Positions 1 to 41,809 of a stretch of DNA of 41,809 nucleotides are shown here, in pieces. Both the position numbers and the translations under genes were made by a program. Origin of the DNA: Burkholderiales bacterium (lineage in GTDB: Bacteria > Pseudomonadota > Gammaproteobacteria > Burkholderiales > Usitatibacteraceae). The stretch lies in contig JANYGV010000067.1 in the NCBI GenBank assembly GCA_025359285.1, positions 1 to 41,809 on the forward strand. The letters are read 5' to 3'. The notes below the pieces were generated by a model that saw only the letters and a program-made list of their open reading frames with translations, was not told the origin of the DNA and made no database searches. Position 1 is the first letter of the stretch. The number at the start of each line of letters is the position of its first letter.

Positions 1-155
1 ATATATTTCGAGCTCAAACCATCTTCTTAACCCACTTCATCAACCAGCCTAGGCTCGCGCCTTACTCATCAATGACCGTTAAAAAGCGGCACCCTCATAC
101 TCAGTACCCACCTCAATCAGTTGTCCGTGTTTTTAAAGAGCGTTGCAAATTCGAG

Positions 156-233
<78 letters not shown>

Positions 234-427
234 TCCGATGATTCGTACACCTGAACCTTGAAACTTATTCGAATTGCAGAAGAAGGCTATTGTACACATA
301 CCTGCCTAAAAGCGTCAAGACTCATTCGACTTTTTCTTATGCGCATGATGTTTATGAACTGCCTTATTATCTAGCGGCGTTCGGCGCCAGACTTAAAAAC
401 ATACCCGTTATTGATGAGGAGATTTTA

Positions 428-1054
428 TTGGATCAGCTAACTACCATCGCCATTGCAGCAGCGCTGGCTTGGGCCAGTGGACTTCGTTTATACGTGGTGT
501 TATTTCTACTGGGCTTGGCGGGACATTTTCATTGGTTCAATTGGCAATTGCCCACATCCATGCAGGTACTTGCGCACCCATTGGTCATTGGCACAGTAGG
601 ATTTCTTGTACTTGTCGAATTTTTTGCGGATAAAGTTCCGGCGGTTGATTCAATATGGGATGCTATTCATACTTTTATTCGAATTCCGGCTGGCGCTTTA
701 TTGGCAGCGGGTGTTATCGGCGCGGATGATGGAGCAGCTTGGGCAGTGGTAGCAGGCTTGCTGGGCGGAACGATTACGGCCGGCACTCATTTTATGAAAG
801 CGGGAAGCCGCGCCGCCATTAATACTTCTCCAGAACCCGTCAGCAATTGGATTGCCTCAATAACGGAAGATACGGCCGTTTTGGGCGGTTTATGGCTTGC
901 ATTTACACATCCACTAGCGTTTTTATGGATACTGATTTTGTTCGTAATGCTCACCATATGGCTGCTGCCAAAGCTATGGCGATTTATCAAATGGATTGCC
1001 AGACATGCGATGGACTTGGTTTCAGACGCAATGCATGCAAAACAAGCACTGTAG
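428..1054 (+). CDS. DUF4126 domain-containing membrane protein
   Basis: The product is about 208 residues, hydrophobic, with roughly five to six membrane-spanning stretches. The opening MDQLTTIAIAAALAWASGLR and the middle FFADKVPAVDSIWD block are typical of the DUF4126 family, whose function is unknown. The ORF track starts at a TTG at 290. I prefer the TTG at 428 because a strong GAGGAG ribosome binding site sits six bases upstream, and because the extra 46 residues of the longer version look unlike the family and are not hydrophobic. The gene stands alone, downstream of and opposite to the tRNA. The family call is fairly sure; the physiological role is unknown. Confidence 0.85.
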   Translation: MDQLTTIAIAAALAWASGLRLYVVLFLLGLAGHFHWFNWQLPTSMQVLAHPLVIGTVGFLVLVEFFADKVPAVDSIWDAIHTFIRIPAGALLAAGVIGADDGAAWAVVAGLLGGTITAGTHFMKAGSRAAINTSPEPVSNWIASITEDTAVLGGLWLAFTHPLAFLWILILFVMLTIWLLPKLWRFIKWIARHAMDLVSDAMHAKQAL

Positions 1055-1097
1055 CGCGTCACGCCGCATCACATCAAAGCTAAACGCTAACAACACG

Positions 1098-1694
1098 CTA
1101 TACAACGCGGCGCTCTATCAAGGCTTGTGCCAGTGTGCCGCTATCAACATATTCAAGCTCACCGCCGACGGGCAAGCCGCGCGCGATGCGCGATACTTTA
1201 ACGCCCTGCTCACCAAGCATTTCGCTCACATAATGCGCCGTAGCTTCGCCTTCAACCGTAAAATTGGTCGCCAAAATCACTTCTTTTACCAGCCCGTCAG
1301 CTGCACGTTTGAACAACCGTTCAAGGTTAATTTCTTTTGGCCCGATACCGTCCAGCGGCGAGAGACGACCCATCAATACAAAGTAAAGTCCGCGATAGGT
1401 TTGGGTTTGCTCCATCATCAATAGATCACCCGGCATTTCCACTACACATAGCAGCGACTTATCACGCTTGATTGATTCGCATATTTCGCAAATCTCGCGC
1501 TCAGTAAACGTATTGCACATACCACAGTGGCGTACGCGCTCAACCGCACTTTGCATCGCATCAGCGAGGCTTAGAGCGCCAGCCTGATCACGCTGCAGCA
1601 GGTGATACGCCATACGCTGCGCTGATTTTGGGCCGACGCCGGGCAGGCAGCGAAGGGCTTGAATCAGAGCTTCTAGACTTGAGGGTGGACGCAT
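1098..1694 (-). CDS. recR: Recombination mediator protein RecR
   Basis: This 198-residue protein has the full RecR layout. There is an N-terminal helix-hairpin-helix ([17 protein letters not shown]), a four-cysteine zinc finger (C57, C60, C69, C72), a Toprim domain ([13 protein letters not shown] onward, ending near [18 protein letters not shown]) and the C-terminal [14 protein letters not shown] signature. RecR works with RecF/RecO to load RecA onto SSB-coated single-stranded DNA in the cytoplasm. It is the third gene of dnaX-ybaB-recR, a conserved bacterial arrangement, about 100 bases after ybaB. Length and motifs are normal. Confidence 0.97.
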
Positions 1695-1798
1695 TCGTAA
1701 TGCCTAAATTTTGGGCCGTGGTGTAGGGCTCGCCAAGCGCATAAGCATGAATGTTCAACAACTCGTGACGACGTAAGTTGAAGCAAAAAGCAATTGCA

Positions 1799-2125
1799 TT
1801 AAAACGGCATCTTGAATCCTGCAGGCAACTGCATGCCCGCGGTGAATCCAGACATTTTTTCACTGGATGCAGACTCAGCTTGCCGAACCGCATCGTTCAT
1901 GGCAGCCGCAATTAAATCTTCAAGCATCTCTTTGTCATCCATCACACTCGCGTCAATGGATACGCGCTTCACATCATTGCGACAAGTCATGGTCACCTTC
2001 ACCATCCCACTGCCAGACTGCCCCTGAACCTCGATCAAGGCCAGTTGTTCCTGCGCTTTTTTCATATTTTCCTGCATTTGCTGGGCTTGCTTCATGAGCC
2101 CACCCAAGCCGCCTTTGGGAATCAT
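1799..2125 (-). CDS. ybaB: YbaB/EbfC family nucleoid-associated protein
   Basis: A 108-residue protein with the YbaB/EbfC pattern: a Gly/Met/Gln-rich N-terminal helix ([18 protein letters not shown]), a central strand region with the [19 protein letters not shown] stretch, and a C-terminal helix ending in [16 protein letters not shown]. Family members are small dimeric DNA-binding proteins thought to organise DNA or influence repair. It sits between dnaX and recR on the same strand, 30 bases after dnaX, so it is almost certainly in the same operon. The family is certain; its exact cellular role is not established. Confidence 0.95.
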
Positions 2126-2155
2126 ATTGTCTCCAATAAATTGTAAGGTGAATCG

Positions 2156-3892
2156 TTAGTTGGCTGTAATACTGGCACTAGGACTGGATGGACGAATCGA
2201 TGCTCGATTGATCTCAGCGCCAAAATCCTGTTTCAGATTTTTAATGAATGGATCTTGCTCAATGGCCGCCTCGGCGGCAGTGTGCTCAAGATTACGAGCG
2301 CGATCCTGCTGCGAAGCCACACTATTGCTGACATTTTCTCCACTGGCAATACCGGCAGCCGCACCGATTTTAATGGCCAGACGCAAATTCTCGCCCAGTT
2401 GTGGAATCAGTGCCGCCTTTAGTTTTTCCTGATAGGCCTTATCAGCCAAATGTTTGTGCGCGTCTGCCAAACCCAGCTCAAGTACACCGCCCGCAAACGA
2501 CCGAAATTCAACCTGCTTGGCCAACATGCTGGCGATGCCCGTAAAATTTTGGCGCAACACAAAGGCGGGCCAATCGCCATCAAACTCGACCAGGCCACTG
2601 GCTGAAACCCCAGTACTGGCGGGCGTCTCACAAGGCAATGCCTGAAACGCCTTATCTAGCGCGGCTTTCGAGGGCGTGAGTTCAGCGGATGTGGATTCAG
2701 GGGCCCTTGTCTGCGGCGCGTTCGAACTGGGCGTTTTGTAAGTGCCTGTGACAGGCGGCATCTGCGCGCCTATGTCGCTACCCTTATTACCCACCTCACC
2801 GCGCTTGAATGCGAGCATGCGCAACAACGTCATCGTAAAACCAGATCGCTCGTCTGGCGCCAGCGCTAAATCACGACGACCCAATAACGCAATCTGATAA
2901 AAAAGTTGCACATCATCGGCCGAAAGTTGAGCGGCCACACCCGCGATCCTGGCGGCATCAGGGCCTTCGACTGCGTCGGCACCTGCGCTTTGCACCAGCG
3001 CCACGCGCGCGAGTAAGCTGGCTAAATCCTTTAGCGTTAACTCAAAAGACACATTGCGCTCACCCAAACTGCTAATTTCAGCAAGTAAACCCTTGGCATC
3101 TACGTTCGCCAAACAGCTCAACATTGAGAACAAATAGGTTTGATCCAGCACCCCTAGCATGGTGGCAACTTGATCGGTTTTCACCTCACCCGCTCCATAA
3201 GCAATAGCCTGATCTAACAGCGACAGTGCATCCCGCGCGCTGCCCTCTCCGGCGCGACCAATCATCTCCAGCGCGGGCTGTTCAAAAGGAATTTTTTCGG
3301 TTTGCAAAATATGCGCGAGGTGGCCAGCAAGCAGCGTTGGCGATAAATTTTTCAGATTGAATTGCAGGCAGCGTGACAATACCGTAATCGGCAATTTTTG
3401 CGGATCTGTCGTCGCCAAAATAAATTCCACATGGGCCGGTGGCTCTTCCAGTGTTTTCAGCATCGCGTTGAAAGCTGATTTCGACAGCATGTGAACTTCA
3501 TCAATGATATAAACCTTGTAGCGACCGGAAACGGGCGCATATTGCGCGGTTTCCAAAAGCTCACGCATCTCATCAACTTTGGTATTGGTGGCCGCATCGA
3601 CCTCAAGCAAATCTATAAAGCGGCCCGCATCAATATCTTTACAGGATTGGCACACCCCACAAGGCGTAGCGGTCATACCGCTTTTACCGTCAGTGCCGAG
3701 ACAATTCAACGCTTTTGCCAAAATCCGCGCTAAGGTCGTTTTACCCACCCCGCGCGTACCCGTGAACAAATACGCGTGATGAATACGCCCCGTATCGAGC
3801 GCATTCGCCAACGCCCGCACCACGTGTTCCTGCCCAACCACATCAACAAAGTTGCGTGGTCGCCATTTACGCGCAAGGACTTGATGACTCAT
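2156..3892 (-). CDS. dnaX: DNA polymerase III subunit gamma/tau
   Basis: A 578-residue clamp-loader ATPase subunit. Visible motifs are Walker A GTRGVGKT (residues 45-52), a zinc-binding module (C64, C78, C81, C84), Walker B with D131-E132 in YIIDEVHMLS, and the sensor-1 region ending at SRCLQFNLK. The middle is a low-complexity Pro/Ser/Thr linker (about 375-430). A tau-type C-terminal domain follows (FDGDWPAFVLRQNFTG) which in other bacteria contacts the polymerase alpha subunit. The protein is shorter than the 643-residue E. coli tau. I saw no clear A-AAA-AAG slippery heptamer, so a separate gamma form is not supported. It is the first protein gene after the SRP RNA. Confidence 0.96.
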   Translation of the reverse strand: MSHQVLARKWRPRNFVDVVGQEHVVRALANALDTGRIHHAYLFTGTRGVGKTTLARILAKALNCLGTDGKSGMTATPCGVCQSCKDIDAGRFIDLLEVDAATNTKVDEMRELLETAQYAPVSGRYKVYIIDEVHMLSKSAFNAMLKTLEEPPAHVEFILATTDPQKLPITVLSRCLQFNLKNLSPTLLAGHLAHILQTEKIPFEQPALEMIGRAGEGSARDALSLLDQAIAYGAGEVKTDQVATMLGVLDQTYLFSMLSCLANVDAKGLLAEISSLGERNVSFELTLKDLASLLARVALVQSAGADAVEGPDAARIAGVAAQLSADDVQLFYQIALLGRRDLALAPDERSGFTMTLLRMLAFKRGEVGNKGSDIGAQMPPVTGTYKTPSSNAPQTRAPESTSAELTPSKAALDKAFQALPCETPASTGVSASGLVEFDGDWPAFVLRQNFTGIASMLAKQVEFRSFAGGVLELGLADAHKHLADKAYQEKLKAALIPQLGENLRLAIKIGAAAGIASGENVSNSVASQQDRARNLEHTAAEAAIEQDPFIKNLKQDFGAEINRASIRPSSPSASITAN

Positions 3893-3930
3893 CGGCTATA
3901 GCTCGTTACACGTGGAGAGGTATTAAAAAA

Positions 3931-4031
3931 GGTGGCGAGCCTGACCCTCGGCACTTCAACTACTTCGCTGTGGCTGCTTCGTTCCCGACCTGACCAGATT
4001 CACAAAGGCTGAATGCGTGGAGACCCGCCGA
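3931..4031 (-). ncRNA. ffs: 4.5S signal recognition particle RNA
   Basis: The minus strand contains the SRP domain IV core GGTCAGGTCGGGAACGAAGC, with the conserved GGAA-type tetraloop region and the asymmetric AGCAGCC side. The ends pair as a nine-base helix (GGCGGGTCT with AGGCTCGCC), and a run of T follows the 3' side, giving a simple terminator. It is about 100 nt, as expected for the small bacterial SRP RNA that binds Ffh and targets membrane proteins. Its place just upstream of dnaX is usual in betaproteobacteria. The exact 5' and 3' ends are estimated from the terminal helix. Confidence 0.93.
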
Positions 4032-4101
4032 GGTGGATTTTATCCCAGTTCGCCACGCTCGAACAAACCCGGTACAACAATTTGGTTCAAGTAACGAAAA
4101 C

Positions 4102-5289
4102 TCATTTGGCGCATGTACGAAAACCACAGAACATATCGCTGCGATCGGGTGTATAAAAATTTCGATATTGCGGATATTTTATGCGTGGATGGGTCATGAA
4201 CGAACCACCTCTTAGCACTTGATGAGTGTAAAACCAGGGCTCAGAGTACTCCTGATACACCCCAGGAACAAAGCCAGGATATGGCGCAAACGCAGATGCC
4301 GTCCACTCCCAGACGTGACCGACAGAGGCCGCAAATGTATCGGAGTGGGTTGCTGCAAACTCCCACTCTGCTTCAGTCGGCAAACGCCGGTTTGCCCATT
4401 CGCAATACGCTTGTGCTTGCGCAAAATTGATATGCATTGCCGCATAATTTTCGTTGCCACTTCGATTGGCATCCCGATTGATGCCTCGCTCGCCTAAAAA
4501 CACAGCAAATTCCGCCTCTGAAACCGGCTGCGGCGAGATCGCAAACCACGCCACAGAGACGCGCTGCGGCGGCAGCTCGTTACAAAACCGGTAGCGATTT
4601 GGATTTTGTCGACCGAGATCACCCAGCACAATATCGCCTGGCTCAAACACAATATCAACGGCATTTACAGCGAGTGGCGCGGTGGGTTTCTTAAGGTGCT
4701 TAAGGTGCTTAACGGGCTTAACGTGTTTAAGGCGCTTAAGGTGCCTAAGGTGCTTAGGGCGCGGCGCCGTCTCCGGCCAAGGCAAATTGAGCGTGCGCAA
4801 TGTCATCGCCAGCGCCTCAGCATGCATGTCTTCATGCGCCACCACCAGCTGAAAATAATGAATATCGTCTGCGCTGCATTGATCGAGTGCATTCAGCGTG
4901 GAAGCCAGTGACTCACGCATGAACGCAAAACAAACATCCCGCGCAGGATAAATATTTGTCCAGCGCGCTTGATGTGCCACATGCGTCGAATCAAAAAGCG
5001 CGTCCGCATCAACAAAACATGACGGCGGCAATTTGCGCTGACGCAACATCTCCGGGGTGCGCTTGGGTAGCCGCACGGCAAAATATTCCTGGAACCACGC
5101 GATATGCGCGAGCTCCCACAACGGTGGATTTATATTCGCGTGATAAGGCACCTCGGCGGGCACCCAAAATGACTCGGGCAATTCGCGGTAAAGTGCGTGC
5201 GTGTATCCGCGCTGCGAGATCAGTGCCTCGCGAATCTGATTTTTAAGCGCCGCCACATCATTAGTTTTTTCGACTACCTGCATTTGCAT
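4102..5289 (-). CDS. senA: Selenoneine synthase SenA (EgtB-like sulfoxide-synthase fold)
   Basis: A 395-residue two-domain protein. The N-terminal DinB-like domain carries the three-histidine iron site (H62 in LAHIAWF; H152 and H156 in AHEDMH). The C-terminal formylglycine-generating-enzyme-like domain runs from about 215 to 395 (RRLPTEAEWEFAA, VWEWTASAF, LRGGSF). It is shorter than and clearly different from the EgtB encoded at 6500. Its partner is a SenB-type glycosyltransferase 52 bases away on the opposite strand, the arrangement that defines selenoneine synthase. SenA joins a selenosugar to hercynine using iron and oxygen. Residues 178-201, between the domains, are an unusual run of basic tripeptides (HLK/RLK/HVK) made by a 9-nt tandem array. 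The alternative is a second EgtB-like enzyme with another thiol donor, less likely given SenB. Confidence 0.85.
   Translation of the reverse strand: MQMQVVEKTNDVAALKNQIREALISQRGYTHALYRELPESFWVPAEVPYHANINPPLWELAHIAWFQEYFAVRLPKRTPEMLRQRKLPPSCFVDADALFDSTHVAHQARWTNIYPARDVCFAFMRESLASTLNALDQCSADDIHYFQLVVAHEDMHAEALAMTLRTLNLPWPETAPRPKHLRHLKRLKHVKPVKHLKHLKKPTAPLAVNAVDIVFEPGDIVLGDLGRQNPNRYRFCNELPPQRVSVAWFAISPQPVSEAEFAVFLGERGINRDANRSGNENYAAMHINFAQAQAYCEWANRRLPTEAEWEFAATHSDTFAASVGHVWEWTASAFAPYPGFVPGVYQEYSEPWFYTHQVLRGGSFMTHPRIKYPQYRNFYTPDRSDMFCGFRTCAK
4691..4762. repeat. 9-nt tandem array (8 units) inside senA
   Basis: Eight consecutive 9-base units on the plus strand follow TTAAGGTGC with one to three changes each. 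On the coding (minus) strand they give eight basic tripeptides of the form [HRP]-[LV]-[KR]. The array lies exactly in the linker between the iron-binding and FGE-like domains of SenA. Confidence 0.9.
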
Positions 5290-5341
5290 AACCCATTGGT
5301 ATCTAAGCTATTTCCAACATTTTTTTCGAGATGCCCACCCA

Positions 5342-6337
5342 GTGAATTCTGCACCGCTTATTCGCATCATTACACCCGCGCTGGCGGATGCCAACAATGG
5401 CAATTGGCGTACGGCACACCGGTGGCAGGCGTTGCTCACCCAGCATTCGACAGGATCAAATTCGACAGCAACTTTTCGAGTTATTGTACAAGGCGAGTGG
5501 ATGGGTGAAAACTGCGATTTACTGATTGCGCTGCATGCCCGCCGCAGCGCCGCCTCGATCACAAGGTTTCGAAAAACGTTTCCGGCAAAGCCTTTGATTG
5601 TGGTTTTGACCGGCACCGACTTATATCGCGATCTTGCAACCTCGGAAGAAGCCCGCCAGTCCTTGCGTTTGGCAGATTCGCTCATCGTATTACAAGAAGA
5701 CGCCATCCACTTTGTACCCATCGAGCATCGCAAGAAAACGCACGTAGTTTATCAATCGGCAAAACCGCTTAAGCCGTGCCTCAAACCAAAATTTAAACTG
5801 GATTGCGTGGTCGTGGGACATTTGCGCGATGAAAAAGATCCTTCCACCATTTTTCGCGCAGCGGCGCAACTAAACGACAGCGACCACATCCACATCTTGC
5901 ACATCGGCGCGCCACTGGACGAATCGCTGGCCGAAATTGCCAGAACGCTTTCTGCTCGCAGCAAGCACTATCACTGGTCGGGCGAGATGAGCCATGGATT
6001 GACGCGCGCCGCCATCAAGCGCGCGCATCTGCTTATTCATCCGTCAATCATGGAGGGTGGCGCAAATGTCATAGTCGAGGCGCTTACATCGGGCACCTCA
6101 GTGCTGGCCTCGCAAATGTCAGGCAACGTCGGCATGTTGGGGCCAGATTACGGAGGATATTTTGCAGTGGGCGATGATGCTGCGTTACTGACGCTATTAA
6201 AAAGGTATTCGCGCGATGCCAATTTCAAATCCCGGTTAGGCAACGCTTGTCTGGCACGAGCCAAATTATTCTTACCTGAAATTGAGTGCGCCTCGCTATG
6301 CTCGATAGCAAACAAACTTCTTGAACCAAAAGCATGA
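5342..6337 (+). CDS. senB: Selenosugar synthase SenB (glycosyltransferase family 4-like)
   Basis: A 331-residue GT-B glycosyltransferase starting at GTG. The N-terminal half has the pattern IRIITPALADANNGNWRTA and CDLLIALHARRSA, and the C-terminal half has the nucleotide-sugar site region HPSIMEGGANVIVEAL. This layout fits SenB, which joins selenophosphate to a UDP-sugar to give the selenosugar used by SenA. SenB proteins are otherwise annotated as TIGR04348-type glycosyltransferases. It diverges from senA with only 52 bases between them, so the two probably share one bidirectional control region. The ribosome binding site is weak. An unrelated GT4 function is possible but unlikely beside SenA. 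Selenium dependence is inferred from the family. Confidence 0.85.
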   Translation: MNSAPLIRIITPALADANNGNWRTAHRWQALLTQHSTGSNSTATFRVIVQGEWMGENCDLLIALHARRSAASITRFRKTFPAKPLIVVLTGTDLYRDLATSEEARQSLRLADSLIVLQEDAIHFVPIEHRKKTHVVYQSAKPLKPCLKPKFKLDCVVVGHLRDEKDPSTIFRAAAQLNDSDHIHILHIGAPLDESLAEIARTLSARSKHYHWSGEMSHGLTRAAIKRAHLLIHPSIMEGGANVIVEALTSGTSVLASQMSGNVGMLGPDYGGYFAVGDDAALLTLLKRYSRDANFKSRLGNACLARAKLFLPEIECASLCSIANKLLEPKA

Positions 6338-6499
6338 CCGCACACACTAATATGGCAACACTGAAACCGAATCAAGAGCCGATGCGTAAAATATTTTCGA
6401 GCGAATAGCCGCTCTAAGGATGTTACCTGCGCCAGCAAGCTCATTAGGTCAACAAAAGAGATCAACGAAGTTAATCAACGAGATCAGCGAGAAACGCTC

Positions 6500-7915
6500 A
6501 TGAGTCCGATTGAAAAGCAGGTCACGCAAAACTTTTTTCAACAAACGTCGCAACACGAATTCAGCGCCGGGCTCAAGCCGCTGCAAGAACGTTTCAAGGC
6601 GGTGCGGGACGCGACTGAACGCCTGACAGCGCCACTGAAAGCCGAAGATTGCAATCTGCAATCGATGCCGGATGCGAGTCCGATTAAATGGCATCTCGCG
6701 CATTCGACCTGGTTTTTTGAGACTTTTATTCTCGAAAAATTCGAACCGAATTTCGCGCCGTTTCATCCAGCGTTTAGGGTCCTGTTTAATTCCTACTACA
6801 ACGGCGTTGGCGACAAACATCCGCGCCATGAACGCGGCCTGATTTCGCGTCCAGATTTAGCAACGGTGTTCGACTATCGTCATGACATTACCAAGCGCAT
6901 CGCCAACCTGATTGAAGCTTTGGGCGACACGAATCACAGCTTCGCCGAACTCATGTGGCTGGGCTGCAATCACGAGGAGCAACATCAGGAGTTAATTCTC
7001 ACTGATCTGAAACATCTGCTCTCCAAAAATCCGCTAAAGCCCGCCTATCAAACACGCTGGCCACTTACTGCAATCGAAGGGCGCCAGCCACGTTGGCATA
7101 AATATGAAGGTGGCTTGGTTGAAATCGGCGCAAGCAAGCCGCGTACGAATGTAAATTCACAAGGCGATTTCTGTTTCGATAATGAAACGCCGCGCCATCG
7201 TGTTTTTTTAGAGCCCTTTGAGATTGCGTCACACCCAGTCACCCACGGCGATTTTGCGGCGTTCATTGCCGATGGCGGCTATCAGCGCCCCGAGCTGTGG
7301 TTATCGCTGGGCTGGGATTGGCTAAACGAGCAGAAAATTACCGCACCTTTGTATTGGGAACTGCGTGATAACGACACGAGCAATAGCGGCACGACCAATA
7401 ACGACACGACCGATAGCGGCACGACAAAAATCTGGATGACATTTACGCTGCACGGCATGGTCGAGATTGATGTGCACACGCCCATTTGTCATGTCAGTTT
7501 TTTTGAAGCTGACGCGTACGCGCGCTGGAAAGGCGCCCGCCTGCCCACCGAGGCCGAGTGGGAACATGCTGCCGCCTTGGCCACACAACATGTTGGGATC
7601 AGCGGCAATTTTCTCGATAGCCACGCCCTGCATCCGCTAGCAATGCGCGAGCAAACGTCGTCAGAATATCCGCAACAATTATTTGGCGATGTGTGGGAAT
7701 GGACCGCCAGCGCGTATTTAGGCTATCCCGGTTACCAAGCGGAAACAGGTGCCGTCGGCGAATACAACGGCAAATTTATGTGCAACCAATTCGTATTACG
7801 CGGCGGCTCCTGCGCCACGCCCACGCCGCACATCCGACCCAGCTATCGCAACTTTTTCCCGCCTGAAGCGCGATGGCAATTTAGTGGTTTGCGCTTGGCA
7901 AGAAATGCGATATGA
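6500..7915 (+). CDS. egtB: Ergothioneine biosynthesis protein EgtB
   Basis: A 471-residue iron-dependent sulfoxide synthase. The N-terminal DinB-type domain has the iron histidines H68 (WHLAHSTWFF) and H158/H162 (NHEEQH). The C-terminal FGE-like domain has RLPTEAEWEHAA, GDVWEWTASAYLGYPG and VLRGGSCATP followed by IRPSYRNFF. EgtB joins hercynine with a thiol (gamma-glutamylcysteine or cysteine) to give the sulfoxide precursor of ergothioneine. It follows senB on the same strand after about 160 bases. The usual partner egtD, the histidine methyltransferase, is not next to it. Residues 290-309 are a Thr/Asn/Ser/Asp/Gly insertion made by four 15-nt repeats in a loop of the FGE-like domain. Start ATG 6500 agrees with family N-termini. 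Confidence 0.95.
   Translation: MSPIEKQVTQNFFQQTSQHEFSAGLKPLQERFKAVRDATERLTAPLKAEDCNLQSMPDASPIKWHLAHSTWFFETFILEKFEPNFAPFHPAFRVLFNSYYNGVGDKHPRHERGLISRPDLATVFDYRHDITKRIANLIEALGDTNHSFAELMWLGCNHEEQHQELILTDLKHLLSKNPLKPAYQTRWPLTAIEGRQPRWHKYEGGLVEIGASKPRTNVNSQGDFCFDNETPRHRVFLEPFEIASHPVTHGDFAAFIADGGYQRPELWLSLGWDWLNEQKITAPLYWELRDNDTSNSGTTNNDTTDSGTTKIWMTFTLHGMVEIDVHTPICHVSFFEADAYARWKGARLPTEAEWEHAAALATQHVGISGNFLDSHALHPLAMREQTSSEYPQQLFGDVWEWTASAYLGYPGYQAETGAVGEYNGKFMCNQFVLRGGSCATPTPHIRPSYRNFFPPEARWQFSGLRLARNAI
7367..7426. repeat. 15-nt tandem array (4 units) inside egtB
   Basis: Four in-frame 15-base units (GATAACGACACGAGC, AATAGCGGCACGACC, AATAACGACACGACC, GATAGCGGCACGACA) encode DNDTS-NSGTT-NNDTT-DSGTT. 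Units alternate as a higher-order 30-nt duplication. The frame is preserved and the stretch lies in a predicted loop. Confidence 0.9.
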
Positions 7916-8196
7916 AGAGCCAATATACACGGGCATCTACAGACATTATTGCTCGCTGACGCCCGCCGATGCTAGCATTTACTAACGTCAACGCTCTGCT
8001 TTGATCTCCTAACGGCGATGGCGCTTGAACGGTGAGCTAGAAGCGGCGTCCTAAATCGGCTGCCTTAAATCGGCTAACTAACGACGAAGCCTCACAGCCA
8101 TGCGCTAATATGGTTGATACCTTGCGTCAGCGCATATTACAAATGCGGATCTGCGCGTTTTGCATTGACCTCACATCGATCTTGCCTTGATCACCC
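7916..8196. other. Intergenic region egtB-pssA
   Basis: This stretch of 281 bases holds no convincing ORF. It contains two near copies of a CTAAATCGGCT-like string around 8050-8080. No clear terminator with a T-run is visible after egtB. Confidence 0.6.
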
Positions 8197-8847
8197 ATGA
8201 CAAAAACGCCGATATCAAAGCAGACAATCTCACCGCCTAAAAAGCCGTTTTCCATGATCCGCGAGTTCCATCTGGCCGACTGGTTCACGCTTGGTAATGC
8301 GGTATGTGGCATGGGTGCGCTTTTTTCGACCATGACGTTTCTGGAGGTTGGCCATGTTCGGCATATTTACATTGCGTGCGGTCTCGTATTTGCGGCGCTG
8401 ATATTCGACATCGTGGATGGGCGTGTGGCACGTTGGCGTCAAAAATCGTCGGCGCTGGGTCGCGAGCTTGATTCGCTGGCAGACGTAATTTCGTTCGGCG
8501 TCGCACCCGCCATCATCGCCTACGGCTGCGGGATGCAAGGCTTTTATGACCGTATCGTGTTGGCGTATTTTGTGGCGTGCGGCGTATCCCGGCTGGCGCG
8601 TTACAACGTCACTGCCGAGGCGTTGTCCGAGGGCGGAGATAAAGTTAAATATTTTGAAGGCACACCTATTCCCACCTCGGTAATGCTGGTGGCGATGCTT
8701 ATGTGGGCGGGCTATCTGGATGCGCTACAGGGCAATCTCTGGTTTGGCGTGGTCTCCATTGCCGGGCTGCAACTTCATCCGCTGGTGCTGCTGTTTGCCG
8801 CATCGGGCTCACTGATGATTAGCCGGATTCGAATTCCCAAGTTATAA
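8197..8847 (+). CDS. pssA: CDP-diacylglycerol-serine O-phosphatidyltransferase (Cho1-like PssA)
   Basis: A 216-residue polytopic membrane enzyme with the complete CDP-alcohol phosphotransferase signature: D74-G75-x2-A78-R79-x8-G88-x3-D92-x3-D96. It makes phosphatidylserine from CDP-diacylglycerol and L-serine, the precursor of phosphatidylethanolamine. Several blocks (FSMIREFHLADWFTLGN, KYFEGTPIPTS, ISRIRIPKL at the C terminus) recall the eukaryotic Cho1-type enzyme as I remember it, more than the common proteobacterial PssA. A second in-frame Met (residue 20) could also be a start. The gene appears to be a single transcription unit between egtB and the phosphatase gene. Confidence 0.88.
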   Translation: MTKTPISKQTISPPKKPFSMIREFHLADWFTLGNAVCGMGALFSTMTFLEVGHVRHIYIACGLVFAALIFDIVDGRVARWRQKSSALGRELDSLADVISFGVAPAIIAYGCGMQGFYDRIVLAYFVACGVSRLARYNVTAEALSEGGDKVKYFEGTPIPTSVMLVAMLMWAGYLDALQGNLWFGVVSIAGLQLHPLVLLFAASGSLMISRIRIPKL

Positions 8848-9003
8848 CCGGGTTAGCGGCAACGCAAGTTCCGGCCGCGCAAGTTTTTTTACTTTCATTG
8901 GCCGACCATCATTAAGTGGTTACCTCAGCCGATTTTTGTATCATCAAATTGTCATGTGCCTGGTTTGAAATAGAGATTTTCAAATCTCTATGGGAAGATA
9001 ACG

Positions 9004-10854
9004 ATGACAGATTCGATCAAGGGTGCAAGTAACGATTCAATTAATAACAAACGCCGCGACTTCATTGTCAAAAGTACCTCCGTCGCCGCAACTGTGGCCG
9101 CAACTGTGGCCGCATCCGTGGCCGTTACTGGCTCACTCACGGCCTGTTCGGATTCAGCGGACGAACAATTTGCCGCAGCACCCGATTTCACGTATGGCGT
9201 GGCGAGCGGCGATCCACTCACAGATCGCATTATCTTGTGGACTTACGCAAAGTTTCCGGGCGCTGACGCTGCCGTGACGGTGCCGCTGACATGGCAGATT
9301 GCCACCGACGCCAATTTCAATTCTATTGTCAGCAGCGGAAAAATCGATGCCAGCGAGAGCACCGGCTTTACCGCAAAAGTTGATGCAACCGGCTTAACCG
9401 CGGGCGTTGATTATTTCTACCGCTTTCAAGGACCGCGCGGCTCCTCATCCATTGTCGGCAGCACCCGTACTTTGCCCGCCGCGAATGTTGCATCGCTAAA
9501 ATTCGCGGTGTTTTCATGTTCGCTTTATTCCGAAGGCTTTTTTAACGCCTACGATGCCGCCGCAAAATCAGACGCGCAATACGCGGTTCATGTGGGCGAC
9601 TATATTTACGAATACGGTGCGGCGACGAATGAATTCGGCAATACCGACGCGGTCGCACTCGCTCGTGTCGCTGTGCCCGCGAACGACATTGTCAGCCTTA
9701 GCGATTATCGTGCGCGTTATGCACAATATCGCTCAGACCCCAGCACCCGCGCGCTACATGCAAAGATGCCGTGGATCACGATCTGGGATGATCATGAATT
9801 CGCGAATAACGCTTATGTGAATGGCGCAGAAAATCATAATGCGGTCACGCAAGGCGATTGGACGACACGCAAAAATATCGCGGCACGTGTGTATCACGAG
9901 TGGATGCCGATCCGCAGCGACACCACCAATCTGCTAAAAATATATCGCTCATTTGACTTCGGCTCGCTGTTCTCGCTGCACATGCTCGACACGCGAATTG
10001 AGGGCCGCGATCAGCAATATGATAATTTCGGCGATAAAGACGGCGGCGTAACGCGTTACATCGCGGGCATTACGCCAAACGCGGCGGGCGTGCTGCCCGA
10101 CGCCTCGCGCCGCATGATCAGTACCACTCAACAAACATGGCTCACGAGCCAGCTCACCGCCTCGCGCGCAACCTGGCAATTCCTCGGCAATCAAGACATC
10201 ATGGCGCGTATGTGGATTCCATTTTCAGTCGCGCAATATTTCAATCCAGCGAATGCTAACCCGACGGCAGGTGGTGCCGCCGTGCAGGCGTATTTGGGTG
10301 CAAAAGCGACCCGTGCGGTAGGCGGAACTGCGGCGCTCACCGCCACCCAGACGGCCCTGCTTGATCCCGCGAAAAACCCACGGCTGCCCTACAACCTCGA
10401 TTCGTGGGATGGCTATCCAGCGAACCGCGAACAACTTTTGCAAACCGTAAAATCGCTTAACAAAAAATTGGTGGTGTTATCCGGTGATTCGCATAATGGC
10501 TGGTTCACCATACTCACCACACTTGCAGGCGAAAAAGTGGGCGTTGAATTCGCGGGCACCTCCGTGAGCTCACCGGGCTTTGAAAGTGCAGGGTTAGGCG
10601 GATTGGGTAGCTCCCTTGATGGTAGCGCGCTGGTACCACAGCTTGGCAACGCAGCGATAGGCGCGGGGCTGGGTTTGATTGATGATTTGAATTATTCCGA
10701 TACGATTCGCCGCGGTTATTTATTGATGACCGTGACCTCGGGTGCCGTGAAAGGCGAATACGTTTACGTGAGCACGGTCAAATCGAGCACTTACACGGCG
10801 AGTGTTGGACGCACCATCACCGTCGGCCAGGCGGGAGATATTGTCTACAGCTAG
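9004..10854 (+). CDS. Tat-exported PhoD-like alkaline phosphatase/phosphodiesterase
   Basis: A 616-residue protein of the PhoD metallophosphatase family. The leader has the twin-arginine motif RRDFIVK (17-23), a hydrophobic stretch built from AATVAATVAASVA repeats, and then LTACS with C48 in lipobox position. It is therefore likely exported folded and possibly lipidated. After an N-terminal Ig-like domain (FTYGVASGDPLTDRIILWT) come the metallophosphatase motifs VHVGDYIYEYG, TIWDDHEFANNAY, FLGNQDIMARM and VVLSGDSHNGWF. PhoD enzymes hydrolyse phosphate mono- or diesters with Fe/Ca. A GGAAG ribosome binding site precedes ATG 9004. The substrate is not predictable; phosphate scavenging is the default guess. 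Confidence 0.92.
   Translation: MTDSIKGASNDSINNKRRDFIVKSTSVAATVAATVAASVAVTGSLTACSDSADEQFAAAPDFTYGVASGDPLTDRIILWTYAKFPGADAAVTVPLTWQIATDANFNSIVSSGKIDASESTGFTAKVDATGLTAGVDYFYRFQGPRGSSSIVGSTRTLPAANVASLKFAVFSCSLYSEGFFNAYDAAAKSDAQYAVHVGDYIYEYGAATNEFGNTDAVALARVAVPANDIVSLSDYRARYAQYRSDPSTRALHAKMPWITIWDDHEFANNAYVNGAENHNAVTQGDWTTRKNIAARVYHEWMPIRSDTTNLLKIYRSFDFGSLFSLHMLDTRIEGRDQQYDNFGDKDGGVTRYIAGITPNAAGVLPDASRRMISTTQQTWLTSQLTASRATWQFLGNQDIMARMWIPFSVAQYFNPANANPTAGGAAVQAYLGAKATRAVGGTAALTATQTALLDPAKNPRLPYNLDSWDGYPANREQLLQTVKSLNKKLVVLSGDSHNGWFTILTTLAGEKVGVEFAGTSVSSPGFESAGLGGLGSSLDGSALVPQLGNAAIGAGLGLIDDLNYSDTIRRGYLLMTVTSGAVKGEYVYVSTVKSSTYTASVGRTITVGQAGDIVYS
9082..9129. repeat. 12-nt tandem array in the signal-peptide region of the PhoD-like gene
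   Basis: Four 12-base units close to GTGGCCGCAACT encode VAAT-VAAT-VAAS-VAVT, forming the hydrophobic core of the Tat leader. The first three units are nearly identical at the DNA level, implying recent slippage. Confidence 0.85.
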
Positions 10855-10882
10855 AATCGCTGACATCATTAAGAAGCCTGAC

Positions 10883-10915
10883 GGGCAAACGGGGCGTTAA
10901 GTCACTCGTTTGCCC
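10883..10915. repeat. Inverted repeat downstream of the PhoD-like gene
   Basis: GGGCAAACG (10883-10891) and CGTTTGCCC (10907-10915) form a perfect 9-bp stem with a 15-base loop, 29 bases after the stop codon. No T-run follows, so it could be a weak terminator or an RNA-stabilising hairpin. Confidence 0.5.
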
Positions 10916-11015
10916 ACCACCGAGCAGATCAATCCACGCACTATTCAAGCGGCATCCATTGAACAATATTGGCTGACTCGTTATCCTTGCGACTTAACTC
11001 AATTTAAGGCGCAAG

Positions 11016-11747
11016 ATGCGATTAACTTACAGCCGATCATTTTTGGTGAGCGCCGCTCTGGCGCTCACCTCGTTACAAGGATGCGCAGTCATGGCACGAC
11101 CTGAAGAACCCGTATTTGAATCAATCAAAAAAGAAGGCGATTTCGAAGTGCGGCAATACCGCGGATTTATTGTCGCTGAAACATTTGTCAAAGGCGATAT
11201 GAGCGGGGCGGGAAGTGCGGCATTTCGCGCCATTGCGGGCTATATTTTTGGCAACAATATTTCGGGCGCCGCGAAAGGCCACGAAAAAATTGCCATGACC
11301 GCGCCGGTGACCATGGAAAAATCGGTGGCAGAAACGGTAGAAAAAAGCAGCAGTGAAAAAATCGCAATGACGGCACCGGTCACGATGGAGAAACTAGCCG
11401 GGAACACGAGCAGCGCAGGTTCAACGGTCGGCGTAAGTCCAAACGCAGGCACAGAAGAAATGTATCGAGTCCATTTTGTGATGCCCGCGCAATACACCAT
11501 GGACACGCTACCGAAGCCTATCAATACCAACGTCACACTGCGCAAGGTGGCCGCACAAAAAATGGCGGTGATTCGATTTTCAGGTTTTAGTACGGATGAA
11601 AAAGTGCGCGTTAAAACCGAAGAGTTGACGAGCTGGATTGAGAAGCAAGGTTTGCAAATAATCGGCAAACCGCAATTCGCCCGCTACGATCCGCCGATGA
11701 TGCCGCCGTTTTTGCGACGTAGTGAAGTGATGATTGCGGTGGAATAA
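11016..11747 (+). CDS. SOUL-family heme-binding lipoprotein
   Basis: A 243-residue SOUL/HBP-family protein. The leader MRLTYSRSFLVSAALALTSL ends in a lipobox LQGC (C23), predicting a lipid-anchored periplasmic or outer-membrane protein. The family core includes VFESIKKEGDFEVRQYRGF, IAGYIFGNN, KIAMTAPVTM and the C-terminal VMIAVE. The EKIAMTAPVTMEK motif is present twice (residues 90-102 and 114-126), while family members I know have one copy. The DNA of the two copies differs mainly at synonymous positions. SOUL proteins bind heme or tetrapyrroles; the bacterial role is unclear. An AAGG site lies six bases before ATG 11016. Confidence 0.9.
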   Translation: MRLTYSRSFLVSAALALTSLQGCAVMARPEEPVFESIKKEGDFEVRQYRGFIVAETFVKGDMSGAGSAAFRAIAGYIFGNNISGAAKGHEKIAMTAPVTMEKSVAETVEKSSSEKIAMTAPVTMEKLAGNTSSAGSTVGVSPNAGTEEMYRVHFVMPAQYTMDTLPKPINTNVTLRKVAAQKMAVIRFSGFSTDEKVRVKTEELTSWIEKQGLQIIGKPQFARYDPPMMPPFLRRSEVMIAVE

Positions 11748-11802
11748 ATCTCACCTTATTCATACTCTAAACCCCCTTATCAGCGTGCCTCAACGACCAT
11801 TT

Positions 11803-12429
11803 ATGCCCCAAGCGCCCCGCAAATGCTGGTGTTTATATTTCGCCACAGCACTTTGCATCACCTTGCTTTCCGCCTGCAGCAAATTGCCGACGCTGCCCAC
11901 GCTGGACGCGAATGCAACTATCCTGGCCTTCGGCGACAGCCTTACTTTTGGCACCGGCGCTGCACCCAATGAATCCTATCCTGCGCAATTGCAAACGCTG
12001 ATTTCGCGCAAAGTTATCGCCGCTGGCGTGCCGGGCGAAGTCTCGGCTGATGGCCTTGCGCGATTGCCGCAGGTGCTCAGCGAACATCAACCGAAACTGG
12101 TGATTCTTTGCCATGGCGGCAATGATTTTCTGCAAAAACTGGGGGAGGACAAAACGCAAAACAATATCCGCGCGATGGTAAAGCTTGTACGCGATAAGGG
12201 CATCGCCGTTGTTTTGGTTGCCACACCCAAACCCGGCCTGATGGTGAAGCCGCCTGATTTTTACCAGGCAATTGCGAAAGAATTTGTCATTCCGTTTGAA
12301 GACGATATGCTAAAAAATATCCTCACCGATAACACCTTGAAATCGGATTTAGTGCATCCGAATGCGCGTGGATATGCATTGATGGCAGAATCGCTCGCGA
12401 AACTGATGAAGCGCGCTGGGGCACTTTAA
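11803..12429 (+). CDS. GDSL/SGNH-family lipoprotein esterase (TesA-like arylesterase)
   Basis: About 208 residues with an SGNH hydrolase fold. Block I is ILAFGDSLTFG with nucleophile S46, block III is CHGGNDFLQ, and block V is DLVHPNARGY with the catalytic Asp/His. The leader MPQAPRKCWCLYFATALCIT ends in LLSAC, so C25 is a likely lipid-anchor site. The ORF track starts at a TTG (11734) inside the preceding gene; ATG 11803 gives a proper signal peptide and is preferred. TesA-type enzymes hydrolyse acyl-CoA, lysophospholipid or aryl esters in the periplasm. The gene follows the SOUL gene on the same strand by 55 bases, suggesting co-transcription. Confidence 0.88.
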   Translation: MPQAPRKCWCLYFATALCITLLSACSKLPTLPTLDANATILAFGDSLTFGTGAAPNESYPAQLQTLISRKVIAAGVPGEVSADGLARLPQVLSEHQPKLVILCHGGNDFLQKLGEDKTQNNIRAMVKLVRDKGIAVVLVATPKPGLMVKPPDFYQAIAKEFVIPFEDDMLKNILTDNTLKSDLVHPNARGYALMAESLAKLMKRAGAL

Positions 12430-12507
12430 CCCGGGTTTAAAAACCGCAATTCAAGTTAAGCCCATCACGTTAAGATTTGCCGCGTTGGCATAACTTAAAG
12501 CGACCGA

Positions 12508-13068
12508 ATGAAAACAATCACGCTAGAGACCTACGCCAAACGCATTGAGCGCGTGCTGCACTATATGGTGGATCATCTTGACGATTGCGACCAAAACCCG
12601 CTCGACATTCATCGCCTGGCCGAAGAAGCGATTTTGTCGCCTCATCACTTTCATCGCGTGTATGTGGCGATGATGGGTGAGACCGTCGCAGATACGTTAC
12701 GTCGCCATCGCCTGCATCGTGCTACGATCAAACTCAGCGCATCGGCAACGCCTGTTGCGTTGCTCGCGGGTGAGGCAGGTTACGGTAGCGCGCAGGCATT
12801 CACGCGCGCGTTTCGCGAGGCCTATGGCGTGCCGCCTGCGCAATATCGTCTGCACGGAAAACTTTCGGCAGCGCTTCAATCAACCTCAATTGAATTTAAA
12901 TCGAAGGCGCATCCCATGTTTAATTTAAGTGATACACCACCCTGCATATCAAACAATTCGCACATTCAACGTCGGCAACTTATCGATATTGCATTCGATT
13001 ACATCGCCCTTCATCACCGGCCCGACATTTTCCGGCGTGCCGGAATAAATAATATCGCCCGCTTTTAA
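12508..13068 (+). pseudogene. 3'-truncated AraC-family transcriptional regulator
   Basis: Residues 10-115 are a normal AraC/XylS double helix-turn-helix (LDIHRLAEEAILSPHHFHRV and VALLAGEAGYGSAQAFTRAF ending in YGVPPAQYRLHG). In this subgroup a GyrI-like effector domain normally follows, beginning close to where this protein reads HPMFNLSDTPP. Here the sequence stops resembling the family at that point. The last 40 residues are simply the antisense of the 3' end of the FAH-family gene (overlap 12949-13068). The effector domain appears lost by a deletion or rearrangement near 12940. It may be a pseudogene, or a SoxS-like HTH-only regulator. Confidence 0.75.
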
Positions 13069-13788
13069 TTCGAACGCTTCTGACAATTTCGAAATCTGTT
13101 CCGCCACACTCCAGATCATCTGATTCAGGTTGGCGCTTTGTTTGACTTCGCCATTCACTTTTAAGCTGATGGCACCGTCCTTAAAATGGCCAACGTTAGC
13201 GACCGGATGAATTGGGCCGATAGGGGCTGACATGTCGAAACTCTTGCCGATTTCCCATGGCTTTTTCTGATCGCCCATCCCGCGCTGCAAATCGCGGCGG
13301 GTCATATCAAGGCCCAGCGCGTATCCGTACACCAGATCGAGCGCTTTGTTGATCGGAATGTCGCGCCCACCCGCGCTGAGTACCGCCACCAACTCGACCT
13401 CGTAGTGATAATTTTTAGTCAACGATGGATACGGATGATCTGTCACTTTGCCAGCGGGAATATATTGAATCGCGTCAGTGGGCTTCTGGAAAAAGAATGG
13501 CGGCTCGCGAGTCGGGTCCGAGCCCATTTCGCGCGCGTGCGCCGCATAATTTCGGCCGATACAATAAATACGACGAATCGGAAAAACATCGCCCGATCCT
13601 ACAATTGGCACGGTCACCACCGCAACATCAAAAACAGGTTTAACGACGCTCGTCATTGCCGCTCCTGATGATGTGGCGCAGCCGCTCAGCGCTGCCACCG
13701 ATGCGAATGAAGCCACGCTACCCGCCATCAGCGCGTGCCTTCTGTTCAAATTTTGCGGGTCGTCCATTGGGATATCGTTATTCTTCAT
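12949..13788 (-). CDS. Fumarylacetoacetate hydrolase-family protein with Tat/lipoprotein-like leader
   Basis: A 279-residue protein. From about residue 70 it is a standard FAH-fold enzyme: IYCIGRNYAAHAREMG, FFFQKPTDAI, metal ligands E130 and E132 in YEVEL, D161 in the LDMTRRDLQ block, and the terminal IIYSGTPENVGPVMKGD. The family hydrolyses or decarboxylates C-C bonds in oxo-acids of aromatic catabolism. Unusually, the N terminus has RRHALM (residues 16-21), a small-residue hydrophobic stretch and LSGC (C37), which together look like a Tat-type lipoprotein signal. FAH enzymes are normally cytosolic. Its 3' end overlaps the tail of the convergent truncated AraC gene. Substrate unknown. Confidence 0.88.
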   Translation of the reverse strand: MKNNDIPMDDPQNLNRRHALMAGSVASFASVAALSGCATSSGAAMTSVVKPVFDVAVVTVPIVGSGDVFPIRRIYCIGRNYAAHAREMGSDPTREPPFFFQKPTDAIQYIPAGKVTDHPYPSLTKNYHYEVELVAVLSAGGRDIPINKALDLVYGYALGLDMTRRDLQRGMGDQKKPWEIGKSFDMSAPIGPIHPVANVGHFKDGAISLKVNGEVKQSANLNQMIWSVAEQISKLSEAFELKAGDIIYSGTPENVGPVMKGDVIECNIDKLPTLNVRIV

Positions 13789-13996
13789 TTCGTTCTTTTC
13801 AAAATAAGCTACAAAACCATTTTTAATTGATTTTTTTTACCGCATAAACACGGCTTGCCTTGCAAAGCTCTTCGTGTTCTTCGTGTTTTCTACGCCGCCC
13901 GAATCGCGCTTATTAGGTGTTTTCACAGTCAGAATAACTGGACCGCATGACGATGCCATTGATAAACATCAGCCATTATTAAGCCGCAAAACTAAA

Positions 13997-14029
13997 CGGG
14001 CGCGACCGGTGATTATCCGATCGCGCCCG
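13997..14029 (-). terminator. Probable Rho-independent terminator after the 127-aa ORF
   Basis: On the minus strand CGGGCGCGA and TCGCGCCCG form a perfect 9-bp GC-rich stem (loop about 15 bases), followed by TTTAGTTTTG. It lies about 45 bases downstream of the 14073 stop codon. The T-run is interrupted, so efficiency is uncertain. Confidence 0.65.
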
Positions 14030-14072
14030 CTGAAGTAAAAATAGGCAAATCCAGGCAAAATTTTAGTGTCGG

Positions 14073-14456
14073 TTAACCAGGTTCAGACAATCCTAAGGTT
14101 TCCATCTCACCGAGTTCGAGCATGCGAAGCTTCGACAGGTAATGGCGATCTACTCGCCAGTCTTTAATCATTCCCAGTGCCAGTTGAAATTCTTCCTGGT
14201 TCAAATCAAACAATGGCGCAAGGGCATATGGCTCGTTGGTTTCAATGGCTCTCGCCAAATTGGTGAGCACGCGCGCACCGAGCGTTTCCGAATTTTTGTA
14301 AATATATTTGGCAGCTTTTTTTATCGCGTTCACAGCACATCTCCCAGAGTATTCCAAACGAAACCACGCCCCATATAATCTCAGGTGAGCATCGTTTCCG
14401 CAATTGTCATATTTTTGCCACAAATGTTTATCGCCGGGGCGTGGAGAAAATCTCAT
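14073..14456 (-). CDS. Hypothetical protein, 127 aa
   Basis: I do not recognise this protein. It is soluble-looking, with a helical and basic middle (CAVNAIKKAAKYIYKNSETL) and a C-terminal segment rich in Leu and Glu (DLNQEEFQLALGMIKDW, LSKLRMLELGEM). There is no signal peptide or membrane segment. It reads as a genuine protein rather than a shadow: no other gene covers this stretch, composition is balanced, and a hairpin terminator lies just after it. The start is uncertain because no good ribosome binding site precedes ATG 14456; a later start is possible. Confidence 0.55.
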   Translation of the reverse strand: MRFSPRPGDKHLWQKYDNCGNDAHLRLYGAWFRLEYSGRCAVNAIKKAAKYIYKNSETLGARVLTNLARAIETNEPYALAPLFDLNQEEFQLALGMIKDWRVDRHYLSKLRMLELGEMETLGLSEPG

Positions 14457-14619
14457 ATTGAAGTTCAGGGAACCACTCCATCGGTGCCCGCACCGTGTAA
14501 GTATTTTTGCGATGACCGTATTTACTTACGATTCACCGACAATTCGTCTTCAGCGGCAACCATTTATAGGACAGTGACCGGGAATTTTGATTCCCATTCC
14601 CTGTTTTTATAGTTAAAAA

Positions 14620-15570
14620 TTAAGATGCAGGCACCCTGACTGCGAGCGGCACGTTGCACAAATCAATATGCCCAGCCGCCACCTTGTACCAGTCACCACC
14701 ACGGTTGCGCAGGGCTTCAACCATCGCCGAAAAGGCGGGCGTATCGGTGCGGATAATTTCAAGCGCTGTGCGCTCGGTCTCGGGCACGTCGGCAGCCACA
14801 CGCATCGACTTTATCGGTACATATTGTTCGGGTTTTTCATAAAAGCCGAGCGGTCCGGTACCTCGCGGCAACACAGTCAGCAGCGACATCCCTTGCACCA
14901 CTCTGCCCACCAGGGTGATGTTGCGATCCAGCTGGCGAGGAGCGTTACCGGTGACCACGTAGAGTTCGGTGCCGCCGCCACTGCCTACATCGTTATCACG
15001 TCCCACTCCCACCGCGCCAGTGCAGTGCGTCAACCACGTGGTCGCATTCTTCGGGTCGCGAGCGGAATGAAACCCGTTTGAAAAGCCCACCTGCTTCGCA
15101 TAGCCATCCACGTCAGGCAAACGCGTGAACGGGATGTCCTTTTTGATCGCCACCGTGAACTCCGGCGGCAAATTTTTCTTGGCTTTCAGCGGCGTTTTCT
15201 TTTCGGTCGGGTCGCCCCACTGCACCACATAATTTTCCTGGCTGCGCATAAAAACCAGCCCATCGAAATAACCTTCCCGGACCAGCGCCTTGATATTCGC
15301 GACATGTAGAGGCGAAAACTGCGGCGCCAGCTCAATGACGACACGACCAGAATTCATTTCCAGATAAAGTGTGTTGTCGTTGTCGATCGGCCTCCAATCA
15401 GCCGCGCTTGAGGCGTTGAGCAAATCTGTATAGCTAAGCGCAGGCTTGGCGACCGGGGGTGAGGTCGTTTTCTGTGCGGCTGCGTTGTCGGCCATTAATG
15501 TCATCACCGAAACCCAGAAGCATGAAACAACAATAAGTCGATACAGGATTGTCATATTTGCCTTCGCCAT
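14620..15570 (-). CDS. Secreted cyclophilin-type peptidyl-prolyl cis-trans isomerase
   Basis: A roughly 316-residue cyclophilin-domain protein with an N-terminal Sec signal ([20 protein letters not shown] ending in ADNAAAQK). The domain begins at [18 protein letters not shown] and contains [19 protein letters not shown], a longer-than-usual insertion rich in Lys, [20 protein letters not shown] and [14 protein letters not shown]. It should act on proline bonds of periplasmic proteins. The track start at 15579 is TTG. ATG 15570 is given here, though ATG 15555 with an AAGG site five bases upstream is an equal candidate and gives a tidier signal peptide. The extra C-terminal 70 residues after the cyclophilin core are unassigned. 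It is divergent from the TonB-dependent receptor. Confidence 0.85.
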
Positions 15571-15833
15571 GGAATCCAACGGTTCATAAACGTCAGTGTT
15601 TGATTAAACCACACGGGCACGCGTTGCGGCTTACGCCGTTTAGGGCAGGCCTAATCTTGGCTTAATCCTAACTTAATACCGACCTAATCCTGACCAAATG
15701 CTTGATTACCAACCATCTGTTCGTATCGATTTCGCAACAAAAACATCGCAACATTACCGCAATACTTGTCGATTATTTCACTTCCGTAATACACTCACGA
15801 CAGAACCATTTACAAACAACTCAGGGACTCAAA

Positions 15834-18197
15834 ATGGACAGCAATATCTTCGAGACTAACGCTTCAGCCGCCACGCAAAATATCGGGCAACACCTCGCAC
15901 CGCGTTCACAAAGTCTGGCAATGACGACTTCGCGCTCGTTCATTTTCGGCGTGTTCTTGGCCGCTGGAATACCCACCGCACAAGTATTTGCCCAGCAGGC
16001 CACACCCGCCGAACCAACAAAACCTGCCACCGAAGTTGGCAAGCTTGAGACGGTCACGGTAACGGCCGAGCGCAGAAGCGAAAATATTAGGGATGTACCC
16101 AGCTCGATTTCTGCGATTCGAGGTGAAAACCTCGACATCATTAATTCTGGTGGACAAGACATCCGCATGCTGGCTGCCCGCGTGCCGAGTTTGAATATCG
16201 AATCATCGTTCGGACGCGCATTCCCGCGTTTTTATATTCGCGGGCTGGGTAACAGCGATTTCGATTTGAACGCATCCCAGCCGGTTTCGTTGGTTTACGA
16301 TGATGTGGTGCAGGAAAATCCAATTCTCAAAGGCTTCCCGGTTTTTGATATCGAGCAGATTGAGGTATTGCGCGGCCCCCAAGGCACTTTGTTTGGCCGC
16401 AACTCGCCCGCAGGCGTGGTGAAATTTGATTCGGTCAAACCAAAATTTGCCAACGAGGGCTATGCAAATATTGGTTATGGTCGCTTCAGTAGCAGCAATC
16501 TGGAAGGCGCAATCAACGTTGCCGCATCGAAAGACCTGGCATTCCGGCTATCGATTCAATCGCAAAATCGCGACAATTGGGTTCACAACTCGAACGGTAG
16601 CGGACCCACCCGCGACCTCGAAGGTTACCGCGATACCGCGGCACGCTTTCAGGCCCTCTACCAGCCTTCGGCCAGTTTCAGCGCGCTATTCAATGTACAT
16701 AACCGCGACCTGAACGGTTCCGCCCGCGTGTTCCGCGCTAACATCATCCAGCCTGGCAGCAACAATATTGTTCCGGGCTTTGATCCGGCACGCGTTTCTA
16801 TCGACGGTATCAATTCTCAAGATGTCAAAAATACAGGCGGTAGCGTTCGGCTGAAGTGGCAATTGGATGGCATGGCGCTTAATTCGATCACCGGTTATGA
16901 AACCGTGAAGTCGTTTTCTCGTGGCGATATTGACGGCGGTTTTGGTGCGGCATTTTTACCGGCTGGCCTGAGCGGCCCAGGCGTTATTCCATTCTCCGCG
17001 GAGTCCGCCGATGGCCTGCCCAAGCACAAGCAATTTACTCAAGAGCTACGCTTGGAATCCACCGGGAAAAGCAACCTGAAATGGTTGGCTGGTCTTTATT
17101 ATTTCAATGAAGATATCAACATCGATAGCTTCAATTATGATTCGCTGTCACCCGGCAATCCACAAAACGGCTATGCCAACCAAAGCCAAAAGAACAAGGC
17201 TTATGCCGCATTTGGCTCGGTCAATATCGCGGCCACGGATGCACTCAGCTTGCGCGCCGGCTTGCGCTATACCAATGACAAGAAAGATTTCGTTGCCAGT
17301 CGCCTGCAAGCCCCACCGTTCTCGCCCACCTTTATCGGTCAGCTCGCAACCAATACATCTGCATCCGATGTGAGTTGGGATGTGTCTGGCACATTCAAGC
17401 TGTCGCCTGAAACCAATCTGTATGCACGTGTGGCAAAGGGCTTCCGCGCGCCTGCGATCCAGGGCCGCTTGTTATTCGGTGATTCGCTTTCCGTTGCCAA
17501 TGCGGAAAAAGTTATTTCTACCGAGGCGGGTATTAAATCTGACCTGTTCGACAAACGAGCACGCGTGTCCTTCAATGTATTCTCATATGAAGTGAAGGAC
17601 CAGCAATTAACGGCAGTCGGCGGCGGTGCCAACTTTAACCGCCTGCTGAATGCGGCTAAGACCAAAGGCAACGGCGTGGAATTGGATCTCGAAGGATATC
17701 TCACTGACAGTTTGCGGATGAGCGTCAGCGGCAGCATTAACGACACCAAAATTCGTGACCCGAATTTGCGCACGCAGGTGTGTGGCTCTGGCTGTACGGT
17801 AACGGATCCAGTGGTGGTCCCTGCTGGGCCTTTTAGCGCGGCCATTGTTTCGATTGACGGCAACCCTCTGCCTCAGGCACCAAAATATGTGGCCAATTTC
17901 ACGCTGCGCTACTCGGTACCGGTTGCCGACGGCGAGTTTTTCGTGTTCACCGACTGGGCCTATCGCAGCAAGATCAATTTTTTCTTGTACGAAGCCCGCG
18001 AATACACGGGCAAGGGTTTAACCGAAGGTGGATTGCGTCTCGGCTATAAATGGAACGGCGATAAATATGAAGTGGCAGTTTACGGCCGCAATATCACCAA
18101 CCAAATTCGTGTCGTCGGCGGTATCGACTTCAATAATTTAACCGGCTTTATAAATGAGCCGCGCTTTGTGGGCGCGCAATTCAAGGCGAATTTTTAA
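15834..18197 (+). CDS. TonB-dependent outer-membrane receptor
   Basis: A 787-residue TonB-dependent receptor. After a signal sequence (SFIFGVFLAAGIPTAQVFAQ) comes a TonB-box-like ETVTVTAERRSE, the plug domain (DVPSSISAIRGENL, IRGLGNSDFDLN, IEQIEVLRGPQGTLFGRNSPAG) and a 22-strand barrel. It ends in an aromatic C-terminal residue, FKANF, as required for outer-membrane insertion. The plug style is like siderophore or complex-substrate receptors of the CirA/FecA group; the ligand cannot be assigned. The ORF track begins 44 codons earlier, but ATG 15834 has a GGGA site and gives the only plausible leader region. The leader is long, about 50 residues before the cleavage site. A hairpin terminator follows. 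Confidence 0.92.
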   Translation: MDSNIFETNASAATQNIGQHLAPRSQSLAMTTSRSFIFGVFLAAGIPTAQVFAQQATPAEPTKPATEVGKLETVTVTAERRSENIRDVPSSISAIRGENLDIINSGGQDIRMLAARVPSLNIESSFGRAFPRFYIRGLGNSDFDLNASQPVSLVYDDVVQENPILKGFPVFDIEQIEVLRGPQGTLFGRNSPAGVVKFDSVKPKFANEGYANIGYGRFSSSNLEGAINVAASKDLAFRLSIQSQNRDNWVHNSNGSGPTRDLEGYRDTAARFQALYQPSASFSALFNVHNRDLNGSARVFRANIIQPGSNNIVPGFDPARVSIDGINSQDVKNTGGSVRLKWQLDGMALNSITGYETVKSFSRGDIDGGFGAAFLPAGLSGPGVIPFSAESADGLPKHKQFTQELRLESTGKSNLKWLAGLYYFNEDINIDSFNYDSLSPGNPQNGYANQSQKNKAYAAFGSVNIAATDALSLRAGLRYTNDKKDFVASRLQAPPFSPTFIGQLATNTSASDVSWDVSGTFKLSPETNLYARVAKGFRAPAIQGRLLFGDSLSVANAEKVISTEAGIKSDLFDKRARVSFNVFSYEVKDQQLTAVGGGANFNRLLNAAKTKGNGVELDLEGYLTDSLRMSVSGSINDTKIRDPNLRTQVCGSGCTVTDPVVVPAGPFSAAIVSIDGNPLPQAPKYVANFTLRYSVPVADGEFFVFTDWAYRSKINFFLYEAREYTGKGLTEGGLRLGYKWNGDKYEVAVYGRNITNQIRVVGGIDFNNLTGFINEPRFVGAQFKANF

Positions 18198-18239
18198 TCA
18201 CCAAATTCACGCTGGCATTGCCTCAAACTCTAGACCTGG

Positions 18240-18274
18240 CGCGGCTTTCCAAGGCTTTGGTTAGCCGCGTTTTT
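18240..18274 (+). terminator. Rho-independent terminator after the TonB-dependent receptor
   Basis: CGCGGCT (18240-18246) pairs with AGCCGCG (18263-18269). An inner CCAA/TTGG helix extends the stem, and TTTTT follows. It lies 43 bases after the receptor stop codon, between convergent genes. Confidence 0.85.
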
Positions 18275-18311
18275 CATTATTTGTTTCGCTTCGATAGTTT
18301 CTAGATGGTTA

Positions 18312-20648
18312 CTACTGTGAGTGAGTTTCGAATAATCGCAATAGGTGTTGAGCAAGCTGCGTCACCGGCTCATGACGATCAAAGATAGCGCCGCGATTCA
18401 TGGCAATTTTATGGCGTAGTGCGGCTCCACTGCCCGAGTCACTCGCCACTTCAAGCGCTTTACTGACATATTCTTGTTGATCGGCAACGACTAACTCATT
18501 AGCGCCGACTGCACCCAGCATTGCCAGCGTCTGCCGCCCGCGCATAAATTCGCCGGGCAACGTCACGACTGGCGCGGCCACCGCTAAAGCATCCAGCGAA
18601 GTATTGCCGCCCGACCAATGTAGGGTATCGAGCGCGACGTCCGCGAACGCTAAAACACCCCGAAAACTGGCGGCATCCAGACGCGGTAAAAATTTTATCT
18701 GGCCGCGTGGTGGCATCCCGCGCGCCGCCATTAATGAGGACAAACGCTGCGAAAACGCCTGCGTGATGGCGCAGTGCTCGCTCTGAAAGAACAAAACAAT
18801 TGCCTGCTCATCACGCAACATGATTTCCAGAAAGATTAAATCGTTATCCGGATGAATTTTAAACAATGACTGCGGGCAAATATAAACATGACTGCCCGCT
18901 GACAAACCGAACATTTCCCGCGTGAGATTGAAATTAGTAACGGTGGGCATTGTGTAACGCGTCCCAATACCGGGCAACATCAGCAGGCGCTCAGTGTAGT
19001 GCGCGGCGGCCATGAATTCTCCCGGTGGCTCCATCGCTTCACAAGTCAGAAAATAATCGATCTCACGACTGCCGGTGGTCACGGGATGGCCCCAGGCGGC
19101 GATCTGAACGGGTGCCAGCCGCATATTGGTGAGCAAATAATTCATCGTTCCCATGCCAACTTCAGGATAGATAAGGATATCTGCGGCCTGCGCCCGAATC
19201 GCTTCGGCCACCAACAAGGCGCCACCGCGAACGAGTAAAAATTGATCGCACTGCGCCTGTAGGGCGCGCCCAAAGTCATCCGGCTGCCAGCCCGTGTGGA
19301 TGACGATGCGCTCAAAAATTTGGGGATCAAGGTCGGTAATCCAGCTCCGAAAATAATGACCCACCGTACACTCGCGAAAAAAACTCGATACAAACAACAC
19401 GCGGATGCGCGGTCTCGTCCCTTCAACTTTGCTACTAGCCATGCCGCTACCCTTGCCGCTACCCTTGCCGCCACCTTTACTGCTCGCCCTAGGAAGCTCA
19501 AGCAAATCCGGTCGCTCCTTCAAAATCAGCGTGCGCAAAAAACTCGCATAGCCCGCCTGCAAGTCGCGATCATTTCGCCCTTGATAAGCCAGCAGAAAAT
19601 TGGATTGGGCAATTTGCCAAATATTCCCACCCTCGAGATTAGCGTCGTGCAATACCTCAAGTCCGCTACTGAATCGATGTCGCCAGCGCAGCAAATCATC
19701 CGCACTGCTATATATTTGTGGCAATAGTAGGCGACTACGAATCTGCCGGGGCAATGAAATATTAGGAGCACCTAGAACACAGGCAGGCTGATCGGTATTG
19801 CTGATTAATATGTTCAGCGCAGACTCAGTCTCGCCCATTTCGGCCAATACAAATCCTAGCGTGCTGATGGTTTGTTCATACGCCTGCTGGTGTGCTTGTT
19901 CGCTTGCCTTTTGGTCAGGTTGTTGGTCAGCTTTTGGGTGCACACGCTGCAACGCTAATGCGCGCTCAAGACACTGTTTGGCGCGTTCGAATTTAAACGT
20001 TTCAGCTAACAATTGCCCCAAGGCAAACCACGTTGCCGCCACGTTCGGACCAATCGCTAACGCGCGCTCGAAACATGCCTCAGCATCAGTAACCGCGCCA
20101 ACCATGCGGTGCGAATGCGCCAGTTCATTCCATACAACTGCGTCGGCGGGGGCCAGCGCAACAGCGCGCGTTAGCGCTTTTCGCGCAGCCTCCTCATCGC
20201 CTTGGTGACGGCGCGCAATCCCCAAGCCCGTGAACGCAGTTGCGGAATTCACATCCAACATGCTCGCTTGCTCAAACGCGAGAGCTGCCTGTGAAAACGC
20301 GTGCTGCGACAATAAAATGTTCCCGCGCAGCACGTGCAGCGCTGACGAATCATTTGCAGAGGTCGCCATCAGTTGTTCTATCAATGCTGCGGCCTGTAAA
20401 AAATGACCGTCCGTGTACTCTGCCTTGGCTAGATAAAATTGCGCTTCGAGATTTGCGGGCGCAACACTGAGCAATTGCCGTGCGCGCTGAAGTGCCTCAG
20501 TGGATTCACCCATTGCAATATGCACATCAATCGCGCGCATCAAGGCGTCACTGTTTTCTGGCTCATTCGCCAGCAGGATATTCAATCGATCACGAACAGC
20601 AACATATTCACCACGCGCGAGCAATTGATCTACTTCTGGAATACTCAT
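18312..20648 (-). CDS. TPR-containing GT41 (OGT/SPINDLY-like) glycosyltransferase
   Basis: A 778-residue protein. Residues 1-230 are about six tetratricopeptide repeats (EPENSDALMRAIDVHIAMGE, NSATAFTGLGIARRHQGDEE, NVAATWFALGQLLAE). A Gln/Lys/Asp-rich break follows near 237-260. The C-terminal half from about 420 is an O-GlcNAc-transferase-type catalytic region: RIRVLFVSSFFRECTVGHYF, QIAAWGHPVTTGSREIDYF, YICPQSLFKIHPDNDLIF and HWSGGNTSLDALAVAAPVVT. Between them lies a Gly/Lys/Ser linker (SKGGGKGSGKGSGMASSK) coded by a 12-nt repeat. Bacterial members modify Ser/Thr of proteins, sometimes flagellin or adhesins; the target here is unknown. It is convergent with the receptor gene and follows the Grx-like gene by 59 bases. 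Confidence 0.9.
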   Translation of the reverse strand: MSIPEVDQLLARGEYVAVRDRLNILLANEPENSDALMRAIDVHIAMGESTEALQRARQLLSVAPANLEAQFYLAKAEYTDGHFLQAAALIEQLMATSANDSSALHVLRGNILLSQHAFSQAALAFEQASMLDVNSATAFTGLGIARRHQGDEEAARKALTRAVALAPADAVVWNELAHSHRMVGAVTDAEACFERALAIGPNVAATWFALGQLLAETFKFERAKQCLERALALQRVHPKADQQPDQKASEQAHQQAYEQTISTLGFVLAEMGETESALNILISNTDQPACVLGAPNISLPRQIRSRLLLPQIYSSADDLLRWRHRFSSGLEVLHDANLEGGNIWQIAQSNFLLAYQGRNDRDLQAGYASFLRTLILKERPDLLELPRASSKGGGKGSGKGSGMASSKVEGTRPRIRVLFVSSFFRECTVGHYFRSWITDLDPQIFERIVIHTGWQPDDFGRALQAQCDQFLLVRGGALLVAEAIRAQAADILIYPEVGMGTMNYLLTNMRLAPVQIAAWGHPVTTGSREIDYFLTCEAMEPPGEFMAAAHYTERLLMLPGIGTRYTMPTVTNFNLTREMFGLSAGSHVYICPQSLFKIHPDNDLIFLEIMLRDEQAIVLFFQSEHCAITQAFSQRLSSLMAARGMPPRGQIKFLPRLDAASFRGVLAFADVALDTLHWSGGNTSLDALAVAAPVVTLPGEFMRGRQTLAMLGAVGANELVVADQQEYVSKALEVASDSGSGAALRHKIAMNRGAIFDRHEPVTQLAQHLLRLFETHSQ
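19441..19476. repeat. 12-nt tandem array inside the OGT-like gene
   Basis: Three units close to TTGCCGCTACCC, with a degenerate copy on each side, encode the Gly-Lys-Gly-Ser linker between the TPR and catalytic regions on the minus strand. Confidence 0.75.
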
Positions 20649-20707
20649 GTCGCTCGCATCAATGTTTTAACCAAAGCGGGGCGCTGTTTTTTACAAATCA
20701 TGCCAAC

Positions 20708-21073
20708 TCAGGCCAGCATTTTTTTCATCTCGCCGCTGTCAATAAGCCGTTTTACATCATCTGCGCCACCGACCAGCGTGCCTTTTACAAACACCATCGG
20801 AAACGTCGGCCAGCCTGTCCAATTTTTGAGCGCGTTGCGGCGACGCCAGTTGTTAAAATAGCTGCCGTATTCAAGATATTGGTAAGCAATACCCGCCTGA
20901 TCCAGCGATTGACGCGCGCGCTTGGGCATCGGATTTTGTGACATACCGACCACCACGACTGCGTTCGCAGCAATCGCCGCCTGCACCTCCCGGACGATGT
21001 CCGCATGATGACTGGCAACCACTTCTTTTATTGCAGGATGAATATTAGATTCAGCAAGTATGGGACGCGGCAT
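20708..21073 (-). CDS. Cysteine-less glutaredoxin-fold protein
   Basis: A 121-residue protein aligning by eye with monothiol glutaredoxins. The N-terminal helix is followed by a strand (NAVVVVGMSQNPMPKRA), a middle YLEYGSYFNNWRRRNALK, the cis-Pro motif WPTFPMVFVKG and the GG-D motif GGADDVKRLIDSGEMKKML. In active proteins the CGFS/CPxC motif lies where this reads MSQNPMP, and the later GGCD has become GGAD. There is no cysteine anywhere in the protein, so redox catalysis or normal Fe-S ligation is not possible. It may serve as a structural or binding protein. It lies between the FAD-dependent dehydrogenase and the OGT-like gene on the same strand. Confidence 0.82.
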   Translation of the reverse strand: MPRPILAESNIHPAIKEVVASHHADIVREVQAAIAANAVVVVGMSQNPMPKRARQSLDQAGIAYQYLEYGSYFNNWRRRNALKNWTGWPTFPMVFVKGTLVGGADDVKRLIDSGEMKKMLA

Positions 21074-21103
21074 TATTTTCTTTCGGTGGAGTAATAGACC
21101 TGA

Positions 21104-22804
21104 TCAGTAGGTGGGGGCTTGATCATCAATCATCAAGCGCTTGTGGCGCGTCACCACGCGGCCTGCAAGATCGCCACCAATCATGCTGAGGGCAACAGCC
21201 TCGGCGACCTTAATGCCATCAACGCCCGCCGACATGATGCCGCCAGCGTAGCCTGCGCCCTCGCCTGCCGGAAACAGGCCACGCGTATTGATGCTTTGAA
21301 AATCATCATCATGCCGGGTGATGCGAATCGGTGAAGAAGTGCGCGTCTCAACGCCTGTGAGCACCGCGTCATGCATGGCAAATCCTTTGATCTGCTTGGC
21401 AAACGCGGGCAGCGCTTCGCGCACCGCCTCGATTACGAACGCCGGCACGCATGTGGCCAGATCCGTCATACGAACGCCGGGCTTGTACGATGGCTCCACG
21501 CTCGCCAATGCGGTGGATGGCCGACCTGCTAAAAAATCGCCAACCAACTGCGCAGGCGCACAATAGTTTTCGCCGCCGGCTTTGAAAGCCTGTTCCTCCC
21601 AATGACGCTGAAAATCAATGCCCGCCAACGGGTGACCGGGGAAATCGCGTTCTGGCGTGATGCCGACCACAATGCCCGCGTTCGCATTGCGCTCGTTACG
21701 TGAATACTGGCTCATGCCATTGGTCACCACGCGGCCCGCTTCGGAAGTTGCCGCCACTACCGTGCCGCCGGGGCACATGCAGAAGCTATAGGCACTACGG
21801 CCATTCGCGCAATGATGCACCAGCTTGTAATCGGCAGCGCCCAATATATCGCTCTGCACATTTTCAGCAAATTTGTCACCAAAACGCGCACGATCAATCA
21901 GCGATTGTGGGTGCTCGATGCGAAAGCCGATTGAAAACGGTTTGGCTTCTACATAAACCCCATTTTCGTGCAACGCATAGAAAGTATCGCGTGCACTGTG
22001 ACCAATCGCCAGCACCACATGATCTGCCGCAAGAATTTCACCGTCGTTGAGCACCAATCCGCGCAACTGGCGCGACCCATCCGGGAGCGTTGCGATATCG
22101 AAGCTGGTAACACGCTGTTGAAAACGGATTTCGCCACCCAGTGACTCAATCGTGGCTCGCATTTTTTCCACCATTGTCACCAGCTTGAAGGTTCCGATGT
22201 GTGGTTTGGAGACGTACATTATTTCCGCTGGCGCGCCAGCCGTAACGAATTCTGTCAGTACTTTGCGGGTTAAAAAAAACGGGTCTTTGATCTGGCTCCA
22301 TAATTTTCCATCCGAAAATGTGCCTGCGCCACCCTCACCAAATTGCACATTTGATTCAGGGTTCAGAACCGATTTGCGCCACAAACCCCACGTGTCCTGG
22401 GTACGCTCGCGAACTGCCTTGCCGCGCTCCAGCACGATAGGTTTAAAGCCCATCTGTGCCAGCGTCAACGCCGCAAACAAGCCACAAGGCCCCAAGCCAA
22501 TGACGACCGGTCGTGATTTCAAGTCCGGCGGCGCATGCGCAATAAATTGGTAGCGGGTGTCAGGCGTAATACTAAGTTTGCCATCACCCTCGACGCGTTT
22601 TAGCAGTGCGGCTTCGTTTTTGACTTCAACATCAATGGTGTACACCAGCAGTATTTCGCTACGCTTCCTAGCATCATAGCCGCGACGAAAAATTGTATAG
22701 CGGATGAGCGCAGCGGCATCAATTTTCAGACGTTTCAATATCGCCGCTTGCAGGGCATCTGCAGCATGATCAAGAGGAAGTTTAATTTCGGTGAGACGAA
22801 GCAT
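21104..22804 (-). CDS. NAD(P)/FAD-dependent oxidoreductase (COG2509-like dehydrogenase)
   Basis: A 566-residue flavoprotein. An N-terminal domain of about 95 residues (LPLDHAADALQAAILKRL) precedes the Rossmann dinucleotide motif GLGPCG (103-108) and LERGKAVRERTQDTWG. The second nucleotide-binding region includes VVLAIGHSARDTFYALHENG, and the C-terminal FAD contact is FPAGEGAGYAGGIMSAGVDG. This order matches the large family of uncharacterised FAD-dependent dehydrogenases found in most bacteria. No substrate has been firmly assigned. The Grx-like gene begins 30 bases downstream, so the two are likely co-transcribed. Confidence 0.9.
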   Translation of the reverse strand: MLRLTEIKLPLDHAADALQAAILKRLKIDAAALIRYTIFRRGYDARKRSEILLVYTIDVEVKNEAALLKRVEGDGKLSITPDTRYQFIAHAPPDLKSRPVVIGLGPCGLFAALTLAQMGFKPIVLERGKAVRERTQDTWGLWRKSVLNPESNVQFGEGGAGTFSDGKLWSQIKDPFFLTRKVLTEFVTAGAPAEIMYVSKPHIGTFKLVTMVEKMRATIESLGGEIRFQQRVTSFDIATLPDGSRQLRGLVLNDGEILAADHVVLAIGHSARDTFYALHENGVYVEAKPFSIGFRIEHPQSLIDRARFGDKFAENVQSDILGAADYKLVHHCANGRSAYSFCMCPGGTVVAATSEAGRVVTNGMSQYSRNERNANAGIVVGITPERDFPGHPLAGIDFQRHWEEQAFKAGGENYCAPAQLVGDFLAGRPSTALASVEPSYKPGVRMTDLATCVPAFVIEAVREALPAFAKQIKGFAMHDAVLTGVETRTSSPIRITRHDDDFQSINTRGLFPAGEGAGYAGGIMSAGVDGIKVAEAVALSMIGGDLAGRVVTRHKRLMIDDQAPTY

Positions 22805-23005
22805 GGAGGCAAGAGAAACCGTAAAGTGCAGAAAACGAACCGCGAACAGATTGGCAAAAATAACAAGACTATATTTTATCTTGCAAGCGGCGATTTATCG
22901 CCAGCCACATCATTTGAGCCCAAAAATACAAATTGAAATCTGGCAAAATGGCAGCACTTCGTAAGCTCATTAACCCAGTTTCTAATCTTTTTTTGGAGCC
23001 GCAAT

Positions 23006-23293
23006 ATGCCTACCGCTACCTGGAAAAATACCATAATCGCCGATTCACCAGCCGCCGATCTTGTCACTGTCGAAGGCAATCTTTACTTCCCAATTGCGAG
23101 CGTGCAGCCGGAACATATCCGTCCCAGCAGCCACCAGACGGTATGCCCATGGAAAGGCACGGCCCATTATTACGATGTGGTGGTCGGCGCGGACATTAAT
23201 GCCAATGCGGCTTGGTACTACCCCACGCCCAAAGATGCCGCCAAGGAAATTGCCGGACGAGTCGCATTCTGGAAAGGCGTGGTGGTGAAGTAA
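23006..23293 (+). CDS. DUF427 domain-containing protein
   Basis: A 95-residue single-domain protein. The core VEGNLYFPIASVQPEHI, TVCPWKGTAHYYDVVV and AAWYYPTPKDAAKEIAGRVAFW is diagnostic of DUF427, a small beta-rich fold of unknown function. A GGAG site sits eight bases before ATG 23006, which fixes this frame over the two overlapping ORFs in the track (22933 and 23061). It stands alone between two minus-strand genes. Confidence 0.92.
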   Translation: MPTATWKNTIIADSPAADLVTVEGNLYFPIASVQPEHIRPSSHQTVCPWKGTAHYYDVVVGADINANAAWYYPTPKDAAKEIAGRVAFWKGVVVK

Positions 23294-23378
23294 GCGGGCG
23301 GGCGGTTAAATAAGTCGCTGACTAGCGCTCAGGAAGTCGCCCGACAGATGCCCTGAGAGTCAATATCCACGCGGCTCT

Positions 23379-24230
23379 TCAGGCATTCTCAATAGTCTGT
23401 AGCGCGGCAAATGCCATATAGCGTTCACGCGCGATGGTGGCGATTTCACCTACCGCCAGCACCCGCGATTCGTAACGCACGCATGGCATCACTTTGCCAA
23501 AATTGCCGGTATTAAAAATCTCTTTGGCGCTGTTCAATTCTTCCGGCTTCACGCGACGCTCGTTGACCGCGATGTTCGCCTCTCCCAGCAGCTTGATAAC
23601 TCGTGCCCGAGTAATACCCGCCAAAAAAGTACCGTTTGCAATCGGCGTGGTCAGCTCGCCTTCGGGTGTGACGAAAAAGATATTCGACGTGGCGAATTCG
23701 GTAACGCAGCCTTCGCTATCCAACATCACCGCGTTATCGAAGCCACGCGCTTTCGCATCTTTGAGCGCACGCGTGCTATTCGCATAAAGGCTGGACGCTT
23801 TCGCATCGGTAGGTGCCATGGAAGCATCGGGCCGACGCAGCGCAGAAAGGCAAGCCGAGAAGCCGGTAAACGGTGGCAACGGCGCATCGAATAATGTCAG
23901 CGCAAAACCGGTTTTGGATGTTTCCGGAATCAGCAGTCCTTCAGTCGCGAACACAAGCGGACGAATATACAGCGCCGCGTCTTTAGGAAAAAGGGCGACT
24001 CCCTGCTTAACCAACGCAGTCATTTCTGCCACGGTGTGCGGGCATTGCATACCCAATTTTTCAGCCGATGAAATCACGCGCGCCAGATGAAGATTGAGAT
24101 CAGGCACCACGCCGCCAATGGATCGCGAGCCGTCGAATACTGAGGAGCCCAACCAAACACTGTGATCCATTGCACCAAAAATTGGCGTGTTGCCCTCCGA
24201 CCATTTTCCGTTTATGTAAGTTTGGTACAT
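23379..24230 (-). CDS. Class IV PLP-dependent aminotransferase (branched-chain aminotransferase-like)
   Basis: A 283-residue fold-type IV aminotransferase. MYQTYINGKWSEGNTPIFGA begins the family N terminus. The likely PLP-binding lysine is K144 in TDAKASSLYANS, and the phosphate-binding region lies around GFDNAVMLDSEGCVTEFATSN plus NGTFLAGITRARVIKLL. It would transfer amino groups between branched-chain (or related) amino acids and 2-oxoglutarate. It is shorter than E. coli IlvE (about 309 residues), and D-amino-acid aminotransferase or aminodeoxychorismate lyase cannot be excluded without phylogeny. Transcribed away from DUF427. Confidence 0.87.
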   Translation of the reverse strand: MYQTYINGKWSEGNTPIFGAMDHSVWLGSSVFDGSRSIGGVVPDLNLHLARVISSAEKLGMQCPHTVAEMTALVKQGVALFPKDAALYIRPLVFATEGLLIPETSKTGFALTLFDAPLPPFTGFSACLSALRRPDASMAPTDAKASSLYANSTRALKDAKARGFDNAVMLDSEGCVTEFATSNIFFVTPEGELTTPIANGTFLAGITRARVIKLLGEANIAVNERRVKPEELNSAKEIFNTGNFGKVMPCVRYESRVLAVGEIATIARERYMAFAALQTIENA

Positions 24231-24315
24231 GAGCTTATTTTTAAAATTGAAGATTCTATTTTAGCGTGACGACCTTGTTTCAAAGCATTATCAAGGTACT
24301 TTATTCACCGCCGCG

Positions 24316-24378
24316 CTCAACCAGCTTAACCAGCCTAATCAGCTTAACCAGCTCAACCAGCGTAACCACCTCAACCAT
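24316..24378. repeat. 9-nt tandem array at the 3' end of fadD
   Basis: Seven imperfect 9-base units (CTCAACCAG, CTTAACCAG, CCTAATCAG, CTTAACCAG, CTCAACCAG, CGTAACCAC, CTCAACCAT). The last one covers the fadD stop codon, so the array starts within the gene and spreads into the intergenic space. Confidence 0.85.
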
Positions 24379-26110
24379 CCTTTTTTACCACCGTATCGCG
24401 CACCGTTCGACGCAACACCTTGCCGACATTGGTCTTGGGGAGCTCGCTCCAGAACTCAATAATCTTCGGCACCTTATAGCCGGTTAAATTGGCTTTGCAA
24501 TACTCAAGCACTCTAGCTTTGTCGAGTGACGGATCTTTCTTAACAATTACGACTCGCACGGCTTCACCTGATTTTTCATCGGGTGCCGAGACCGCACAAA
24601 CCTCCATCACGCCCGGGCAAGCCGCCACCACGTCCTCAACTTCGTTTGGATAAACATTGAATCCAGACACTAAAATCATGTCCTTTTTGCGATCAACAAT
24701 TTTAAAGTAACCGTTTGCATCCATCACGCCAATGTCACCGCTTTTAAAAGCGCCGTCTTTGGTGGTCACCTTGACGGTTTCATCGGACCGCTGCCAATAG
24801 CCTTTCATTACTTGCGGACCATCAATACAGATTTCGCCGATGCTGCCCATTGGCAGAATGTTTTCATCATCGTCGCGAATGGTGATGATTGTTGACGGTA
24901 GTGGCAGGCCGATTGAACCCGAATATTCCGCCAGATCGGGACGATTTGCGCACGCGCCAGGTGATGTTTCGGTCAATCCGTAGGCTTCGACCAGCGCCTT
25001 GCCGGTCACGCGTTTCCAATGCTCGGCGACAGACCGTTGCACCGCCATTCCGCCGCCTAAACACAGTTTTGCGTTCGAAAAATCCAGCTTGGCAAAATCA
25101 GCGTGATTCAGCAACGAATTAAATAACGTGTTTACGCCCGTTAGCACGGTCCAGCGGCGGGAGGACATATCTTTGATGAAGGCCGTCAAATCGCGCGGAT
25201 TCGGAATCAACACACTTTCACAGCCGCGCTTCATGTAGACCAAGCTCGTCGACAACGCAAAGATATGGTACAGCGGCAGCGGCTGTATCACCACCTCTTC
25301 TCGCTCCACCAATATATTCTGCATCCACGCCGATAGCTGTTCCAGATTGGCGATGATATTACGGTGCGTGAGCATTGCACCCTTCGAGACGCCAGTGGTG
25401 CCGCCGGTATATTGCAAGAACGCGATATCGCCAGATTGAATTTTTGGCGCACCGTAATCGGCGCCTGCATCACTGCCGCGCGAGAGAGCAGTTTTGAGCG
25501 ACACGGTACCTGCGATGCTCCATGGCGGAACCGCTTTTTTCTTGTGCTTGACCACCCAATTCACCATTAGCGATTTAGGGAAGCCCAGCAAATCGCCAAC
25601 CTGGGTCGTAATAACTTGCTCAACGTGAGTTTTTGCCACCACCTGTTCGAGCGTGGTACAAAAATTCTCAAGAATCACCACCACCTTTGCACCTGAATCA
25701 TGAAGCTGATGCTCCAACTCGCGCGGCGTATAAAGCGGATTCACATTCACCACGGTGAGACCCGCGCGCAGGACGCCAAACAACACCACGGGGTACTGCA
25801 AAATATTGGGCAGCATGATCGCCACGCGATCACCGACATCCAGCTTTAACACGCCGCGTAAATATCCCGCAAACGCGCGGGTTAATTTGTCCAGTTCGCT
25901 ATACGTGATAGTTTTGTCCATGCAGGTAAATGCGGATGCTTCAGCGAATTTTTCGCAGCTCTGCGTGAACACGTCTTTGATGGACGAAAATTTATCGGCG
26001 TCGATATTTGCGGGAACGCCATCGGGATATGACTTCAGCCATGCATGCGGTGCCGAGGCGGCGTTGGCTGCTTGCTCGGCTGCGGTAGTCTTGGATACAG
26101 GTACGTTCAA
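24371..26110 (-). CDS. fadD: Long-chain fatty acid-CoA ligase
   Basis: An approximately 579-residue adenylate-forming enzyme. Motifs are the P-loop YTGGTTGVSKGAMLTHRN, VEAYGLTETSPGA, FKSGDIGVMDANGYFKIVDR with KDMILVSGFNVYPNEVEDVV, and the catalytic lysine in NVGKVLRRTVRD near the C terminus. It activates long-chain fatty acids to acyl-CoA at the inner membrane, feeding beta-oxidation or storage lipids. The ORF track runs 43 codons further upstream. I place the start at a TTG (26110-26108) because GAGGAGG lies five bases before it and the upstream residues (basic, Cys-containing) are unlike the family. E. coli FadD is 561 residues. It is near phasin, ACBP and WS/DGAT genes. Confidence 0.92.
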   Translation of the reverse strand: MNVPVSKTTAAEQAANAASAPHAWLKSYPDGVPANIDADKFSSIKDVFTQSCEKFAEASAFTCMDKTITYSELDKLTRAFAGYLRGVLKLDVGDRVAIMLPNILQYPVVLFGVLRAGLTVVNVNPLYTPRELEHQLHDSGAKVVVILENFCTTLEQVVAKTHVEQVITTQVGDLLGFPKSLMVNWVVKHKKKAVPPWSIAGTVSLKTALSRGSDAGADYGAPKIQSGDIAFLQYTGGTTGVSKGAMLTHRNIIANLEQLSAWMQNILVEREEVVIQPLPLYHIFALSTSLVYMKRGCESVLIPNPRDLTAFIKDMSSRRWTVLTGVNTLFNSLLNHADFAKLDFSNAKLCLGGGMAVQRSVAEHWKRVTGKALVEAYGLTETSPGACANRPDLAEYSGSIGLPLPSTIITIRDDDENILPMGSIGEICIDGPQVMKGYWQRSDETVKVTTKDGAFKSGDIGVMDANGYFKIVDRKKDMILVSGFNVYPNEVEDVVAACPGVMEVCAVSAPDEKSGEAVRVVIVKKDPSLDKARVLEYCKANLTGYKVPKIIEFWSELPKTNVGKVLRRTVRDTVVKKDG

Positions 26111-26619
26111 AGCGACCTCCTCACTATGTGCAATCTTTTTATGATTTTTTATGCGGTTTTTTATAATGTCTATTGTGCGACTGCAACAATTTCGTGCCCT
26201 GCTTTTCGTCAATACAAATCTTAACTGAATGCGGCTCAATTAAAAAATGACCGCTAAATGAAAGACTTCCGGTAATGGCTTTTGCCATACATCATTGTCA
26301 AGAGTCGACACTAAAATGTTGCTTTATCGAGCTGTAAGTTTAGCGAGAAATGACTGTCGTACAATCCATGCCTCGCCAACGGCATTTGTGAATAGTGTGT
26401 TTGCTCTAAATATTAAACATACATTGCGAATATAGTTTTTTATCCGCAAAGCCCACGACGTCCGTGCCGCGAAGGGTGTTACGTTCGGTGTCACGTTCGG
26501 TGTCACGTTAAATGCCACATTTTCTTCTCGTGTTTTTGGGCCCAGCGTGATTTTAGTTTTGATAGATTTTTATCAAAACGAAATTTCCCCACAAGAATCA
26601 TCAAATTCAGGAGCAGAAA
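26111..26619. other. Intergenic region fadD-phasin with 12-nt repeat
   Basis: This stretch of about 510 bases holds two divergent promoters but no credible gene. ORFs seen here (26324-26518) lack a good start signal. It is fairly AT-rich, and positions 26477-26512 hold three 12-base units close to TGTCACGTTCGG. Confidence 0.6.
26477..26512. repeat. 12-nt tandem repeat (3 units) upstream of the phasin gene
   Basis: TGTTACGTTCGG, TGTCACGTTCGG and TGTCACGTTAAA lie head to tail, about 110 bases before the phasin start codon. Each unit contains ACGTT, which could be an operator-like half-site, but no regulator is known. Confidence 0.75.
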
Positions 26620-27291
26620 ATGGCAAAACGATTTAAAAAAGCAGCTGCCGCCGCTAAAACAGCGAGTGGCGCAATGGGCACCATTAATCAAATTGGCGAA
26701 AAAGTGGCCGCCATGGCATCCAGCCTTTCCGAGCAGCCTACTGCCAAACAAGTGATGGAATCCGCTCAGCAAATCTGGCTCGCCGGCTTGGGTGCGTTCT
26801 CGAAAGCACAAAACGAAGGCCGCAAGGCATTTGAAGGTTTGGTCAGCCAAGGCGAGAAACTGGAGCAGCATACTCGTCATGTAGCCGAATCGACGCTCGA
26901 AACCGCCAAAGAACAAGCCAGCAAAACAATTGGCATGGCCAGCGGCAAATTCGACAAACTGGAACAGGTTTTTGAAGACCGCGTTCACAAATCGCTGAAC
27001 CGTCTGGGTGTATTGACGAGCAAAGATGTCGAGGCGTTGTCGGGCCAAGTGGCAGAATTATCTGAAGCCGTACGCGGTCTGATGGCGCAGGAAAAACGTG
27101 CGCCCAGCGCCAAATCGGCTGCTAAGCCGGCTTCGAAGCCATCGGTGAAACCCGCCGTTAAAAAGCCTAGCGCAGCAAAACTTCCCGCTGCTGCGAAAAA
27201 AACGGGCAAAGCCACTGTCCGTCCGCTTGTGAAAAAAGTCGTCTCAACCACCAAAACAGCTGCTAAAAAAGTGGTTGGCAAAACTAAATAA
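26620..27291 (+). CDS. Phasin-family PHA granule-associated protein
   Basis: A 223-residue protein. Residues 1-160 are helical and match the phasin (PhaF/PhaI-type) pattern: QIWLAGLGAFSKAQNEGRKA, FEGLVSQGEKLE, then a coiled coil FEDRVHKSLNRLGVLTSKDVEAL. From about 165 it becomes a Lys/Ala/Pro-rich tail (KPASKPSVKPAVKKPSAAKL) resembling histone H1, as in Pseudomonas PhaF, which binds both polyhydroxyalkanoate granules and DNA. It therefore probably coats storage granules and may help partition them. An AGGAG site precedes ATG 26620. A strong terminator follows, so it is monocistronic. No PHA synthase is in the window. Confidence 0.92.
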   Translation: MAKRFKKAAAAAKTASGAMGTINQIGEKVAAMASSLSEQPTAKQVMESAQQIWLAGLGAFSKAQNEGRKAFEGLVSQGEKLEQHTRHVAESTLETAKEQASKTIGMASGKFDKLEQVFEDRVHKSLNRLGVLTSKDVEALSGQVAELSEAVRGLMAQEKRAPSAKSAAKPASKPSVKPAVKKPSAAKLPAAAKKTGKATVRPLVKKVVSTTKTAAKKVVGKTK

Positions 27292-27412
27292 GCAGCCATA
27301 AATACCGGTTAATCAAAGATTATCAGTGAGCACTAAAAGCCACACTCTTCTACTTGCTGCTTGTTAGTTTTTTCATTTACGTCTCCTCCTCGTCCTGAAC
27401 ATCGGACGATTC

Positions 27413-27445
27413 AAGTCCAAACCGCAAGGTTTGGACTTTTTTTTT
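27413..27445 (+). terminator. Strong Rho-independent terminator after the phasin gene
   Basis: AAGTCCAAACC and GGTTTGGACTT form a perfect 11-bp stem closed by a GCAA tetraloop, followed by nine T residues. It terminates plus-strand transcription from the phasin gene. The minus strand lacks a T-run, so it does not serve the ACBP gene. Confidence 0.95.
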
Positions 27446-27473
27446 GATCTTTTCGATAGATCGCAAACCCCAG

Positions 27474-27740
27474 TTAGTCATCTTCTCGCAGGACACGATC
27501 CACCAGCTTGGTATATGCCTTCATTGCGTCGTCCTGCGACATTCCTTTTACTTTGGCCCACGCATCATATTTGGCGCGGCCCACGAAATCGGTAAAACCC
27601 GGTTTGTCGCCCACCACGTCGCCCTCAGTTCCTTGTTTAAAGTGCGCGTAAAGGCGGAGTTTTAGATCATTCCCAGGATCTTTTTTTGCTTTGGTGACAT
27701 CCTTTACGGCCTTATCGAACTGTTTCTTTATGTCGGACAT
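27474..27740 (-). CDS. Acyl-CoA-binding protein (ACBP)
   Basis: An 88-residue single-domain ACBP. The visible hallmarks are FDKAVKDVTKAKKDPGNDLK, the KLRLYAHFKQGTEGDV segment (equivalent to LYGLYKQATVGD) and KYDAWAKVKGMSQDDAMKAY, giving the four-helix bundle that holds long-chain acyl-CoA. ACBP is nearly universal in eukaryotes and patchy in bacteria. Here it lies between the phasin and WS/DGAT genes, and so probably buffers acyl-CoA for storage-lipid synthesis. Divergent from WS/DGAT with about 300 bases between. Confidence 0.95.
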   Translation of the reverse strand: MSDIKKQFDKAVKDVTKAKKDPGNDLKLRLYAHFKQGTEGDVVGDKPGFTDFVGRAKYDAWAKVKGMSQDDAMKAYTKLVDRVLREDD

Positions 27741-28041
27741 TTATTTTTCCTCGGCAACCAGACGCCGGACGGGAATCTTCACCGCGCGGCGCCAAGCAGC
27801 ATCATTCGTTAGATTTATAGGGAAATAGGTAAAAACACTGTCCGAATGCCGTGATTAGGGGTTTTCAGAACGGTGCATACCAGCTAAAGTAACTGTAACG
27901 GAATCGATCTTGGTCTGCAATTAGTTGGCAATCACTGTGACAGCGCTGTGAATAACTGCAGTTAGTGGAGGCAGCGTAGGACATCCAGCAGATACTTGCC
28001 GAATTTCAATTCCATTCGAATAAAACGACTAAAGATCGAAT
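27741..28041. other. Divergent intergenic region ACBP-WS/DGAT
   Basis: About 300 bases with no ORF that I trust. It must carry promoters for both directions. I see no strong repeat or riboswitch-like element. Confidence 0.55.
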
Positions 28042-29577
28042 ATGGCGAACATTCCTGGCTTTTCTATGTTGAATCGCGAACGCATGTCCGGTGTGGACAC
28101 GGCTTGGCTGAGGATGGAACACCCGAACAATTTGATGATGATTGTCGGGGTAATGATTTTTCGCGACAAGCTGGATTTCAAAAAAGTAGCGGCGACGCTC
28201 GAACAGCGCTTTCTCACTTATCCCCGGTTCAAACAAAAAGCGGTTCAGGACCCGACCGGCGCATGGTGGGATACCGACAAAAAGTTTGATATCAAAAATC
28301 ATCTCAAACGCGTAAAACTTGTCGCCAAGCTCGGTGGCGGTAGCGCAGTCAACAAGCAGGATCTCGAAAATTATGTGAGCCAATTAGCGAGTGAGCCGCT
28401 GGATTTCACCAAGCCGCTATGGCAGTTCCAGATTGTTGAAAACTATCGTGGCGGCTCGGCACTGATTACGCGAATTCATCATTGCTACGCGGATGGTATT
28501 GCGCTGATTAGCGTGATGATGTCGATGACCGGCGCTAGCGCCGAGGCAAGTTTGCTGACGCCAAAAATCGCCGCCAAACGACCCAAAGATGAAATGGATT
28601 TCTGGACCAGCGTAACCAAACCGATGGCCAGTGTATGGTCTGGCGCGATGAAGCTGACGCGCGGGCTAGTGGAACAAGGTTTGGAAATCGCCAAAGATCC
28701 CGCCACCATGCGTGAATTCGCCACCAAAGGGATGGAGCTGGCCGAGGAGCTACGCAAAATCGCAATGATGTCCCCAGACTCGCCCACCCGCTTCAAAGGC
28801 ACACTGGGGCGTCAGAAGCGCGTGGCGTGGTGTGACCCGCTACCGCTGGCAGAAGTGAAAGTCATTGGCAAAACCCTCGGCTGCTCGATAAACGATGTGT
28901 TGCTGGGTACCGCCGCCGGGGCGTTACGCGATTACATGGTCAAAAAAGGCGATAACGCTGACGGCATTGAAATTCGCGCGGTGGTACCGGTTAATTTGCG
29001 TCCTATCGAAAAAGCTCATGAGCTGGGTAATCAATTTGGCTTGGTATTTGTTGAGCTTCCCATCGGTATCGAAGATCCAATTGAGCGGGTGATGCTGGTG
29101 CGTGAGCGAATGCAGGCGCTCAAGGGTTCGCCACAGCCGATTGTGGCGTTCGTCTTGTTATCGGCTGTAGGGCTGGGCCCCAAGATTTTGCAGGATCAGA
29201 TTGGTGCCCTGATCGGCCGCAATGCAACATCGGTGATGACCAACGTGCCCGGGCCGCAATCGCCCCTGTTTTTTGCCGGTCGCGAGATTGATGAAATTGA
29301 TTTTTGGGTGCCGCAATCGGGCGGCATTGGTATGGGCCTTTCCATCCTCACTTATAACGGCAAGGTGCAATTCGGCCTGATTACCGACGCAGGTTTGGTG
29401 CCAGACCCGGAAAGCGTGATCAACCAATTTAGCGATGAATTTGAAAAGCTGGTTGTGCAGACATTGATGGGCCCATATGGGCCAGAATTCAATGATGAAT
29501 TGGCGCGTGCATTCGGCGGAGATTCCGGGAGCGCATCTTCCGCCGCCAAGAAGCAAACCCGCAGCACGCGAACATAG
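28042..29577 (+). CDS. Wax ester synthase/diacylglycerol acyltransferase (WS/DGAT)
   Basis: A 511-residue bifunctional acyltransferase. The catalytic motif HHxxxDG is HHCYADG at 146-152. Other family blocks are MSGVDTAWLRME near the N terminus, KSWK-equivalent KPLWQFQIVENY, NDVLLGTAAGALRDYM, and TSVMTNVPGPQSPLFFAG with GIGMGLSILTYNG near the C terminus. It joins acyl-CoA to a fatty alcohol or diacylglycerol to form wax ester or triacylglycerol at the inner membrane. The NAD(P)-binding protein gene follows after only two bases, so the two are translationally coupled. Its neighbours (ACBP, FadD, phasin) fit a storage-lipid role. Confidence 0.95.
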   Translation: MANIPGFSMLNRERMSGVDTAWLRMEHPNNLMMIVGVMIFRDKLDFKKVAATLEQRFLTYPRFKQKAVQDPTGAWWDTDKKFDIKNHLKRVKLVAKLGGGSAVNKQDLENYVSQLASEPLDFTKPLWQFQIVENYRGGSALITRIHHCYADGIALISVMMSMTGASAEASLLTPKIAAKRPKDEMDFWTSVTKPMASVWSGAMKLTRGLVEQGLEIAKDPATMREFATKGMELAEELRKIAMMSPDSPTRFKGTLGRQKRVAWCDPLPLAEVKVIGKTLGCSINDVLLGTAAGALRDYMVKKGDNADGIEIRAVVPVNLRPIEKAHELGNQFGLVFVELPIGIEDPIERVMLVRERMQALKGSPQPIVAFVLLSAVGLGPKILQDQIGALIGRNATSVMTNVPGPQSPLFFAGREIDEIDFWVPQSGGIGMGLSILTYNGKVQFGLITDAGLVPDPESVINQFSDEFEKLVVQTLMGPYGPEFNDELARAFGGDSGSASSAAKKQTRSTRT

Positions 29578-29579
29578 CC

Positions 29580-30239
29580 ATGACTCGCACCGCAATGCTC
29601 GCGGGTGCCACGGGCCTCACCGGCCAGCAATTGTTAAAGCAACTTTTAGCGGACGCGCGTTATGCGGAGGTACAAGCACTGGTGCGCAAGCATGCGTTCG
29701 CGCCACACGCGAAACTCAGCGAACACATCGTCGATTTCGCGGCACTGCCGAAACTACCAAAAATTGATGACGCGTTTTGTTGCCTCGGCACCACCATCAA
29801 AATGGCAGGTTCAAAAGCCGCGTTTCGCACAGTCGATTTTGACTATGTGGTGAAGGTTGCACGCGCTGCAAAGAAATCGGGCGCGCAACGGTTTATGGTG
29901 ATGAGCTCGCTCGGCGCTAATTCCAAATCAAGCATATTTTACAGCCGCATTAAAGGCGAAATGGAGGAAGCATTACAAGAACTTGGCTTCGCTGAATTGC
30001 ACATTTTTCAACCCTCATTTTTAGTGGGCAATCGCGCGGAAGCGCGCCCCAGCGAGCGTTTTGGCATCGCCGCATTTCAACTAATTTCGCCGCTGCTGTT
30101 TGGACCCGCGCGAAAATATCGTGCGATTGAAGCCACCAATGTGGCACGCGCCATGATTAGCGCCGCGTGGCTGCGGAAATCAGGCACGCACGTGTATTTG
30201 TCGGATGAAATTCAGAAAATGGCAGCTCCCTCGCGGTAA
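29580..30239 (+). CDS. NAD(P)H-binding short-chain oxidoreductase (HTATIP2-like)
   Basis: A 219-residue Rossmann protein. The N terminus MTRTAMLAGATGLTGQQLLK has the GATGLTG nucleotide-binding motif. AFCCLGTTIKMAGSKAAFRT, FMVMSSLGANSKSSIFYSRIKGEMEE and FQPSFLVGNR place it in the atypical SDR group of HTATIP2/TIP30-like proteins. Enzyme activity is unproven. Close coupling to WS/DGAT suggests a role in acyl reduction or lipid homeostasis, but this is inference. No terminator is obvious after it. Confidence 0.88.
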   Translation: MTRTAMLAGATGLTGQQLLKQLLADARYAEVQALVRKHAFAPHAKLSEHIVDFAALPKLPKIDDAFCCLGTTIKMAGSKAAFRTVDFDYVVKVARAAKKSGAQRFMVMSSLGANSKSSIFYSRIKGEMEEALQELGFAELHIFQPSFLVGNRAEARPSERFGIAAFQLISPLLFGPARKYRAIEATNVARAMISAAWLRKSGTHVYLSDEIQKMAAPSR

Positions 30240-30442
30240 GTGCCGCAAACGTCCATACGATCACGCGTGCCCAGAAACTCGCATTGTACGGCAGCAATCC
30301 CGCAGGGCTTCCCGCAAAATGAAAAACGATCACCTCCGACTCGAGCGAGTCGGCACGACATCAACCGATAAAGTTACGCCAGTTTCAATATCTGTTCACT
30401 CGCTCAGCTTCGAGAGCAAAAACTCGCACGACTTTTTAAAAA

Positions 30443-31078
30443 TTACTGCGCACCTGACTTATCCGCTTCGACGACGTTCAGCGCAATCGGTGCTTGCGGC
30501 ACGAACGGTTCCACTTCAATCGCGCAATATTTAACCTCAATAATCGCCAACTCTTCTACGCCACCGGGTGCGCGCAGCACGACGGCGTCGCCTTCGCGGG
30601 CTTTCATGAGCGCGCGGGCTAGCGGCGAAATCCAGGTGATGTGACCGCGCTTTAAATCGAGCTCGTCAATGCCAACAATGGTGATGGTTTTCTCCGCACC
30701 TTCGGCATTCGCATAGGTCACCGTTGCGCCGAAAAAGACGCGCTCTGCCGCGTCATCTTCACGCGGCGCGGCGGGGTCAATTTCTTCAGCAATATCGCGC
30801 CGCTTGGTCAAAAATCGTAAACGTCGATCAATTTCGCGCAGACGTTTTTTGCCGTATTGGTAATCCGCGTTTTCACTGCGGTCGCCGTTTTTCGCGGCCC
30901 ACGAAACCGCCACCGTCACCGCAGGACGTTCCTTGTTCAGCAAGTACGTCAATTCGTCTTTCAAACGCTGATGACCGCCGGGCGTAATGTAGTTTTTACT
31001 TCCTAGCGGAAGTGGCAGCAGCTGCGCGTCGAGCTCATCCTCGTCCTGGTCGGTTTCTTTAGTGAATGCTTTACTCAT
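30443..31078 (-). CDS. greB: Transcription elongation factor GreB
   Basis: A 211-residue Gre factor with an N-terminal acidic extension (TDQDEDELDAQLL). The coiled-coil domain follows (YITPGGHQRLKDELTYLL, RSENADYQYGKKRLREIDRRLRFL) with the acidic tip residues that stimulate transcript cleavage. The C-terminal FKBP-like domain (FFGATVTYANAEGAE, ISPLARALMKAREGDAVVLRAPGG) is complete. The KKRLREIDRRLRFL string is typical of GreB rather than GreA. It rescues backtracked RNA polymerase. I use ATG 31078 over TTG 31087 since GGAG precedes it and MSKAFTKE is the family start. It follows marC by 12 bases. Confidence 0.95.
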   Translation of the reverse strand: MSKAFTKETDQDEDELDAQLLPLPLGSKNYITPGGHQRLKDELTYLLNKERPAVTVAVSWAAKNGDRSENADYQYGKKRLREIDRRLRFLTKRRDIAEEIDPAAPREDDAAERVFFGATVTYANAEGAEKTITIVGIDELDLKRGHITWISPLARALMKAREGDAVVLRAPGGVEELAIIEVKYCAIEVEPFVPQAPIALNVVEADKSGAQ

Positions 31079-31090
31079 GCGCTCCAACCA

Positions 31091-31690
31091 TCATTTCAAC
31101 TGCATCAAAAACAGTTTCAGACCGCTCAGCAACATCTCCACCGCAATCGCGGTGAGGATAAGCCCCATCAGCCGCTCCACCGCTTCCATGCCACGCATTC
31201 CCAGCAGTTTTTCGATACGTTCGCCTAGCGTCAAAATCAGCGTGGTTACCAGCATCGCCGCCGTCAATGCGCCAATCCAGATACCCAGTTTCGCCGGTTC
31301 ATGCGATACCATCAGCATCACCGTTGCCAGCGCAGAGGGTCCCGCAATCATCGGGATCGCGAGTGGCACGATGAACGGCTCGTGATCCAGCGTGTCGCCA
31401 AATAATCCTTCTGGCGATTTGAACACCATGCGAATCGCAATCATGAATAAAATCACGCCACCTGCAATCGAGAGCGACAGCTCGGAGAGGTGCATCAGTT
31501 CTAAAAACTGGCGTCCACCGAGCATGAACCCAACCAAAATAACATAAGCGATCAAACATTCACGCAGCACCACAAGGACACGCCGGCGCGAATCGACCTG
31601 CCTTAATAGCGAGGCGACCACTGCGACATTGCCCAGCGGATCGAGGACCAGAAATAGCAAAACAAAAGCGGAAATAAGATCAGCGTTCAT
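31091..31690 (-). CDS. MarC-family integral membrane protein
   Basis: A 199-residue protein with six predicted membrane segments and the family blocks LVLDPLGNVAVVASLL, GGVILFMIAIRMVF, FIVPLAIPMIAGPSALATVML and GMEAVERLMGLILTAIAVEM. MarC/YhgN proteins are of uncertain function; an early link to multiple antibiotic resistance was not upheld. It is the first gene of a probable marC-greB unit. Confidence 0.93.
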   Translation of the reverse strand: MNADLISAFVLLFLVLDPLGNVAVVASLLRQVDSRRRVLVVLRECLIAYVILVGFMLGGRQFLELMHLSELSLSIAGGVILFMIAIRMVFKSPEGLFGDTLDHEPFIVPLAIPMIAGPSALATVMLMVSHEPAKLGIWIGALTAAMLVTTLILTLGERIEKLLGMRGMEAVERLMGLILTAIAVEMLLSGLKLFLMQLK

Positions 31691-31738
31691 GCGGCATTTT
31701 ACCTGCCAGATGTGTGCGACCCGCGATTCATTCGTTTT

Positions 31739-32092
31739 CTAATTCAGGCCCAAATCGGTACGCAATTTTTTAGTTAATTTTGCAGTGACAAGACGGTACG
31801 AGCGTTGAATCAGCGTTTTTAATTCAGCATCGCCGATTTGTTTCAGATCTTTCACCTGCACCCATTTTGCGCGAGCGAGATACGGCGCGGGAATGAAACC
31901 AGGGCGATCTGCGTATTGCAAAAATAGATCGTCGTCCACTTTGAACGAAACGTGCGTCGCACCGTTGCTGTCGGTGAACACCACCGCAAACATTTTCGCG
32001 CCGATGGTATAAACATGATCGATCTGCCATTTTCGCTCACCCAGTGCATGCGGTAGAGACGCGCAAAATTTTTGGATTTGGCTGATGTTCAT
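31739..32092 (-). CDS. MmcQ/YjbR-family protein
   Basis: A 117-residue single-domain protein of the MmcQ/YjbR (CyaY-like fold) family. The signatures are QKFCASLPHALGERKWQIDH, MFAVVFTDSNGATHVSFKVDDD, RPGFIPAPYLARAKWVQV and ELKTLIQRSYRLVTAKLTKK. Family members are small DNA-binding candidates of unclear function. It reads from ATG 32092, upstream of marC on the same strand, and probably has its own promoter because about 200 bases separate it from ftsB. Confidence 0.9.
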   Translation of the reverse strand: MNISQIQKFCASLPHALGERKWQIDHVYTIGAKMFAVVFTDSNGATHVSFKVDDDLFLQYADRPGFIPAPYLARAKWVQVKDLKQIGDAELKTLIQRSYRLVTAKLTKKLRTDLGLN

Positions 32093-32151
32093 GAATCAGT
32101 TTTTCACTCGTAAATAAGACAAATTGAGTATTTTGTCGGCCACGTTGCGCA

Positions 32152-32194
32152 GCTACCTGACAATCTCAACCTGGCAAGAGCGATGTCAGGTAGC
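32152..32194. repeat. Long inverted repeat between ftsB and the YjbR gene
   Basis: GCTACCTGACA (32152-32162) and TGTCAGGTAGC (32184-32194) are a perfect 11-bp stem. An inner CTC/GAG pairing and a 10-base loop extend the fold. No T-run follows on either strand, so it is not a classic terminator. It lies about 95 bases after the ftsB stop. Confidence 0.8.
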
Positions 32195-32288
32195 CTTATT
32201 TGCAGACCCTGACCCTGACCTACTAAAAAACATCCTAAAGCACCTGCGGCCTTCACCGAGCATTTATGCCCCGGAAGCCACGCCCCAC

Positions 32289-32576
32289 CTAGGGTTTTGC
32301 TTTCGATTTCTCGATAATCTGATAAAAAGTTTCATCTGATTTCACCATACCGAATTCAACACGGGCTCGCTCTTCTACCGCATCAATACCTTGCTTCAAG
32401 TCGCGCACTTCCGCATCCAGCCCCGCATTGCGCGAGGCCAACGCCACATTTTTTTCTTTTTGTTGATCGACTTGTTTTGACATATCCCACACTCGCAGCC
32501 AGCTGCCCTTTCCAATCCACAGCGGGTACTGGATGGCGATGAGAAGCGTGATGAGAATATGTGGGAGGTATTTCAC
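32289..32576 (-). CDS. ftsB: Cell division protein FtsB
   Basis: A roughly 95-residue protein with one membrane segment (YLPHILITLLIAIQYPLWIG) followed by a coiled coil (QVDQQKEKNVALASRNAGLD, LKQGIDAVEERARVEFGM) and the septum-formation motif KSDETFYQI. It belongs to the FtsQ-FtsB-FtsL divisome complex. I use the GTG at 32576 since the track's TTG at 32618 lies within the upstream small ORF and would add an odd Cys-rich tail to the cytoplasmic side. The ribosome binding site is weak. Position after eno is standard for betaproteobacteria. Confidence 0.9.
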   Translation of the reverse strand: MKYLPHILITLLIAIQYPLWIGKGSWLRVWDMSKQVDQQKEKNVALASRNAGLDAEVRDLKQGIDAVEERARVEFGMVKSDETFYQIIEKSKAKP

Positions 32577-32586
32577 GATGAGCTTG

Positions 32587-32766
32587 CTAACGGCCTTTTT
32601 TGGGCAACAACGGATCAAGTGTGACGATAAAAAAAGTTGCTATCGGCCCTAATAACAAAGAAATCAAAAACCAATTTAACCCGCTACGCTGCTTTGACTG
32701 AGCAAGCCCGGCGTTAATCAGCGCCAGCGTAAAACCCCCGATTACATACTCTACGCTTTGCGCCAT
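32587..32766 (-). CDS. Small membrane protein (59 aa) between eno and ftsB
   Basis: This ORF is too short for the track. It begins at ATG 32766 with GGAG nine bases upstream and ends with TAG at 32587. The product has two predicted membrane helices (YVIGGFTLALINAGLA and WFLISLLLGPIATFFIVTL) and a basic loop and tail (KQRSG, KKGR). It sits 31 bases after eno and 10 bases before ftsB on the same strand, so it is probably in the operon. Function unknown. Confidence 0.7.
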   Translation of the reverse strand: MAQSVEYVIGGFTLALINAGLAQSKQRSGLNWFLISLLLGPIATFFIVTLDPLLPKKGR

Positions 32767-32797
32767 TCAATCAATCTCCGCACATTAGAACGATTAA

Positions 32798-34084
<1,287 letters not shown>

Positions 34085-34211
34085 TCATTCGTTAAAAGTG
34101 GAGTTAGGTAACCATGTCAATTTTGCTGCCAATCGTAGGCCATTTAGCGAGGCAACCTGACGTTTTCCGGTTGTTTCATCACCAACCGAGCCACCTGAGC
34201 TACAAAATAAG

Positions 34212-35051
34212 TTACATCAATTTGTGTTCAGCGAAACCACGCTGCTTCACCAGTGCATCGATTTCTTTTAGCACATAAAGCAATTCTCGCATCATGCCGA
34301 GTGGCCAAGCGTTAGGGCCATCGGACATCGCTTTTTCCGGGTTCGGATGCGTTTCCATGAACACCCCTGAAACGCCGGTTGCGATGGCGGCACGCGCCAG
34401 CACGGGCACGAATTCGCGCTGTCCGCCGGAGGTTGAGCCCTGCCCGCCCGGCAGCTGTACCGAATGCGTCGCGTCGAAAACCACCGGGCAATGGGTATTG
34501 CGCATGATCGCGAGTGAGCGCATATCCGACACCAGATTGTTATAACCGAACGATGCACCACGTTCGCAAACCATGATGTTGTCGGTGCCGCTCGCCTCAC
34601 GCGCTTTATCAACAACGTTTTTCATATCGGTGGGCGCGAGAAATTGGCCTTTTTTGATATTGACCGGCCTGCCCGCGCGCGCCACGGCATGAATAAAATC
34701 GGTCTGGCGGCAAAGAAACGCGGGCGTCTGCAGCACATCCACGATGCTCGCCACGGTTGGCACTTCCTGCTCGGTGTGCACGTCCGTCAGGATCGGCAGG
34801 CCAAGTTGTTTTTTTACCTCCGACAAAATGCGCAGCCCTTCATCCATCCCCGGGCCGCGGAATGTTTTTCCGGAGCTACGGTTCGCTTTGTCGTAGCTCG
34901 ATTTGAAAATAAACGGAATCCCCAGCTCAGTCGTAATTTCTTTAAGCGTACCCGCGGTGTCAATTTGTAATTGCTCTGATTCAACCACGCATGGGCCTGC
35001 AATCAAAAAGAAAGGTTTGTCCAAACCAACGTCAAATCCGCACAGTTTCAT
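34212..35051 (-). CDS. kdsA: 3-deoxy-8-phosphooctulonate synthase (KDO8P synthase)
   Basis: A 279-residue TIM-barrel enzyme that condenses phosphoenolpyruvate and arabinose 5-phosphate to make KDO8P for lipopolysaccharide inner core. Visible blocks are [69 protein letters not shown] and [19 protein letters not shown]. It starts immediately after the pyrG stop (TAAATG), so translation is coupled. It indicates a Gram-negative outer membrane with KDO. Confidence 0.98.
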
Positions 35052-36779
<1,728 letters not shown>

Positions 36780-36904
36780 TTACCCCAAGTAAGAAATTGA
36801 AATTATAGCGCATCTATAAAGCCGATTCTATACGCTGCGCGCAAATTTGCGCGCTAATCCAGTACACTTTTAGTAGATTCTCATTTTTTAAAAGCCAGGC
36901 CGAC

Positions 36905-37981
36905 ATGAAGATTAAAGGGCGTTCTCGCACCAGTATTTGGGCCAATGAAAACCGTCGCACGGTGAGTATTATCGACCAGACACTACTACCGTTTTCAGTG
37001 GGCGAGCATGAACTCACCAGCGCCGCGCAGGTAGGCGAGGCGATTCGAGCGATGCGTGTGCGCGGCGCGCCGCTGATTGGCGTTACCGCGGCCTACGGGG
37101 TGGCGATGGCAATGCAGGTCGATTCAACCGACGGGTATCTGCAAGAAACGTGCGCCTCGCTGCGCACCACGCGGCCCACGGCGGTTAATCTCGCGTGGGC
37201 GCTGGATCGTATGGCGCGGCTGATTACACGCCTGCCCGAACCTGACCGCGCCGATGCCGCATGGGCCTGGGCCAACGCGATTGCCGCCGAGGATGTAGCA
37301 ACCAATGAAGCGATTGGCCGCAACGGGCTAAAGCTGATTGAAAATTTGCGCATTCAGCATGGCCGCACGATCAACATTCTCACCCACTGCAACGCGGGCT
37401 GGATCGCGGCAGTTGACTGGGGCACCGCGTTAGCGCCGGTCTATATGGCTCATGACGCGGGCATGGATGTCCATGTCTGGGTGGAAGAAACGCGGCCGCG
37501 CAATCAGGGCCTGTTGACCGCTTGGGAGCTGCGCGAACACGGCGTGCCGCACACCTTCATTGTTGACAATGCGGGTGGCTATTTTATGCAGAAAGGCGAT
37601 GTCGATATCGTGATTGTTGGCGCTGACCGCGTTTCCAGTAAGGGCGACGTAGCAAATAAAATCGGCACTTACCTTAAAGCACTCGCCGCGTGCGATAACG
37701 AGATTCCTTTTTACGCGGCGGTGCCCGCTTCCACCATTGACTGGCAGCTAAATGATGCCATGAAAGAAATCGATATTGAAGAACGCAGCGCGGACGAAAT
37801 TCGCATGCTGCGCGGGCAATCCGCCGAGGGACTCACGCGCGATTTTCGTCTGCTCGATGATGCGAGTGCGGTTGCCAATCCCGGCTTCGATGTAACGCCT
37901 GCGCGATTGGTGACAGGCATTATTACGGAAGCTGGCATCGCCGCACCTGATGCACTCGCCTCACTTTTCCACAAGAATTAA
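36905..37981 (+). CDS. mtnA: S-methyl-5-thioribose-1-phosphate isomerase
   Basis: A 358-residue isomerase of the eIF2B-related family. It converts 5-methylthioribose 1-phosphate to 5-methylthioribulose 1-phosphate, or the 5-deoxyribose analogue. Catalytic residues are C162 in LTHCNAGWIAAVDWGTALAP and D241 in VGADRVSSKGDVANKIGT. RGAPLIGVTAAYGVAMAM is the N-terminal substrate region. The class II aldolase gene follows after eight bases. None of the further methionine-salvage genes (mtnB, mtnC, mtnD and so on) is here. Confidence 0.96.
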   Translation: MKIKGRSRTSIWANENRRTVSIIDQTLLPFSVGEHELTSAAQVGEAIRAMRVRGAPLIGVTAAYGVAMAMQVDSTDGYLQETCASLRTTRPTAVNLAWALDRMARLITRLPEPDRADAAWAWANAIAAEDVATNEAIGRNGLKLIENLRIQHGRTINILTHCNAGWIAAVDWGTALAPVYMAHDAGMDVHVWVEETRPRNQGLLTAWELREHGVPHTFIVDNAGGYFMQKGDVDIVIVGADRVSSKGDVANKIGTYLKALAACDNEIPFYAAVPASTIDWQLNDAMKEIDIEERSADEIRMLRGQSAEGLTRDFRLLDDASAVANPGFDVTPARLVTGIITEAGIAAPDALASLFHKN

Positions 37982-37989
37982 ATTCGGCT

Positions 37990-38664
37990 ATGACCTTCTT
38001 CAGCATCAATCACACACCAAACGCAGAACTGCGTCGCTTAATAATTTACACCGCGCAAAAAATGAATGCGCTAGGGATTAATCAAGGCAAATCAGGCAAC
38101 GTCAGCGCCCGCACAGATGAAGGTTTTTTAATTACGCCGACCGGCATTGCCTACGACGAGGCCAAGCCGGAACAAATTGTGGCCACCGCGCTTGATGGCA
38201 GTTTCGCAGGGGAAGTGATGCCCTCCTCCGAGTGGCGTTTTCACGCCGATATTTATCGCGCCCGCGAGGACGTCGACGCCATCGTCCACACCCACTCCAC
38301 ATTTGCCACTACGCTCGCTTGCTTGGGAAAAAACATCCCCGCGTTTCATTACATGATCGCCGCAGCCGGTGGTCGTAATATTCGTTGCGCCCCCTATGCC
38401 ACCTTCGGCACGCAAGAATTATCTGATCATGCGGTGGCCGCGCTGGATGGTCGCAACGCCTGCCTGCTGGCGCAGCACGGCATGATTGCAGTTGGTGCAA
38501 CATTGGAAAAAGCGCTCGCACTCGCGGTGGAGGTGGAAAGTTTGGCGCGCATGTATTGGCAGGCGCTGCAGATTGGTGAGCCGCCGGTTTTGGATGATGT
38601 GGAGATGACGATTGTTTTGGAGAAATTTCGGACGTATGGGCAGCAGATTAAAGCCCAGCACTGA
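37990..38664 (+). CDS. Class II aldolase, FucA-like (probable Ald2-type DHAP-shunt aldolase)
   Basis: A 224-residue zinc aldolase of the class II aldolase/adducin family. The zinc ligands are H100, H102 (VHTHSTF) and H163 (AQHG), and the catalytic glutamate is E81 (PSSEWRFH). It resembles L-fuculose-1-phosphate aldolase across the whole length (NQGKSGNVSARTDEGFLITP, HYMIAAAGG, CAPYATFGTQELSDH). Next to mtnA, its likely role is cleaving 5-methylthioribulose 1-phosphate or 5-deoxyribulose 1-phosphate to DHAP plus an aldehyde (the DHAP shunt for MTA and 5'-deoxyadenosine). MtnB (dehydratase) is a related alternative, but the FucA-like motifs favour an aldolase. Confidence 0.85.
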   Translation: MTFFSINHTPNAELRRLIIYTAQKMNALGINQGKSGNVSARTDEGFLITPTGIAYDEAKPEQIVATALDGSFAGEVMPSSEWRFHADIYRAREDVDAIVHTHSTFATTLACLGKNIPAFHYMIAAAGGRNIRCAPYATFGTQELSDHAVAALDGRNACLLAQHGMIAVGATLEKALALAVEVESLARMYWQALQIGEPPVLDDVEMTIVLEKFRTYGQQIKAQH

Positions 38665-38747
38665 CGGAGGTTTTGGAGCATTTTTGGCTGGAGATGTCCG
38701 CCAATGCTTGTCACTCGTATGGATAACTAAAGCAAACGGGAGGCATT

Positions 38748-39107
38748 TTGAACATCTATCTCTTCGTATCCGGAATTCTTACCATCCTATTGTCAATTGC
38801 TCATTCGATAATCGGCGAGGTATTGATTCTGATCCCAATGCAAAAATCCGCAGGCATACCGGCGGTGCGCGCTCGCATACACACGACCACACGTACGCTG
38901 AGATTTACCTGGCATATCACCAGTGTGCTGGGCATTGGGATTGCGTTTCTGCTATTTCACTACGCGAAATTTGTCGCGCTTACGCCGGAACATATTTATG
39001 TTTTAACAGTGCTGTCCGCGACTTTTTTCGCAAGTTTTGTCGTGGCGGTCATCGGCTCAAGAGCAAGACATGCGTCGTGGGGGGAGTTCTTATCGTATCA
39101 ATATTGA
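38748..39107 (+). CDS. Small integral membrane protein, hypothetical
   Basis: A 119-residue protein with four predicted membrane helices (YLFVSGILTILLSIAHSIIG, TWHITSVLGIGIAFLLFHYA, IYVLTVLSATFFASFVVAVI and a shorter one). It starts at TTG 38748, supported by a GGGAGG ribosome binding site four bases upstream. I do not recognise a named family. It lies 83 bases after the aldolase and could be the last gene of that operon, but the space and weak match make this uncertain. Confidence 0.75.
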   Translation: MNIYLFVSGILTILLSIAHSIIGEVLILIPMQKSAGIPAVRARIHTTTRTLRFTWHITSVLGIGIAFLLFHYAKFVALTPEHIYVLTVLSATFFASFVVAVIGSRARHASWGEFLSYQY

Positions 39108-39534
39108 TTTGGCTAGGGGCGAATTAAGTCGAGCCTCAGCATTAAGTGTGTAGGCGCACTGAGCGAAGCGATTTGCGCCGTAGGAGCTCTTCGTAGTGGG
39201 TCGCAGTGATTGTTTCAAAAGGCCAGCGGTCGCCCGGCTCGGTGTTGAAATCAACAGGCTAATTACATCTGCGTTACTAAATCCCCTTACCCACAAACAT
39301 CCCCAATTATTTCCGCTCAAAACCACCCGCCCACATTAGACTTTCAAATTCACCACAACCACTATCCAAACACAATAAATACAAGCCCTCCATGCCCAAA
39401 AGGCATAAGCAATAGTCAGACAGCATTTGGTGATGGTGGGATACTTCAGGACTAATTGATGATGCAGGCGACACACTGTAGATTTCGCCGCAAAGCTGGA
39501 TGCAGGCGTCCGGCCACCCACGAGGAGAAATACC
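39108..39534. other. Upstream region of pckG
   Basis: About 430 bases with no convincing gene; the overlapping minus-strand ORFs (39307-39602) are shadows without good starts. It includes a short inverted repeat, GGCGCA/TGCGCC, near 39152. The last 15 bases hold the GAGGAGA ribosome binding site of pckG. Confidence 0.55.
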
Positions 39535-41376
39535 ATGAACGCACGCGCGAACGTCGGCCATGCCGTTGCCACCACCACCACGCCACCTACCCAGCATCGC
39601 AAACTACTCGCTTGGGTCGCTGAGGTGGCTGCGCTTACACAGCCTGATCGAATTTATTGGTGTAACGGCAGCGATGAGGAATATGACCAGCTATGTGCCG
39701 AGCTAGTAGCATCCGGCACCTTCACAAAATTGAACGAAACATTGCGCCCGAATTCCTATCTGGCGTGCTCGGACCCTAGCGATGTGGCGCGGGTAGAGGA
39801 TCGCACTTTCATTTGCTCTGAACGCGAAGAGGATGCGGGTCCGACCAATAATTGGACGGCTCCTGGCGAAATGCGCAAGACCTTGACAGGCCTGTTCGCG
39901 GGCGCAATGCGTGGACGAACCATGTACATCGTGCCCTTCAGCATGGGCCCACTCGGCTCGCACATCGCGCATATTGGCGTGGAGATTTCCGATTCAGCCT
40001 ATGTCGCGGTCAATATGAAATTGATGACCCGTATGGGCCGCAAAGTTCTTGACGTGCTGGGTGATGACGGCGTGTTCGTACCAGCGCTTCACTCCGTCGG
40101 CGCACCTTTGGAAACAATGGGAAAGGATGTGCCGTGGCCATGCAACAAAGACCACAAGTACATCGTGCATTTTCCTGAAACGCGCGAAATCTGGTCGTAT
40201 GGTTCGGGCTATGGTGGCAACGCGTTGCTAGGTAAAAAATGTTTTGCGTTGCGTATCGCGAGCGTGATGGGTAAGCAGCAGGGCTGGCTGGCCGAGCACA
40301 TGTTAATCCTAGGTGTAAAAACACCTGAAGGCAAAAAGCATTACATCACCGCCGCGTTCCCATCGGCCTGCGGCAAAACCAATTTCGCGATGCTGATTCC
40401 GCCTGCACCATTTAAGGAAGCGGGCTGGGAAGTGACTACCGTGGGCGACGATATCGCGTGGATTAAACCCGGCCCGGATGGGCGCCTGTATGCGATCAAC
40501 CCTGAAGCCGGGTTTTTTGGCGTGGCGCCGGGAACGTCCTACGAGACCAATCCGAATTGTATGGATTCGATGAAATCGAATACGATTTTTACTAACGTCG
40601 CACTGACGCCCGAAGGCGACGTGTGGTGGGAAGGCATGACAAAAACGCCGCCTGCCAATTTGGTCGATTGGCAGGGTCGCGATTGGACGCCCGATTGCGG
40701 CCGACTCGCCGCGCATGCTAACGCACGATTCACCGTTTCGGCCACGCAATGTCCATCGCTTGATGCGGAGTGGGATAACCCGAATGGCGTACCGATAGCC
40801 GCGATGATTTTTGGTGGACGCCGCTCCAGCACGGTGCCGCTCATCACTGAGGCCGCCAATTGGAATGAAGGCGTTTACATGGCCGCCACGCTGGGCTCCG
40901 AGACCACTGCCGCCATCACCGGACAAGTTGGTGTGGTGCGGCGCGACCCATTTGCGATGATCGCTTTTTGCGGCTACAACATGGCGGATTATTTTGGCCA
41001 TTGGGTGCAGATGGGGAATAGCTTGGGACCTAATTCGCCAAAAATTTATTGCGGCAACTGGTTCCGCAAAGATGAAAACGGCAAGTTTATCTGGCCCGGT
41101 TTTTCCGACAATATGCGCGTGCTTAAATGGATTATTGAGCGGATTGAAGGTAAGGCAAATGCGGAAAAAACAGCGCTGGGTTCGATCCCCAAATACAGCG
41201 ATCTCGACTGGAATGGCTCATCATTTCCCGAAGAAAAATTTGACGCCATCACCACCGTGAATCACCTCGAATGGGCGCAAGAGTTAACGCTGCACGATGA
41301 CTTGCTAACAAAACTCGCGCATCATTTACCGACGGAAATGACTGAACGGTACGCGGTATTGAAGGCTGCGATTTAA
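39535..41376 (+). CDS. pckG: Phosphoenolpyruvate carboxykinase (GTP)
   Basis: A 613-residue GTP-dependent PEPCK, converting oxaloacetate plus GTP to phosphoenolpyruvate in gluconeogenesis. The signature sites are the P-loop with the reactive cysteine in [18 protein letters not shown], the metal-binding [26 protein letters not shown], and [19 protein letters not shown] near the C-terminal side. ATG 39535 has a strong GAGGAGA site. Length and motifs are normal. Many proteobacteria carry the ATP-type PckA instead; the GTP form is the one here. Confidence 0.97.
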
Positions 41377-41624
41377 CTTAAATACTTTGGAAGACTAGAT
41401 TTGGCGGGGCTTTGCGAGGTTTTTTGCTTTGAATTGCCCGCCAGTGCTAGCCCGCTGGGTTAAAATCCTCAGAATTTAACCTAGACCGGAAGCTATTGTG
41501 AAGGTTGAGCTGGCTTCATTAAGCCCAAAATTGGTGATTAAATTGACGCTGATGTGAGGCCAACGAAAAAGCTATTTACCCAACCTACATGCTGAAGTGC
41601 TGCGGCTGCCTGGGTAGCGCAAAG
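41377..41624. other. Intergenic region between pckG and a partial ilvA-like gene
   Basis: No gene seen. A T-rich string TTTTTTG near 41420 follows GGCGGGGCTTTGCGAGG but does not form a convincing terminator hairpin. Confidence 0.5.
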
Positions 41625-41809
41625 CTACTCATCATTGCGATGCGCGCGCGCCTTAAACCCAACCGCGTCCAGCCTCAATACGATCTCATCCACATGCGCG
41701 GCGTTACGGGTTTTCAGCACAAACTCAACCTCGGCGCTCTGCACCGACAGATTGGTGAAGGTACGTTGATGGTGGACTTCTTCAATGTTGGCATTCGCAT
41801 CGGCAATCA
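41625..41809 (-). CDS. Threonine ammonia-lyase, C-terminal ACT domain (partial)
   Basis: A gene cut by the window edge: only the last 60 codons are present and end with TAG at 41625. The minus-strand translation reads IADANANIEEVHHQRTFTNL then VEFVLKTRNAAHVDEIVLRL, followed by a basic tail. This matches the C-terminal ACT-like regulatory domain of threonine ammonia-lyase (IlvA/TdcB-type) proteins. The catalytic part lies outside the window, so the exact subtype is not decided. Confidence 0.75.
   Translation of the reverse strand, partial: IADANANIEEVHHQRTFTNLSVQSAEVEFVLKTRNAAHVDEIVLRLDAVGFKARAHRNDE

Follow-up and report, generated by a model that had tools for sequence, protein, structure and literature searches.

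Results

The senA–senB–egtB locus and its left boundary

The DNA analysed here (the window) is a stretch of 41,809 nt from a metagenome-assembled genome that is 85% complete and comprises 386 contigs totalling 3.07 Mb. The host is a freshwater-type betaproteobacterium and belongs to the same genus as Betaproteobacterium UKL13-2 (G010). Three genes concern us. The first, senA, occupies positions 4102–5289 on the reverse strand and encodes a selenoneine synthase of 395 aa with DinB-like and FGE-like domains, recognised through NF041186, TIGR04373 and structure matches. On the forward strand lie senB (5342–6337; GTG start), encoding a selenosugar synthase of 331 aa (a GT-B Se-glycosyltransferase; TIGR04348), and egtB (6500–7915), encoding a type II ergothioneine sulfoxide synthase of 471 aa (TIGR03440, 550 bits, cut-off 360). 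All three reading frames are fully open. Profile-match E-values of 1e-99 to 1e-165, together with recurrence of the same gene set at dnaX–recR across the family, show that the assignment is not due to chance. The identities given to the three genes in an earlier note on this DNA stand, profile scores and closest structures (SenA, SenB and type II EgtB) being in agreement; so does its observation that egtD and senC/selD are absent from the locus, where the reading frames include no egtD and no SelD or senC next to senB.

The left boundary is marked by a small SRP RNA gene (3931–4029, reverse strand; Rfam RF00169, 74.5 bits). Positions 1–4029 of the window are 99.9% identical – some six positions differ – to a contig from another species of the genus (G017:C43; L056/L068), and the two contigs terminate at the same base; inside the SRP RNA gene the identity profile drops to approximately 65–70%. 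The dnaX–recR part of the window may therefore be a chimeric join or the product of very recent recombination. That the sen genes are themselves foreign to the remaining genome strikes us as hardly credible: all lie to the right of the 4.0-kb junction, so any chimera affects dnaX–recR and not sen. Moreover, SenA, SenB and EgtB, along with the genes of a second contig that carries egtD (C149), group with the sister genome G016 – the support for the EgtD pairing being weak (82/60) – which argues that the sen locus itself is coherent.

SenA: conserved residues in an atypical protein

The best NCBIfam model for the window SenA is that of SenA, NF041186, at 333 bits versus 160 for EgtB; the score lies below the curated cut-off of 420, as do those of all same-genus SenAs found. 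The EgtB-related signature domain TIGR04373 is passed (95.9 bits, cut-off 71), and the closest solved structures – 8k5i, 8k5j and 8ryz – are all SenA. Alignment of the active site bears out the assignment: the iron ligands H62, H152 and H156, which align with those of the SenA structures, and the hercynine-binding residues Y348, N377 and F378 are all kept, and both sets are invariant in 19 family SenAs. According to the title of PDB entry 8ux5, OvsA carrying M401Y, Q430N and A431F is a hercynine-binding, selenoneine-making enzyme; at these three positions our alignments place Y, N and F in the window SenA, whereas wild-type OvsA has M, Q and A.

Departures from the family norm lie elsewhere in the protein. 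A 9-bp tandem repeat, CTTAAGGTG, present in 7.4 copies (4690–4756; TRF), forms a KHL/KHLKK-rich insertion in the interdomain linker, which measures 48 aa versus 22–26 aa in relatives. The family alignment also reveals a shortened loop in the FGE domain (residues 265–283; 4441–4497, reverse strand) without the WSxxGNxWR segment: at 19 aa it is the shortest of the 19 family SenAs, against 34–54 aa in the 18 relatives. The loop is variable within the family, one half of it being absent from other genera. AlphaFold returned a pLDDT of 73 and a pTM of 0.63; a control from the same genus, its loop intact, reached 81 and 0.82. Both predicted folds match SenA best (TM 0.71–0.72 for the window protein). 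Throughout the genus SenA has a higher rate of evolution than SenB or EgtB, and in this the window copy does not stand out; its dN/dS against G016, taken over the N-terminal half, is approximately 0.18, the G016 SenA being broken at contig ends with no overlap between the pieces. We regard the window SenA as structurally atypical, in its short loop and repeat insertion, and as likely to be active.

SenB and the flanking intergenic regions

SenB scores 401 bits against TIGR04348 (cut-off 300), and its closest solved structure is SenB. Equivalents of N20, T23, Q131, K158, E231 and E239 are kept (roles of the residues are from PMC10891094). The equivalent of H235 is N, giving EGGANV and not EGGAHV, and most family members likewise have EGGANV.

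Measured between the annotated starts, ATG and GTG, the region from which senA and senB diverge is 52 nt long (5290–5341), in agreement with the earlier note. Its suggestion that this layout implies shared regulation by selenium or stress fares less well. Promoter-like sites in the region are no more frequent than in shuffled sequence, and on this ground the idea of a shared promoter was rejected. We surveyed the 80 nearest loci, a sample biased to close relatives. Of the 17 that belong to the family, 16 have senA diverging from senB, as do 45 of the 63 from outside it, and the starts of the two genes often overlap: divergence is thus the rule, and provides no evidence of special regulation.

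The spacer between senB and egtB (6338–6499), defined by alignment with relatives and by the position of senC in G016, resembles the senB–senC leader of relatives (CTGAAACC...GCGTAAAAT). The likeness rests on alignment: a strict regular expression for the senC leader matched in G016 only, and just one 8-mer was formally unusual in a shuffle.

EgtB, EgtD and an associated transporter

The window EgtB is closest to structures of the type II enzyme of Chloracidobacterium thermophilum (Cabther EgtB; 6qki, 8qf6), which it matches over nearly its full length at 441 bits, compared to 121 bits for 4x8b; FNSYY and GEYNGKF are common to both. It differs from that enzyme in an insertion, NDTSNSGTTNNDTTDSGTTK, formed by a 15/30-bp in-frame tandem repeat (7368–7425; TRF). 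In both SenA and EgtB, then, linker or loop regions contain insertions made of in-frame tandem repeats, with units of 9 bp in the former and 15/30 bp in the latter.

An intact egtD is found at C149:10004–10969 (336 bits, cut-off 291). No EgtE C–S lyase exceeded the cut-off in the host genome, the best match scoring 71 bits against a cut-off of 400. Other PLP lyases might stand in for EgtE.

On C149 egtD adjoins ABC transporter genes of the order phnE–phnE–phnC–phnD-like, the binding protein of which scores 371 bits against TIGR04553 ('putative selenate ABC transporter'; cut-off 250). The same transporter set adjoins egtD in five further genomes (G016, G017, G018, G019 and G021), and a transporter of the TIGR04553 type is present in 27 of the 63 sen loci outside the family, beside egtD or senB; this neighbourhood is also seen at L060 (6409–9937). 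Five more egtD- or sen-linked binding proteins were scanned, and all five pass the TIGR04553 cut-off. The PhnCDE-like operon that neighbours the fused SelD in G004 was not counted, as it falls short of TIGR04553 (104 bits, cut-off 250). Selenite is shaped like phosphite and would suit a putative binding protein of the PhnD type. One former cluster seems to survive as two islands in the window genome, and SelD lies apart from both.

The source of selenophosphate

The selenophosphate synthetase of the host is an NADH-dehydrogenase–SelD (NDH–SelD) fusion, split over two contigs: the N-terminal part (TIGR03169, 512 bits) and the beginning of SelD are encoded on C5, and the remainder on C70. Both SelD pieces exceed the TIGR00476 (selD) cut-off. 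The ends of the two contigs overlap by exactly 141 nt, indicating a single gene at an assembly break. Fusions of this kind are known, are reported to be frequent in aquatic bacteria, and have a CxxC active site (PMC2398784, PMC4561486); the corresponding region of the host protein reads CGGCGAK. Upstream of the fused SelD in L061 (2190–3796) lie genes for an Fe–S subunit and a molybdopterin oxidoreductase resembling tetrathionate/thiosulfate reductase.

The earlier note had concluded that egtD and a selenophosphate synthetase must both be encoded elsewhere, or else that the pathway is incomplete. A search of the genome, in which the absence of either would have told against the pathway, recovered both, and it is the first alternative that survives.

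Selenophosphate has a further use in these bacteria. The tRNA selenation enzyme mnmH (selU) is present in the host and in 28 of 28 family genomes; selA was not found in the host genome and is present in just two of the 28.

The main support for the fusion serving as SenC comes from phylogeny: the four fused SelDs of the genus form one clade, which is sister to sen-linked fusions of Variovorax, Polaromonas and other Comamonadaceae, among them five of the nine fusions sited directly after senB. Variovorax sp. PCZ-1 (L118) and Polaromonas (L084, L090), members of this sister clade with the same type of fused synthetase, also resemble the host in having egtD beside a TIGR04553 transporter in their sen loci; in these bacteria, however, the fusion directly follows senB, whereas in the window genome it lies on other contigs. 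Within the genus SenC is present in eight genomes and the fusion in four, neither was found in one, and the two never occur together (a figure of 0.002 for this exclusivity ignores phylogeny).

The contigs carrying the fusion are short (3.8 and 3.1 kb), they come from a metagenome-assembled genome, and the sister G016 has SenC at the locus, all of which would fit a fusion that had been mis-binned and a normal senC lying in the 15% of the genome that the assembly lacks. We consider this improbable. The fused SelD falls inside the genus clade and is 85% identical to that of G014; the mnmH gene needs a SelD; and G021 independently combines senA, senB, egtB and a fused SelD, with no SenC found.

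Distribution of the genes and loss of senC

The presence of senA, senB and egtB is ordinary in the family. A SenB above the cut-off is encoded by 24 of the 28 family genomes and, across the order, by 116 of the 399 genomes sampled. Most relatives have senA<>senB–senC (<> denoting divergence), many with egtB and egtD, and the common family arrangement beside dnaX–recR is senA<>senB–senC–egtB<egtD, most members of genus g2 being without egtB. Compared to the cassettes of this kind in G019, G020 and G022, the window has the same dnaX–recR neighbourhood and the same divergent senA/senB, but has lost senC and become parted from egtD. In the 63 loci outside the family the position after senB is held by SenC in 36, by an NDH–SelD fusion in nine and by neither in 17.

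The reference system is the SenA–SenB–SenC cluster of Variovorax paradoxus DSM 30034 (Kayrouz et al. 2022), as outlined in PMC9814287 and PMC10903977. The window shares with it homologues of SenA and SenB in which the key residues are conserved, pointing to the same chemistry. It differs in having no SenC at the locus, in the adjacency of egtB and senB, and in the shortened loop and linker repeat of SenA.

In the sister genome G016 senC lies between senB and egtB, and G019 and G020, the sisters of G021, also keep it, whereas G021 does not. It follows that senC was probably lost twice in the genus, in the lineage of the window and separately in that of G021. Both senC-less genomes carry the NDH–SelD fusion.

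Other members of the genus have lost more. The complete genome of UKL13-2 (L057, 6674–8870) has senB and senC beside dnaX, with no senA, egtB or egtD detected genome-wide: a genotype that is either selenosugar-only or a remnant. G013 and G014 have lost every sen and egt gene, and none were found in G015. The four pufM-positive (phototrophic) genomes of genus g1 are exactly those without senA, egtB and egtD, a pattern that probably stems from one ancestral event. Phototrophy as a cause of sen loss was rejected: pufM and egtD are mutually exclusive in the genus, but G003, from a sister genus, has both. Outside the family, Curvibacter, Hylemonella and Rhodoferax (L097, L107, L126, L083 and L085) have an egtD–senB–senC operon at a locus that lacks senA, which may lie elsewhere in these genomes or have been replaced.

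Such erosion of the module – to senB–senC in UKL13-2, and to nothing in G013 and G014, with none found in G015 – invites the thought that the selenoneine branch of the window genome is also decaying, its SenA inactivated by loop loss and repeat expansion and its senC gone, so that only EgtB and EgtD, and possibly SenB, would still work. The short loop, the lower AlphaFold confidence and the loss of senC from the locus fit such a course. We nonetheless think it unlikely, given that the senA reading frame is intact and every family-invariant residue kept, that the divergence of the window SenA is no greater than that among relatives, that dN/dS against G016 (N-terminal half) is low at ~0.18, and that the loop varies in the family to the point where other genera are without one half of it.

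Discussion

Our data make it probable that the window genome encodes a genuine selenoneine and ergothioneine system, its genes dispersed among at least three sites of the same genome, in which a fused SelD replaces senC. From the identities, residues and phylogeny of the genes, and from their presence in the genome bin, we infer catalysis, flux and product as follows. EgtD would trimethylate histidine to hercynine. The NADH-dehydrogenase–SelD fusion would produce selenophosphate for a pool common to MnmH/SelU and to SenB, which would combine it with a UDP-sugar to form a selenosugar. SenA would then join selenosugar and hercynine oxidatively, and breakdown of the selenoxide would release selenoneine. 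In parallel, EgtB would draw on cysteine and the same hercynine pool, leading to ergothioneine. The pathway is thus most likely complete, with both products made from one pool of hercynine.

The arrangement in the window probably arose from the senA<>senB–senC–egtB<egtD cassette by loss of senC, the fused SelD acting as replacement, while egtD became parted from the cassette along with the putative selenium ABC transporter. A broader proposal has it that SenC has been lost at least twice in one genus, that the NDH–SelD fusion both substitutes for it and feeds tRNA selenation, and that the TIGR04553 system to which egtD is tied is a dedicated importer of selenium, possibly selenite. We advance it tentatively, rating its chances at slightly under even.

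What the window genome holds is a rearranged form of a known pathway, with recurrent replacement of SenC, and not an incomplete one. The lack of senC or egtD beside senA and senB should not be equated with a broken pathway. The recurrent link between sen genes and TIGR04553 transporters yields a specific candidate for selenium uptake in the selenoneine pathway. Finally, the series contained within a single genus – from full cassette to senC-less locus, to senB–senC only, to nothing – makes the minimal requirements for selenoneine production open to test.

What the first reader, a model, noticed from the sequence alone, without database searches (positions are those of the whole stretch)
20708..21073. 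Glutaredoxin-fold protein that has lost every cysteine
The WPTFPMVFVKG and GG-DD motifs identify a monothiol-type glutaredoxin, but the active-site CGFS is replaced by MSQNP and no Cys remains. The fold conserved without chemistry suggests a new role, for example glutathione or partner binding. It is likely co-transcribed with an FAD-dependent dehydrogenase.
Basis: partly seen in the sequence, partly recalled or inferred. Interest (0 to 1): 0.55.

Follow-up and report, generated by a model that had tools for sequence, protein, structure and literature searches.

The report
Conserved cysteine-free bacterial glutaredoxin-like family
This gene makes a small protein folded like a glutaredoxin (a common thiol-handling enzyme), but its reactive cysteine is always an asparagine, and 49 relatives from diverse Proteobacteria share this, so it is a maintained, uncharacterised family that cannot work by the usual cysteine chemistry.

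Summary
The 121-aa ORF at 20708-21073 (-) is a real glutaredoxin-domain protein (Pfam PF00462 E=2e-8; AF2 pLDDT 92; best PDB folds all Grx) with no cysteine. It is not a local loss or pseudogene: 49 intact homologues (50-77% identical to the window protein; patchy in Burkholderiales, rare in other Gammaproteobacteria, one on an alphaproteobacterial plasmid) form one clade apart from both canonical Grx types. All 49 carry Asn where the catalytic Cys sits, usually as NPxP in place of CPYC; scattered cysteines in eight members never occupy the active site. Part of the GSH groove is kept (R79, T-x-P, GG); the acidic GSH contact after GG is not. The FAD-dehydrogenase linkage is local (3 of 6 congeners), with no conserved neighbourhood elsewhere. 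Most likely it is a non-catalytic module whose remodelled groove binds glutathione or a related ligand (about 0.45). Protein-protein adaptor is the main rival; thiol-independent GST-like catalysis is the most novel reading not excluded.

The parts
20708..21073 (-). CDS of the cysteine-free glutaredoxin-like protein, 121 aa (stop codon included)
   Evidence: ORF and translation; PF00462 E=2.1e-8; AF2 pLDDT 92; 49-member family
20924..20935 (-). Pseudo-active site N47-P48-M49-P50, in place of C-P-Y-C
   Evidence: Ungapped profile alignment to class I Grx; loop and helix register equal to Grx3 of the same genome; N47 invariant, P48 in all but one
20837..20839 (-). R79 in helix 3, aligned with the Arg found here in both class I and class II Grx of related bacteria
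   Evidence: Alignment with canonical Grx; invariant
20798..20812 (-). W88-P89-T90-F91-P92: class-II-type WP motif plus the T-x-(cis)Pro loop that contacts GSH in glutaredoxins
   Evidence: meaning of WP and TVP from PMC7138851 and PMC11724882
20756..20770 (-). G102-G103-A104-D105-D106: GG kept, first acidic position not conserved in the family, second mostly D/E
   Evidence: Column counts: 105 = D15 S11 E6 N5 Q4 G3...; 106 = D33 E13 N2
20858..20878 (-). Y66-L-E-Y-G-S-Y72 loop, family-specific signature leading into W76 and R79 of helix 3
   Evidence: Nearly invariant in the family, absent from class I and II Grx of relatives
20999..21073 (-). Conserved N-terminal extension (R3, L6, H12-P13-A14-I15) not present in canonical Grx3/Grx4 of relatives
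21104..22804 (-). Upstream FAD-dependent dehydrogenase-like gene (PF21688), 30 bp away, possibly co-transcribed; link not conserved

Best explanation
A dedicated pseudo-glutaredoxin: a glutaredoxin paralogue in which Asn permanently replaces the nucleophilic Cys (and Pro usually replaces the resolving Cys) while the fold, the helix-3 Arg, the T-x-Pro loop and the GG turn are kept and a new aromatic/Arg-rich wall (YLEYGSY...W-RRR-NALK-W-GW) has become fixed. Proposed mechanism: the remodelled groove binds glutathione or a related small or peptide ligand non-covalently, with N47 capping the active-site helix and R79 and the T90-P92 backbone holding the ligand, without thiol-disulfide exchange or Fe-S ligation by the protein. 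The bound state then regulates or delivers to a partner. Shown: fold (by model), invariant Asn, no active-site Cys in any member, purifying selection, coexistence with true Grx3 and Grx4, partial retention of GSH-groove residues. Inferred: ligand binding, ligand identity, downstream role.
For: PF00462 in 20 of 20 members tested. Asn47 in 49/49 and Met44 in 49/49 intact homologues; any Cys sits at five scattered columns in eight members, never at the active site. One clade apart from class I and II Grx, SH-aLRT 96. Close-pair dN/dS 0.11-0.14 and dN < dS for the window. R79, T90, P92, G102, G103 (near-)invariant. Positions chosen as groove-lining by homology are more conserved than the domain average, 0.865 v 0.761, permutation p about 0.01. 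The genome also encodes a CGFS Grx4 and a CPYC Grx3, so thiol chemistry is covered elsewhere. Model register puts N47 exactly on catalytic Cys.
Against: The acidic residue directly after GG-x, present in the Grx4/Grx3 of relatives, is variable here. The Lys before the active site is Met, although Grx3 of these bacteria also lacks it. The groove set was chosen by hand from homology, so the p-value is only indicative. No ligand, partner or conserved operon identifies the function. Glutathione binding was not modelled or measured.
Confidence: 0.45

Rival explanations
1. Protein-protein adaptor: the Grx fold is used purely as a binding scaffold, as in SH3BGRL-type Grx-like proteins; the conserved Tyr/Trp/Arg residues and the N-terminal extension bind a partner protein, not a small ligand.
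For: Family-specific invariant residues (Y66, G70, Y72, W76, K83, W85, W88) and a conserved N-terminal extension absent from canonical Grx. Precedent: SH3BGRL proteins have a Trx fold, lack CXXC/CXXS and act non-enzymatically on actin (PMC12827327).
Against: No conserved neighbour gene or fusion identifies a partner. Some GSH-groove residues (R79, T90, P92, GG) are retained, though T-x-Pro and GG are also structural.
Confidence: 0.3
2. Cysteine-independent glutathione enzyme, working like Nu-class glutathione transferases YfcG/YghU, which bind two GSH or one GSSG and reduce disulfides with a non-Cys residue at the sulfur-contact position; N47 would orient a GSH thiolate.
For: Invariant Asn at the nucleophile position; weak GST_N_2 similarity in 8 of 20 members, best E=0.0019. 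Precedent for disulfide reduction with Thr at this position (PMC3995644).
Against: No C-terminal GST helical domain; the Glu/Asp-Ser dipeptide reported as conserved in disulfide-reducing GSTs is not evident; no fusions. Only weak similarity to GST models.
Confidence: 0.17
3. Degenerating paralogue with no function: the catalytic site was lost and the gene is on its way out.
For: Patchy distribution; two truncated copies, L047 (C-terminal half only) and L048 (N-terminal half only).
Against: Invariant Asn and about 28 other positions at 0.98 or more over 49 intact sequences; dN/dS 0.11-0.14 in the closest pairs; 13 of 28 genomes sampled in its own family keep it.
Confidence: 0.04

Closest known systems
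Class II (CGFS, Grx4/GrxD) monothiol glutaredoxins
   Same: Fold; WP motif before T-x-P; Arg in helix 3; better profile-profile score than class I (73 v 51); TIGR00365 is the best NCBIfam model
   Different: No CGFS, no 5-residue loop before the active site, no Lys, no conserved Asp after GG-x; TIGR00365 47.6 bits v cut-off 117; cannot ligate Fe-S through a protein Cys
Class I (CPYC, Grx3/Grx2) glutaredoxins
   Same: Active-site loop length and ungapped register; Pro after position 1 (NPxP v CPYC); best profile and fold hits in the PDB are class I
   Different: Both cysteines replaced (N, P); WP motif instead of basic residues before T-V-P
Plant class III glutaredoxins (ROXY, CC-type)
   Same: Grx fold used outside standard thiol catalysis; regulatory role proposed (PMC11724882)
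   Different: ROXYs keep the active-site cysteines (CCMC/CCLC); this family has none; no relationship tested
SH3BGRL family (Grx-like, no CXXC; actin regulators)
   Same: Trx/Grx fold lacking the catalytic motif, non-enzymatic role (PMC12827327)
   Different: Eukaryotic; not recovered by sequence search here; different signatures
Nu-class glutathione transferases YfcG/YghU
   Same: Trx-fold GSH site with a polar non-Cys residue at the sulfur position
   Different: Two-domain GSTs; only marginal GST_N_2 similarity here

Membership tests
Glutaredoxin domain family (PF00462) | Score above Pfam gathering cut-off | tested here: met
   34.6 bits v 22.9; 20 of 20 members match at E<=0.1
Glutaredoxin domain family (PF00462) | Grx/Trx fold | tested here: met
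   AF2 pLDDT 92; best Foldseek PDB hits, E about 1e-7, are glutaredoxins, TM 0.6-0.8
Functional glutaredoxin (class I or II) | Essential Cys at the N-terminus of the active-site helix | tested here: not met
   Asn in 49/49 intact homologues
Class II (CGFS) glutaredoxin | CGFS plus elongated loop between Lys and Cys | tested here: not met
   Loop is 4 residues, as in Grx3; no CGFS
[quoted passage not shown]
   W88 49/49, P89 43/50
Class II (CGFS) glutaredoxin | Glutathione-ligated Fe-S cluster binding | not testable with these tools
   No protein Cys ligand exists; biochemical test needed
Class I (CPYC) glutaredoxin | CPYC/CPYS motif | tested here: not met
   NPxP (P50 in 40/50, V in 10/50)
Class I (CPYC) glutaredoxin | GSH-dependent oxidoreductase activity (HEDS, roGFP2) | not testable with these tools
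GSH-binding Grx groove | Helix-3 Arg/Gln, T-x-Pro loop, GG turn | tested here: met
   R79, T90, P92, G102, G103 at 0.98-1.0
GSH-binding Grx groove | Acidic/polar residue after GG-x contacting the gamma-Glu end | tested here: inconclusive
   Position 105 variable, position 106 mostly D/E
Glutathione transferase | GST_N domain above cut-off plus C-terminal helical domain | tested here: not met
   GST_N_2 13.3 bits v 25 for the window protein; protein only 121 aa

The most novel reading that the evidence does not exclude
A separate, so far unnamed bacterial glutaredoxin class in which an invariant Asn replaces the catalytic Cys and supports thiol-free glutathione handling (sensing, carrying or GST-like activation of bound GSH), running beside the ordinary Grx3 and Grx4.
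Probability: 0.2. Interest if true: 0.75.

Novelty: new variant of a known kind. Interest (0 to 1): 0.48.

Why it matters
Genome annotation calls such proteins 'glutaredoxin' (e.g. the Loktanella plasmid copy) although they cannot do glutaredoxin thiol chemistry. A bacterial clade with a fixed Cys-to-Asn change gives a natural experiment on what the Grx groove does without its nucleophile, and a bacterial counterpart to the eukaryotic cysteine-less Grx-like proteins. It also warns against inferring redox function from the domain hit alone.

Tried and rejected
Local loss or pseudogene: rejected, homologues share the Asn site. Functional operon with the FAD dehydrogenase: not conserved. Common neighbour genes over 50 loci: naive and exhaustive ORF clustering gave only shadow ORFs in high-GC DNA and unrelated common families. 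Domain fusions suggested by long open frames: the upstream in-frame stretches examined look non-coding, no fusion. Cys-bearing intermediates: none in 399 genomes of the order; apart from a 37-residue fragment (L078), nothing scored between the family (E <= 1e-53) and the 1e-15 limit. Phage origin: no relative in IMG/VR. Literature: no description of this family found in open-access full texts, but the library is incomplete. Alphaproteobacterial distribution could not be sampled.

Full report
What is there. The ORF at 20708-21073 (-) translates to 121 residues without a single cysteine. It matches Pfam Glutaredoxin PF00462 above the curated cut-off (34.6 v 22.9 bits), but no NCBIfam glutaredoxin model reaches its cut-off (best TIGR00365, 47.6 v 117.1). 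An AlphaFold2 model from 20 homologues has pLDDT 92, and its best solved neighbours are glutaredoxins (zebrafish and human Grx2, plant Grx, E. coli Grx4).

Where the active site is. The family profile aligns without gaps to class I glutaredoxins, placing N47 on the first Cys and P50 on the second: NPMP for CPYC. The models agree. Here a strand (39-43) is followed by a 4-residue loop ending in N47 and a 12-residue helix from P48; in the Grx3 of the same genome a strand (4-8) is followed by a 4-residue loop ending in catalytic C12 and a 12-residue helix from P13. The class II elongated loop is absent. Yet the class II WP motif is present and the profile-profile score is better with class II (73 v 51). 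A direct class II alignment handles the loop by gaps, so the ancestry (class I or class II) is unresolved. In the terms of Liedgens et al. (PMC7138851) the protein is a hybrid that fits neither class.

Is it conserved? Yes. Homologues were found in relatives, in GTDB contigs, in 29 of 399 sampled genomes of the order, in 7 of 369 of the class, own genome included, and on a Loktanella plasmid annotated 'glutaredoxin' at 50% identity. A phylum-wide draw of 399 genomes gave hits only in the same order. Of 49 intact sequences all have N47 and M44; R79, T90, P92, G102 and G103 are invariant or at 0.98. Eight members have a single Cys, at five different columns (10, 54, 64, 86, 104), none in the active site. 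The family is one side of a branch against 11 class I and 19 class II Grx (SH-aLRT 96); long branches caution against reading its sister group. dN/dS of the two closest pairs is 0.11 and 0.14. The same genome encodes ordinary CGFS Grx4 and CPYC Grx3.

What is kept and lost. Kept: helix-3 Arg, T-x-Pro, GG. The T-V-P backbone contacts GSH in known Grx (PMC11724882). Lost: both cysteines; the acidic residue after GG-x is variable, although the next position is mostly D/E. The Lys before the active site is Met, but Grx3 of these bacteria lacks that Lys as well, so this is not diagnostic. Gained: a conserved N-terminal extension with R3, L6, H12-P13, and the YLEYGSY-x3-W-RRR-NALK-x-W-x-GW signature.

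Surroundings. The FAD-dependent dehydrogenase lies 30 bp upstream on the same strand. The same order is found in two congeners with wider gaps, but not in three other congeners that have the gene, nor at any other locus examined. Congeners without it keep the dehydrogenase, with a short-chain dehydrogenase as a nearby gene in most of those examined. Co-transcription in this genome is plausible; functional coupling is not supported. No neighbourhood, fusion or phage context was found.

Mechanism. Without Cys the protein cannot exchange disulfides or ligate Fe-S through its own thiol (established Grx chemistry, PMC7138851). Retained groove residues and the invariant Asn favour a non-covalent ligand role (0.45, inferred). 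An SH3BGRL-like adaptor role (0.30; PMC12827327) and a YfcG/YghU-like cysteine-independent GSH chemistry (0.17; PMC3995644) are not excluded.

Verdict. A real, conserved, cysteine-free glutaredoxin-like family; a new variant of a known fold family. Function is unproven. Interest is moderate.

Noticed in passing
L048:5001-5171 and L047:5001-5171: Two truncated copies of the family: L048 keeps only the N-terminal half, running into an unrelated open frame that looks membrane-spanning; L047 keeps only the C-terminal half. Local decay occurs in some lineages.
   Followed up: partly
window:18312-20648 (-): Downstream same-strand gene encodes TPR repeats plus a Glyco_transf_41 (SPINDLY/OGT-like) region; homologue not found next to the gene in other loci.
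   Followed up: partly
window:21104-22804 (-): Uncharacterised FAD-dependent protein (PF21688) kept in 11 of 13 congeneric genomes (own included), at 69-82% identity in the others, with differing neighbours.
   Followed up: partly
window:4102-5289 (-) and 6500-7915 (+): Two divergently oriented FGE-sulfatase (formylglycine-generating enzyme-like) domain genes within 4 kb of each other.
   Followed up: no
L002 and Grx3 of relatives: Class I Grx3 in these Burkholderiales has T-G/A-V-C rather than the K-x-x-C of E. coli Grx3 (from memory), so the 'highly conserved' activator Lys is missing in an otherwise canonical Grx.
   Followed up: no
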